DNA of 39,397 bases from Planctomycetia bacterium (lineage in GTDB: Bacteria; Planctomycetota; Planctomycetia; Gemmatales; HRBIN36), in the NCBI GenBank assembly GCA_016795155.1, contig JAEUIE010000067.1:1-39397 (forward strand), given 5' to 3'. Below are positions 1 to 39,397 of this stretch, in pieces. The first letter of the stretch is position 1, and the number at the start of each line of letters is the position of its first letter. The position numbers were made by a program, and so were the translations under genes. A model generated the notes under the pieces. The model saw only the letters and a list, made by a program, of their open reading frames with translations, made no database searches and was not told the DNA's origin.

Positions 1-42
1 TATTAACGTGGCTAATGACGTGCCTTCCTTGGCACCACGCAA

Positions 43-108
43 AGCCTGATCTCCTGATGTGTTGTGTTGCTGTTCGCAAACTACAACGTAACCTCTTGAG
101 ATCAGGCT
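43..108. repeat. Inverted repeat, 11-bp arms
   Basis: The arms at 43-53 (AGCCTGATCTC) and 98-108 (GAGATCAGGCT) are perfect reverse complements separated by 44 bases. They could form a long-loop hairpin, or be the remains of a mobile-element end. No gene is seen from 1 to 239. Confidence 0.5.
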
Positions 109-142
109 GTTTAGATCAACTTAATTACCGGATGGCCTCTAT

Positions 143-161
143 ACGCAAACCGTGGCACCCA
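143..161 (+). repeat. Half copy of a dispersed palindromic element
   Basis: These 19 bases are identical to 14216-14234, the right arm of a hairpin element at 14195-14234. Only the right arm is present here, about 80 bases before the TA operon. It is probably a degenerate copy of a REP-like genomic repeat. Confidence 0.55.
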
Positions 162-239
162 CCTCGCATGACTTCTGATGCATGGGTACTTAGTAGACAT
201 AGATCAGTTGCGATAATTTCGCACATAGCAGAGACACTG

Positions 240-458
240 ATGATGGTCAAAGAGCTTGGAATTGACAGGCTGAGCGTACTGGAGAAGCTAACTCTTATTG
301 AAGAGATCTGGGATTCCCTGCCTGAGAATGTACAAACCGATGAAATACCTGAGTGGCATCAGAAGGAACTCGCTAAAAGGCTATCTCATGCCAAGGCGTT
401 TCCTCACGATAAGAAGCCGTGGCGTGAAGCATTGGCACGGTATGGAGAAGTGTCGTGA
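240..458 (+). CDS. Addiction module component (RelB/ParD-like antitoxin)
   Basis: This 72-residue protein starts at ATG 240 (a second ATG follows at 243). A longer frame runs back to 15, but the recognisable family begins here with GIDRLSVLEKLTLIEEIWDSL, the usual opening of the small 'putative addiction module component' family, and ends in a PWREALA-like tail. Family members are antitoxins encoded just before RelE/ParE toxins and are expected to bind the toxin and autoregulate the operon. The stop TGA (456-458) overlaps a GTG at 455, the classic 4-base coupling to the toxin frame. The antitoxin itself looks complete. Confidence 0.8.
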   Translation: MMVKELGIDRLSVLEKLTLIEEIWDSLPENVQTDEIPEWHQKELAKRLSHAKAFPHDKKPWREALARYGEVS

Positions 459-754
459 ACAAGTCGGTAAACCTGCGATCATAAGCAGAGGCCGACATTG
501 AACAAGCCCATAACTATTTGGAGGAAATTCGCCCTGGACTGGGTAAACAATTCGTTGCCCGAGTCAGACAGGTATTGGAGCGTATCGCATCAATGCCTGA
601 AATGTATGCAACAGTATTTCAGGATGTACGAGCAGTCAGGTTACGACAATTTCGATATGTCCTTTACTACATCGTCTTGACTGATTCCATCGACGTGCTG
701 GCAGTTCTTCATGGTTCGCCTGATTCTTCTGTGTGGCAGGCTCGATTTCAATAA
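455..754 (+). pseudogene. RelE/ParE-family toxin with in-frame stop at codon 10
   Basis: Read from GTG 455, the frame gives nine residues (MNKSVNLRS), a TAA at 482-484, and then an open frame that matches a RelE/ParE toxin: AEADIEQAHNYLEEIRPGLG, then RQVLERIASMPE, then VRLRQFRYVLYYIV, then VLAVLHG and a final VWQARF. The homologous part begins before the only later start candidate (TTG 518), which has no good ribosome binding site and would remove the first helix. The simplest reading is a nonsense mutation in an otherwise well-kept toxin. Alternatives are a sequencing error, or reinitiation giving a shorter product. The gene overlaps the antitoxin stop by 4 bases. Confidence 0.75.
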
Positions 755-756
755 GC

Positions 757-3009
757 TCACTGGTCTCGCTTCTTTGCTTTCATCTCTTCGAGTTGAATCT
801 CAACTTCGATTCGTCTTAACTTAACTGCCAGTAGATCAGATTTGGTACGCGATCCCGATTGATAGCCCTTTTCCGCATACCCTTCGAACTCTTTAAGCAA
901 CTTTAAGTGCTCCTCGAGCGATTTTATTTTCATGTCACTGTCCTTGGCGAGGGCCAGCCGGGCATCCAGCAACTGCTGTGATAACTGCCCTGATTCCTCC
1001 AGGGATGCCCTGCCTGCCCGGTACATCTCTTTCCAAATGTCCATCCGTTCCTCAGCCACCTTCAGCCGTTGTTGCTTGAGTTCAAGAATCTGTGGCGAGA
1101 CATCGGGTGATGGGTTTGGTTGTGTGGACCCAGCGGGAACTTCCTGATGTGGGGCGCCCAGAACGAGAGAGTCTTTCAGTGACTTGTCCACCCGTTTGTA
1201 AGTGACACTCAGACTCCTGAATGCTTCGGTTGCATTGTTGCCTGGCTCGAAGGCCGTTGGGCTGCGGTTTAAGGGCGACTGGGGATTGGGAACGAGTTTA
1301 TCGTCCTTGAGCATGAATGGCACTGCGCCGGAAATTTGGTAGGTGAATTCGTTGTCCTTGAGTTCATAGATGCCAAGCTGCCGTTCACGAAGTAAATTTT
1401 TGTTAATCGTCTCAGCGATATAGATATCTCGGTTAAGCTTGTCTGTACTCGAGAAATACCCTTGAAGCTTATCATTTGCGTCAGCAACAGAAACGATATC
1501 CAGGTCAATCTGCTTTGGTGTGGCAGTCTCATTGAGGGCGAATACGCTCGGAGGACCATCATGATGAGAACCTTTATGGATATACCTGCGAAGATACATG
1601 TTCTTTTTGAAGATCATTTCCTCGGCTGATTCAAGTTCATTAGTGACAGGGTTGCGTTCTTCCTTTCGCCAGATGCCTTCGAGGCGGTCGTAATCACTGG
1701 CTCGACGAAGAGTCAGATGCCAAATGTCTGGATCGTTTTCTGTACTCTTCGAAACATCCTGTGCATTTTTCTTTGGTGCAAGAACTATCTCGAATTTACC
1801 CTTCAGCAACTTGATGCTGCCACGTAGCTCAGCCAGTGTAACACTCGAAGGAGAAGCAGGGTCAAATGTCTCAAAGGGAATAATCTCATAAGGAGTGAAG
1901 TGTTTATAATTCGCAGGCAACACATCAAGCCAGTTATTGGAAATGAGCACCTGATTGCCTGCAAATCTCCAGAAACTCAGCTGGCTGAGTTTGACATCTC
2001 GCCCAGATCGCATGCCAGTCAGCAACCCTACCTCTCTGGCGGTCAGACTGGTCGCATTCGACTTTTCCATCACCCATTCACCCTGCAGCAGATCATGCAG
2101 CCTTTGGGGCTTTGCCTGATTCTGAGAAGGCTGTTTCCGTGATTCAGATGGTTGCTCTCTACCGTGCCACGCCCAGGCGCCGGTACCCACGCACAAGCAT
2201 GCCAGCATAACCGCAGCAGCCATGTATTTCACTTTCGTCATCAGCATGGATGTCATTACTCCCTGGGCCAGCGTGATGGCAGCGCTGGCTGGAACCTGAG
2301 AAGTCTTATGCACGACATGGCTGGCCAGGAGCGTGGTAGCCTGTACCAGCAAGGCAGGCACCTGGGCTTCGAGCTTTGTCATCGTCAATGCGCCTGCGGT
2401 CAGCGTGGGAACGATGCCTCGCTTGAGCAGACGATCCTGCAATAGTTTCTTACCTCGTGCCAACCTACCTGCCACCGAGCCGAGTGGCCAACCTAGTTGC
2501 CTGGCTGTTTCTTCTCTGGATTGCCCCTGCAGTTGGCAGAGGATGATTGGCGTGCGGTATTTGCCGGGCAGCCTGTCGAGTTCTGCATCGAGCAGTGTAG
2601 CCAGGTCTTGCTGTTCGATGATCCGTGCAGGGTCGCTGGTGGTGATGTGGGAAGTCATGCTGGCAGCCTGTTGTTCGTGACGCAATCGACGTGCAGATTT
2701 AGCCTGAGCCTGCAAAGCAGTTCGGCGGGCAACCTGCACCAGCCAGCCTGCCACGCTGGGCCATCGCTCCATGCTTTGCCCCTTTCGAGCCAGCACCAGG
2801 AACGTTGCCTGGAAAACATCATCGGCCTGCTCGCCTGGGCCAACGAGTCGGCGAATGATCCCCAGGATCAATGGGCCATGCCGCTGAACCAGCGTGGCAA
2901 AGGCCTGCTCATCGCGCTGGGTGCGGAAACGCTCCAGCAAGGTGCCATCGTTCTCGTCGGTGCAGGCGAGATGGCGAAAGGATCGCAGATAGGAAAATAC
3001 GCCGGACAT
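757..3009 (-). CDS. ECF sigma factor with long transmembrane C-terminal extension (TIGR03067-like)
   Basis: This 750-residue protein has an ECF sigma factor at its N-terminus: region 2 about 25-100 (DEQAFATLVQRH, QADDVFQATFLVLARK) and region 4 about 135-190 (LDRLPGKYRTPIILCQLQG, then an SREETARQLGWPLGSV helix-turn-helix). A hydrophobic segment at about 262-281 follows. The remaining ~450 residues are predicted to lie across the membrane: a region resembling two TIGR03067-type units (LQGEW..., LEGIWRKEE..., TPKQIDL, GIYEL) and a charged heptad-like C-terminal coiled coil. ECF sigmas fused to membrane-anchored output or sensor domains are typical of planctomycetes; the anchor probably replaces a separate anti-sigma factor (inference). 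The start ATG has AGG six bases upstream. Confidence 0.85.
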   Translation of the reverse strand: MSGVFSYLRSFRHLACTDENDGTLLERFRTQRDEQAFATLVQRHGPLILGIIRRLVGPGEQADDVFQATFLVLARKGQSMERWPSVAGWLVQVARRTALQAQAKSARRLRHEQQAASMTSHITTSDPARIIEQQDLATLLDAELDRLPGKYRTPIILCQLQGQSREETARQLGWPLGSVAGRLARGKKLLQDRLLKRGIVPTLTAGALTMTKLEAQVPALLVQATTLLASHVVHKTSQVPASAAITLAQGVMTSMLMTKVKYMAAAVMLACLCVGTGAWAWHGREQPSESRKQPSQNQAKPQRLHDLLQGEWVMEKSNATSLTAREVGLLTGMRSGRDVKLSQLSFWRFAGNQVLISNNWLDVLPANYKHFTPYEIIPFETFDPASPSSVTLAELRGSIKLLKGKFEIVLAPKKNAQDVSKSTENDPDIWHLTLRRASDYDRLEGIWRKEERNPVTNELESAEEMIFKKNMYLRRYIHKGSHHDGPPSVFALNETATPKQIDLDIVSVADANDKLQGYFSSTDKLNRDIYIAETINKNLLRERQLGIYELKDNEFTYQISGAVPFMLKDDKLVPNPQSPLNRSPTAFEPGNNATEAFRSLSVTYKRVDKSLKDSLVLGAPHQEVPAGSTQPNPSPDVSPQILELKQQRLKVAEERMDIWKEMYRAGRASLEESGQLSQQLLDARLALAKDSDMKIKSLEEHLKLLKEFEGYAEKGYQSGSRTKSDLLAVKLRRIEVEIQLEEMKAKKRDQ

Positions 3010-3177
3010 GATGACCTAAAAAGTGAGCCAACACCTATCATGCCGCGCCGGAGGTGAAACAGTACAGAAATTTCGTGTTTTTATTCAGGCAAGGGAAAAG
3101 CCCGTGACAACAAGTCCACAGGCTGGAAGAAACATCATGCAGATCGGCTGAAGTTATTGTTCAAACTTAGCATTATT

Positions 3178-3330
3178 CCCTCTCCCCCTTGGGGAGAGGG
3201 TTAGGGTGCGGGGTTTCGTTTCATGGCGCAGCCTTTCATGCTTTTGTTCACACACCTATCATGAAGGGCTTCGCCATCAGAAGGATCCCCTCACCCCCGG
3301 CCTCTCTCCCTGAGAGGGAGAGGGGAGAAA
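3178..3330. repeat. Pair of CCCTCTCC-type palindromic repeats in inverted orientation
   Basis: The gap 3010-3354 has no gene. It holds two GC-rich palindromes: 3178-3213 (CCCTCTCCCC..GGGGAGAGGG followed by TTAGGGTGCGGGG) and 3287-3330 (CCCCTCACCCCC.. followed by CTCTCCCTGAGAGGGAGAGG). They are inverted with respect to each other and separated by about 70 bases. Related copies lie at 8981-9007, 12820-12864 and 28023-28068. They resemble a dispersed REP/BIME-type family and may help terminate transcription from both flanks. Confidence 0.75.
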
Positions 3331-3354
3331 ACGATGATCCATTTGTAAGTTGAA

Positions 3355-3756
3355 TTACGGCTGATGCAGGTTATGGCATTCCTTGCAACTGTTGTTGATC
3401 TTGCTGATCAGCGTCTTGGCATTGGGATGATCTTTCTTGCCTGCTGCTTCGCTGAGGGATTTGACATTCTTGGTGAGAGCTTCGGTCAGTTTCTTCCAAC
3501 TGTCAGCCTCGCCTTGCGGCTGTTTTTCCTTGCACAAGGTTTCACAGAGCTTAACCAACTCTTTCGTGTTCTTATCAACATCGTTCCAGTTGGGATTATC
3601 CTTATCGATTTCCAGGCTGATCTTGTGACGAAGGCCTCCTTTCTTGAAGCCTTTCTCCATGATCTCTTCGATTTTGCCATGCATGAACATGGCACCAGCA
3701 CCACCTATGACTACCAGGCTGGTTACAATCACCAGCATCAGTTTCCTGCAATTCAT
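3355..3756 (-). CDS. Small c-type cytochrome (cytochrome c'/c556-like)
   Basis: This 133-residue exported protein has an N-terminal hydrophobic segment (LMLVIVTSLVVIGGAGAMF), then a helical, lysine-rich body, and one heme-binding CKECH motif seven residues before the end (CKECHNLHQP). A single CxxCH very close to the C-terminus after a four-helix-like body is the arrangement of class II cytochromes (c' and c556). It is therefore probably a periplasmic or membrane-anchored monoheme electron carrier or gas-binding protein. No redox partner is encoded nearby. The gene is 73 bases downstream of the GNAT gene on the same strand. Confidence 0.7.
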   Translation of the reverse strand: MNCRKLMLVIVTSLVVIGGAGAMFMHGKIEEIMEKGFKKGGLRHKISLEIDKDNPNWNDVDKNTKELVKLCETLCKEKQPQGEADSWKKLTEALTKNVKSLSEAAGKKDHPNAKTLISKINNSCKECHNLHQP

Positions 3757-3829
3757 ATCAGACTCTCCTGCACTTGGGACTACTCATGGGATAAGCATCT
3801 GACGGGATGTTGTCAATGCGGATGAGGGG

Positions 3830-4360
3830 TCATGCTGCAGATGAGTCAGTTTTCAACAAGCCGTAGAAAGCTTGATCTTGAACAGTGCCTGCTTTGATGA
3901 CGTGTTGTCGATGGATGCCCTCGAGCTTGAAGCCTGCTTTTTCGAGTACCCGTCTGGATGGGTGATTATTGGCCATCACGCCGGCGTAGAGTTTACGCAG
4001 GGGGAACTGTGCGAAGGCCCACTGGGCGAACGCTTTCACACAACTGGTAGCCAGCCCCTTACCCCAGAATGGTTCAGCGAGCCAGTAGCCTATTTCTGCA
4101 GTGCCTGTTTCGATATCGTTCTGCAGACATAGACCCATGCTGCCTATAGCGTGCTGTTCAAATTCGATGGCGAAGTTGCAGAGAGGGTTTTCCGAAGAGG
4201 CACATTCAATCCAGGCTTTGCCATCTGCTTCGGTGTAGGGAAAAGGCATGCGGTTGCGGAGATTGATCCAGACATTGCGGTTGTTGGCACAGCGAACCAG
4301 GCTGGCCAGATCACTATGTCGCCAGGGTCTGAGGAGGCAGGGTGGTGCGGGGATTTTCAT
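3830..4360 (-). CDS. GNAT family N-acetyltransferase (RimJ/RimL-like)
   Basis: This is a 176-residue acetyltransferase of the RimJ/RimL group. It opens with LRPWRHSDLASLVRCANN and has the central EIGYWLAEPFWGKGLAT motif, in which the acetyl-CoA pyrophosphate loop is formed by WGKGLAT, followed by RKLYAGVMANNHPSRRVLEKAGF, a hallmark of the family. It would transfer an acetyl group from acetyl-CoA to a protein N-terminus or small amine; the substrate cannot be told. Length is normal. It starts 30 bases after the end of the 423-residue gene on the same strand, so the two may be cotranscribed. Confidence 0.88.
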   Translation of the reverse strand: MKIPAPPCLLRPWRHSDLASLVRCANNRNVWINLRNRMPFPYTEADGKAWIECASSENPLCNFAIEFEQHAIGSMGLCLQNDIETGTAEIGYWLAEPFWGKGLATSCVKAFAQWAFAQFPLRKLYAGVMANNHPSRRVLEKAGFKLEGIHRQHVIKAGTVQDQAFYGLLKTDSSAA

Positions 4361-4390
4361 GCATTATCCATAAGCAGACAACATGCATTA

Positions 4391-5662
4391 TCATGAATGC
4401 TGAGCGAGAGACAGGTTCGGTGTTCTTTTGCGTTTGGTCAACCACATCAGCAAGGCAGAAAACAGCACGCCAGCGCAGAGACCAAACAGCGGATACCAAT
4501 TGGATATGGGGTTGTAGTTCCAGTAATCAAAGTATCGTTCGTTGCCGATTACCAGGCCGTTTTTTTCGGGAAGAGAAAAGGCATATCTGATGGCAGATGA
4601 TTTTTTGCCTTCAAGCCCTGAAATGCTTCCGTGAAGTTGGTTGGTTTTCCGGTCGAACAACAGTAACGAATCTGCCTCTGGCCAGCATTTATCAACGACA
4701 TTTGCGAACGTTGCGCCGAGTTGCTTCTTGAGCCATACTCGTCGTCGATCGAATTTGGAAGCAGAATGTATCAAGCGAAAGTCCTTGTCAGCCAGATGAT
4801 TGAAGCCTGACGAAGAAAGACTGACTTCTTTCTCCGGAACTTCCTGAAATCCGTAATCCGTTCGGACGAAGTATTGCACGGTCAGTTTGTTCCCTACTGG
4901 GTTGGTGAAATTTGAACGTAATGCACTAAACGATTGCCCATCCGATGACCATTCAAGATCGGACACATAGCCTTCGATCTCAGGTAAATGCTCTTCGTTT
5001 TTAATGTCATACAGCTGTAATTGAGTGACAAGTTGAGCTTTATTTCTTCCCGAAGGGTCAACACAACACCGGTAAGCAATACGTGCATCGGGGTTCACGT
5101 TGAAATATAATTCATTAGTTCTCTGCCATTTGATACGGATTGGATCAACCGTCTTATCTAGCTTCCAGACTGTAATTTGTTGGTAGTCTCTTGCCACAAG
5201 CGTATTATTTTTCAGAAACACATTGTCCACCATCCGCTCCACCCAGAACCGCTTCTCCACCTTCCCCGCTTTCCAGTCGAACAGGATCACCTGCTTTTCT
5301 TTGCTTTTCTTTTCATCGTAATGCGAAGCTGGAAAGACTACATATCGCTCATTATCACTCAAAACACATTCCCGTATCTGTGCGGCACTGGCATCGAGCA
5401 GTTCTCTGGTAATGGGGATACGGAACTGTTCCACACCTGTTTCTGGTTCCAACCCAAAGAGCGACTGTTTGCCTTGCGAAGTGACTTCCGCGACCAGCAA
5501 GGTGGAATCGTTGTTGACGTAGCCCAGGGGTTTCACCACATATTCTGCCTGGTAAGTCCAAACGGGCTTCTGGACAGGCAGCAATTTCCAGCCTGCAAAC
5601 AGCCCCAGCATGGGCAGAATGACCAGCAATATCCAGCGTAGCAGCTTCCACATGGAAGCCAT
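4391..5662 (-). CDS. Membrane-anchored propeller-like protein, unknown function
   Basis: No family is recognised. The 423-residue protein has a TM segment at about 5-24 (LLRWILLVILPMLGLFAG) and a second near the C-terminus (YPLFGLCAGVLFSALLMWL) followed by KRKR. The ~350 residues between them carry WD40/YVTN-like phrases (DNERYVVFPASHYDEKKS, VILFDWKAGKVEKRF, LTVWKLD-like repeats, DLEWSSDGQSFSALRS), suggesting a periplasmic beta-propeller. The arrangement would place the propeller outside and a short basic tail inside. It is divergent from the rplY operon. Confidence 0.6.
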   Translation of the reverse strand: MASMWKLLRWILLVILPMLGLFAGWKLLPVQKPVWTYQAEYVVKPLGYVNNDSTLLVAEVTSQGKQSLFGLEPETGVEQFRIPITRELLDASAAQIRECVLSDNERYVVFPASHYDEKKSKEKQVILFDWKAGKVEKRFWVERMVDNVFLKNNTLVARDYQQITVWKLDKTVDPIRIKWQRTNELYFNVNPDARIAYRCCVDPSGRNKAQLVTQLQLYDIKNEEHLPEIEGYVSDLEWSSDGQSFSALRSNFTNPVGNKLTVQYFVRTDYGFQEVPEKEVSLSSSGFNHLADKDFRLIHSASKFDRRRVWLKKQLGATFANVVDKCWPEADSLLLFDRKTNQLHGSISGLEGKKSSAIRYAFSLPEKNGLVIGNERYFDYWNYNPISNWYPLFGLCAGVLFSALLMWLTKRKRTPNLSLAQHS

Positions 5663-5808
5663 CGTATCAGGATTATTGAACTATGCAACAACGTATCATG
5701 TTATGCACCATGCACTTGGGTGGAATGTCAATTTAATGCTTCAAGCACTTTTCCGTCAGAGTTGGCGTGAAATTCGGGCTGAACACTGCTAAAATCACCG
5801 TAAATCCC

Positions 5809-5840
5809 TTGCCAGCAAGGTGTATCATTCGCACTATAAT
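5809..5840 (+). promoter_or_regulatory. Candidate promoter of the rplY operon
   Basis: A consensus -10 box TATAAT lies at 5835-5840, about 40 bases before the rplY start. The best -35-like hexamer, TTGCCA at 5809-5814, is 20 bases away, longer than the usual 17, so the -10 is the stronger part of the call. Confidence 0.35.
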
Positions 5841-5880
5841 CATTCGCGACTGAGTACGCCTATTTGCATTGAGTGAAGAC

Positions 5881-6549
5881 ATGTCAACATCCGCTTTGAA
5901 GAGTTTAGGGGCAGAAACCCGCAAAAAATCGGGGTCTGCCGAAGCACGCCGACTGCGTCGGACAAAACAGATTCCCGCTGTCGTGTATGGACACAAGGAA
6001 GACAACGAGAACATCAGCATCAGCCACGATGATTTCGGGCTGATCGTTCGCTACAACCAGCGCATTATTGATGTGGAAATCAAGGGTGGCAAACCCCAGA
6101 AATGCCTCGTACGCGATGTGCAGTGGGATGTTCTGGGCAAGGAAGTGGTACACGTTGATTTCGAACGTGTTAGCGCTGATGAACGCATTCACCTGAATGT
6201 ACCTATCAAGCTCAAAGGCAACGCGATTATTCCCGCTGGTTCGGTGCTCAATTTCCATCTGCACGAATTGGAAATTGAATGTACTGCTGCCAGCATTCCA
6301 GAGCAGATCACAGTCAATATCGCTGAGCTGAAGCAGGGTCAGGCGATCCATGTGAAAGAACTGGAATTGCCTGCCGGCGTAAAAGCGTTGACCGATGCCG
6401 ATGAAACCGTGGTGGCGATTGTCACGCACGTGGAGAAGGTGGAAGCCACGCCGCTGGAAGGTGCAACGGCTACCGAGCCTGAAGTACTTACCGCCCGCAA
6501 GCCAGTTGAAGGTGAGGAAGGGGACGCGAAAGACGCCAAGAAGAAATAA
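5881..6549 (+). CDS. rplY: 50S ribosomal protein L25 / general stress protein Ctc
   Basis: This 222-residue protein is the long, two-domain CTC form of L25. The N-terminal 5S rRNA-binding domain (SAEARRLRRTKQIPAVVYGHKE) is followed by the beta-rich TL5/CTC domain (VHVDFERVSADERIHLNVPIKLKG, ..AIHVKELELPAGVKAL). An acidic/lysine tail ends the protein. It binds 5S rRNA in the large subunit. ATG 5881 is preferred over the in-frame TTG 5869 because a GAG-type site lies upstream and homologues start close to it. pth follows after 38 bases, the common rplY-pth pairing in bacteria. Confidence 0.93.
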   Translation: MSTSALKSLGAETRKKSGSAEARRLRRTKQIPAVVYGHKEDNENISISHDDFGLIVRYNQRIIDVEIKGGKPQKCLVRDVQWDVLGKEVVHVDFERVSADERIHLNVPIKLKGNAIIPAGSVLNFHLHELEIECTAASIPEQITVNIAELKQGQAIHVKELELPAGVKALTDADETVVAIVTHVEKVEATPLEGATATEPEVLTARKPVEGEEGDAKDAKKK

Positions 6550-6587
6550 CATCATCCTGGTGGTAAGCCTCATCGTCGGAAGCGAGT

Positions 6588-7226
6588 ATGAAGATCGTGG
6601 TGGGGCTGGGAAATCCGGGATCGCAGTATCAGGGCACGCGGCATAATGTCGGTTTCGAAGTAATCGATATGCTGGCCAGCGGACCTGGAGGCGGCAGATT
6701 TCAACGCCGGTTCGATGCCGAGCTGGCGGAGGGGCTGGAAGGCCTGGAAAAAGTGCTGTACCTGAAGCCACTCACGTTCATGAACCTGAGTGGCCGCTGT
6801 GTCAGAGCAGCCTTGGATTTCTATCAACTGCCTGCCACGGAACTGCTGGTGATCTGTGATGATGTGAACCTGCCTCTGGGCCAGCTTCGCATGCGAGCAG
6901 GCGGATCAGCAGGCGGGCACAATGGGCTGAAGGACATCGAGAAGCACCTGGGCACACAGAACTATGCCCGGCTGCGCATGGGTGTCAGTGGCCCCGGTCG
7001 ATCCGACCTGGCTGACTACGTCCTCTCGCGGTTCAAGCCGGGAGAAAAAGATGTAGTGAACGATATGGAGATTCGAGCAGCTCAGGCAACAGGCTGCTGG
7101 ATTCGTGAAGGTGTGGCAACAGCGATGAATCGCTTCAACGCACCTGAGAAAGAACCGAAACCGAAAAAGCCTCGACCTCCCCGTGAGGAAAAGGACACAG
7201 AAAAACAGGACAAGCCAACTGAATGA
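6588..7226 (+). CDS. pth: Peptidyl-tRNA hydrolase
   Basis: Pth cleaves the ester bond of peptidyl-tRNAs released from stalled ribosomes, recycling tRNA. The 212-residue protein has the signature opening MKIVVGLGNPGSQYQGTRHN, whose TRHN holds the catalytic His, then LKPLTFMNLSG, CDDVNLPLGQLRMRAGGSAG and GGHNGLKDIEKHLGTQNYAR, all standard family motifs. The last ~30 residues are a lysine/proline/glutamate-rich tail that is not part of the usual fold. It sits in the ribosomal-protein operon between rplY and rpsF. Confidence 0.95.
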   Translation: MKIVVGLGNPGSQYQGTRHNVGFEVIDMLASGPGGGRFQRRFDAELAEGLEGLEKVLYLKPLTFMNLSGRCVRAALDFYQLPATELLVICDDVNLPLGQLRMRAGGSAGGHNGLKDIEKHLGTQNYARLRMGVSGPGRSDLADYVLSRFKPGEKDVVNDMEIRAAQATGCWIREGVATAMNRFNAPEKEPKPKKPRPPREEKDTEKQDKPTE

Positions 7227-7302
7227 ACACACTGTGCGGCTGAAAAGCTAATCCCTCTTCAGTCCATTTCCTACCGCACGGTTATTTTTGAGGAGACGCG
7301 AC

Positions 7303-7704
7303 GTGGCAGGCGAATTGTACGAAATGCTGATTATCTTCGATGCCAACAAGTACAACAGCGATGCTGCTGGCACCGTGGATGCAGTACACCAGATCATCAC
7401 CAAGAATGGTGGTGAAATGGTGGTGAGCCGACCCTGGGATGAACGCCGGTTCACTTACCCGATCAAGAACCAGAAGAAGGGTATGTATTACCTGCTCTAC
7501 TTCCGGGGCAAGGGTGAAGTGGTACACCCCATCGAAGCTGACCTTCGGTTGAGCGAAACCATTCTGCGGTACATGATGATCAACATTCATCCGAAGCTGC
7601 ACGAACAGATGATTACGATTGCCAAGGATGAACATGCCGCGGTGGCCCTGCATGCACCAGGCCTGGCAGAAGAAGATATCATGGGCATTAACGTCGGAAG
7701 ATAG
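7303..7704 (+). CDS. rpsF: 30S ribosomal protein S6
   Basis: S6 is a small-subunit platform protein that normally pairs with S18. The 133-residue product has the expected YEMLIIFDANKY start strand, the WDERRFTYPIKNQKKGMYYLLYF core (seen as DERRFTYPIKNQ and GMYYLLYFRG), and VEADLRLSETILRYM-like helix (seen as IEADLRLSETILRYM). GTG 7303 is chosen over the in-frame TTG 7288 because GAGGAG at 7290-7295 gives a seven-base spacing to it. ssb and rplI follow; rpsR, which normally lies between them, is not here. Confidence 0.94.
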   Translation: MAGELYEMLIIFDANKYNSDAAGTVDAVHQIITKNGGEMVVSRPWDERRFTYPIKNQKKGMYYLLYFRGKGEVVHPIEADLRLSETILRYMMINIHPKLHEQMITIAKDEHAAVALHAPGLAEEDIMGINVGR

Positions 7705-7794
7705 TTTCCGATTTCGCGGCTTGTACAGCTTGCGATCGAGCAACATCACGCTTAGGCTAGGTTCATGCAGATAGTCACATGACGGAGTGCCGCG

Positions 7795-8286
7795 ATGGCT
7801 AACTTGAACAAAGTGATGTTGATTGGTCGCCTGACCCGCGACGTGGAAACCCGCCAGTTCTCCAATGGTGGCAAAGTGGCCAAGTTTGGCTTCGCCGTCA
7901 CCAGTAGCCGGAAGAAGAACCAGCAGACAGGCAAATGGGAAGATGAACCCTGTTTCCTGGATGTGGAAGTATTCAATCGGGGCGAATTTGGCAAGAAAGC
8001 CGACACGGCTGAGCAGTACCTGTCCAAGGGCAAGCAGATCTTCATTGAAGGTCACCTGAAGATGGACAGTTGGACCAGCCAGGATGGTCAGAAACGAAAC
8101 AAGCTTGTGGTGGTATGCGAGAACTTTGAATTTCTCGATGCCCGCGAAGGTGGGAATTTCAGTGGTGGATCGCGTCAGGGTGGTGGCAGCAATCGTGCCC
8201 AGTACGATGTGCCTAACCCCGATGAAACACCTGATTCCACCCCCAATTTTGCACCCGATGGCGATAAGGAAGACATCCCTTTTTAA
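7795..8286 (+). CDS. ssb: Single-stranded DNA-binding protein
   Basis: SSB coats single-stranded DNA during replication, recombination and repair. The 163-residue protein begins MANLNKVMLIGRLTRDVETR and continues with the OB-fold phrases FGFAVTSSRK, FLDVEVFNRG, EQYLSKGKQIFIEGHLKMDSW and NKLVVVCENFEFLD. A glycine/asparagine-rich linker leads to the acidic partner-binding tip DKEDIPF, which matches the DDDIPF consensus that recruits replication partners. Length is typical. It lies between rpsF and rplI, the classical context. Confidence 0.96.
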   Translation: MANLNKVMLIGRLTRDVETRQFSNGGKVAKFGFAVTSSRKKNQQTGKWEDEPCFLDVEVFNRGEFGKKADTAEQYLSKGKQIFIEGHLKMDSWTSQDGQKRNKLVVVCENFEFLDAREGGNFSGGSRQGGGSNRAQYDVPNPDETPDSTPNFAPDGDKEDIPF

Positions 8287-8341
8287 CGAAACAACTGGTC
8301 TCGCTGACCACTTCCAACAACCTTTAACGTGTGAATGAATC

Positions 8342-8926
8342 ATGGCCAAAGCAGCAACCGCACCCAAGACCGAAAAGAAAACCAAAGCCAGCAAGGCTGC
8401 GGAACCGAAGAAAAAACTGCCTCAGAAAAAGCAGAAGCACAACCATGTGCCTCGTGGCAACCACGGTGGCATGAAACTGATGCTCATTGAAGACGTACAA
8501 CACGTTGGCAAGGCAGGCGACGTGGTCGAAGTGAAGATGGGCTATGGCCGCAATTTCCTGCTGCCCCGCGGCCTGGCTACCTTCGTCACTGCTCACAACA
8601 GCAAGCTGCTCGATCTGCACAAGATCAAGGTGCAGAAGATGCGTGAAGCCAAGCTCGCCGATCTGCGTGCCATGGCTGAACAGCTTCAGCGTGTCAGCAT
8701 CACTATTCAGTCAATCGCCAACGAAGAAGGCCATCTGTACGGCTCCGTGGGCGCTGCTGAAATCGTCACAGCACTCAAGCAGCAGAATCTGGTCATCGAT
8801 CAGGAAGCTGTCAGGCTCGAAGGTGTGATCAAGGAACTGGGTCTGTACGAAGTGAAGCTCGTGCTGGCGCCCGAGATCGAATCGAACATCAAGGTGCTGG
8901 TCATCAGCCAGACCGAGAAGAAGTAA
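8342..8926 (+). CDS. rplI: 50S ribosomal protein L9 with N-terminal basic extension
   Basis: L9 binds 23S rRNA and helps restrain frameshifting. The normal L9 sequence begins at residue 44 (MKLMLIEDVQHVGKAGDVVE) and includes the NFLLPRGLA motif, the long connecting helix, and the C-terminal domain (SVGAAEIVTAL, LYEVKLVLAPEI). Before it are about 43 residues rich in Ala, Lys and Pro that homologues usually lack. ATG 8473 at residue 44 could be an alternative start, but the upstream ATG 8342 opens a continuous, similarly biased frame and is kept. It is the last gene of the operon, ahead of the terminator. Confidence 0.93.
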   Translation: MAKAATAPKTEKKTKASKAAEPKKKLPQKKQKHNHVPRGNHGGMKLMLIEDVQHVGKAGDVVEVKMGYGRNFLLPRGLATFVTAHNSKLLDLHKIKVQKMREAKLADLRAMAEQLQRVSITIQSIANEEGHLYGSVGAAEIVTALKQQNLVIDQEAVRLEGVIKELGLYEVKLVLAPEIESNIKVLVISQTEKK

Positions 8927-8942
8927 TCCATTCGGAAAAGCG

Positions 8943-8978
8943 AAAAAGGCCGCTGAGCAACTCAGCGGCCTTTTTTTA
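8943..8978 (+). terminator. Rho-independent terminator of the rplY-rplI operon
   Basis: A perfect 13-bp stem (AAAGGCCGCTGAG at 8945-8957 pairing with CTCAGCGGCCTTT at 8961-8973) has a CAA loop and a run of seven T. It lies 17 bases after the rplI stop and is the clearest intrinsic terminator in the window. The symmetric A and T tracts would also let it act on the minus strand, although the minus-strand gene at 9013 reads into it through the repeat at 8981-9007. Confidence 0.93.
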
Positions 8979-8980
8979 TT

Positions 8981-9007
8981 CCCTCTCCCCAATGGGGAGA
9001 GAGGAGA
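8981..9007. repeat. CCCTCTCC-type palindromic repeat, short copy
   Basis: CCCTCTCCCC AAT GGGGAGAG forms a perfect hairpin directly after the rplI terminator. It is the shortest copy of the repeat family also found at 3178-3330, 12820-12864 and 28023-28068. Confidence 0.7.
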
Positions 9008-9012
9008 ATCCC

Positions 9013-9600
9013 TTATTTCTTCTTTGCTTTCTTTTTGGGTGCATCAGCTGGTTCGTTCTGACAGCAATCTTCTTTTTCACAGGCAGTAGGGTCGCAGCCG
9101 TTTTCTGCACAGCAACTGCCTGCGCTGCAGCATTCACCCAGCAACGTGGGCGAAGTAGCCATGGCAATCAGCGGGTTCATCGGAATCATGCTGGGCAGGG
9201 TGAAATCCGGGTCGAACGGAATCAGGTCAAACCCGTCAATCAGTGCCTTGGTGTGTTTGTTGAATGCTGACAGGGAAACACCGAGCTTGTTCGCCAGATC
9301 TGCTTTTTTGTAATGCAATGGCAATTCGGGGTCGTGCAGAAAGTTGACAAACCCCACTGCCCCGACGATAGCAGCAGCCCAGGTATGTAGATCGCCCTGG
9401 CGTGCCGGCGAATTCTCCACGCACAGTCCCCGGGCCATGACCCGGCACATGTCACGATATTCCTGGTTGAGCAGTTCCTTGCAGAACAGATCGGTATGCT
9501 TCGTCAGGTCTTTTTCGAGCGTTTTCAGTGAATGCAGTTGCCCAGCCGCTTTGGCTTTGACAGGTTTGCTGGCTTGTTTCTTCTTCTTGACCGGTGCCAT
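9013..9600 (-). CDS. DUF6398-like protein with cysteine-rich C-terminal tail
   Basis: This 195-residue protein has a Lys/Ala-rich start, a central domain (about 45-140: YRDMCRVMARGL, WAAAIVGAVGFVNFLHDP, KKADLANKLGVSLSAFNKHT, FDPDFTLPS) that I recognise as DUF6398-like, and an unusual tail. The tail has ten cysteines in about 30 residues, several as CC pairs (ECCSAGSCCAENGCD, ACEKEDCC), and ends in KKKAKKK. The ADLANKLGVS stretch looks like a helix-turn-helix, so nucleic-acid binding is possible. The cysteines suggest metal binding. Neither function is established. Start ATG 9600 has AGGA upstream. Confidence 0.65.
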   Translation of the reverse strand: MAPVKKKKQASKPVKAKAAGQLHSLKTLEKDLTKHTDLFCKELLNQEYRDMCRVMARGLCVENSPARQGDLHTWAAAIVGAVGFVNFLHDPELPLHYKKADLANKLGVSLSAFNKHTKALIDGFDLIPFDPDFTLPSMIPMNPLIAMATSPTLLGECCSAGSCCAENGCDPTACEKEDCCQNEPADAPKKKAKKK

Positions 9601-9717
9601 GATGACTTCCTGCTAGAGTTGCTCTTACAGTACCATTTCACGGGCTGTTTGACAGCATCAACTTCACTCCAACCGATTTGTACAATGATATCATCATTCC
9701 ATTGAGTTACTTCATTC

Positions 9718-10938
9718 ATGACTGCGCCTATGCCCGGCAAACTGTCTGCCGTTCCCGATCAACAAGGTCGTTTTGGCCCGTTTGGTGGCAGGTATGTGCC
9801 TGAAACGCTGATGCCTGCCTTGGAACAGTTGACTCAGGCTTATCTGCAGGCCAGGCAGGATCCTGCATTTCAACAGCAACTGTCGCACTATCTGTCGAAC
9901 TACGTGGGCCGCCCTACACCGCTGACTTTTGCTGAAAGGCTTACCAGGCAGGCGGGTGGCGCTCGCATTTACCTCAAGCGGGAAGACCTGCTGCATACCG
10001 GCGCACACAAGATCAATAACACCATCGGCCAGGCGCTGCTGACGTTGCGTATGGGCAAGACGCGGGTGATTGCCGAGACAGGTGCCGGGCAGCATGGCGT
10101 TGCGACTGCCACCGCGTGTGCACTGTTTGGCTTGCCTTGCCGGGTCTACATGGGTGCAGAGGATGTGCGTCGGCAGAAGCTGAACGTCTTCAAGATGCGG
10201 GCGATGGGAGCGGAAGTGTTTGAAGTAACCACCGGCAGCCGAACGCTGCGTGACGCCATCAACGAAGCCATGCGCGACTGGATGGGTTCCGTGCGGGATA
10301 CGCATTACATACTCGGCTCGGTGGTGGGCCCGCATCCTTTCCCGCTGATGGTGCGTGATTTTCAAAGTGTGATTGGCCAGGAAGCCAAGCAGCAGTGTTT
10401 ATCGCAGCTCGGCAAGTTGCCTGACATGGTGATTGCCTGTGTGGGTGGTGGCTCCAATGCAGCGGGCATGTTCTACCCATTCATTGATGATGCCTCGGTG
10501 AAGATTATCGGCGTAGAAGCAGGCGGGCGAGGTGCATCGCAAGGTGAACATGCATCAACACTCAGTTTCGGTCAGCCTGGCGTGTTGCATGGTACATTCA
10601 GTTACGTGCTGCAGGATGAAGATGGCCAGACTGCCGATGTGCATTCAGTTTCCGCAGGGCTTGACTATCCAGGAGTGGGGCCGGAGCACAGTTACTGGAA
10701 GGAATCAGGCCGGGTGCAATACACCTATGCTGATGATGCAGCGGCACTGGAAGGATTCCAGCTTTGCAGCAGGCTGGAAGGCATCATCCCTGCCCTTGAG
10801 ACATCGCATGGCGTGGTGGAAGCAATGAAGCAGGCAGCACGTTTGCCAAAGGATGCAGCAGTGGTAGTCTGTTTCAGCGGCCGGGGCGATAAAGATTGTT
10901 ATGAAGTGGCGAGGCTGTTGGGACAGGAGGCGGAGTAA
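9718..10938 (+). CDS. trpB: Tryptophan synthase beta chain
   Basis: TrpB condenses indole with serine to make tryptophan using PLP. The 406-residue protein shows [19 protein letters not shown], the [15 protein letters not shown] motif with the PLP lysine at about residue 98, [10 protein letters not shown], and the glycine-rich phosphate loop [12 protein letters not shown]. It is full length. ATG 9718 is used; ATG 9730 (residue 5) is also possible. No trpA is adjacent; trpC lies about 1.9 kb away on the other strand, so the pathway genes are not in one operon. The next gene starts 29 bases after the stop. Confidence 0.95.
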
Positions 10939-10967
10939 CCACGAATCTGTGCTTCACTGGGATCCTT

Positions 10968-11408
10968 ATGATTCAGATGCATTCATTTCTCATTCTGGTA
11001 GTCTGCTGCATCGGAATGTTTCACGATGAAGAAGATATCTATGAATTTATCCCTTCGAGCACGAAATCAAAATACCACTCAGTTGGAATAAGGGATTGCC
11101 TCGGTACCATCGACGCTGATGGCAATTTCAGGCCTAATTTGTCAGATTTGGAAAAAATGATAAATGCATTTAAACGCAAGCTCCCACGCTCCCGCATGGG
11201 TCCATCAAATCTTATTGAAAGAAAACACACCAAGGAAAAAGTCTACGAAAATCGATCCGGCATCCTAGTGCCAATGGTCTTTGACGAATACCGTGGATTG
11301 ATTCCTGAAGTTGGTGGTAAGATCATTGATTTCAAGGATTACCGGTACAGTCCCGAAGCCCGGCGAATTTATAATCTGCCGGGGAGATTTGTTAGAATTG
11401 TCAGATAA
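10968..11408 (+). CDS. Exported protein, tandem paralogue 1, unrecognised domain
   Basis: This 146-residue protein begins with a hydrophobic signal-like segment (SFLILVVCCIGM) and has no family that I recognise. Its body is CLGTIDADGNFRPNLSDLE, a lysine/arginine-rich stretch, and a highly conserved end: EKVYENRSGILVPMVFDEYR, then LIPEVGGKIIDFKDYRYSP and EARRIYNLPGRFV. The same order occurs in the next two genes. The copy at 11434 is clearly a direct duplication, since even ~20 bases ahead of the start match (10948-10960 and 11411-11424). It probably acts in the cell envelope or periplasm. Confidence 0.75.
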   Translation: MIQMHSFLILVVCCIGMFHDEEDIYEFIPSSTKSKYHSVGIRDCLGTIDADGNFRPNLSDLEKMINAFKRKLPRSRMGPSNLIERKHTKEKVYENRSGILVPMVFDEYRGLIPEVGGKIIDFKDYRYSPEARRIYNLPGRFVRIVR

Positions 11409-11433
11409 GCAGTGCTTACACTTGAGATGCTCT

Positions 11434-11880
11434 ATGATTCACATGCTTTCTTTTCTGATTCCAATTGTTTGTTGCATCGGGATGCTTCACGATGAAAAAG
11501 ATAACTACGTCTATGAACCAATCAAGAGATCAACACAACACAATGTTGGTAAGAGGAATTGTTTAGGCACCATAGACGCTGATGGATGTTTCAGACCAGA
11601 TTTATCAGAATTGGAAGAGATTATTGAATCTACCAAGCGTAAGTTGGTGCGTACTAGTATAAGATCGGCTCCGCTCACGACCGCCAAGCAACCCAACGAA
11701 AAAGTTTACGAATACCGTTCTGGCATCCTCGTGCCAATGATCTTTGACGAATATCGTGGACTGATTCCCGAAGCCGGTGGCAAGATCATCGACTTCAAGG
11801 ATTATCGGTACAGTCCTGAAGCACGACGGATTTACAATCTGCCGGGGAGATTTGTCCAAGTTCCCAAATATAAGCAATGA
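11434..11880 (+). CDS. Exported protein, tandem paralogue 2, unrecognised domain
   Basis: This 148-residue paralogue is chosen from ATG 11434, which matches the start of paralogue 1 (MIHMLSFLIPIVCCIGM against MIQMHSFLILVVCCIGM); the open frame itself runs back to 11311, over the end of the preceding gene, where it is a shadow. The middle region has diverged (for example around the lysine-rich segment), while the last ~60 residues, from KVYEYRSGILVPM to IYNLPGRFV, are almost unchanged. This suggests selection on the C-terminal half. It lies 25 bases after paralogue 1 and 13 before paralogue 3, so one transcript is likely. Confidence 0.75.
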   Translation: MIHMLSFLIPIVCCIGMLHDEKDNYVYEPIKRSTQHNVGKRNCLGTIDADGCFRPDLSELEEIIESTKRKLVRTSIRSAPLTTAKQPNEKVYEYRSGILVPMIFDEYRGLIPEAGGKIIDFKDYRYSPEARRIYNLPGRFVQVPKYKQ

Positions 11881-11893
11881 TTCGGAATGATCC

Positions 11894-12811
11894 ATGCGGC
11901 GTAAGTATTTGATCCTTGGTTTGGTGATAGCCCTGACAGGTTTCCTGGCCTGGTGGTTCTGGCCGGTGCGCGCGCTGACACCACAACTGCTGGACCAGAT
12001 CAAACCGGGCATGACAGCTGATGAAGCCATCGCCATTCTCGGCAAGCCAACTTCCGATCGTTATCTTCGTGACGGCCTGGGCATTGACCGAATCATTGTC
12101 GAAGTGGATGGCAAGTCGGATTGGCAAAATGTCGTCATCTTCCGGCCTCAGAGTTCCTGGAATTCCTATCTGCAGGTTGCCCGGACCGAGGAGTTTCCGG
12201 GAAATACCTGGCAATCGGGTCAAAGTCATTTCTGGATCGACCAGCATAAGCTGCTTTGGATCACTATCGATAAGCAGAAGAAGGTAAAACAGCGAGGCCT
12301 GTGCGATTACACCGCACGGCCTGGGGAAATGAGCCAGTGGGCAGACCGGAAACTGAAATCGCTTAGCCCACCAGCACCCCCAGCTAAAACAGCTCCCGCA
12401 CCGTTGCCTAATCCGTTTCCCGAGGGTGAATACGTTTTCGAGTGGGATACCACCATTCGCGTAGTTCATCCGGTCATCGACATGGATTGTGTCGGAACCA
12501 TTGACAAGAATGGCACCTTCGTTGCTGATCTGATGGATGTCGATAAGGCCATTGAAGCATCGAAGAAAGGGACCAAGCGAGAGCTAAAAGATATTCCCAG
12601 GCTGGTGGAAGCGAAACAACCCAACGAAAAAGTCTATGAGTTTCGAAGTGGCGTATTGATACCGATGATTATCGATGCCAAAGGGCGGCTGTTGCCTGAA
12701 ATTGACGGAGAGATCATCGAATCGAAAGACTATCAGTACAGCCCCAAAGCCCGCCGCATCTACAATCTGCCAGGCCGATTTGTTCCAAAGGCAACGGGGA
12801 AAAGTTCCTAA
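11894..12811 (+). CDS. Membrane-anchored tandem paralogue 3: BamE/SmpA-like module plus shared domain
   Basis: This 305-residue protein has three parts. Residues about 4-26 form a TM anchor (LILGLVIALTGFLAWWFWPV). Residues about 27-115 look like a SmpA/OmlA/BamE-type module (LLDQIKPGMTADEAIAILGK). After a Pro/Ala linker (SPPAPPAKTAPAPLP), residues about 175-300 repeat the domain of the two preceding genes: CVGTIDKNGTF, EKVYEFRSGVLIPMIIDAKG, LLPEIDGEIIESKDYQYSP, ARRIYNLPGRFV. The fusion suggests that the domain works at the envelope. Its stop overlaps the trpC stop by 4 bases on the other strand. Confidence 0.75.
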   Translation: MRRKYLILGLVIALTGFLAWWFWPVRALTPQLLDQIKPGMTADEAIAILGKPTSDRYLRDGLGIDRIIVEVDGKSDWQNVVIFRPQSSWNSYLQVARTEEFPGNTWQSGQSHFWIDQHKLLWITIDKQKKVKQRGLCDYTARPGEMSQWADRKLKSLSPPAPPAKTAPAPLPNPFPEGEYVFEWDTTIRVVHPVIDMDCVGTIDKNGTFVADLMDVDKAIEASKKGTKRELKDIPRLVEAKQPNEKVYEFRSGVLIPMIIDAKGRLLPEIDGEIIESKDYQYSPKARRIYNLPGRFVPKATGKSS

Positions 12812-13674
12812 CGACAGAACCCCCTCACCCCCAACCCTTCTCCCACCCGGGGAGAGGGGAGAAAGTGAAATGGCACCGTGCCTAACTGCTCAAATGCAGT
12901 TTTCACATCCGTCGCTTTCATCAGCGTTTCGCCGACCAGAATGGCCTTGATGCCGGCAGCGGCGAGGGTTTCCACGTCTGCACGTGTTTTGATGCCACTT
13001 TCACTGATGACGGTGCAGGAGGCGGGAATCTGTTGAGCCAGCGCAAGCGTGTGCGACAGGTTCACTTCAAAAGTATGCAGGTTGCGGTTATTGATGCCGA
13101 TGAGCGTAGCGCCAGCAGCCAGCACGCGAGGCACATTAGCAGCTTCGTAACATTCCACGAGGGCATCCATCCCCCACGACTGAATCTCCAGAATCAGATG
13201 AGCTAGCGTGGCATCGTCAAGGATTTCTGCAATCAGCAGCACCGCATCGGCCCCTGCAGCTTTCGCCTGCAAGACCTGGTAGCGTTCCAGAATGAAGTCT
13301 TTTCTAAGCAGCGGCGTATTGACCTCGGCGCGTACTTTTCGCAGGTCATCAAGACTGCCTCCGAAATGGGGCGTATCGGTCAAGACGCTGATGCAGGCTG
13401 CACCACACTCGGCATAGGTTCTTGCAAAGGTAATAGCATCGGCATTGGCCTGGATGGCTCCTGCTGAGGGTGACTGGCGTTTGACCTCAGCGATGATGCG
13501 AATGAAATTCGTTTCTTTCAAGCTGCGATGAAAACGGCTTGGGTAATGGGTAGTGACAGGCTCGACTTTGACAGATGCCAGCGATTGCTCCAGGGCACTT
13601 TCACTGAGCTGGGCGCGAGCTGCCTTGATTTCCTCACGCTTGTCGCGAACAATCTGGTCAAGAATCGTAGGCAT
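12808..13674 (-). CDS. trpC: Indole-3-glycerol phosphate synthase
   Basis: TrpC closes the indole ring during tryptophan synthesis. The TIM-barrel protein (288 residues) shows IIAEVKRQSPSAG with the catalytic Lys, FGGSLDDLRKVR, PLLRKDFILERYQV, GADAVLLIAEIL, IGINNRNLHTFEV, SESGIKTRADVE and AILVGETLM. All key motifs are intact. The last ~20 residues (FHFLPSPRVGEGLGVRGFCR) are not TrpC-like; they are encoded by the palindromic repeat at 12820-12864, so the native C-terminus seems to have been replaced or extended. Convergent with paralogue 3. Confidence 0.94.
   Translation of the reverse strand: MPTILDQIVRDKREEIKAARAQLSESALEQSLASVKVEPVTTHYPSRFHRSLKETNFIRIIAEVKRQSPSAGAIQANADAITFARTYAECGAACISVLTDTPHFGGSLDDLRKVRAEVNTPLLRKDFILERYQVLQAKAAGADAVLLIAEILDDATLAHLILEIQSWGMDALVECYEAANVPRVLAAGATLIGINNRNLHTFEVNLSHTLALAQQIPASCTVISESGIKTRADVETLAAAGIKAILVGETLMKATDVKTAFEQLGTVPFHFLPSPRVGEGLGVRGFCR
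12820..12864. repeat. CCCTCACC/CTCTCC palindromic repeat inside trpC 3' end
   Basis: This copy matches the layout of 3287-3330: CCCCCTCACCCCCAACCC, a short palindromic core, then GGGGAGAGGGGAGAAA. It lies inside the trpC coding sequence and encodes its unusual C-terminus. Confidence 0.75.
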
Positions 13675-13758
13675 GGCACCGTTCTGGAAGATGGAATCAG
13701 CCGCATGTTGTTCCTATCACAATAGAAGATATGAAGTTTGAACGGGAGGCGACGAGAG

Positions 13759-14163
13759 ATGATGCCTGAACAACGCAATGTGCTGGGTGGTCCGCTGCAG
13801 ATGTGTTCTGTCGCTCCCGTGACGGGATTCTATCGCACCGGCAAATGCGAAACCGGGCCAGATGATCATGGCCAGCATTGTGTCTGCATCCTTACCACGG
13901 CAGAGTTTCTCGCCTACTCGAAATCGCGAGGCAACGATCTGAGTACGCCGATGCCGGAGTATCGCTTTCCAGGGTTGCAGCCTGGCGACCGGTGGTGCCT
14001 GTGTTCGGAACGGTGGAAGGAAGCCTACCAGGCGGGCAAGGCACCGCTGGTGGTGTTGGAAGCAACGCATGAATCGGTGCTGGAGATTGTGCCTTTGGAA
14101 GTGTTGCAGCAGTTTGCTGCGACGGGCATCAGCAAGCTGCGCGGGGATATCAGGCCGAATTAA
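13759..14163 (+). CDS. DUF2237 family protein
   Basis: This 134-residue protein belongs to DUF2237, a conserved bacterial family with no established function. It carries the family hallmarks NVLGGPLQMCS, PVTGFYRTGKCETGPDD, HCVCILTTAEFLAYSKSRGN, PGLQPGDRWCLCSERWKEA and ATHESVLEIVPLE. Cys residues at fixed spacings suggest a structural or metal-binding role (inference). ATG 13759 is chosen because GGGAGG at 13744-13749 is suitably spaced; 13738 is a longer, unsupported start. It is divergent from trpC. Confidence 0.88.
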   Translation: MMPEQRNVLGGPLQMCSVAPVTGFYRTGKCETGPDDHGQHCVCILTTAEFLAYSKSRGNDLSTPMPEYRFPGLQPGDRWCLCSERWKEAYQAGKAPLVVLEATHESVLEIVPLEVLQQFAATGISKLRGDIRPN

Positions 14164-14194
14164 GTAAACCCGCAAAAGTAACTATGCAGTAAAT

Positions 14195-14234
14195 TGGCAC
14201 GGTTAGCGTGGGTACACGCAAACCGTGGCACCCA
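14195..14234. repeat. REP-like palindromic element, full copy
   Basis: The arms TGGCACGGTTAGCGTG (14195-14210) and CACGCAAACCGTGGCA (14215-14230) are complementary at 14 of 16 positions with a four-base loop. The right arm and its flank (19 bases) are identical to 143-161, which shows that this is a dispersed element. It sits between the convergent DUF2237 and metallopeptidase genes and could work as a transcript end structure. Confidence 0.7.
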
Positions 14235-14262
14235 AACCGTTGATCTAAAATGCGAAATGCAG

Positions 14263-15306
14263 TTAGCAGGTCAGGCGGCCGGTGTAGTTGAAGTCCATTG
14301 AGAGAGAGGTGACCAGAGCCACCAGGTCGATCAGTTTGTTCTGTCGATCCTTGGGCTTGTAATGCAGGTCGAGAGTTTCGGCGCGGTCAGCGAGTTTGTC
14401 AACAATGGCTGATACCTCGTCGGTTTCGAGCGTTGTCCAGCGGACCACCCGTTCTGAAAGGAGCAGTCTCTCATCCTGAATCAGGCTGCCTGCTGGCTTG
14501 GTGATACGGGAACGGAGCACCGGAAACACCTGGCGGAGTTTGTCATCGACATACCCCTGGGCTTCGGAGCGGTAGCGCTCGGCCTGTTTGCCATAGTGTT
14601 CAGCCAGGGTCCAGGGCATTTCCGAAACAGGCTGATAATCGGGGCCATCCTGACGAAGAGGTTTTACCCCCCGAATCTGCCTCATGAGATTATCAAGGTA
14701 ATCGAGTTTCTTGATGGCAGGCCAGTAGCGGTACTTACGCCGCCAGGATGAACGAGGTGTCAGCCAGACTGCAAAGGTCTCGGCAAAGTCTTCATCCGGA
14801 TGTTTCTGTGCGTAGGTGCGGCCCCATTTGTGATGGGAAATATGCCTGACAAATTGCCTGCTCATCGGGTTAGGCAGGTAGTGGTCGCGATAAGGCTTGA
14901 AGAACTTGCCAAACATCTCGGTCCAACCATCGTATTCCCAGAGCCGGTAGGCATAGTTCAGGGCATGGCCAGCTTCATGGCGGAGCAGCATCATAACGAA
15001 CTGTTCATCTTCCAGTTCGCCAGTTTGTTCTTCTTCAAGCCGGGCGAGTCGCCGATCGGTAAGGTAAAACGGAATGCCAATGATGGGAACTTCATTGGGG
15101 CAGCCCCAACCATCGGTCAGGTAACACCGGGGCTTGAAAACAATAAGCTTGCTTTCCAGTTCCTTGTACAGCCTCCTGATGCAGTCATCGACATTGGAAT
15201 CCTCGATGGTGAGGCCCAGATCACAGAGCCTGGTCTGCAAGAGTTCATAGCGCACGGTCTCCCACCCATTCACGACCGATAAGGCTCGCAGGGCGGCAGG
15301 ACTCAT
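14263..15306 (-). CDS. Putative zinc-binding metallopeptidase (COG4307-like)
   Basis: The product is about 347 residues from ATG 15306; a longer frame from GTG 15375 adds 23 residues but has no ribosome binding site. The core has the zinc-protease signature RHEAGHALNYAYRLWE (HExxH) and, about 70 residues later, KHPDEDFAETFAVWLTP, whose glutamate is the expected third zinc ligand. This pairing is characteristic of a 'putative zinc-binding metallopeptidase' family. The flanking region also fits (GIPFYLTDRRLARLEEE). No signal peptide is seen. Substrate unknown. Confidence 0.8.
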   Translation of the reverse strand: MSPAALRALSVVNGWETVRYELLQTRLCDLGLTIEDSNVDDCIRRLYKELESKLIVFKPRCYLTDGWGCPNEVPIIGIPFYLTDRRLARLEEEQTGELEDEQFVMMLLRHEAGHALNYAYRLWEYDGWTEMFGKFFKPYRDHYLPNPMSRQFVRHISHHKWGRTYAQKHPDEDFAETFAVWLTPRSSWRRKYRYWPAIKKLDYLDNLMRQIRGVKPLRQDGPDYQPVSEMPWTLAEHYGKQAERYRSEAQGYVDDKLRQVFPVLRSRITKPAGSLIQDERLLLSERVVRWTTLETDEVSAIVDKLADRAETLDLHYKPKDRQNKLIDLVALVTSLSMDFNYTGRLTC

Positions 15307-15415
15307 GGGCAGAGACACCTTCCAAGGCTGAACGAATGCGTCCAGCAGGTTAATACAGGCTCCTGTGCTCCACACACAGGGTCGATGGCTGTTTCAAAAT
15401 AACAGGTAACCAGTG

Positions 15416-15746
15416 CAAGTCTAGAACTATTCTATCAGCCTGACTGGGGATGCAGTCAAGGTGTACATGCACGGTTCGTTACAACATCTCATTGGGGAAG
15501 CATTTGGAGCAATAATGAAAAATAACTGCAACTTTTTCAACGATGGAATCACCGCATATTTCATCATAAGTTTTTGTTAATAAACAACTTGCGTCCAATT
15601 ATTGAATTTAACGCTGGATTCAACATTTTACAGAATAGTGTTAACACTTTTTCATCATTCAAGCCATGTAAGAGCTAAACAGCATTAATTCTATAGTGAC
15701 AATATTATTCTAATAGAGTACATTATAGCTTGTTTGAAGTACCGCA
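15416..15746. other. AT-rich intergenic region, no gene seen
   Basis: About 330 bases without a credible gene. It is much more AT-rich than its surroundings from about 15500 and holds the palindrome GTGTTAACAC and several A/T runs. It may contain regulatory DNA or be decayed sequence. Confidence 0.5.
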
Positions 15747-16028
15747 TTACTCATCGCTAGAAGCATCGATGACATGAGCAAACAAGGCAACTGCAACCAC
15801 TTCATCTGCACGGACATGGACTTTGGAGCGGTTGGTTTTGATGCCTGAGGTTTTCGCAGCAGCAACATAGTTTTCACGTGTCGTAGGGCTGTCACGAAAA
15901 TCGTGCAGGTCAGCATTTTCCAAGGTGAGAAAGTCCTGGTCTACCTTGACCAGTTTCCCGATACAGACATAAGGACTGCGTAGATCAAGCACGACACGCT
16001 TGTTGATCAGGCTGAGTAGAGTTTCCAT
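15747..16028 (-). CDS. Small Sm-like (LSm-type) protein, hypothetical
   Basis: This ~93-residue protein starts at ATG 16028, which has AGG seven bases upstream; the open frame reaches 16058. Its pattern of short strands (RVVLDLRSPYVCIGKLVKVD, FLTLENADLHDF, SKVHVRADEVVAVALF) resembles an Sm/LSm beta-barrel, where VDQDFLTLENADLHD would be Sm1 and SKVHVRADEVVAV Sm2. If so, it may bind RNA. This is a weak structural inference. It is divergent from the RNase D-like gene by about 100 bases, which fits an RNA-related role. Confidence 0.5.
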   Translation of the reverse strand: METLLSLINKRVVLDLRSPYVCIGKLVKVDQDFLTLENADLHDFRDSPTTRENYVAAAKTSGIKTNRSKVHVRADEVVAVALFAHVIDASSDE

Positions 16029-16125
16029 TTGTTTACCTGCTGGAAGGCTGAGCTTCATTTAATATCGTATGCTTCACCTGAAGAGTGGCTCGGTTTGTCC
16101 TGATGAGAGGCATGGAAAGACCAGT

Positions 16126-17355
16126 ATGACGTCAGTGGAACGGATTATTGATCGTCAGGACGCGCTGGCTCATGCTGTAGATCATCTCTCACAGGCAGCT
16201 GTCATCGGTTTTGATACCGAATTTGTAGGCGAACAGTCGTTCCATCCCGAATTATGCCTGATCCAGGTTTCCACTGCCGATCGCCTGATGCTGATCGACC
16301 CCCAGGCGTGCGACAAGCTGGATGACTTCTGGGAATTGATGACATCCGGGAAAGTGGAAGTGGTAGTCCATGCCGGGCGGGAAGAGATTCGTCAATGCAT
16401 TCGGGCTACCGGCTTGCCACCGCAAAAGTGCTACGACGTTCAGATTGCAGCAGGATTGCTCGGCCTGGGCTACCCGCTGGGGCATGCAGCACTGGTGAAT
16501 CAATTGCTGGGTGCCAACCTTTCCAAATCGGAAACACTGACAGACTGGCGTACACGACCATTAACGCCACAACAGGTTCGCTATGCCTATGATGATGTGC
16601 GTTTCCTCATACCGCTTTATCAGCGAACGCGAGGGAAGCTGGAAAAACTGAACCGACTCGATTGGGCTAAAGAAGAGTTCCAGCGATTGACCGTCATTGC
16701 AGCTGATGAAGCTCCCAATAACCTGGAACGCTGGCGGAAAGTGAAAGGGACCTCTTCGCTGCACCCGCGACAGTTGGCAGTCCTGCGTGAAATGTTTGCC
16801 TGGCGACAGGAGCGGGCAGAAGCACTCAACCGCCCGGCACGTACGTTAATTCGCGATGAAATCATGGTCGATCTCATCCGTCGTGATCCGAAAACAGTTA
16901 CCGATCTGCAGGGTATGCGTGGACTGGGAGTCGCACGGCGTGACCTCGAAGGTCTGCTGGCAGCCATGGAACGAGGCAGAAAAACACCGAACGATCAGTG
17001 GCCTGTGTCGCCTCCCAAGGAAACCGAACCGCCACAACTGTCGGTGCTGGTGGAATTTCTGCAGGTGGTGCTGGGGCAATTGTCCCTGCAGATGAAATTG
17101 TCTTCCAGCTTGATCTGCACCGTCAGTGATTTACGCAACATCATCAAACGAGCGATGGGTGAAAAAACCGGGAATACGCTGCTCAATGAAGGCTGGCGGC
17201 TGGCACACGTCCGGCCGTTTCTGGATGCGGTATTGCATGGCCAATATGCCATGCGAGTTGGCAAGTTGCAGACCAGTTCGCCGTTAGAGTTTACCGGACC
17301 GGAGTTGCCTCTTCACCTTGCCCAGCCTGCTGAAAAAGTGCAGCCCTCAAGCTGA
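16126..17355 (+). CDS. rnd: Ribonuclease D-like 3'-5' exonuclease with HRDC domain
   Basis: RNase D trims RNA 3' ends. The ~409-residue protein (ATG 16126, preceded by GGAAAG) shows exo I (VIGFDTEFVG, D30 and E32), exo II (VVVHAGREEI) and exo III (YAYDDVRFLIPLY), followed by an HRDC region (LREMFAWRQERAEALNRPARTLI, then VTDLQGMRGLG). In exo II the usual Asp seems replaced by Glu (REEI in place of SEDL or GEDL). The C-terminal ~100 residues have no clear family. GTG/ATG starts further upstream are less supported. Confidence 0.85.
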   Translation: MTSVERIIDRQDALAHAVDHLSQAAVIGFDTEFVGEQSFHPELCLIQVSTADRLMLIDPQACDKLDDFWELMTSGKVEVVVHAGREEIRQCIRATGLPPQKCYDVQIAAGLLGLGYPLGHAALVNQLLGANLSKSETLTDWRTRPLTPQQVRYAYDDVRFLIPLYQRTRGKLEKLNRLDWAKEEFQRLTVIAADEAPNNLERWRKVKGTSSLHPRQLAVLREMFAWRQERAEALNRPARTLIRDEIMVDLIRRDPKTVTDLQGMRGLGVARRDLEGLLAAMERGRKTPNDQWPVSPPKETEPPQLSVLVEFLQVVLGQLSLQMKLSSSLICTVSDLRNIIKRAMGEKTGNTLLNEGWRLAHVRPFLDAVLHGQYAMRVGKLQTSSPLEFTGPELPLHLAQPAEKVQPSS

Positions 17356-17399
17356 ACTTCGGCTTCTTGAGTGAAACAAACTTCCATTCAATTGAATGC

Positions 17400-17428
17400 T
17401 TGACCTGCGTGTTGATACAGGGTCTAAT
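17400..17428 (+). promoter_or_regulatory. Sigma-70-type promoter for the oxidoreductase gene
   Basis: TTGACC at 17400-17405 and TCTAAT at 17423-17428 each match the consensus at five of six positions with an exact 17-base spacer. They lie about 38 bases before the ATG at 17466. Confidence 0.6.
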
Positions 17429-17465
17429 GCATTGCCTACCGTTTAGCCTACCTTGAGGTTTTGTA

Positions 17466-18971
17466 ATGTCTCTCCATTCGCGTCGTGATTTCCTTCGTGA
17501 CAGTTCGCTGCTGGCTGCTGCATCCGTCTCCCTCGCTCAACTGAGCTATGCCCAGGACGATAAGAAAAAGAAAGAAAAAGAGATCGTCAAGAAGCCCAAG
17601 GTGGGTGCCAACGAACGGATACGGGTGGCAGTGATCGGTTTCAATGGCCAGGGAATGGGGCATATCCGTGGCTACTCCGATATGCCTGAAACTGAAGTGG
17701 TCATGCTGTGCGATGCTGATCAAAAGGTTTCAGAGAAAGGCATCAAGGAAGCGTTGAAGTATCAGGACAAGAAGCCTGAATATGTGCAGGATTTGCGTCG
17801 GGTGTTTGAAGACAAGAACATCGATGCTGTTTCCATTGCTACGCCTAATCACTGGCATGCCCTGGCGACCATCTGGGCGATCCAGTCAGGCAAAGATGTG
17901 TATGTTGAAAAACCGGTGAGCCACAATGTCAGCGAAGGCCGGCGGATGGTCGAGTTCGCCCGTAAAAACAACAAGATTGTGCAGACGGGCACGCAGAGCC
18001 GCTCGCAAGGTGGAATGAGACAAGCGATTGAGTTGATTCATTCAGGCAAGATCGGGCCAGTCAAGCTGGCGTACGGCTTGTGCTACAAGCCACGTGGCAG
18101 CATTGGAAATGCCAACACTTCCGTCAAGATTCCCGAGTCGATTGATTACAACCTCTGGTGCGGCCCAGCACCGATGGATCCACCTGTCCGCAATTCCGTA
18201 GTCCATGGCCCGGTGCATTACGACTGGCACTGGTTCTGGAATTATGGCAACGGCGACCTGGGTAACCAAGGCATCCACGAAATGGACAAGGCCCGCTGGG
18301 GCCTGAATCTCAAGACTCTGCCTGATTCGTGCTGGAGCATTGGCGGCCGGGTTGGCTATGTGGATTGTGCAGAAACCGCTAACACGCAACTCTGTTTCTT
18401 CAATTATGCCAAAGAAGGATGTCGGCTGATCTTTGAAGTGCGTGGGCTAAAGACCAACGACTATCGTGGCTCCAAGATTGGCAATATCTGGGTTGGCCCA
18501 GAGGGTTATGTAGTCAGCAATAGCTACTCAGCAGGCATTGCCTACCGGCCCGATGGTGAAAAGATTGCCGAGTTCAAAGCTGGTGGTAACCACTTTGCCA
18601 ACTTCATCAAGGCAGTAAAGAGCCGCAAGCACACCGATCTGAATGCTGACATTGAAGAAGGCCATCTCTCCAGTGCCTTGTGTCACTTGGGTAACATCAG
18701 TTACCGGCTGGGACACATTGCCAATGCTGAAGAGCTTGCCAAGACGATGGATAACCCCAAGAGCCTGGGCATGTGTGATGAAGGCGCTGATGCCATCGTC
18801 CGCATGAAACAACACCTGGCTGACAACAATGTTGATATCGCAGGCAAACTGCGGATTGGCAAGCCTCTTGAACTGGATCGTTCCACTGAAACCTTCAAGA
18901 ACAATAGCGAAGCCAACACGATGCTGACCCGCGAATACCGCAAGGGGTTTGAAGTGCCAGCGTCGGCATAA
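17466..18971 (+). CDS. Gfo/Idh/MocA family oxidoreductase, Tat-exported
   Basis: This 501-residue protein starts with a Tat signal (RRDFLRDSSLLAAASVSL, cleavage near SYA). The Rossmann fold has IGFNGQGMGHIRGY and the family motif VYVEKPVSHNVSEG; the catalytic region follows. Members are NAD(P)-dependent sugar or sugar-derived oxidoreductases. Twin-arginine secretion is common for planctomycete members, implying folding with cofactor in the cytoplasm and function in the periplasm. The substrate cannot be told. A good promoter precedes the gene, and a double hairpin follows it. Confidence 0.9.
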   Translation: MSLHSRRDFLRDSSLLAAASVSLAQLSYAQDDKKKKEKEIVKKPKVGANERIRVAVIGFNGQGMGHIRGYSDMPETEVVMLCDADQKVSEKGIKEALKYQDKKPEYVQDLRRVFEDKNIDAVSIATPNHWHALATIWAIQSGKDVYVEKPVSHNVSEGRRMVEFARKNNKIVQTGTQSRSQGGMRQAIELIHSGKIGPVKLAYGLCYKPRGSIGNANTSVKIPESIDYNLWCGPAPMDPPVRNSVVHGPVHYDWHWFWNYGNGDLGNQGIHEMDKARWGLNLKTLPDSCWSIGGRVGYVDCAETANTQLCFFNYAKEGCRLIFEVRGLKTNDYRGSKIGNIWVGPEGYVVSNSYSAGIAYRPDGEKIAEFKAGGNHFANFIKAVKSRKHTDLNADIEEGHLSSALCHLGNISYRLGHIANAEELAKTMDNPKSLGMCDEGADAIVRMKQHLADNNVDIAGKLRIGKPLELDRSTETFKNNSEANTMLTREYRKGFEVPASA

Positions 18972-18984
18972 GGGTTTGGTGCAT

Positions 18985-19083
18985 TGTGGCAGGGTTATTC
19001 ATGTACTCATGTATGACCCTGCGAAACAACGAAGTTATTGCACATCCAGCAGGGTCATTCGGAGTACCGAATAACCCTGCCAC
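18985..19083. repeat. Double REP-like hairpin (BIME-like)
   Basis: Two hairpins share the core GCAGGGTYATTC: 18989-19022 (GCAGGGTTATTCATG pairing with CATGTATGACCCTGC) and 19049-19080 (GCAGGGTCATTCGG pairing with CCGAATAACCCTGC). The outer ends also pair, GTGGCAGGGTTATTC with GAATAACCCTGCCAC. The pair sits between the convergent oxidoreductase and DUF1080 genes and could end both transcripts. Confidence 0.75.
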
Positions 19084-19134
19084 AGCTATCAAGCCTTCTC
19101 TTTAGGGGAAGCAAGCTGTCAATCGCATGTTGCC

Positions 19135-19863
19135 CTATTCCGCTTTACGGGCCAATTCTACTTCTTTCACTTTCACATTACGAAACGCCACCGGGCCGTG
19201 GTCGCCCTGGAGCAGTATCGGGCCTTCGGACACTTCTTTGCTTTGCCGCCAGTTGGAACCGGTGGGGAAACGCATCTCGATGTTCTCGTGAATGATATCC
19301 CCATTCATGACAATTTTGACAAAGCAGGCTGGTTCCACTTTCTTTCCCTGCTCATTGAACCGGGGAGCGCGGAAGGTAATCTGCAAGCTCTGCCATTCGC
19401 CTGGCTTCTTGCAGTTGGCAACGCTGGGAGGGGTGCCTCTATCAATGGTGTGATAGCGGGGTTTCGGTTCGCCACGTGGATAGACGCCTCCACAATCGGA
19501 ACCGGTCAACTCGCTTTGTTTCTTGCCGAAGCTGTCAAAGAGTTGAATCTCGTAGTGGCCTATGAATTTGACTCCTGAGTTGGATTTCTCACCCATTATG
19601 AAGTCGCAGGAAAATTCGACATCCTTGTAATTCTTTTTGGAGATGAGGTTTCCCGTGCGCCCAGTGGGGCCGTTGACGATGATCGGACCGGTGCCGGGTT
19701 TGCCTTCCAGAAGCTTGTTGTTGCCCGGCTTCAAACCAACTTCGGTAGTGTGATACCATTGGCCCGATGCACGCCAGGCTGCAAAGCCTTCGCTACCTGA
19801 CAGATCAACCCAGGCATCGTCGCCAGCGTATAACAAACAACTCAGAAGAATGGTAAGCAGCAT
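19135..19863 (-). CDS. DUF1080 domain protein (3-keto-disaccharide hydrolase-like), secreted
   Basis: This 242-residue protein has a signal peptide (MLLTILLSCLLYAGDDAW) and a DUF1080 fold: a concanavalin-like beta-sandwich with LKPGNNKLLEG, FSCDFIMGEKSNSGVKFIG, YEIQLFDSFGKK, GSDCGGVYPRG and GPILLQGDHGPVAFRNVKV, which is the closing signature. Characterised members act on 3-keto-disaccharides. A Gfo/Idh/MocA enzyme lies alongside, a frequent planctomycete pairing that suggests sugar breakdown via 3-keto sugars (inference). Convergent with that gene. Confidence 0.85.
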   Translation of the reverse strand: MLLTILLSCLLYAGDDAWVDLSGSEGFAAWRASGQWYHTTEVGLKPGNNKLLEGKPGTGPIIVNGPTGRTGNLISKKNYKDVEFSCDFIMGEKSNSGVKFIGHYEIQLFDSFGKKQSELTGSDCGGVYPRGEPKPRYHTIDRGTPPSVANCKKPGEWQSLQITFRAPRFNEQGKKVEPACFVKIVMNGDIIHENIEMRFPTGSNWRQSKEVSEGPILLQGDHGPVAFRNVKVKEVELARKAE

Positions 19864-19941
19864 CGGGGGTACCCATTGTCAGATAGGGACTATAATGTTC
19901 TTAGATTACTCTACCTTACCCTTACAAACCAGCGGCGAAAT

Positions 19942-20079
19942 ATGATGATTCGACTGATTGTTCTCATGGTGGCTGTGCTGTTTGTTTCAGGCTGCGATCA
20001 GCTTCTGGGGCATTCGATCAAATCACAGAAGACGGGGCCGGTCAGCACCAGCCATAAGTCGACGGCTCCGGCACATTGA
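19942..20079 (+). CDS. Small lipoprotein
   Basis: This 45-residue protein begins at ATG 19942 or 19945. It has a hydrophobic segment (IRLIVLMVAVLFVSGC) ending in a lipobox, VSG|C, then DQLLGHSIKSQ and a short polar tail. Lipid anchoring to a membrane is likely; there is no domain. The stop lies 4 bases from the stop of the convergent permease gene. Confidence 0.55.
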   Translation: MMIRLIVLMVAVLFVSGCDQLLGHSIKSQKTGPVSTSHKSTAPAH

Positions 20080-20083
20080 TTTA

Positions 20084-21784
20084 TTATCGTGCAGTCTGCA
20101 GTTTGATCAGTGAGCATATAGTGCCAAAACATGCAGCGGAAAGTAAACTTTGCGTGATTACTGCTGTTATCGGATCTGCAACGAAATCGATACGGTTCAG
20201 ATTGACCGCGAGCCAGGTCTGGACGGGAAGCAGCAAAGAAATGGAATCCCATTCCGAACCTTTCACTATCATCGGTAACCACAAAAACATAGCAACTAAG
20301 AACAAACAGGTGCAAATACGCGAAATAAATACGGTCCTGCTGATGGCAGAAATCAATAGCCCTATCAGACAAAAGAATATCAGTTGACTGGAATAAGTGA
20401 GCAGCAATGCGAGAGTTACACTGATATTCAACACGAAAACGTTGAGCAATGTAATCAGTATGCAGAAAAGCAGCAACCAACGATATCTCCAGAGAGCGCC
20501 AACAGCAAGCTCAAACACCAGACGTGCGTGCGACCAAGGTAAGGTCAGCAGTATGAGCCATGTCTGATTCTTCCGTTCAGTTACAATGACAGAGGATGCA
20601 CGCAAGGTTACCGTCATCATGAGTGGAACGAGAATGATCTGATTTAATACACCCAAATAGTAGACAAATTCTGCCGATCTCGTGACTGATGCAGCAAATA
20701 AGAGTGCGAGTATCATTGTTCCATCTATCAATATCACCAGCAATGTGGTTATGAATAAGCCTATGGATGAGGGAAATCGGGAACCTTTCCAGACTAGAGG
20801 CCAGCGAGAATAGATGGTGGATTTTCGATTTTTTACTGAAGCATCTGGTTCTACTACTTCAAGTACCTGCTGTTCTTTTGTATCAAGGTCTGAATTAACT
20901 GCAGGATTACGAATGACCTTAACTAATTCAGTTTCCAGAGATTTTAATCTGGTATTGAGATCAAATTGTTCCGAAGGAGATTTACTGGCATCGAAGTCTC
21001 TGGTGCGCTTTTCGAGCATCTTGACTGCTGCTCCGAAGGATCGCGCACCCAGCCACATGTGCATCAGAATGATTGAGAATGCCAAGACGGCAAAGATCCA
21101 ATCTCGGTTTGCCAGCGAAGTTGCCATGAGGATGGCGGACAATGGCCAGGCCAACAGATATCCCAGAAATGTTCCACCCACCAGAAGCATGTAGGATGAA
21201 AAGATTGCTCTGCCTACCGTTTTTTCCTGTACCGAGCAGTAGATGGCATGCATGCCTACTGCCAGCATCAGGACTGCCGCCAGAAGGGAGTGCATGATGA
21301 CATTGAAGATATTCACGCCGCCAAAAAGCTGCATGAGCGCAAGGATAGGAATACCGGTGATCAGCAAGGTAAGCATCGGCGCCAGGCGGCCCATCATTTT
21401 GCCCCGCAGCCATTCACCTGTAGTCAGATAGGTGGTAAGCATGATGGACAACGTGCCCTGCTGTCGTTCTTCAATGACAGCTCCGCACACGAATATCGGA
21501 GTCAGGAAGGCAACTGCCAGGTATTGAAAGAGAAGATAATTATTGACATTCCGTTCGCTGAAGTAAGCAGCCTGCTTCTGGGTGATATCAGCAGAGCCAA
21601 TACTCAGATACATCTGCAGCAACAGAACCAGGGCAAACAACACACGAGGCAGATAGCTCCTGATCTTGCGAATTTCGCGGAGCATCTCCCAGTAAAACAA
21701 AGGCCCCAGCCAGCTATCCTGCCGTGGTGTTTTTCCAACAGCAGGGAGCGAGACGGGGCTTGAGATATCTGGCTCAGGTGTCAT
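20084..21784 (-). CDS. ABC-2 type transporter permease
   Basis: This 566-residue integral membrane protein has about a dozen hydrophobic segments in two sets of six (examples: VLFALVLLLQMYLSIGS, YLAVAFLTPIFVCGAVI, MLTLLITGIPILALMQLFG; later IGLFITTLLVILIDG). The amphipathic loop IEERQQGTLSIMLTTYLTTGEW resembles the coupling-helix region of ABC-2 permeases that contact the ATPase. A ~100-residue soluble loop separates the halves. No ATP-binding subunit is adjacent, so the partner must be encoded elsewhere. Substrate unknown. Confidence 0.75.
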   Translation of the reverse strand: MTPEPDISSPVSLPAVGKTPRQDSWLGPLFYWEMLREIRKIRSYLPRVLFALVLLLQMYLSIGSADITQKQAAYFSERNVNNYLLFQYLAVAFLTPIFVCGAVIEERQQGTLSIMLTTYLTTGEWLRGKMMGRLAPMLTLLITGIPILALMQLFGGVNIFNVIMHSLLAAVLMLAVGMHAIYCSVQEKTVGRAIFSSYMLLVGGTFLGYLLAWPLSAILMATSLANRDWIFAVLAFSIILMHMWLGARSFGAAVKMLEKRTRDFDASKSPSEQFDLNTRLKSLETELVKVIRNPAVNSDLDTKEQQVLEVVEPDASVKNRKSTIYSRWPLVWKGSRFPSSIGLFITTLLVILIDGTMILALLFAASVTRSAEFVYYLGVLNQIILVPLMMTVTLRASSVIVTERKNQTWLILLTLPWSHARLVFELAVGALWRYRWLLLFCILITLLNVFVLNISVTLALLLTYSSQLIFFCLIGLLISAISRTVFISRICTCLFLVAMFLWLPMIVKGSEWDSISLLLPVQTWLAVNLNRIDFVADPITAVITQSLLSAACFGTICSLIKLQTAR

Positions 21785-21817
21785 ACGTGACAGTATGACA
21801 CACTCAACCGAAAGAGG

Positions 21818-22318
21818 CTATAACTGACCACATTTATCAATGACGACTTTGGCCTTGGTTGCACCGCTCTGGCTGCCCAGGGCTTCCATTTTCTTGACAA
21901 CGTCCATGCCTTCGACCACGGAACCGAAGACGACGTGTTTGCCATCAAGCCATTCGGTTTTCACGGTGCAAAGGAAGAACTGCGAGCCATTGGTGCCTGG
22001 ACCTGCGTTAGCCATGCTGAGCACGCCTGGGCCGGTGTGTTTCAGCGTAAAGTTTTCGTCAGCGAATTTGGCACCGTAGATGGATTTCCCGCCGGTACCG
22101 TTGTGGTTGGTGAAGTCTCCACCCTGGCACATGAAATTGGGGATGATGCGATGGAAACCTGAGCCTGCAAAGCCAAAGCCTTTTTCACCGGTGCACAGGG
22201 CACGGAAATTTTCTGCAGTCTTGGGCACGATGTCACTACGTAGTTCGACTACAACGCGGCCCAAAGGTTTGCCATCAGCTGTAATGTCGAGGTAACAGCG
22301 AGGAAGTGCGGTGCTCAT
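21818..22318 (-). CDS. Cyclophilin-type peptidyl-prolyl isomerase
   Basis: This 166-residue protein catalyses proline isomerisation. It has the cyclophilin catalytic arginine and active-site phenylalanine regions ([15 protein letters not shown]), [14 protein letters not shown], the [16 protein letters not shown] core, and the [16 protein letters not shown] tryptophan that binds cyclosporin in CypA-like members. It has no signal peptide, so it is cytoplasmic. The sequence is closer to the eukaryote-type CypA than to E. coli PpiB (impression, not measured). fabD is upstream on the same strand. Confidence 0.92.
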
Positions 22319-22385
22319 GTGATTCTCTCAAAGGTGCGATAAGTTACATGGTGTTTATAAGAGTTGAGATGCGAGAAGCCAGCAG

Positions 22386-23291
22386 CTACGCAGGTACACT
22401 GATAAATTCAGTTTTGCGTTGAATGCGTTTCATCAGCCCGGCGAGCACCCGGCCTGGGCCGATTTCGTAGTAGGTGCCAACGCCGACAGCCAGCATGGCA
22501 CGCATCGTTTCTTCCCAGCGAACCGGACTGAGTACCTGCTTGACCAGTAGATCACGAATCTCGGCAGGGTCATCGTGAGGCTTGGCATCGACATTCGACC
22601 AGACGGGTATCCGAGGCTTCTTGATATCCACTTCAGCAAGTGCCGCTGCCAGTTGCTGATCGGCTGGTTTCATTAAATCGGTATGGAATGCACCCGCTAC
22701 ACTCAGGCGAACCACCTTGGCACTGGTTGCTTCGGCAAGTTTCACTGCTTCATCCACCGCTGCAATATCGCCTGAAATAACGGTGTTGCCTGGGCATAAG
22801 AGGTTGGCAATTTTGACCAGGCCTTTGCTGGAAGCCTGTTTACAGATTTCTTCAACCTGGGGCACTTCGATCAGCAGAATGCTGGCCATCGAACTCGGAG
22901 TTGTCTGGGCAGCAGCCTGCATGGCCTCTCCGCGTTTCTGTACTAGACGCAAGCCTTCTTCGAATGTGAAAGCACCGGCGAAGGTCAGTGCTGTGTATTC
23001 TCCGAGGCTTAAACCCGCAGTATGGGTACATCGATTGATAACGTCTGCCGACTCTCCCCTGAGCTTTTCCAAGGCTGCCAGGCTGGCGACGAAGATAGCA
23101 GGCTGACTGACATCGGTCGCGGTCAGCTTGTCGTCCGGACCGAAAGCACACAGGCTGAAGAGATCGTAGCCCAGCACCGACTGGGCACGGTCGAAGAGTT
23201 CCCGAGCGGCAGGCAACTGGGTACACAAATCCTTAGCCATGCCCACAGCCTGGGCGCCTTGACCGGGGAAGAGAAAGGCGAGTTTCGACAT
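22386..23291 (-). CDS. fabD: Malonyl CoA-acyl carrier protein transacylase
   Basis: FabD loads malonate onto acyl carrier protein for fatty acid synthesis. The 301-residue protein starts LAFLFPGQGAQAVGMAKDL, carries the active-site GLSLGEYTAL (Ser at about 95) and the catalytic His in AGAFHTDLM, and ends with YEIGPGRVLAGLMKRI. No other fab gene is adjacent. The start ATG at 23291 lies just 2 bases from the stop of the frame-corrected hicA, so they may share a transcript. Confidence 0.94.
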   Translation of the reverse strand: MSKLAFLFPGQGAQAVGMAKDLCTQLPAARELFDRAQSVLGYDLFSLCAFGPDDKLTATDVSQPAIFVASLAALEKLRGESADVINRCTHTAGLSLGEYTALTFAGAFTFEEGLRLVQKRGEAMQAAAQTTPSSMASILLIEVPQVEEICKQASSKGLVKIANLLCPGNTVISGDIAAVDEAVKLAEATSAKVVRLSVAGAFHTDLMKPADQQLAAALAEVDIKKPRIPVWSNVDAKPHDDPAEIRDLLVKQVLSPVRWEETMRAMLAVGVGTYYEIGPGRVLAGLMKRIQRKTEFISVPA

Positions 23292-23339
23292 TTCATTCCT
23301 TATCGTTCTGGGGATCAGTCGGTTGCTGAGTCAGTAATC

Positions 23340-23498
23340 TTATGATACTGCGTGCCACAAATTTTTGATTTCACGATGTCGAGGAACTGGTTGGCAAATC
23401 CCGGTGACAGGATTCTGATACCAGTCATGTTCGCCACCATGCCGGATCAACACACAACCAGCTTGATGGAGTATCTTGATCAGGTCAACACGTTTCAT
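23340..23498 (-). pseudogene. hicA: HicA-like toxin, probable frameshift near the C-terminus
   Basis: The frame begins at ATG 23498 and overlaps the hicB stop by 4 bases. It opens MKRVDLIKILHQAGC, then LIRHGGEHDWYQNP, with the catalytic-type His at position 24, then VPRHREI. HicA proteins normally continue with a helix like FLARSIIRQL. Here the frame reads KNLWHAVS and stops at residue 52. In the neighbouring frame, after the run of five A in ATCAAAAATTTG, it continues as FVARSIIRLLTQQP and ends in PQNDKE at 23293-23295. One missing A would explain it. It is either a degenerate or an error-bearing gene. Confidence 0.7.
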
Positions 23499-23686
23499 GC
23501 TACAACCAGTTCATCGATTTTTCGAATACTTGGAATTTCTCCGCTAGTAAGGTCTTTATACAGCGAAAGCAACTGACGTTTCAGATCTTCCAAATCGTCA
23601 CCCTGCGTCAGATAATCAGGATAATCCACGAAGTAGCCGATGTAGCCACCTTCTTCCTGCCAATAAACATAACGAGCGGTTTTCAT
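23495..23686 (-). CDS. hicB: HicB-like antitoxin
   Basis: This 63-residue protein reads MKTARYVYWQEEGGYIGYFV, then DYPDYLTQGDDLEDLKRQLL and KDLTSGEIPSIRK. It resembles the partial RNase H-like fold of HicB (YVDYPDY..TQGDDLEE, the typical HicB phrase) and is short, with no obvious DNA-binding domain. HicB neutralises HicA, an mRNA interferase. The order here is hicB before hicA, less common but known. The translational coupling by overlap (ATGA) supports a TA operon. Confidence 0.75.
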   Translation of the reverse strand: MKTARYVYWQEEGGYIGYFVDYPDYLTQGDDLEDLKRQLLSLYKDLTSGEIPSIRKIDELVVA

Positions 23687-23734
23687 GATGTTATTTTACT
23701 TTTACTAAGTACCTGTTGCAACTCAGAACAACTT

Positions 23735-23766
23735 AGAAGCCCACGGAGTACAGTCCGTGGGCTTCT
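23735..23766. terminator. Hairpin between hicB and aminotransferase genes
   Basis: AGAAGCCCACGGA (23735-23747) pairs with TCCGTGGGCTTCT (23754-23766) around a six-base loop, a perfect 13-bp stem just after the aminotransferase stop. The flanking T-richness on either strand is weak, so it is likely a terminator for the minus-strand gene, but imperfect. Confidence 0.6.
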
Positions 23767-23771
23767 TGAAA

Positions 23772-24908
23772 TTACCCCGCGTAACTCTTCTGTGCAGCGG
23801 TGATGGCTGAGCCCAACGTCACGGGGTGGCCCATTTCTTTGAGTACCATTTCCAGGCCTGAGAGGGCTGCCAGCACGTCAAAGAAATCGCAGTAACCCAT
23901 GTGGGCCAAGCGAAAAATCTTGCCCGCCAACTGATCCTGTCCACCAGCTATCTTGAGGCCAAACTGTTTCTCAGCTTTGCTCAGGAGTGCTTTGCCATCG
24001 ATTCCTTCCGGCACCTTGACCGCGGTTAATCCATCGGCGGGTGGATTCGCAAAGAGTTCCAACCCTAATGCAGCAACACCTGCCCGAGCAGCAGCAGCCA
24101 TCTTCGCATGGCGTTTCCAGACGTTTTCTATGCCTTCCGCTTTCAGTTTCTGCAGGCTGACCCGCAGGGCACGAATCAGTGTATGGGCAGGAGTAAAAGG
24201 CGTATCGGGGTCTTTGAGCTTGCCGAGGTACTTCTTCAGATCGAGATAGAAGCCACTGATGCTTTTGTTCTCTTCTATCTTCTTTTTAGCCTTGGCACTG
24301 ACGGCGACAAACGCCAGGCCCGGCGGCAGCATCAACGCCTTTTGCGAGCCGGTGCACATCAGATCGATGCCCCAAGCGTCCATTTCGCAAGGCATGGTGA
24401 CTGCACCGCTGATGGAATCAACAATCAGCACAGCATTGGTCTTGGCGACTACTTTTCCGATCGCTTCCAGATCGTGCTTGACGCCGGTGCTGGTTTCGGA
24501 ATGAACGACGCAGACAGCCTGGGCATCGGGGTGTGCCTGCAAAGCCTGTTCAATCTGTGCTGGGGTGACGGCTTGTCCGTAGGGTGCAGTGACAGCAATC
24601 GATTCAATGCCATGTGCTTTCCAGACATTGTGCCAGCGTTCGCCGAAACGGCCTGCGTAGGCAGCAATGGCTTTGCCACCCCGGGGAACCGCGGAAACTT
24701 GTGCCGCTTCAACCGATGCTGTACCTGAACTCGTCAGAACGCAGACATCACCCGTAGTACGAAAACAGTATTTCAGCCCATCCAGCACTTCACTGAGAAT
24801 CGCCTTGGCTTCTGGCGTGCGGTGATAAGGCACAGGCCGAGCCATTTCGAGCAGGGTTTCTTCGGGAACGGGGGAAGGTCCGGGTGTCAATAATCGAAAC
24901 TTAAACAT
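23772..24908 (-). CDS. Class V aminotransferase (alanine/serine-glyoxylate type)
   Basis: The protein has about 378 residues from ATG 24908 (GGAG six bases upstream; the GTG at 24929 has none). It is a PLP enzyme of the AGXT/SGAT type: LLTPGPSPVPEETLLEM, YHRTPEAKAIL, VLTSSGTASVEA, VCVVHSETSTGV, LIVDSISGAV and GSQKALMLPPGLAFVA with the Schiff-base Lys. It probably transfers an amino group from serine or alanine to glyoxylate, but the donor cannot be read from the sequence. It is divergent from purC. Confidence 0.88.
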   Translation of the reverse strand: MFKFRLLTPGPSPVPEETLLEMARPVPYHRTPEAKAILSEVLDGLKYCFRTTGDVCVLTSSGTASVEAAQVSAVPRGGKAIAAYAGRFGERWHNVWKAHGIESIAVTAPYGQAVTPAQIEQALQAHPDAQAVCVVHSETSTGVKHDLEAIGKVVAKTNAVLIVDSISGAVTMPCEMDAWGIDLMCTGSQKALMLPPGLAFVAVSAKAKKKIEENKSISGFYLDLKKYLGKLKDPDTPFTPAHTLIRALRVSLQKLKAEGIENVWKRHAKMAAAARAGVAALGLELFANPPADGLTAVKVPEGIDGKALLSKAEKQFGLKIAGGQDQLAGKIFRLAHMGYCDFFDVLAALSGLEMVLKEMGHPVTLGSAITAAQKSYAG

Positions 24909-24910
24909 GC

Positions 24911-24940
24911 TTACTCCATGCAATACCACTAGGCTATACT
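24911..24940 (+). promoter_or_regulatory. Candidate promoter of purC
   Basis: TATACT at 24935-24940 is a good -10 match; TTACTC at 24911-24916, 18 bases upstream, is a weak -35. It would give a leader of about 70 bases that carries the structure at 24943-25000. Confidence 0.35.
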
Positions 24941-24942
24941 AC

Positions 24943-25000
24943 GTGAGACAGCCGGTGAGAGAGGAACCGGCCCGCAGTGAAGATTCGGACTCACATCCGA
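24943..25000 (+). promoter_or_regulatory. Structured purC leader, possible cis-regulatory RNA
   Basis: Hairpin 1 pairs GCCGGT (24951-24956) with ACCGGC (24966-24971). Hairpin 2 pairs TCGGA (24985-24989) with TCCGA (24996-25000). The loop of hairpin 2 (CTCACA) is complementary to GTGAG at 24943-24947, which could form a pseudoknot, and also to GTGAG at 24955-24959. The ribosome binding site AAGGAG (25005-25010) follows at once. It does not match a riboswitch family that I can recall. Confidence 0.4.
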
Positions 25001-25015
25001 TGATAAGGAGAGTGT

Positions 25016-25906
25016 ATGGCTGGTGTGCCTTTGTTCCAGAGTGACATTCCGGGCTACCCGCGCAGGCAGGGAAAAGTTCGTGATGTATACGACCTGGGAG
25101 ATCGCCTGGTGATAGTTGCCAGCGATCGGCTCAGCGCCTTTGACTGGGTGATGCCAACGCCGATACCCGACAAAGGAAGAATTCTTACACAGCTTTCACT
25201 GTTCTGGTTTGAGTATCTCGGCGTGCCCAATCACTTAATCAGTACGAACGTGAAAGAGATGCCTCGGGCCTTTGCAGATCGTGAAGATGAACTGACAGGC
25301 CGAACCATGCTAGTGAAGAAAACCCAGGTGGTGCCCATTGAATGTGTGGCACGTGGTTACCTGGCTGGTTCAGGCTGGAAAGAGTATCTGAAATCGCGAA
25401 CGGTGTGTGGCATCCCACTGCCCGCTGGTTTGCTGCAGGCGAGCCGACTACCTGAACCACTGTTTACCCCTGCGACCAAAGCGGAAACCGGGCACGATGA
25501 GAATATCAGTTACGAGGTGATGGCCCAACAGGTAGGTGACAAGCTGGCTGCCACTCTGAAACAGAAGACACTCGATATTTATCAACGAGCCGCTGAGTAT
25601 TCGCAAAGCAAAGGCATTATTCTCGCTGATACCAAGTTCGAGTTTGGCCTTCTGCCCGACGAAGAGGAACCGATTCTGATTGATGAAGTGTTGACGCCTG
25701 ACAGTTCCCGTTACTGGCCGATGTCCAGTTATCAGACAGGCATCAGCCCGCCTTCGTTTGATAAACAGTTTGTACGTGATTGGCTGGAGACAACGAGTTG
25801 GGATAAAAACAGCCCGCCGCCTGCACTGCCTGGAGACATTGTCAGAAAGACTCGCACCAAGTACCTGGAAGCTTACGAAGTCTTAACTGGTAGAAAGTGG
25901 GAGTAA
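25016..25906 (+). CDS. purC: SAICAR synthase
   Basis: PurC condenses CAIR with aspartate in purine synthesis. The 296-residue protein carries [74 protein letters not shown] and the [14 protein letters not shown] signature with key acidic residues. It is full length and of the longer single-chain form. AAGGAG six bases from the ATG is a strong ribosome binding site. The site-2 protease gene follows after 6 bases. Confidence 0.96.
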
Positions 25907-25912
25907 TTCACG

Positions 25913-27019
25913 ATGACCTGGTCCTGGCGGCTTGGTAAGATTGCTGGCATTGATGTCTATGTGCATTTCACCTTTCTTATTCTCCTCATTTGGGTAGCAG
26001 TTTCGCACTACCTGCATGAGGGGAGCTTATCACAGGCACTAGGTGGTCTGCTCTTTATACTGTCTCTGTTTCTCATCGTTGTCCTTCATGAATTGGGACA
26101 TGCGCTGGCAGCCCGGCGATACGGTATACGAACCAAAGACATTACTCTCCTGCCGATTGGAGGCGTAGCCAGGCTGGAACGCATTCCGGAGAAGCCGAAG
26201 CAGGAACTGGTTGTTGCCCTGGCGGGGCCGCTGGTAAATGTCGTGATAGCGGTATCACTTTATCTTGGGCTGATGCTCCGAGAAGGTTTTGCCTCCTTCG
26301 GCGATACCATTCGTGTGGGTGGCAGTTTCATTCAACAAATGTTCTGGATCAATATCTTCCTCGCTGGCTTCAACCTGCTCCCCGCATTTCCAATGGATGG
26401 CGGACGTGTTCTACGAGCCTTATTGGCCATGCGGATGGACTACGTGGAAGCGACACAACTTGCAGCAAGAATTGGTCAGGGGTTTGCACTGCTGTTTGGA
26501 TTGGTCGGCCTGTTCATGAACCCTTTTCTCGTTTTTATTGCCCTGTTTGTCTGGATGGGAGCTGCTCAGGAAGCCAGCATGGTCCAGATGCGTGCTGCCA
26601 TCAGTGGCATTCCCATCCAGCGAGCTATGATTACGAATATCCATACCCTGCATCCCGGTGATACGCTCGATCAAGTTGCCAAAAGTCTGCTCGCAGGATT
26701 TCAGCAGGATTTTCCCGTACTGCAGGATAACCGCCTGGTGGGAGTGTTGACCCGTAACGATTTAATACGTGGCCTCTCGGAACATGGCGGACAGGTGAAG
26801 GTGGAAACAGTGATGCAGCGGGAATTCAAGACAGCAGAGCCGCAGGAAATGCTGGAAGTTGTACTGGCACGTCTCCAGAATTGTGGCTGTCGAACATTGC
26901 CCGTGGTACGAGATGGAAAAGTCATTGGCCTGGTGACCGCTGAAAACCTGGGAGAACTTCTCATGATTCAGGAAGCGATGCGGCAGGCCAGCACTCGCCC
27001 CCGGCGATTGCACATCTGA
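25913..27019 (+). CDS. Site-2 protease family (M50) metalloprotease with CBS pair
   Basis: This is a membrane-embedded zinc protease. The 368-residue protein has TM segments around 18-35 and 43-60, the HELGH motif (H59, E60, H63) at the end of a TM helix, further helices, and the second zinc motif NLLPAFPMDGGRVLRALLA (Asp at about 162). The C-terminal ~120 residues are two CBS domains (PIQRAMITNIHTLHPGDTLD, and VETVMQREFKTAEPQEMLE). CBS pairs bind adenine nucleotides, so activity may respond to energy status. It abuts purC (6 bases), suggesting cotranscription. Confidence 0.9.
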   Translation: MTWSWRLGKIAGIDVYVHFTFLILLIWVAVSHYLHEGSLSQALGGLLFILSLFLIVVLHELGHALAARRYGIRTKDITLLPIGGVARLERIPEKPKQELVVALAGPLVNVVIAVSLYLGLMLREGFASFGDTIRVGGSFIQQMFWINIFLAGFNLLPAFPMDGGRVLRALLAMRMDYVEATQLAARIGQGFALLFGLVGLFMNPFLVFIALFVWMGAAQEASMVQMRAAISGIPIQRAMITNIHTLHPGDTLDQVAKSLLAGFQQDFPVLQDNRLVGVLTRNDLIRGLSEHGGQVKVETVMQREFKTAEPQEMLEVVLARLQNCGCRTLPVVRDGKVIGLVTAENLGELLMIQEAMRQASTRPRRLHI

Positions 27020-27057
27020 TTAATTCTCATGGTTCATCTTTACCCCATCATCACTTC

Positions 27058-28077
27058 ATGAAATGGTCACCCCGCTACAAGCTGATTCTACAAACAGTGA
27101 TCACGCTTCTGGTGCTGGTCTTTGTCGCCATCGCGTTCTGGAATCCCCTGCAGCAACTGTGGGAACATCCGGTCGATTGGCAGGAAGGCTACCTGGTTTG
27201 TGCGGGATTGGCTTATCTGGTTGGAATATCTTTTTCGATGTCATTCTGGTGGCTGTCGATGTTGAGCCTGGGACAACAGCCTGTGCCAATGCGGGTGCCC
27301 TGGGCTTATTTTCTCGGACACCTGGCGAAGTATGTGCCTGGCAAAGCATTAGTGGTGTTGCTGCGAACGGTGCTGGTGAAAGGCCCCCGCTGCAAGCTGG
27401 AAGTTGCTGCCACCACCGTCGTGTATGAAACCGTGGTGTTCATGGCAGTGGGAGCATTATTTGCTGCGGGAGTAGTGCTGATTCAAGGTCCATTGGGCGA
27501 ACGACTGAATTACCTGCATGTTGCCTTGCTGCTGGCGGGTGCGGTGCCTTTGATGATCCCACCCGTGTTCAATGCCATCATGCATCGACTGACCTTCCCG
27601 CTTCGCAAGCTGCCTGATGGCACGCACGCACCTTTTCCCCGGCTGGGAATCAAGATTCTGGGGCTGGGTGTATTGCTGCAATCCTGTTGTTCAGTCTTGA
27701 TGGGTGTCAGCCTGGCATTGGTGGTAATTGCCGTTCGATCAGATATCAACCCCTGGCCGATGTTGCCTGAACTGGTGGCCAAGCTGGCAGCAGCAACCGT
27801 ACTGGGGTTTGTAATACCCACGCCGGCTGGATTGGGTACGCGCGAATGGGCGATCATGGTGTTGTTGCAAAATCAGATTGGTGCAGATTACGCAGCTCTG
27901 GTGGCTCTGCTGCTTCGCATCACCTGGCTGATCAGTGAATGTGCGATGGTGGTGTTCCTGTTGCCGTTTCGGAATGTGGGGGAGAAGAGTGTTTCAGCTG
28001 ATGCTGCAACATCATTGCAAATCCCTCCCCTCACCCCACCCCCTCTCCCTCCAGGAGAGGAGGAGAGTAAGACTTAA
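27058..28077 (+). CDS. Lysylphosphatidylglycerol synthase-like (UPF0104) membrane protein
   Basis: This 339-residue protein has about eight TM segments ([20 protein letters not shown] onward) and the motif [21 protein letters not shown], typical of the YbhN/AglD/UPF0104 flippase domain of lysyl-PG synthases. A second conserved stretch is [18 protein letters not shown]. No aminoacyl transfer domain is present, so lipid handling is the likely role. The last ~20 residues ([18 protein letters not shown]) are encoded by a repeat copy at 28023-28068. Its stop overlaps the asnS stop convergently. Confidence 0.8.
28023..28068. repeat. CCCTCACC/CTCTCC palindromic repeat in the 3' end of a coding gene
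   Basis: CCCTCCCCTCACCCC then CCCTCTCCCTCCAGGAGAGG follows the layout of 3287-3330 and 12820-12864. It is wholly inside the membrane-protein gene and encodes a Pro/Glu-rich tail. Confidence 0.7.
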
Positions 28078-29498
28078 AACTCGGCGTTGCCAGGTGTTCG
28101 AGGGAACGGGATCACATCGCGGATGTTGGCCATGCCGGTGAGCAGCAGCAAGGCACGTTCCAGGCCCAAGCCAAAACCGGAATGAGGCACGGTGCCAAAC
28201 TTGCGTAAATCAAGATACCAGGCATAAGGTTCCACAGGCAGGCCTTGTTCCTTCAATCGCTGCGTCAGCATTTCGAGTCGTTCTTCACGCTGGCTGCCTC
28301 CAATGATTTCACCCACACCGGGCACCAGCACATCCATAGCACGGACGGTTTTGCCATCATCGTTGACCCGCATGTAGAAAGGCTTGAGCGTTCGCGGATA
28401 GTTGTAGAGAATCACCGGCTTGCCAAAGTGCTTTTCGGTCAGGTAGCGTTCATGCTCGGATTGCAGATCTTTACCCCAGCCGACAGGGAATTCCCAGGTC
28501 TGGCCCGACTTTTCCAGTATGTCAACCGCTTCGGTGTAGGAAACCCGCAGGAAGTCTTCCTTCTGAATGCCTTCGAGCCTGGCTAGCAGATCCTTGTCGA
28601 TGCGGTCGTTGAAGAACTGCATGTCTTCCTTGCAGTTCTTGAGTGCATCGCCAATGATGCGCTTGATGAATGCCTCCGCGAGGTTCATGTTGTCCTGGAG
28701 ATCGTAGAACGCCATCTCCGGTTCGATCATCCAGAACTCAGCGAGGTGCCTGGGTGTGTTGGAATTCTCGGCCCGAAAAGTTGGACCGAAGGTGTAGACT
28801 TTGCCCAGGCTGCAGGCGAAACTTTCTACCTGCAATTGGCCTGACACGGTCAAGTAGGCTGGCTTGCCGAAGAAATCACGACTGAAATCGACATTGGATT
28901 CATGCTTCTGTTGTGTAGCACCCGTTGCCGGCGGCAATTGTGGAACCTTTTCCAGTGGCAGCGTGGTGACCTTGAACAGTTCCCCTGCCCCTTCGCAATC
29001 GCTGGCAGTGATGATCGGCGTGTGAATATACAGAAAGCCCCGTTCCTGAAAGAACTGATGGATGGAATAACAGACCTGATTGCGGATGCGGGCCATCGCA
29101 CCGAACGTATTAGTTCGAGGCCGCAAGTGTGCGATGGTACGCAGGAACTCAAACGAAGCGCCCTTCTTCTGCAGGGGATAACTTTCCGGATCGGCTTCGC
29201 CCAGCAGTGTAACTTCCGTGGCTTGTACTTCCGTTGCCTGCCCCTTGGCGGGGGATGCGATGACATTGCCGGTTACTTCGATGCAGGCACCGATATTAAG
29301 CTTCTTGATGACTGTTTCGTAGTTGGGCAGTTTGCCTTCCGCAACAATCTGGACATTACCCTGGCAGGAGCCATCGTTAAGCTCAATGAAGCTGAAGCCA
29401 CCTTTGGAATCGCGCCGGGTACGCACCCAGCCCTGGAGCTTAATCTGTTTGCCTACTGCGGATGCCTGTCGGGCATCGGAAACACTCATGCACTGCAT
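28074..29498 (-). CDS. asnS: Asparagine-tRNA ligase
   Basis: AsnRS charges tRNA-Asn. The 474-residue class II synthetase has an OB-fold anticodon domain ([33 protein letters not shown]), AEAFIKRII-type core, motif 2 ([21 protein letters not shown]) and motif 3 ([15 protein letters not shown]). The wording of these motifs and the [12 protein letters not shown] opening are those of AsnRS rather than AspRS. ATG 29498 is preferred since AGG is eight bases upstream; ATG 29489 is spaced too far. It is convergent with the membrane-protein gene, stops overlapping by 4 bases. Confidence 0.95.
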
Positions 29499-29566
29499 TG
29501 GCGAACCTGCCTGGTGGAACGGTTGTTACCCTACTGTTCTAGTAAGGGGACACCACTTCGCTAGGG

Positions 29567-30922
29567 CTAGTTCGCACCGAGTTCTTCACGCAGTTCTTTC
29601 ATTCTGCTGAGTAACTGCACTTTCACCGGCTTCATGGCTGGTCGGCCCTGCAAGTTTACTTTCTCTTCAGGATCGTTCTTCAGATCATAGAGTTCGAACG
29701 CTTCAGCATAACGAAGAGGCGGTTCGTGGTAATGAATGAGTTTGTATTGGTCCGTTCTGATGCCTCGCATCTTCTGCACATTGTGGGAAACATCGGGGTA
29801 TTCGTGGTACTCGTAATACCAGTCTTTACGCCAGGGAACGTCCTTGCCTGCCAGCAGAGGCTTGAAGCTTCGTCCCTGCATGGATGGATCAGGCATTACC
29901 CCAGCTAAATCGAGAATGGTGGGAGCTAGATCGGTGTTGATGACCATCTTTTCGCAGACAGTGCCAGGCTTGACCATAGGCGGAAACCGCACCAGCAAAG
30001 GTACACGTATGGAAGGCTCATGCATGAATCGTTTGTCGAACCGCTGCCATTCTCCAAGGAAGAAGCCGTTATCAGATGTGTGCATCAAAACGGTTTTATC
30101 AAGCTGTTGAGGCTCCTGCAGACAGCTAAACACTTTGCCTATGTTGTCATCAACTGCAGTGATGGTGCGGTAGTAATCGCGCATCATGCCTGCAAAATCT
30201 TTCGTGTCAGGAAACTGTCCGAACATGTTGGCAGCCATCAGGAAGGCTGCGGGCTTGCCTTGCCCTAAGTGATCCCAGAGCGACGGCTTGGGGATGTTCA
30301 CATCAGCATAAAGCGTTTTGTGCCTGGGGGCAGGCACCCATTGGCGATGCGGCGCCTTGAAAAACAGAAACAAACAGAATGGTTTGCTGCGAGGCTGCTT
30401 GAGCCAAGCCATGGCCTTGTCGGTCACCACATCATCCATGTAGCCTGGCCAGACTTTATCCTCGCCTTTCACACCTTCGGCAATGATGGGATCGATGTAC
30501 CGGCCCTGATCCTTGTAGCCAAAGTAATAATCCCACGTGCGGTCGCGTAATGCCCCTTTGATGTGCGATTTGCCACAGAACGCCACTTCGTAACCAGCAG
30601 CACGCAGATAATCAGGAAGTATCTTGATATTCGCAGGTATCTCATTGCCGTAGTTATCGGTCACGCCATTTTTGTGCGAGTACAAACCCGTCAAAAGCGT
30701 GGCACGGCTTGGAGCACAGAGCGCATTGGTGACGAACATGTTCTTGAACGTCATACCTTCGCGAGCCAGGCGATCCATGTTGGGAGTCTTGATGACCGGG
30801 TTGCCTGCACCACTCATGGCATCGGCTCGCTGGTCGTCACACATCATGATGACCAGGTTTGGCTGCTGGGCAACCAGCACGGCAGGCAGGCACAGGAATA
30901 TCCAAAGAGCAGAACGCAGCAT
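29567..30922 (-). CDS. Cys-type sulfatase, exported
   Basis: This 451-residue protein has a signal peptide (MLRSALWIFLCLPAVLVAQQ) and a sulfatase catalytic domain. The metal-binding DD is in VIMMCDDQRAD and the modification motif is CAPSRATLLTG, with the Cys (about 69) that formylglycine-generating enzyme converts. Later motifs (CGKSHIKG, PSIRVPLLVRFPP, TDLAPTILDLAGV) fit the family. It removes sulfate from sulfated glycans or related esters; the substrate cannot be told. It follows the PD40 gene by 13 bases and so is likely cotranscribed. Confidence 0.92.
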   Translation of the reverse strand: MLRSALWIFLCLPAVLVAQQPNLVIMMCDDQRADAMSGAGNPVIKTPNMDRLAREGMTFKNMFVTNALCAPSRATLLTGLYSHKNGVTDNYGNEIPANIKILPDYLRAAGYEVAFCGKSHIKGALRDRTWDYYFGYKDQGRYIDPIIAEGVKGEDKVWPGYMDDVVTDKAMAWLKQPRSKPFCLFLFFKAPHRQWVPAPRHKTLYADVNIPKPSLWDHLGQGKPAAFLMAANMFGQFPDTKDFAGMMRDYYRTITAVDDNIGKVFSCLQEPQQLDKTVLMHTSDNGFFLGEWQRFDKRFMHEPSIRVPLLVRFPPMVKPGTVCEKMVINTDLAPTILDLAGVMPDPSMQGRSFKPLLAGKDVPWRKDWYYEYHEYPDVSHNVQKMRGIRTDQYKLIHYHEPPLRYAEAFELYDLKNDPEEKVNLQGRPAMKPVKVQLLSRMKELREELGAN

Positions 30923-30935
30923 AAGTCCCTCGAGA

Positions 30936-31847
30936 TTACTTCTTGAGTTCTTCGATTTCGCCGACCGCTACCACGTACAGGTCCAGGCCACCTTTGCCCC
31001 CTGGACGATCGCTGGCAAAGTACAAGTACTTGTTGTCAGCACTCAAACAGGGTGAACAGGTTCCAATCATGCCCTGGGTGTCATTGACTGACTTCAGTGA
31101 CTCGGGTTCCGACCAAAGCCCCTGCTTGTCAGGCCTTTTGCTGAAAAACAATCCTTGCAGCGGTTCACCTGGCTTGACTGGCCCTTGAAGTATCATGGTC
31201 AGTCCGCTGCGGGAAAGCGTTACGTGATGATAGCCTTCCGGCATAGTTACTTCCGCCATGCTCTCGTAGACGTGCAATTCACGTGCAAGACATCGCATCA
31301 GTTTCCAGCCAGTGGTTTTTCTTCTGCTGAAATAGAGTTCCTTGCCATCTGCTGACAAGCACGGATAGGCTTCATCCTCCACGGTTGCTGTAATCTGCAC
31401 CGGACTGGCGGCGTTGTAACCCTGGAACGGCCGCTGCGGACTGAACCGGCCTACACGATAGAGATCAAGATTTGGTTTTTTCTTATCGGTGTGATACTGC
31501 GTGGCGAAGTAGAGATATTCCCAGCCCTCTTTATCCTTGGGCAGCAGGCAGGCCGAGCGGCATTCGCCTTCACCGGCGAGTTCATCGACGATGCGTTCGC
31601 GAGTGAGTGGTTCACCTGCACTCTTGCGGGATGCCATTCTTAATTGAACAGTGCCACCTTCATCGCTGGTGAAGATCAACTGCGAGTTGTCCGCCATGAT
31701 GCAGGGATCATCTTCGTTGGCAACGGTGTTCAGTTTCTCCATGTTGAGAATGTTGATTTTCTTTGTTTGAAATGCCCACACTTCCGTGGACTCACAGGAG
31801 AACATCAGAATTGCCAAGCTGATGAAAAACATGCCCATGCGAACCAT
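30936..31847 (-). CDS. Secreted PD40/TolB-like beta-propeller protein
   Basis: This 303-residue protein has an N-terminal signal (MFFISLAILMFSCE region), with a possible lipobox Cys, and at least three PD40-type repeats: PCIMADNSQLIFTSDEGG, AYPCLSADGKELYFSRRK and CSPCLSADNKYLYFASDRPG. The repeats fold into a propeller in TolB and similar proteins. The Cys beside each Pro is unusual. It lies upstream of the sulfatase gene (13 bases) and divergent from the LamG protein, suggesting a shared secreted function. Confidence 0.78.
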   Translation of the reverse strand: MVRMGMFFISLAILMFSCESTEVWAFQTKKINILNMEKLNTVANEDDPCIMADNSQLIFTSDEGGTVQLRMASRKSAGEPLTRERIVDELAGEGECRSACLLPKDKEGWEYLYFATQYHTDKKKPNLDLYRVGRFSPQRPFQGYNAASPVQITATVEDEAYPCLSADGKELYFSRRKTTGWKLMRCLARELHVYESMAEVTMPEGYHHVTLSRSGLTMILQGPVKPGEPLQGLFFSKRPDKQGLWSEPESLKSVNDTQGMIGTCSPCLSADNKYLYFASDRPGGKGGLDLYVVAVGEIEELKK

Positions 31848-31998
31848 AGAAAAATCTCGCTCCGTTGCAACGTACTATACCACGCAGTATCAGGCTAACC
31901 AAGCATCTGCCAGACAAGTTTGTGCTTGGGAAGCAGAACCGTTTTGAATATCCTTTGATTAATCCACCTGTCTGTCTGTTCCTGCATGGAAGAACGAT

Positions 31999-34956
31999 AT
32001 GCGATGCTCGATTGCGTTGTTGCTGGTCACCTGTTTTACTTTCCCTCTTCATGCTCAGACATCTGTTGTTGGATCATTACCCACACTGGCGGAAGGCAAG
32101 TTTGGCAAAGCTCTGGATGCCAGCAAAACTCCTGTCATGATCGATGGAGAAAATCATTACAGGCAACCGCCGTTCTCGGTGGAATGCTGGGTGAAGCTCA
32201 ACGATCCACGTGTTGTGAACATCATCGCTTCGTGTGATGACAGGCAATCATCGCATCACTGGTCGCTTCGGTCCGCAAGTGGCACAGGCAAGATCGAATT
32301 GCAACTGCCGGGCTACTCACCTGAATACATTCAAGGCGAAGCAGTGATTGCAGATCGGCAATGGCACGCTGCAGCATTTACCTTCGATGGCAAAGAAGTG
32401 AAGTTTTATGTCGATGGCAAACCAGCAGGCAGCAAAACAGTCAGCAGGCAGAATAAGCTCAGCCCCAAACCAGGCTCCCTGTGCATTGGCATGGCTATCG
32501 ATGGCACTTCGCGTATTGCCTGCAATGGCTTGATTGATGATGTTCGTATCTCTCGAACTATCCGCGAAATTAAGGAGTTGCCGACAGCACCTTTGGTGAT
32601 GGACCCTTTCACGACAGGCTTGTGGCCTTTCGATCAGAACGAACAGTTAGCGGGCGACCCGGCCTGGACACCCCGGCCTGCCAGTGGCACGTTCCCCGAT
32701 TGGGAAAAGGCGCAGGAACAATCGTGGGTGGATGGCCGATTCCGCGAGATGAACACGGGGCCGAGTTTCAATGCGACGTTCCAGTTCCCATCCTGGAGCG
32801 GACCGGAACTGGTCTACAAGGGAACAGCATTGCGATTGGGAGATAAAGGCGAAGCAGCGGTTCTCTTTGATCGTTCGCAGCTTCGCTATGCCTGTGGCTG
32901 GACCGGTGGATACCTGCAGCACAGCAATGTGCGTTTCGGTTTGCTCAATACTCCCAAGCCTGCTGGCACTATCGCTTTTGCACATTCACCCGTGCCGGGT
33001 TGGGCGAATGCATCTGGCAAGTTTGATCCGGTGCCGCCACGCACTTCAGCACTTCCAAGTGAATGGGGGCGATTCAAGGGGTTGCACCTCAGTGGCAATC
33101 GACCTGTACTGGAATACGAAGTTGGCGGGGCACAGGTAACCGATGCACCGTGGTTCACCCACTACGATGGTTATCCGACTTTCACCCGCAATATCGAATG
33201 CAAGGGACAATCAAAAGGCATGAGGCTGATTCTTGCAGAAGTGAAAGGCAGTCCGTTCAAAGTGATCAACTTCCCCGGCGACACCAAGCGTGTGCCCAGC
33301 ATCAGCCCGACCGAATTGTGGGTAGCTGAGCGTGAAAATATGGTCACCGCGATTTCTGCACCCATACCCGGCAGAGGCAATGTCACCATCGATGGGGATA
33401 GACTGATTCTTGAAGTGCCTGCCTTCGATAAGGGATTAAACCTCGAAGTTTCTCTCTGGTCAGGTAAGAAGGAAGACCTGTCGGGTTTTGCCAAGGCAAT
33501 TGTCCGCTACCCTCCCCTGCCCTTAAACGCACCGCTCTTGAAGCCGGATGGTTTGCGATGGGGTTCACCCATTATCACGCAGGGTGAAGTAGCCAGGGAT
33601 GATAAGCCCCTCGTCGTGGACACACTGACCATTCCCTACGAGAACCGGTTCAAGGCTCTCTTTTTCTGCACCGGCATTGATGCTTTGCCTAACGGCGACC
33701 TGGCTATGTGCACCGCACATGGCGATGTCTGGGTGATCAAAGGCGTTGATGCAACACTCAAGGAACTGCGATGGCATCGCTTTGCCACCGGCTTGTATCA
33801 TCCCCTTGGCTTGAAAGTCATCAACGGCAAGGTACACGTCCTGGAACGGGGACAGATCACCCGGCTTCACGATGACAACAACGATGGCGAAGCTGATTTC
33901 TACGAATGCGTCACCAATGCCTGGCATACCGGGCCGGGGGAACATTCCTACGACAGCAATCTGGAGACTGATCCGCAAGGCCGATTCTACTTCTTTAAGA
34001 CGGGTGACAGCCAACTGCCTCACGGCGGGACGTTGCTCCGCTGCGACGCTGATGGGAAGAACATGGAAGTCTATTGCACGGGCTTCCGGCATCCGATGGC
34101 GATGTCGGTTTCGCCTACCGGCCAGGTAACCGGTTCCGATCAAGAAGGCAACTGGATGCCCAGCACCCGCATCGATTACTTCAATCAAGGCGGCTTCTAT
34201 GGCCACATGCCCAGCCATCATCGGCCAACTCCACCGAAGACATTTGATCCGCCCGTTTGCTGGGTGCCTCGCACTCTCTGCAATTCATCAGGCGGACACA
34301 GTTGGGTGCCTGAAGGTGTTTGGGGGCCACTGGGTGGAAAGCTGCTGCATCTTTCCTATGGCCGATGTCGTATGCAACTGGTGTTGCCTCCACAACAAGC
34401 AGGGGATGCACTGCAGACCGGAGCGGTAGATGTGGGTGTTAAATTCCTGTCGGGCGTATTCCGCGGACGGTTCCACCCTATCGACAAACATTTTTATGCA
34501 TGTGGCCTGAATGGCTGGCAGACCGCAGCAGTGCGCGATGGCAGTCTGCAGCGCGTCCGCCGAACCGATAAGCCTTTATCCTTGCCCATCAAGCTGGCTG
34601 CCCATACCAACGGCTTAATGGTGACATTCACTGATCCACTCGATGCAGCATCTGCCAGCGATGCTACCCGCTTTGGTTTCACGCAATGGAACTACCGATA
34701 CAGCGGCGACTATGGCTCGAAGATGTGGTCAGTCAGACAACCCAACCGTGAAGGTACGGATGTGCTCAAAGTGACCAAAGCTACGTTGCAGCCTGATGGA
34801 AGAAGCGTATTTCTGGAAATTGCCGACCTGCGACCAGCGATGCAGTGCCAGTTGACGTTCGATCTGCGAACTGACAAACAGGAGCCTGTTACGGGCGATC
34901 TGTATCACACGATTTATCAGTTTGCTCCAGCTTGGACAAACTCATCATCCCAGTGA
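31999..34956 (+). CDS. Secreted LamG + DUF6797 + propeller protein
   Basis: This 985-residue exported protein (signal MRCSIALLLVTCFTFPLHAQ) has a LamG/concanavalin-like domain (about 30-190: PFSVECWVKLNDP, HAAAFTFDGKEVKFYVDGKP), a DUF6797-like domain (about 240-470: YKGTALRLGDKGEAAVLFD, YACGWTGGYLQH), and a propeller of the planctomycete glucose/sorbosone-dehydrogenase-like type (about 535-880: DALPNGDLAMCTAHGDVWV, TDPQGRFYFFKTGDSQLP, FRHPMAMSVSPTGQ). No CxxCH heme motif is present. It probably binds or processes extracellular glycans. The 3' end overlaps the next convergent gene by 12 bases. Confidence 0.85.
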   Translation: MRCSIALLLVTCFTFPLHAQTSVVGSLPTLAEGKFGKALDASKTPVMIDGENHYRQPPFSVECWVKLNDPRVVNIIASCDDRQSSHHWSLRSASGTGKIELQLPGYSPEYIQGEAVIADRQWHAAAFTFDGKEVKFYVDGKPAGSKTVSRQNKLSPKPGSLCIGMAIDGTSRIACNGLIDDVRISRTIREIKELPTAPLVMDPFTTGLWPFDQNEQLAGDPAWTPRPASGTFPDWEKAQEQSWVDGRFREMNTGPSFNATFQFPSWSGPELVYKGTALRLGDKGEAAVLFDRSQLRYACGWTGGYLQHSNVRFGLLNTPKPAGTIAFAHSPVPGWANASGKFDPVPPRTSALPSEWGRFKGLHLSGNRPVLEYEVGGAQVTDAPWFTHYDGYPTFTRNIECKGQSKGMRLILAEVKGSPFKVINFPGDTKRVPSISPTELWVAERENMVTAISAPIPGRGNVTIDGDRLILEVPAFDKGLNLEVSLWSGKKEDLSGFAKAIVRYPPLPLNAPLLKPDGLRWGSPIITQGEVARDDKPLVVDTLTIPYENRFKALFFCTGIDALPNGDLAMCTAHGDVWVIKGVDATLKELRWHRFATGLYHPLGLKVINGKVHVLERGQITRLHDDNNDGEADFYECVTNAWHTGPGEHSYDSNLETDPQGRFYFFKTGDSQLPHGGTLLRCDADGKNMEVYCTGFRHPMAMSVSPTGQVTGSDQEGNWMPSTRIDYFNQGGFYGHMPSHHRPTPPKTFDPPVCWVPRTLCNSSGGHSWVPEGVWGPLGGKLLHLSYGRCRMQLVLPPQQAGDALQTGAVDVGVKFLSGVFRGRFHPIDKHFYACGLNGWQTAAVRDGSLQRVRRTDKPLSLPIKLAAHTNGLMVTFTDPLDAASASDATRFGFTQWNYRYSGDYGSKMWSVRQPNREGTDVLKVTKATLQPDGRSVFLEIADLRPAMQCQLTFDLRTDKQEPVTGDLYHTIYQFAPAWTNSSSQ

Positions 34957-35730
34957 GACTGCCAATGCAGGTTCCATGCTATTCTGGCCAGATTGGACAT
35001 TAACCTGCCGGGGAATTGTCAGACCGTTGAGGTTCGTGCCCTTCCAGTGTTTCAGATTCAGCCTGTCGTGTTGCAGTTCGAGGAAAGTGCAATCGTCATC
35101 GACCCAGGAGCCTGAGTTAAAATAGGTCAGTCCATCCTGATGGGTTTCCAGATGGGCATAGTGGGTGTGCCCCAGGATGATGCCATCGAAGCCGCGTTTC
35201 CGGGCATCAGCCATTGCTTTCTTTCTAACGGCATGCTCAATGCCCAGAATGGCTTTGCTTTTCCGTTTTAGCCAACGAGAAGTGGGTTGATGCCAGCGCT
35301 GCGTCTGTCGATAGACTGCCTCCGCTACGCAGCCTAGCGTTGTCATGTTCAAGGTCTGATCGTACTGGTCGCCATGCGTCATGAGGAACCGCTGGCCATC
35401 GATGTAGAGTGTCAGTTCGGTTTTCAGCTCAACATTTAGAATATCGCCCAGCAGTTGTCTGCTGATACAGCCATCGCGTGAACGCTTAGGTCGATCATGA
35501 TTACCTTGAATGACGACGAGGCGATCTTCGCGAGCGAGTTGCTGCAGGCGATGAATGACAGCCCAGTCGCGTGGCTGAAAGTATCCGAAATTGAGATGAT
35601 CGACCACGTCGCCATTGAGCATGACATGCGAGAAAGATCGGAGCGAAAGTGGCGAAAGCCTGCCGAGCAATAGCTGATGCTGGCAGTTCCGTGCCCCCAG
35701 GTGCAGATCGCTGATAATCAGAGCATGCAT
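34945..35730 (-). CDS. Metallophosphoesterase (LpxH-like)
   Basis: This 261-residue protein has all five calcineurin-like metal motifs: ISDLHLG, VMLNGDVVDH, VIQGNHDRPKR, MTHGDQYD and LGHTHYAHLET. The spacing fits the UDP-2,3-diacylglucosamine diphosphatase-like group, which would suit an outer membrane with lipid A. No other lipid A gene is adjacent, so the substrate is uncertain. The stop lies inside the end of the LamG gene, 12 bases of convergent overlap. Confidence 0.85.
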   Translation of the reverse strand: MHALIISDLHLGARNCQHQLLLGRLSPLSLRSFSHVMLNGDVVDHLNFGYFQPRDWAVIHRLQQLAREDRLVVIQGNHDRPKRSRDGCISRQLLGDILNVELKTELTLYIDGQRFLMTHGDQYDQTLNMTTLGCVAEAVYRQTQRWHQPTSRWLKRKSKAILGIEHAVRKKAMADARKRGFDGIILGHTHYAHLETHQDGLTYFNSGSWVDDDCTFLELQHDRLNLKHWKGTNLNGLTIPRQVNVQSGQNSMEPALAVSLG

Positions 35731-35959
35731 CCTGCATCCTCCCCGTTTAGTGGAATTATGATGTCTCTATCGTCCAGATGTAATGTCTGGCGATGAAGAT
35801 GATGTGAGGGTTTGAAGGAGGTTGGGGGAGAGAGTAAATCTCACACAAAACCACTCATTCTATTTTGGTTGGAAACTGGCCAGGCGGGAGAACCGGACGG
35901 TTTGCTTGCAAGTTGCATGAACAACTGTTAACTTACATTATTGGTTCAGGTGAATTACC

Positions 35960-36187
35960 ATGTTTGACAGTATCGTTACGGATCCCAAAATGCTCGGTGG
36001 AAAACCCTTTATCAAAGGGACACGCATCAGTGTTGAATTCATTCTAGAACTGGTCGCCTCGGGAGCTTCTGTTTCAGAAATCGTGAAGAACTATCCTTTT
36101 CTGAAAGAGGAGGCTGTACGAGACGCCATTTTGTTTGCAGCCAGTAGTGTCAAGAATGACCTCTATCTCTCCGCTGGTGCGGCATGA
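35960..36187 (+). CDS. DUF433 protein, antitoxin of a TA pair
   Basis: This 75-residue protein has the DUF433 signature: VTDPKMLGGKPFIKGTRISV, then LELVASGASVSEIVKNYPFL, then EEAVRDAILFA, a compact helical (HTH-like) domain. DUF433 proteins often precede a DUF5615 PIN-like protein and are thought to act as antitoxins and repressors. The last codon overlaps the toxin start (ATGA, 36184-36187), indicating coupled translation. An upstream gap of about 230 bases holds no gene. Confidence 0.88.
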   Translation: MFDSIVTDPKMLGGKPFIKGTRISVEFILELVASGASVSEIVKNYPFLKEEAVRDAILFAASSVKNDLYLSAGAA

Positions 36188-36570
36188 AGTTAACGGACTG
36201 CAGCTTCCTGACCGATCAGAATGTACATCAAGATGTAACTGACTGGTTAAGAGCACAAAATCTGTCAGTTACTACAGCAGAGCAGACTGGGTTGAGCCAA
36301 AGTATTGATGAAGCAGTGCTTCAATATGCCTTCAATCATCAGTTAGTTGTAATTACTCATGATGCTGATTTTGGAAGCTTGGCCGTCAAAAACGGACAAG
36401 ATCATGCTGGGATTATTTACTTACGACCTGGGCATATTCTTCCACATTTCACTATCTCCAGTTTAAAGACGCTATTTGATTCTAATATAGAACTGCATGT
36501 GCCTTTTATCGTTGTTGTTAAACACGCCGATACAATCCAGATACGGGTTCGACAAACTAATCCGGAATGA
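36184..36570 (+). CDS. DUF5615 PIN-like protein, toxin of a TA pair
   Basis: This 128-residue protein has the DUF5615 PIN-like layout: FLTDQNVHQDVTDWLRAQN with the first acidic residue, TTAEQTGLSQSIDEAVLQYA, then VVITHDADFGSLAVKNGQDH with further acidic residues, and GIIYLRPG. Acidic residues in these motifs match a PIN-type nuclease site. It is read with the DUF433 gene as a VapBC-like TA pair; toxicity is inferred from the family. Both genes look intact, in contrast to the other two TA modules in this window. Confidence 0.85.
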   Translation: MKLTDCSFLTDQNVHQDVTDWLRAQNLSVTTAEQTGLSQSIDEAVLQYAFNHQLVVITHDADFGSLAVKNGQDHAGIIYLRPGHILPHFTISSLKTLFDSNIELHVPFIVVVKHADTIQIRVRQTNPE

Positions 36571-36860
36571 GGATTGGCCGAAGGAACAATGGCCCCGAAC
36601 TGCAGAGGGGGAGTTGGCGATGCTTACGAAGCGATTGGATGTGGAAGGGTTGTTGGGGGAAGTTGCGTCATCGCAAGTGAATGAAAGCAGTGGTCGTAAG
36701 CCCGCTGTGTGAATGAGCGACGTTTATTGAGCATTGGACGACTGGCAGCGATTGCACATCTCGGCACTATCACGGAGCACCGGGACAGTGGTACCCGAGC
36801 GGAGGGGGAGTTGGCGATGTTTACGAGGCGGTTGGATGTGGAGGGGTTGCTAGATTGAAG
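36571..36860 (+). repeat. Tandem degenerate coding remnants
   Basis: Segments 36605-36656 and 36802-36853 are direct repeats, 52 bases with about 6 mismatches and an offset of 197. In the same reading phase both encode EGELAM(L/F)T(K/R)RLDVEGLL. They look like the C-terminal end of one gene family member duplicated and decayed. Neither copy has a complete gene. The rest of 36861-37026 is AT-rich with nothing recognised. Confidence 0.6.
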
Positions 36861-37026
36861 TGGAATACATCATAACATGCCATAGCCCACAGGTGTATTT
36901 AAGAAGTAAATCGAGGCATAAGTTGATGGAACCTCTGGAATAAATTAATGACTAGTTGCAACTGAATTCACTATCTAAAACAATAGTATGAGGTTAATAT
37001 CGTGCAAATTACTAGGGTAATCATGT

Positions 37027-39219
37027 ATGTCATCTTCTCCTGTACCCAAGAAAAACGCCGATAAGCCAGTTGATATTATCATGGGCACACTGGTCGAGAA
37101 ACCAGGAGAAGCTGAAACCAGGGCTGGCAAGCCGCTCCGTAAAGAACCGAACAAGAATAAGCCGAAACTGCATGAGACTTTGCCTCAAGCATTACCGAGC
37201 ACGGCCAAGCAAGATTCAGCCATTACTCTGCAACCAGTGGATGAGGCTAACCTAGAAAACAATGAAGAGAAAATGCCCCAACAAATTGGGAAATATCGCT
37301 TAACTCGTCGCCTGGGAAGTGGCGGCATGGGAGAAGTTTATCTAGCCCATGACAGCGAGTTAGACAGACTGGTGGCGCTTAAGCTGACTAAGTTTTCAAG
37401 TAGCGACTCTGATCTACGTGAGAGATTCAGAAGAGAAGCACGAGCAGTGGCTTCGCTGCGACACTTGGGTCTGTGTCCCGTTTATGATGTCGGGCAGACC
37501 GGTGATGGGCGTGATTACATGGCTTTAGCCTACGTTGAAGGCGGCACTCTCGCGGATTTCATCGACAAGCGTGGTGCACAGGCACCTCGCAAGGCTGCGG
37601 GAATTGTACGCCGCATCGCTCAAGCTATGGCGGTAGCACATACACATGGCGTGCTTCATCGAGACTTGAAGCCGGCCAATATCCTGTTGGATAAAAAGTT
37701 AGGAGAACCAGTCGTTACTGACTTTGGACTAGCCAAAAAAGTAACACCTGATCATGGATGCCAAGGTAATTCTTCAATTACTGTAAGTGGAACCATATTA
37801 GGCACGCCAGCATACATGCCACCGGAACAACTGGATGGCGACATTAAGAAACTTGGACCTGCTTGCGACATTTATGCATTGGGTGTCATTCTCTATGAGA
37901 TTCTGAGCGGCAAGCGGCCATTTAATGGCCACTATGGAACTCTATTGGCCAAAGTAATGACAGAACAGCCGCCAGCACTTCCAGACTCCGTACCAACTCC
38001 ACTTTCAATCATCTGCATGAAGGCTCTTGCCAAGAAACCCGAGGATCGTTTTGCCTCCATGACTGATTTTGCCAATGCGCTAACTTCATTCATCAATTCA
38101 CAAGTTGGTACCGGTGCAGAACCAAGTGTTTTTCACGAGATACAAAACATTGCCATAGAAACCAGAACTCGACTAGCTAGCGTGAAGTTGGCGACTCAAC
38201 AACAAAAACGACCCTTATTTTGGTTAGCAACGGGATTGGCTACATTACTTATTTTCATGATCAGTGGAATTATATTCTATTTTTCGACTGCAGAAGGCAC
38301 TCTAAAAATTGAACTAAGTGACCCTAAAGCCAAGGTTAGCATTGCGATCGATGGCAAAACCTTACAACTCACCCACGAAGGTATGGTACATCGTTTACGA
38401 CCAGGTAGACATAAGATACTCGTTCAAGGACAAGGCTTCGAAACTAAATCTGAGGATTTCTCAATTAAGCGCGGGGACATTACTGTCTTGAAAGTAACAC
38501 CTGAAGCGCTCAAACCAGACTTCAGCAAATCACAGGGTATTAATACACAACATGTTGCGAATATGAGTGAGTCAAACGATTCCAATAGCATTCCAGCAAG
38601 CAAAATCGAAAATACAGCACCTGTTTATGAGGCTCTTGCAAAGAAAGAGCTTGCTCCTGTCGTATTAACGAAAGAGCAGTTAATTATCAATAACCTTGAA
38701 AAAGCAAAAGAATTTAGTAGTAGTAAAAAATACAATGATTGCATTTTATATTGCAACAAAGTATTAGAACTCGACCAGTATAATACATTTGCTATTTGCC
38801 TTCGTGCCTACACTAATCAACATATAGGTAAATTCGATATTGCAATTGTTGACCACACTACCGCGATCAAAAAAGGCGGTTGCCCTGAGTTTAGTCAAGG
38901 ACTAGGTAATGTAGACTGTTTATACGGAAATCGAGGCTGGTGCCAGTATAACCTAGGCAATTATGAAGAAGCTATCGCTGATTCAACTCGTGCCATAGCA
39001 CTTGGAAACAATTATTATATGAGAGACAGGATTAATGCTTATATACGTTCCGGAAAGTATGATGATGCTATTTCAGACATTACTGAATTTGTCGAGAAAG
39101 AGCCTAATAATGCAAATCACTTATTTCAAAGAGCAAGTGTGCATGCAAAGAGGCTTGATCCAGAAGCTGCTGCTATTGATCGCGCTGCAGCAGCTAAAAT
39201 AGATATTAAGAGCATCTAA
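37027..39219 (+). CDS. Transmembrane Ser/Thr protein kinase with PEGA- and TPR-like regions
   Basis: This 730-residue Hanks-type kinase has its domain at about 88-353: GSGGMGEVY glycine loop, Lys 119 in VALKL, the HRDLKPANILL catalytic loop (Asp 213), DFGLAKK (Asp 232), then APE-equivalent MPPEQ. After it come a TM segment (LATGLATLLIFMISGIIFYF), a PEGA-like beta domain (KVSIAIDGKTLQLTHEG, HKILVQGQGFETKS) and TPR-like repeats (GNYEEAIADSTRAIALG, GKYDDAISDITEFVE). The kinase faces the cytoplasm and the C-terminal part the outside. Planctomycetes have many such kinases; the ligand is unknown. Confidence 0.93.
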   Translation: MSSSPVPKKNADKPVDIIMGTLVEKPGEAETRAGKPLRKEPNKNKPKLHETLPQALPSTAKQDSAITLQPVDEANLENNEEKMPQQIGKYRLTRRLGSGGMGEVYLAHDSELDRLVALKLTKFSSSDSDLRERFRREARAVASLRHLGLCPVYDVGQTGDGRDYMALAYVEGGTLADFIDKRGAQAPRKAAGIVRRIAQAMAVAHTHGVLHRDLKPANILLDKKLGEPVVTDFGLAKKVTPDHGCQGNSSITVSGTILGTPAYMPPEQLDGDIKKLGPACDIYALGVILYEILSGKRPFNGHYGTLLAKVMTEQPPALPDSVPTPLSIICMKALAKKPEDRFASMTDFANALTSFINSQVGTGAEPSVFHEIQNIAIETRTRLASVKLATQQQKRPLFWLATGLATLLIFMISGIIFYFSTAEGTLKIELSDPKAKVSIAIDGKTLQLTHEGMVHRLRPGRHKILVQGQGFETKSEDFSIKRGDITVLKVTPEALKPDFSKSQGINTQHVANMSESNDSNSIPASKIENTAPVYEALAKKELAPVVLTKEQLIINNLEKAKEFSSSKKYNDCILYCNKVLELDQYNTFAICLRAYTNQHIGKFDIAIVDHTTAIKKGGCPEFSQGLGNVDCLYGNRGWCQYNLGNYEEAIADSTRAIALGNNYYMRDRINAYIRSGKYDDAISDITEFVEKEPNNANHLFQRASVHAKRLDPEAAAIDRAAAAKIDIKSI

Positions 39220-39281
39220 CAAAATGAGCTAGTGCTTCTCGTCCAGTCAGGCTATGAGTTTGGCGAGCAAGGAGCACTGCT

Positions 39282-39397
39282 ATGGCCAAACCGATTTTGG
39301 ATGATCAACTCTGGGCATTGATTGAACCATTGTTACCGGTTCCCAAGAAGCGTCGAAAGCGTTATCCGGGCCGTAAGCCGATCAGCAACCGGCAAGC
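39282..39397 (+). mobile_element. IS5-type transposase, N-terminal fragment cut by the window end
   Basis: From ATG 39282 the frame reads MAKPILDDQLWALIEPLLPV, then PKKRRKRYPGRKPISNRQA, running off the end. This is the DUF4096-type opening of IS5-family transposases (DELWALIEPLLPPPKPRR..GRP). It starts 62 bases after the kinase stop. The left terminal repeat of the element probably lies between 39220 and 39281, but I cannot fix it. Confidence 0.8.

Follow-up and report, generated by a model that had tools for sequence, protein, structure and literature searches.

Variable cassettes in which a surface protein is accompanied by a small exported accessory, the broad kind of locus to which the genes described here would belong, are already familiar. 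Polymorphic toxin-immunity loci are alike in that a large exported-type protein with a conserved trunk and a variable C-terminal half is followed by small variable tandem genes, an arrangement seen here in genome G003. They differ in that here no toxin domain is recognised, the C-terminal regions of the large partner proteins form one homologous family and the small proteins carry a constant block. The pilin and vls loci, as examples of cassettes for antigenic variation, resemble the present one in having a variable block between near-identical ends and tandem mosaic copies; here, however, two genes vary together, and no expression locus with silent cassettes was seen. We tentatively assign the three genes to a lineage-restricted family of beta-rich, exported domains that usually supplies the smaller, second part of a surface cassette made up of two genes; the window (the whole stretch of 39,397 nucleotides that was analysed) holds an orphan version. 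Our confidence in this reading is somewhat less than even.

Copy 1 (W1; 10968-11408; 146 aa), copy 2 (W2; 11434-11880; 148 aa) and copy 3 (W3; 11894-12811; 305 aa) are open reading frames (ORFs) on the forward strand. Copies 1 and 2 have the same architecture, a hydrophobic N-terminal segment followed by the domain (profile matches at 11022-11399, E 2.8e-41, and 11488-11862, E 4.1e-41), and copy 3 joins a predicted transmembrane (TM) anchor, a BamE-like module and a proline-rich linker to the same domain (12416-12790, forward strand; match to profile A4, E 8.5e-42). An earlier note on this DNA had described three neighbouring genes with a common C-terminal domain, and the motifs it quoted are indeed present in all three. 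The spacings it gave also agree with the measured gaps of 29 bases between trpB and copy 1, 25 between copies 1 and 2 and 13 between copies 2 and 3; the start of copy 2 was set at ATG 11434, and a longer TTG start at 11311 would overlap copy 1. The likeness between the copies is beyond chance (tblastn over the whole genome, E 4.6e-61 and 2.4e-33). With 68% identity, copies 1 and 2 have their leader in common as well, the duplicated unit apparently beginning about 20 bases before the start codon. Their GC3 (10968-11880) is 0.44 compared with 0.55-0.64 in the neighbouring genes sampled, and the N-terminal part of copy 3 has a normal value of 0.60. No sigma-70-like promoter was found in the region, terminator-like sites in it were not above chance level, and the window held no RNA families.

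The trpB gene (9718-10938, forward strand; PALP E 1.4e-41) is the upstream neighbour of copy 1 by position only. Six relatives of the same family have a trpB with 75-78% identity, but other genes come after it and the domain adjoins it in none of the six. A meaningful link to trpB was thus not supported, and we rejected the linkage as a functional clue because the arrangement is not conserved in these relatives.

The copies are strongly diverged outside a C-terminal block (EKVYE..RSG to NLPGRFV), the constant part, which lies at 11232-11393 in copy 1 and at 11701-11862 in copy 2 (both forward strand). Within it, 50/53 residues are identical between copies 1 and 2 and 36-37/53 between copy 3 and these two, so that the description of the last ~60 residues as nearly unchanged applies to copies 1 and 2 and less so to copy 3. 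When copies 1 and 2 are compared over their last 58 codons, synonymous divergence is strong (dS 0.79) and nonsynonymous change is low (dN 0.074; dN/dS ~0.09); the C-terminal block is therefore under purifying selection, as had been proposed for this end. One half of the domain can be aligned with the other (hhalign score 25.3, P 4e-5), with a score that was reached by 0/200 column shuffles (shuffle maximum 16.4), which makes the ~125-aa domain look like an internal duplication of one hairpin-like unit of the type RxGxLxPGxLxxxGxFxP.

Searches with the shared domain gave no match at cut-off in Pfam, NCBIfam, PHROGs or PADLOC, a profile of 19 copies had no match among PDB sequences, and nothing on the domain was found in the literature. 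The statement that no family can be assigned therefore stands after the database check, and both the domain family and the domain of its partner are unnamed in every library searched. The hyaluronate lyase N-terminal beta-sheet domain (PF21461) was weakly similar to 1/19 members over 31 hairpin residues (E 0.003-0.004), with a score far below the cut-off (17 bits versus 27), and was taken as a chance match. Structure prediction yielded a beta-rich core and no reliable match in fold libraries. In two AlphaFold models the conserved part of this core has a pLDDT of about 80-88, the domain strands of copy 3 are placed at residues 180-298 with a pLDDT of about 78-88, and Foldseek and VIA-align searches with the domain model gave no E < 0.001 and a best VIA Z of 2.8 (model pLDDT 72, 8 sequences). 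The alignments behind the models, made from window sequences and related loci, are thin (8 rows), and the domain may still have a known fold.

The signal segment reported for copies 1 and 2 corresponds to an N-terminal 12-residue hydrophobic run, which however has no K/R ahead of it. Export is better supported by the relatives of the domain, several of which carry ordinary signal peptides, than by these leaders, and the window copies would presumably be exported as well. For copy 3 the proposed anchor is borne out by prediction: residues 1-23 (11894-11962, forward strand; MRRK start, no Cys) form a putative TM helix or uncleaved anchor, modelled by AlphaFold as a helix at residues 2-22. The proposed BamE/SmpA-like module is less certain. 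Residues 28-56 (11975-12061, forward strand) resemble PF04355 (E 1.4e-4) with 22.0 bits, just below the curated Pfam gathering cut-off of 23.2, and have weak PDB matches to BamE (E 1.4 and 2.2). The BamE fold packs two helices on a three-stranded sheet; in copy 3, helices and three strands are predicted for residues 30-138, but with a pLDDT mostly of 30-70, and Foldseek placed OsmE and BamE at E 1.7-1.8 with this low-pLDDT model. The start of copy 3, MRRKYLILGLVIALTGFLAWWFWPV, contains no cysteine and so lacks the lipobox of a BamE lipoprotein. Because of the score under the cut-off and the missing lipobox we do not claim membership of the BamE family; the shared domain is unrelated to BamE/SmpA, and nothing related to the BamE-like stretch was found in the family's other genomes.

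Profile searches detected 20 copies of the domain in 6/102 genomes of the order, belonging to two families. No further genomes with the domain were found in samples of 392 phylum and 398 class genomes, and viral contigs, plasmids and phages held no relatives. Genome contigs gave no match in a single-protein search and 3 loci in a profile search. The count of paralogues in related genomes revealed copies mostly in multiples, and their presence in six genomes across two families answers the concern that only close relatives might carry the domain. Nearly all loci hold at least two copies, either as genes in tandem or as domains fused within one protein. The window genome (G000) has three genes, G097 has three copies with a fourth in one frame with a leucine-rich-repeat (LRR) protein, G099 has three copies at C1112, and G064 has two; fusions of two domains in one protein occur at two loci of G003 and two of G099. 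One copy was found in G057. In the tree, single-domain copies mostly group by locus, which points to tandem expansion having happened repeatedly. One of the tandem copies in G097 (L039:7585-8025) is out of frame just after the signal peptide when compared with its neighbours, and is either a silent copy or a sequencing error. Where a domain copy shares an open frame with the LRR protein in the same genome (L039:4167-6179), the leader of the LRR gene recurs ahead of the domain, which suggests a recent fusion or a lost stop.

At 7/9 loci the small domain is immediately preceded, on the same strand, by a gene for a large surface-type protein. The picture drawn by the earlier note proved incomplete in that this protein is the usual neighbour. 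The C-terminal ~370 residues of the partners are homologous between loci (C1112 versus G097, E 6e-45) and contain no recognised Pfam domain; several partners have an LEDR/LEDxNAP-like N-terminal segment, and some carry FG-GAP, SdrD or cadherin-like repeats. The partner profile is present in 6/102 genomes, four of which share the small domain (hypergeometric p 5e-5), and a small-domain gene comes after the partner at each of the seven strong partner loci. The two weaker relatives of the partner stand without the small domain next to them: the one in G074 has a different exported gene behind it, and the frame of the one in G088 reaches the contig end. The small exported protein behind the diverged partner in G074 (L085:314-1006) was rejected as a distant member of the family (hhalign probability 0.1%). 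The G064 partner lies in two parts ~4 kb apart with two transposase-like ORFs between them (L043:6863-9298 and L083/L088), an apparent IS disruption. Distances among partners and among small domains correlate (Mantel r 0.84, p 0.003; permuted exactly over 6 loci, of which three are paralogous and all in G099), and each of these three G099 loci follows its own group. No partner was detected in the window genome or in G057, so the domain can exist without one.

Linkage and co-divergence could reflect the joint inheritance of neighbouring genes. An explanation that we regard as somewhat unlikely holds that the small proteins are independent secreted or periplasmic structural or ligand-binding proteins, and that their upstream linkage is an accident of the shared descent of few loci. 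The orphan loci in G000 and G057, the position of the window genes behind trpB and the occurrence of the family in 6 genomes only are in keeping with this explanation, but the domain is linked to the partner at 7/9 loci, three of which are diverged paralogues from a single genome, and this argues against it.

Two cassettes in G003 (L037:4048-6158 and L038:799-2910) have near-identical end blocks (98-99.5%) around a block of 1.25 kb. The end blocks of 436 bp and 427 bp are 99.5% and 97.9% identical, respectively, and the 1248 and 1249 bp between them align at only 46%; this clearest mosaic comes from a single metagenome-assembled bin, in which two strains could be mixed. The divergent block takes in the partner's C-terminal half, the gap between the two genes and the first of the two domains in the small protein; the second of these domains is nearly identical between the cassettes. 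Tandem copies in G097 likewise have ends up to 95-100% identical and a middle of 60-80%. This mosaic pattern is consistent with gene conversion in which constant ends flank a variable centre, and the conserved C-terminal end can be taken as the constant part of the mosaic genes. In the central segment of G099, at a GC3 of 93-95%, nonsynonymous change exceeds synonymous change per site; a test for positive selection on this segment was not significant (binomial p 0.075-0.125). The partner of the second G003 cassette is without the LEDR segment of the first and ~570 bp shorter there.

As variation in the partner half goes with variation in the adjacent domain, the loci might also be read as toxin-immunity-like modules, in which the partner would be a polymorphic effector with a varying C-terminal half, the exported proteins downstream its cognate immunity proteins, and the extra copies and the window trio orphan immunity genes. 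The G003 partner, with its conserved N-terminal half and a variable C-terminal half adjoining the variable first small domain, the tandem arrays downstream of a large exported-type protein and the orphan arrays in G000 and G057 all agree with such modules. We nevertheless consider them quite improbable here, as the partner's C-terminal halves from all loci can be aligned as a single family and not as exchanged folds, Pfam shows no known toxin domain in this region, and its invariant residues (P, D, P, W, F) do not suggest catalysis. In addition, a constant block in the small protein across different partners is unusual for an immunity protein, and PADLOC gave no match. It is very unlikely that the trio in the window consists of decaying or dispensable paralogues that outlasted a lost partner and are carried on a trpB read-through transcript, since for all the missing partner in G000, the atypical composition of copies 1 and 2 and the divergence outside the C-terminal block, the three ORFs are intact and that block is under purifying selection at high dS.

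In the two-gene surface cassette that we favour, the first gene would encode a large surface-type protein ending in the conserved ~370-residue domain, and the second gene together with its tandem copies would encode the exported domain. The small proteins may bind the C-terminal half of the partner outside the inner membrane, with the C-terminal block (VYE.RSG ... YNLPGRF) as a constant scaffold and the central segment as a variable contact face, and recognition or adhesion may be the purpose of the pair. Duplication, fusion and gene conversion between the near-identical ends would give rise to new variants. In the orphan version in the window, copies 1 and 2 would be free exported forms, and copy 3 would be tethered to the membrane through an anchor and a BamE-like module of its own, which would replace the partner. 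A more specific form, which we think unlikely, is that in this cassette, so far seen in one order only (probably Gemmatales), the partner C-terminal half and the exported domain vary jointly and are swapped as a unit between the constant ends, which would yield a repertoire of matching surface pairs for recognition or escape, and that the window holds a derived orphan array anchored via the BamE-like module. If such paired variation is real, the two proteins of this bacterial surface system would be diversifying in concert. The analysis defines two unnamed linked domain families, probably of planctomycetes, in which large cell-surface proteins are poorly understood, and the window copy illustrates how a domain may be re-used with a membrane anchor where the partner was not found.

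Two further observations were made in the window. In the region 12806-12862, copy 3 and trpC are convergent with a 4-base overlap, and the tail of the trpC ORF (PSPRVGEGLGVRG) reads through a CCCTCACCCCCAACCC-type element, which is present as a single copy in the window. The gene at 757-3009 encodes a 750-residue ECF-type sigma factor, whose long C-terminal extension has a weak match to the outer membrane efflux protein PF02321 (23.7 bits versus a cut-off of 22).
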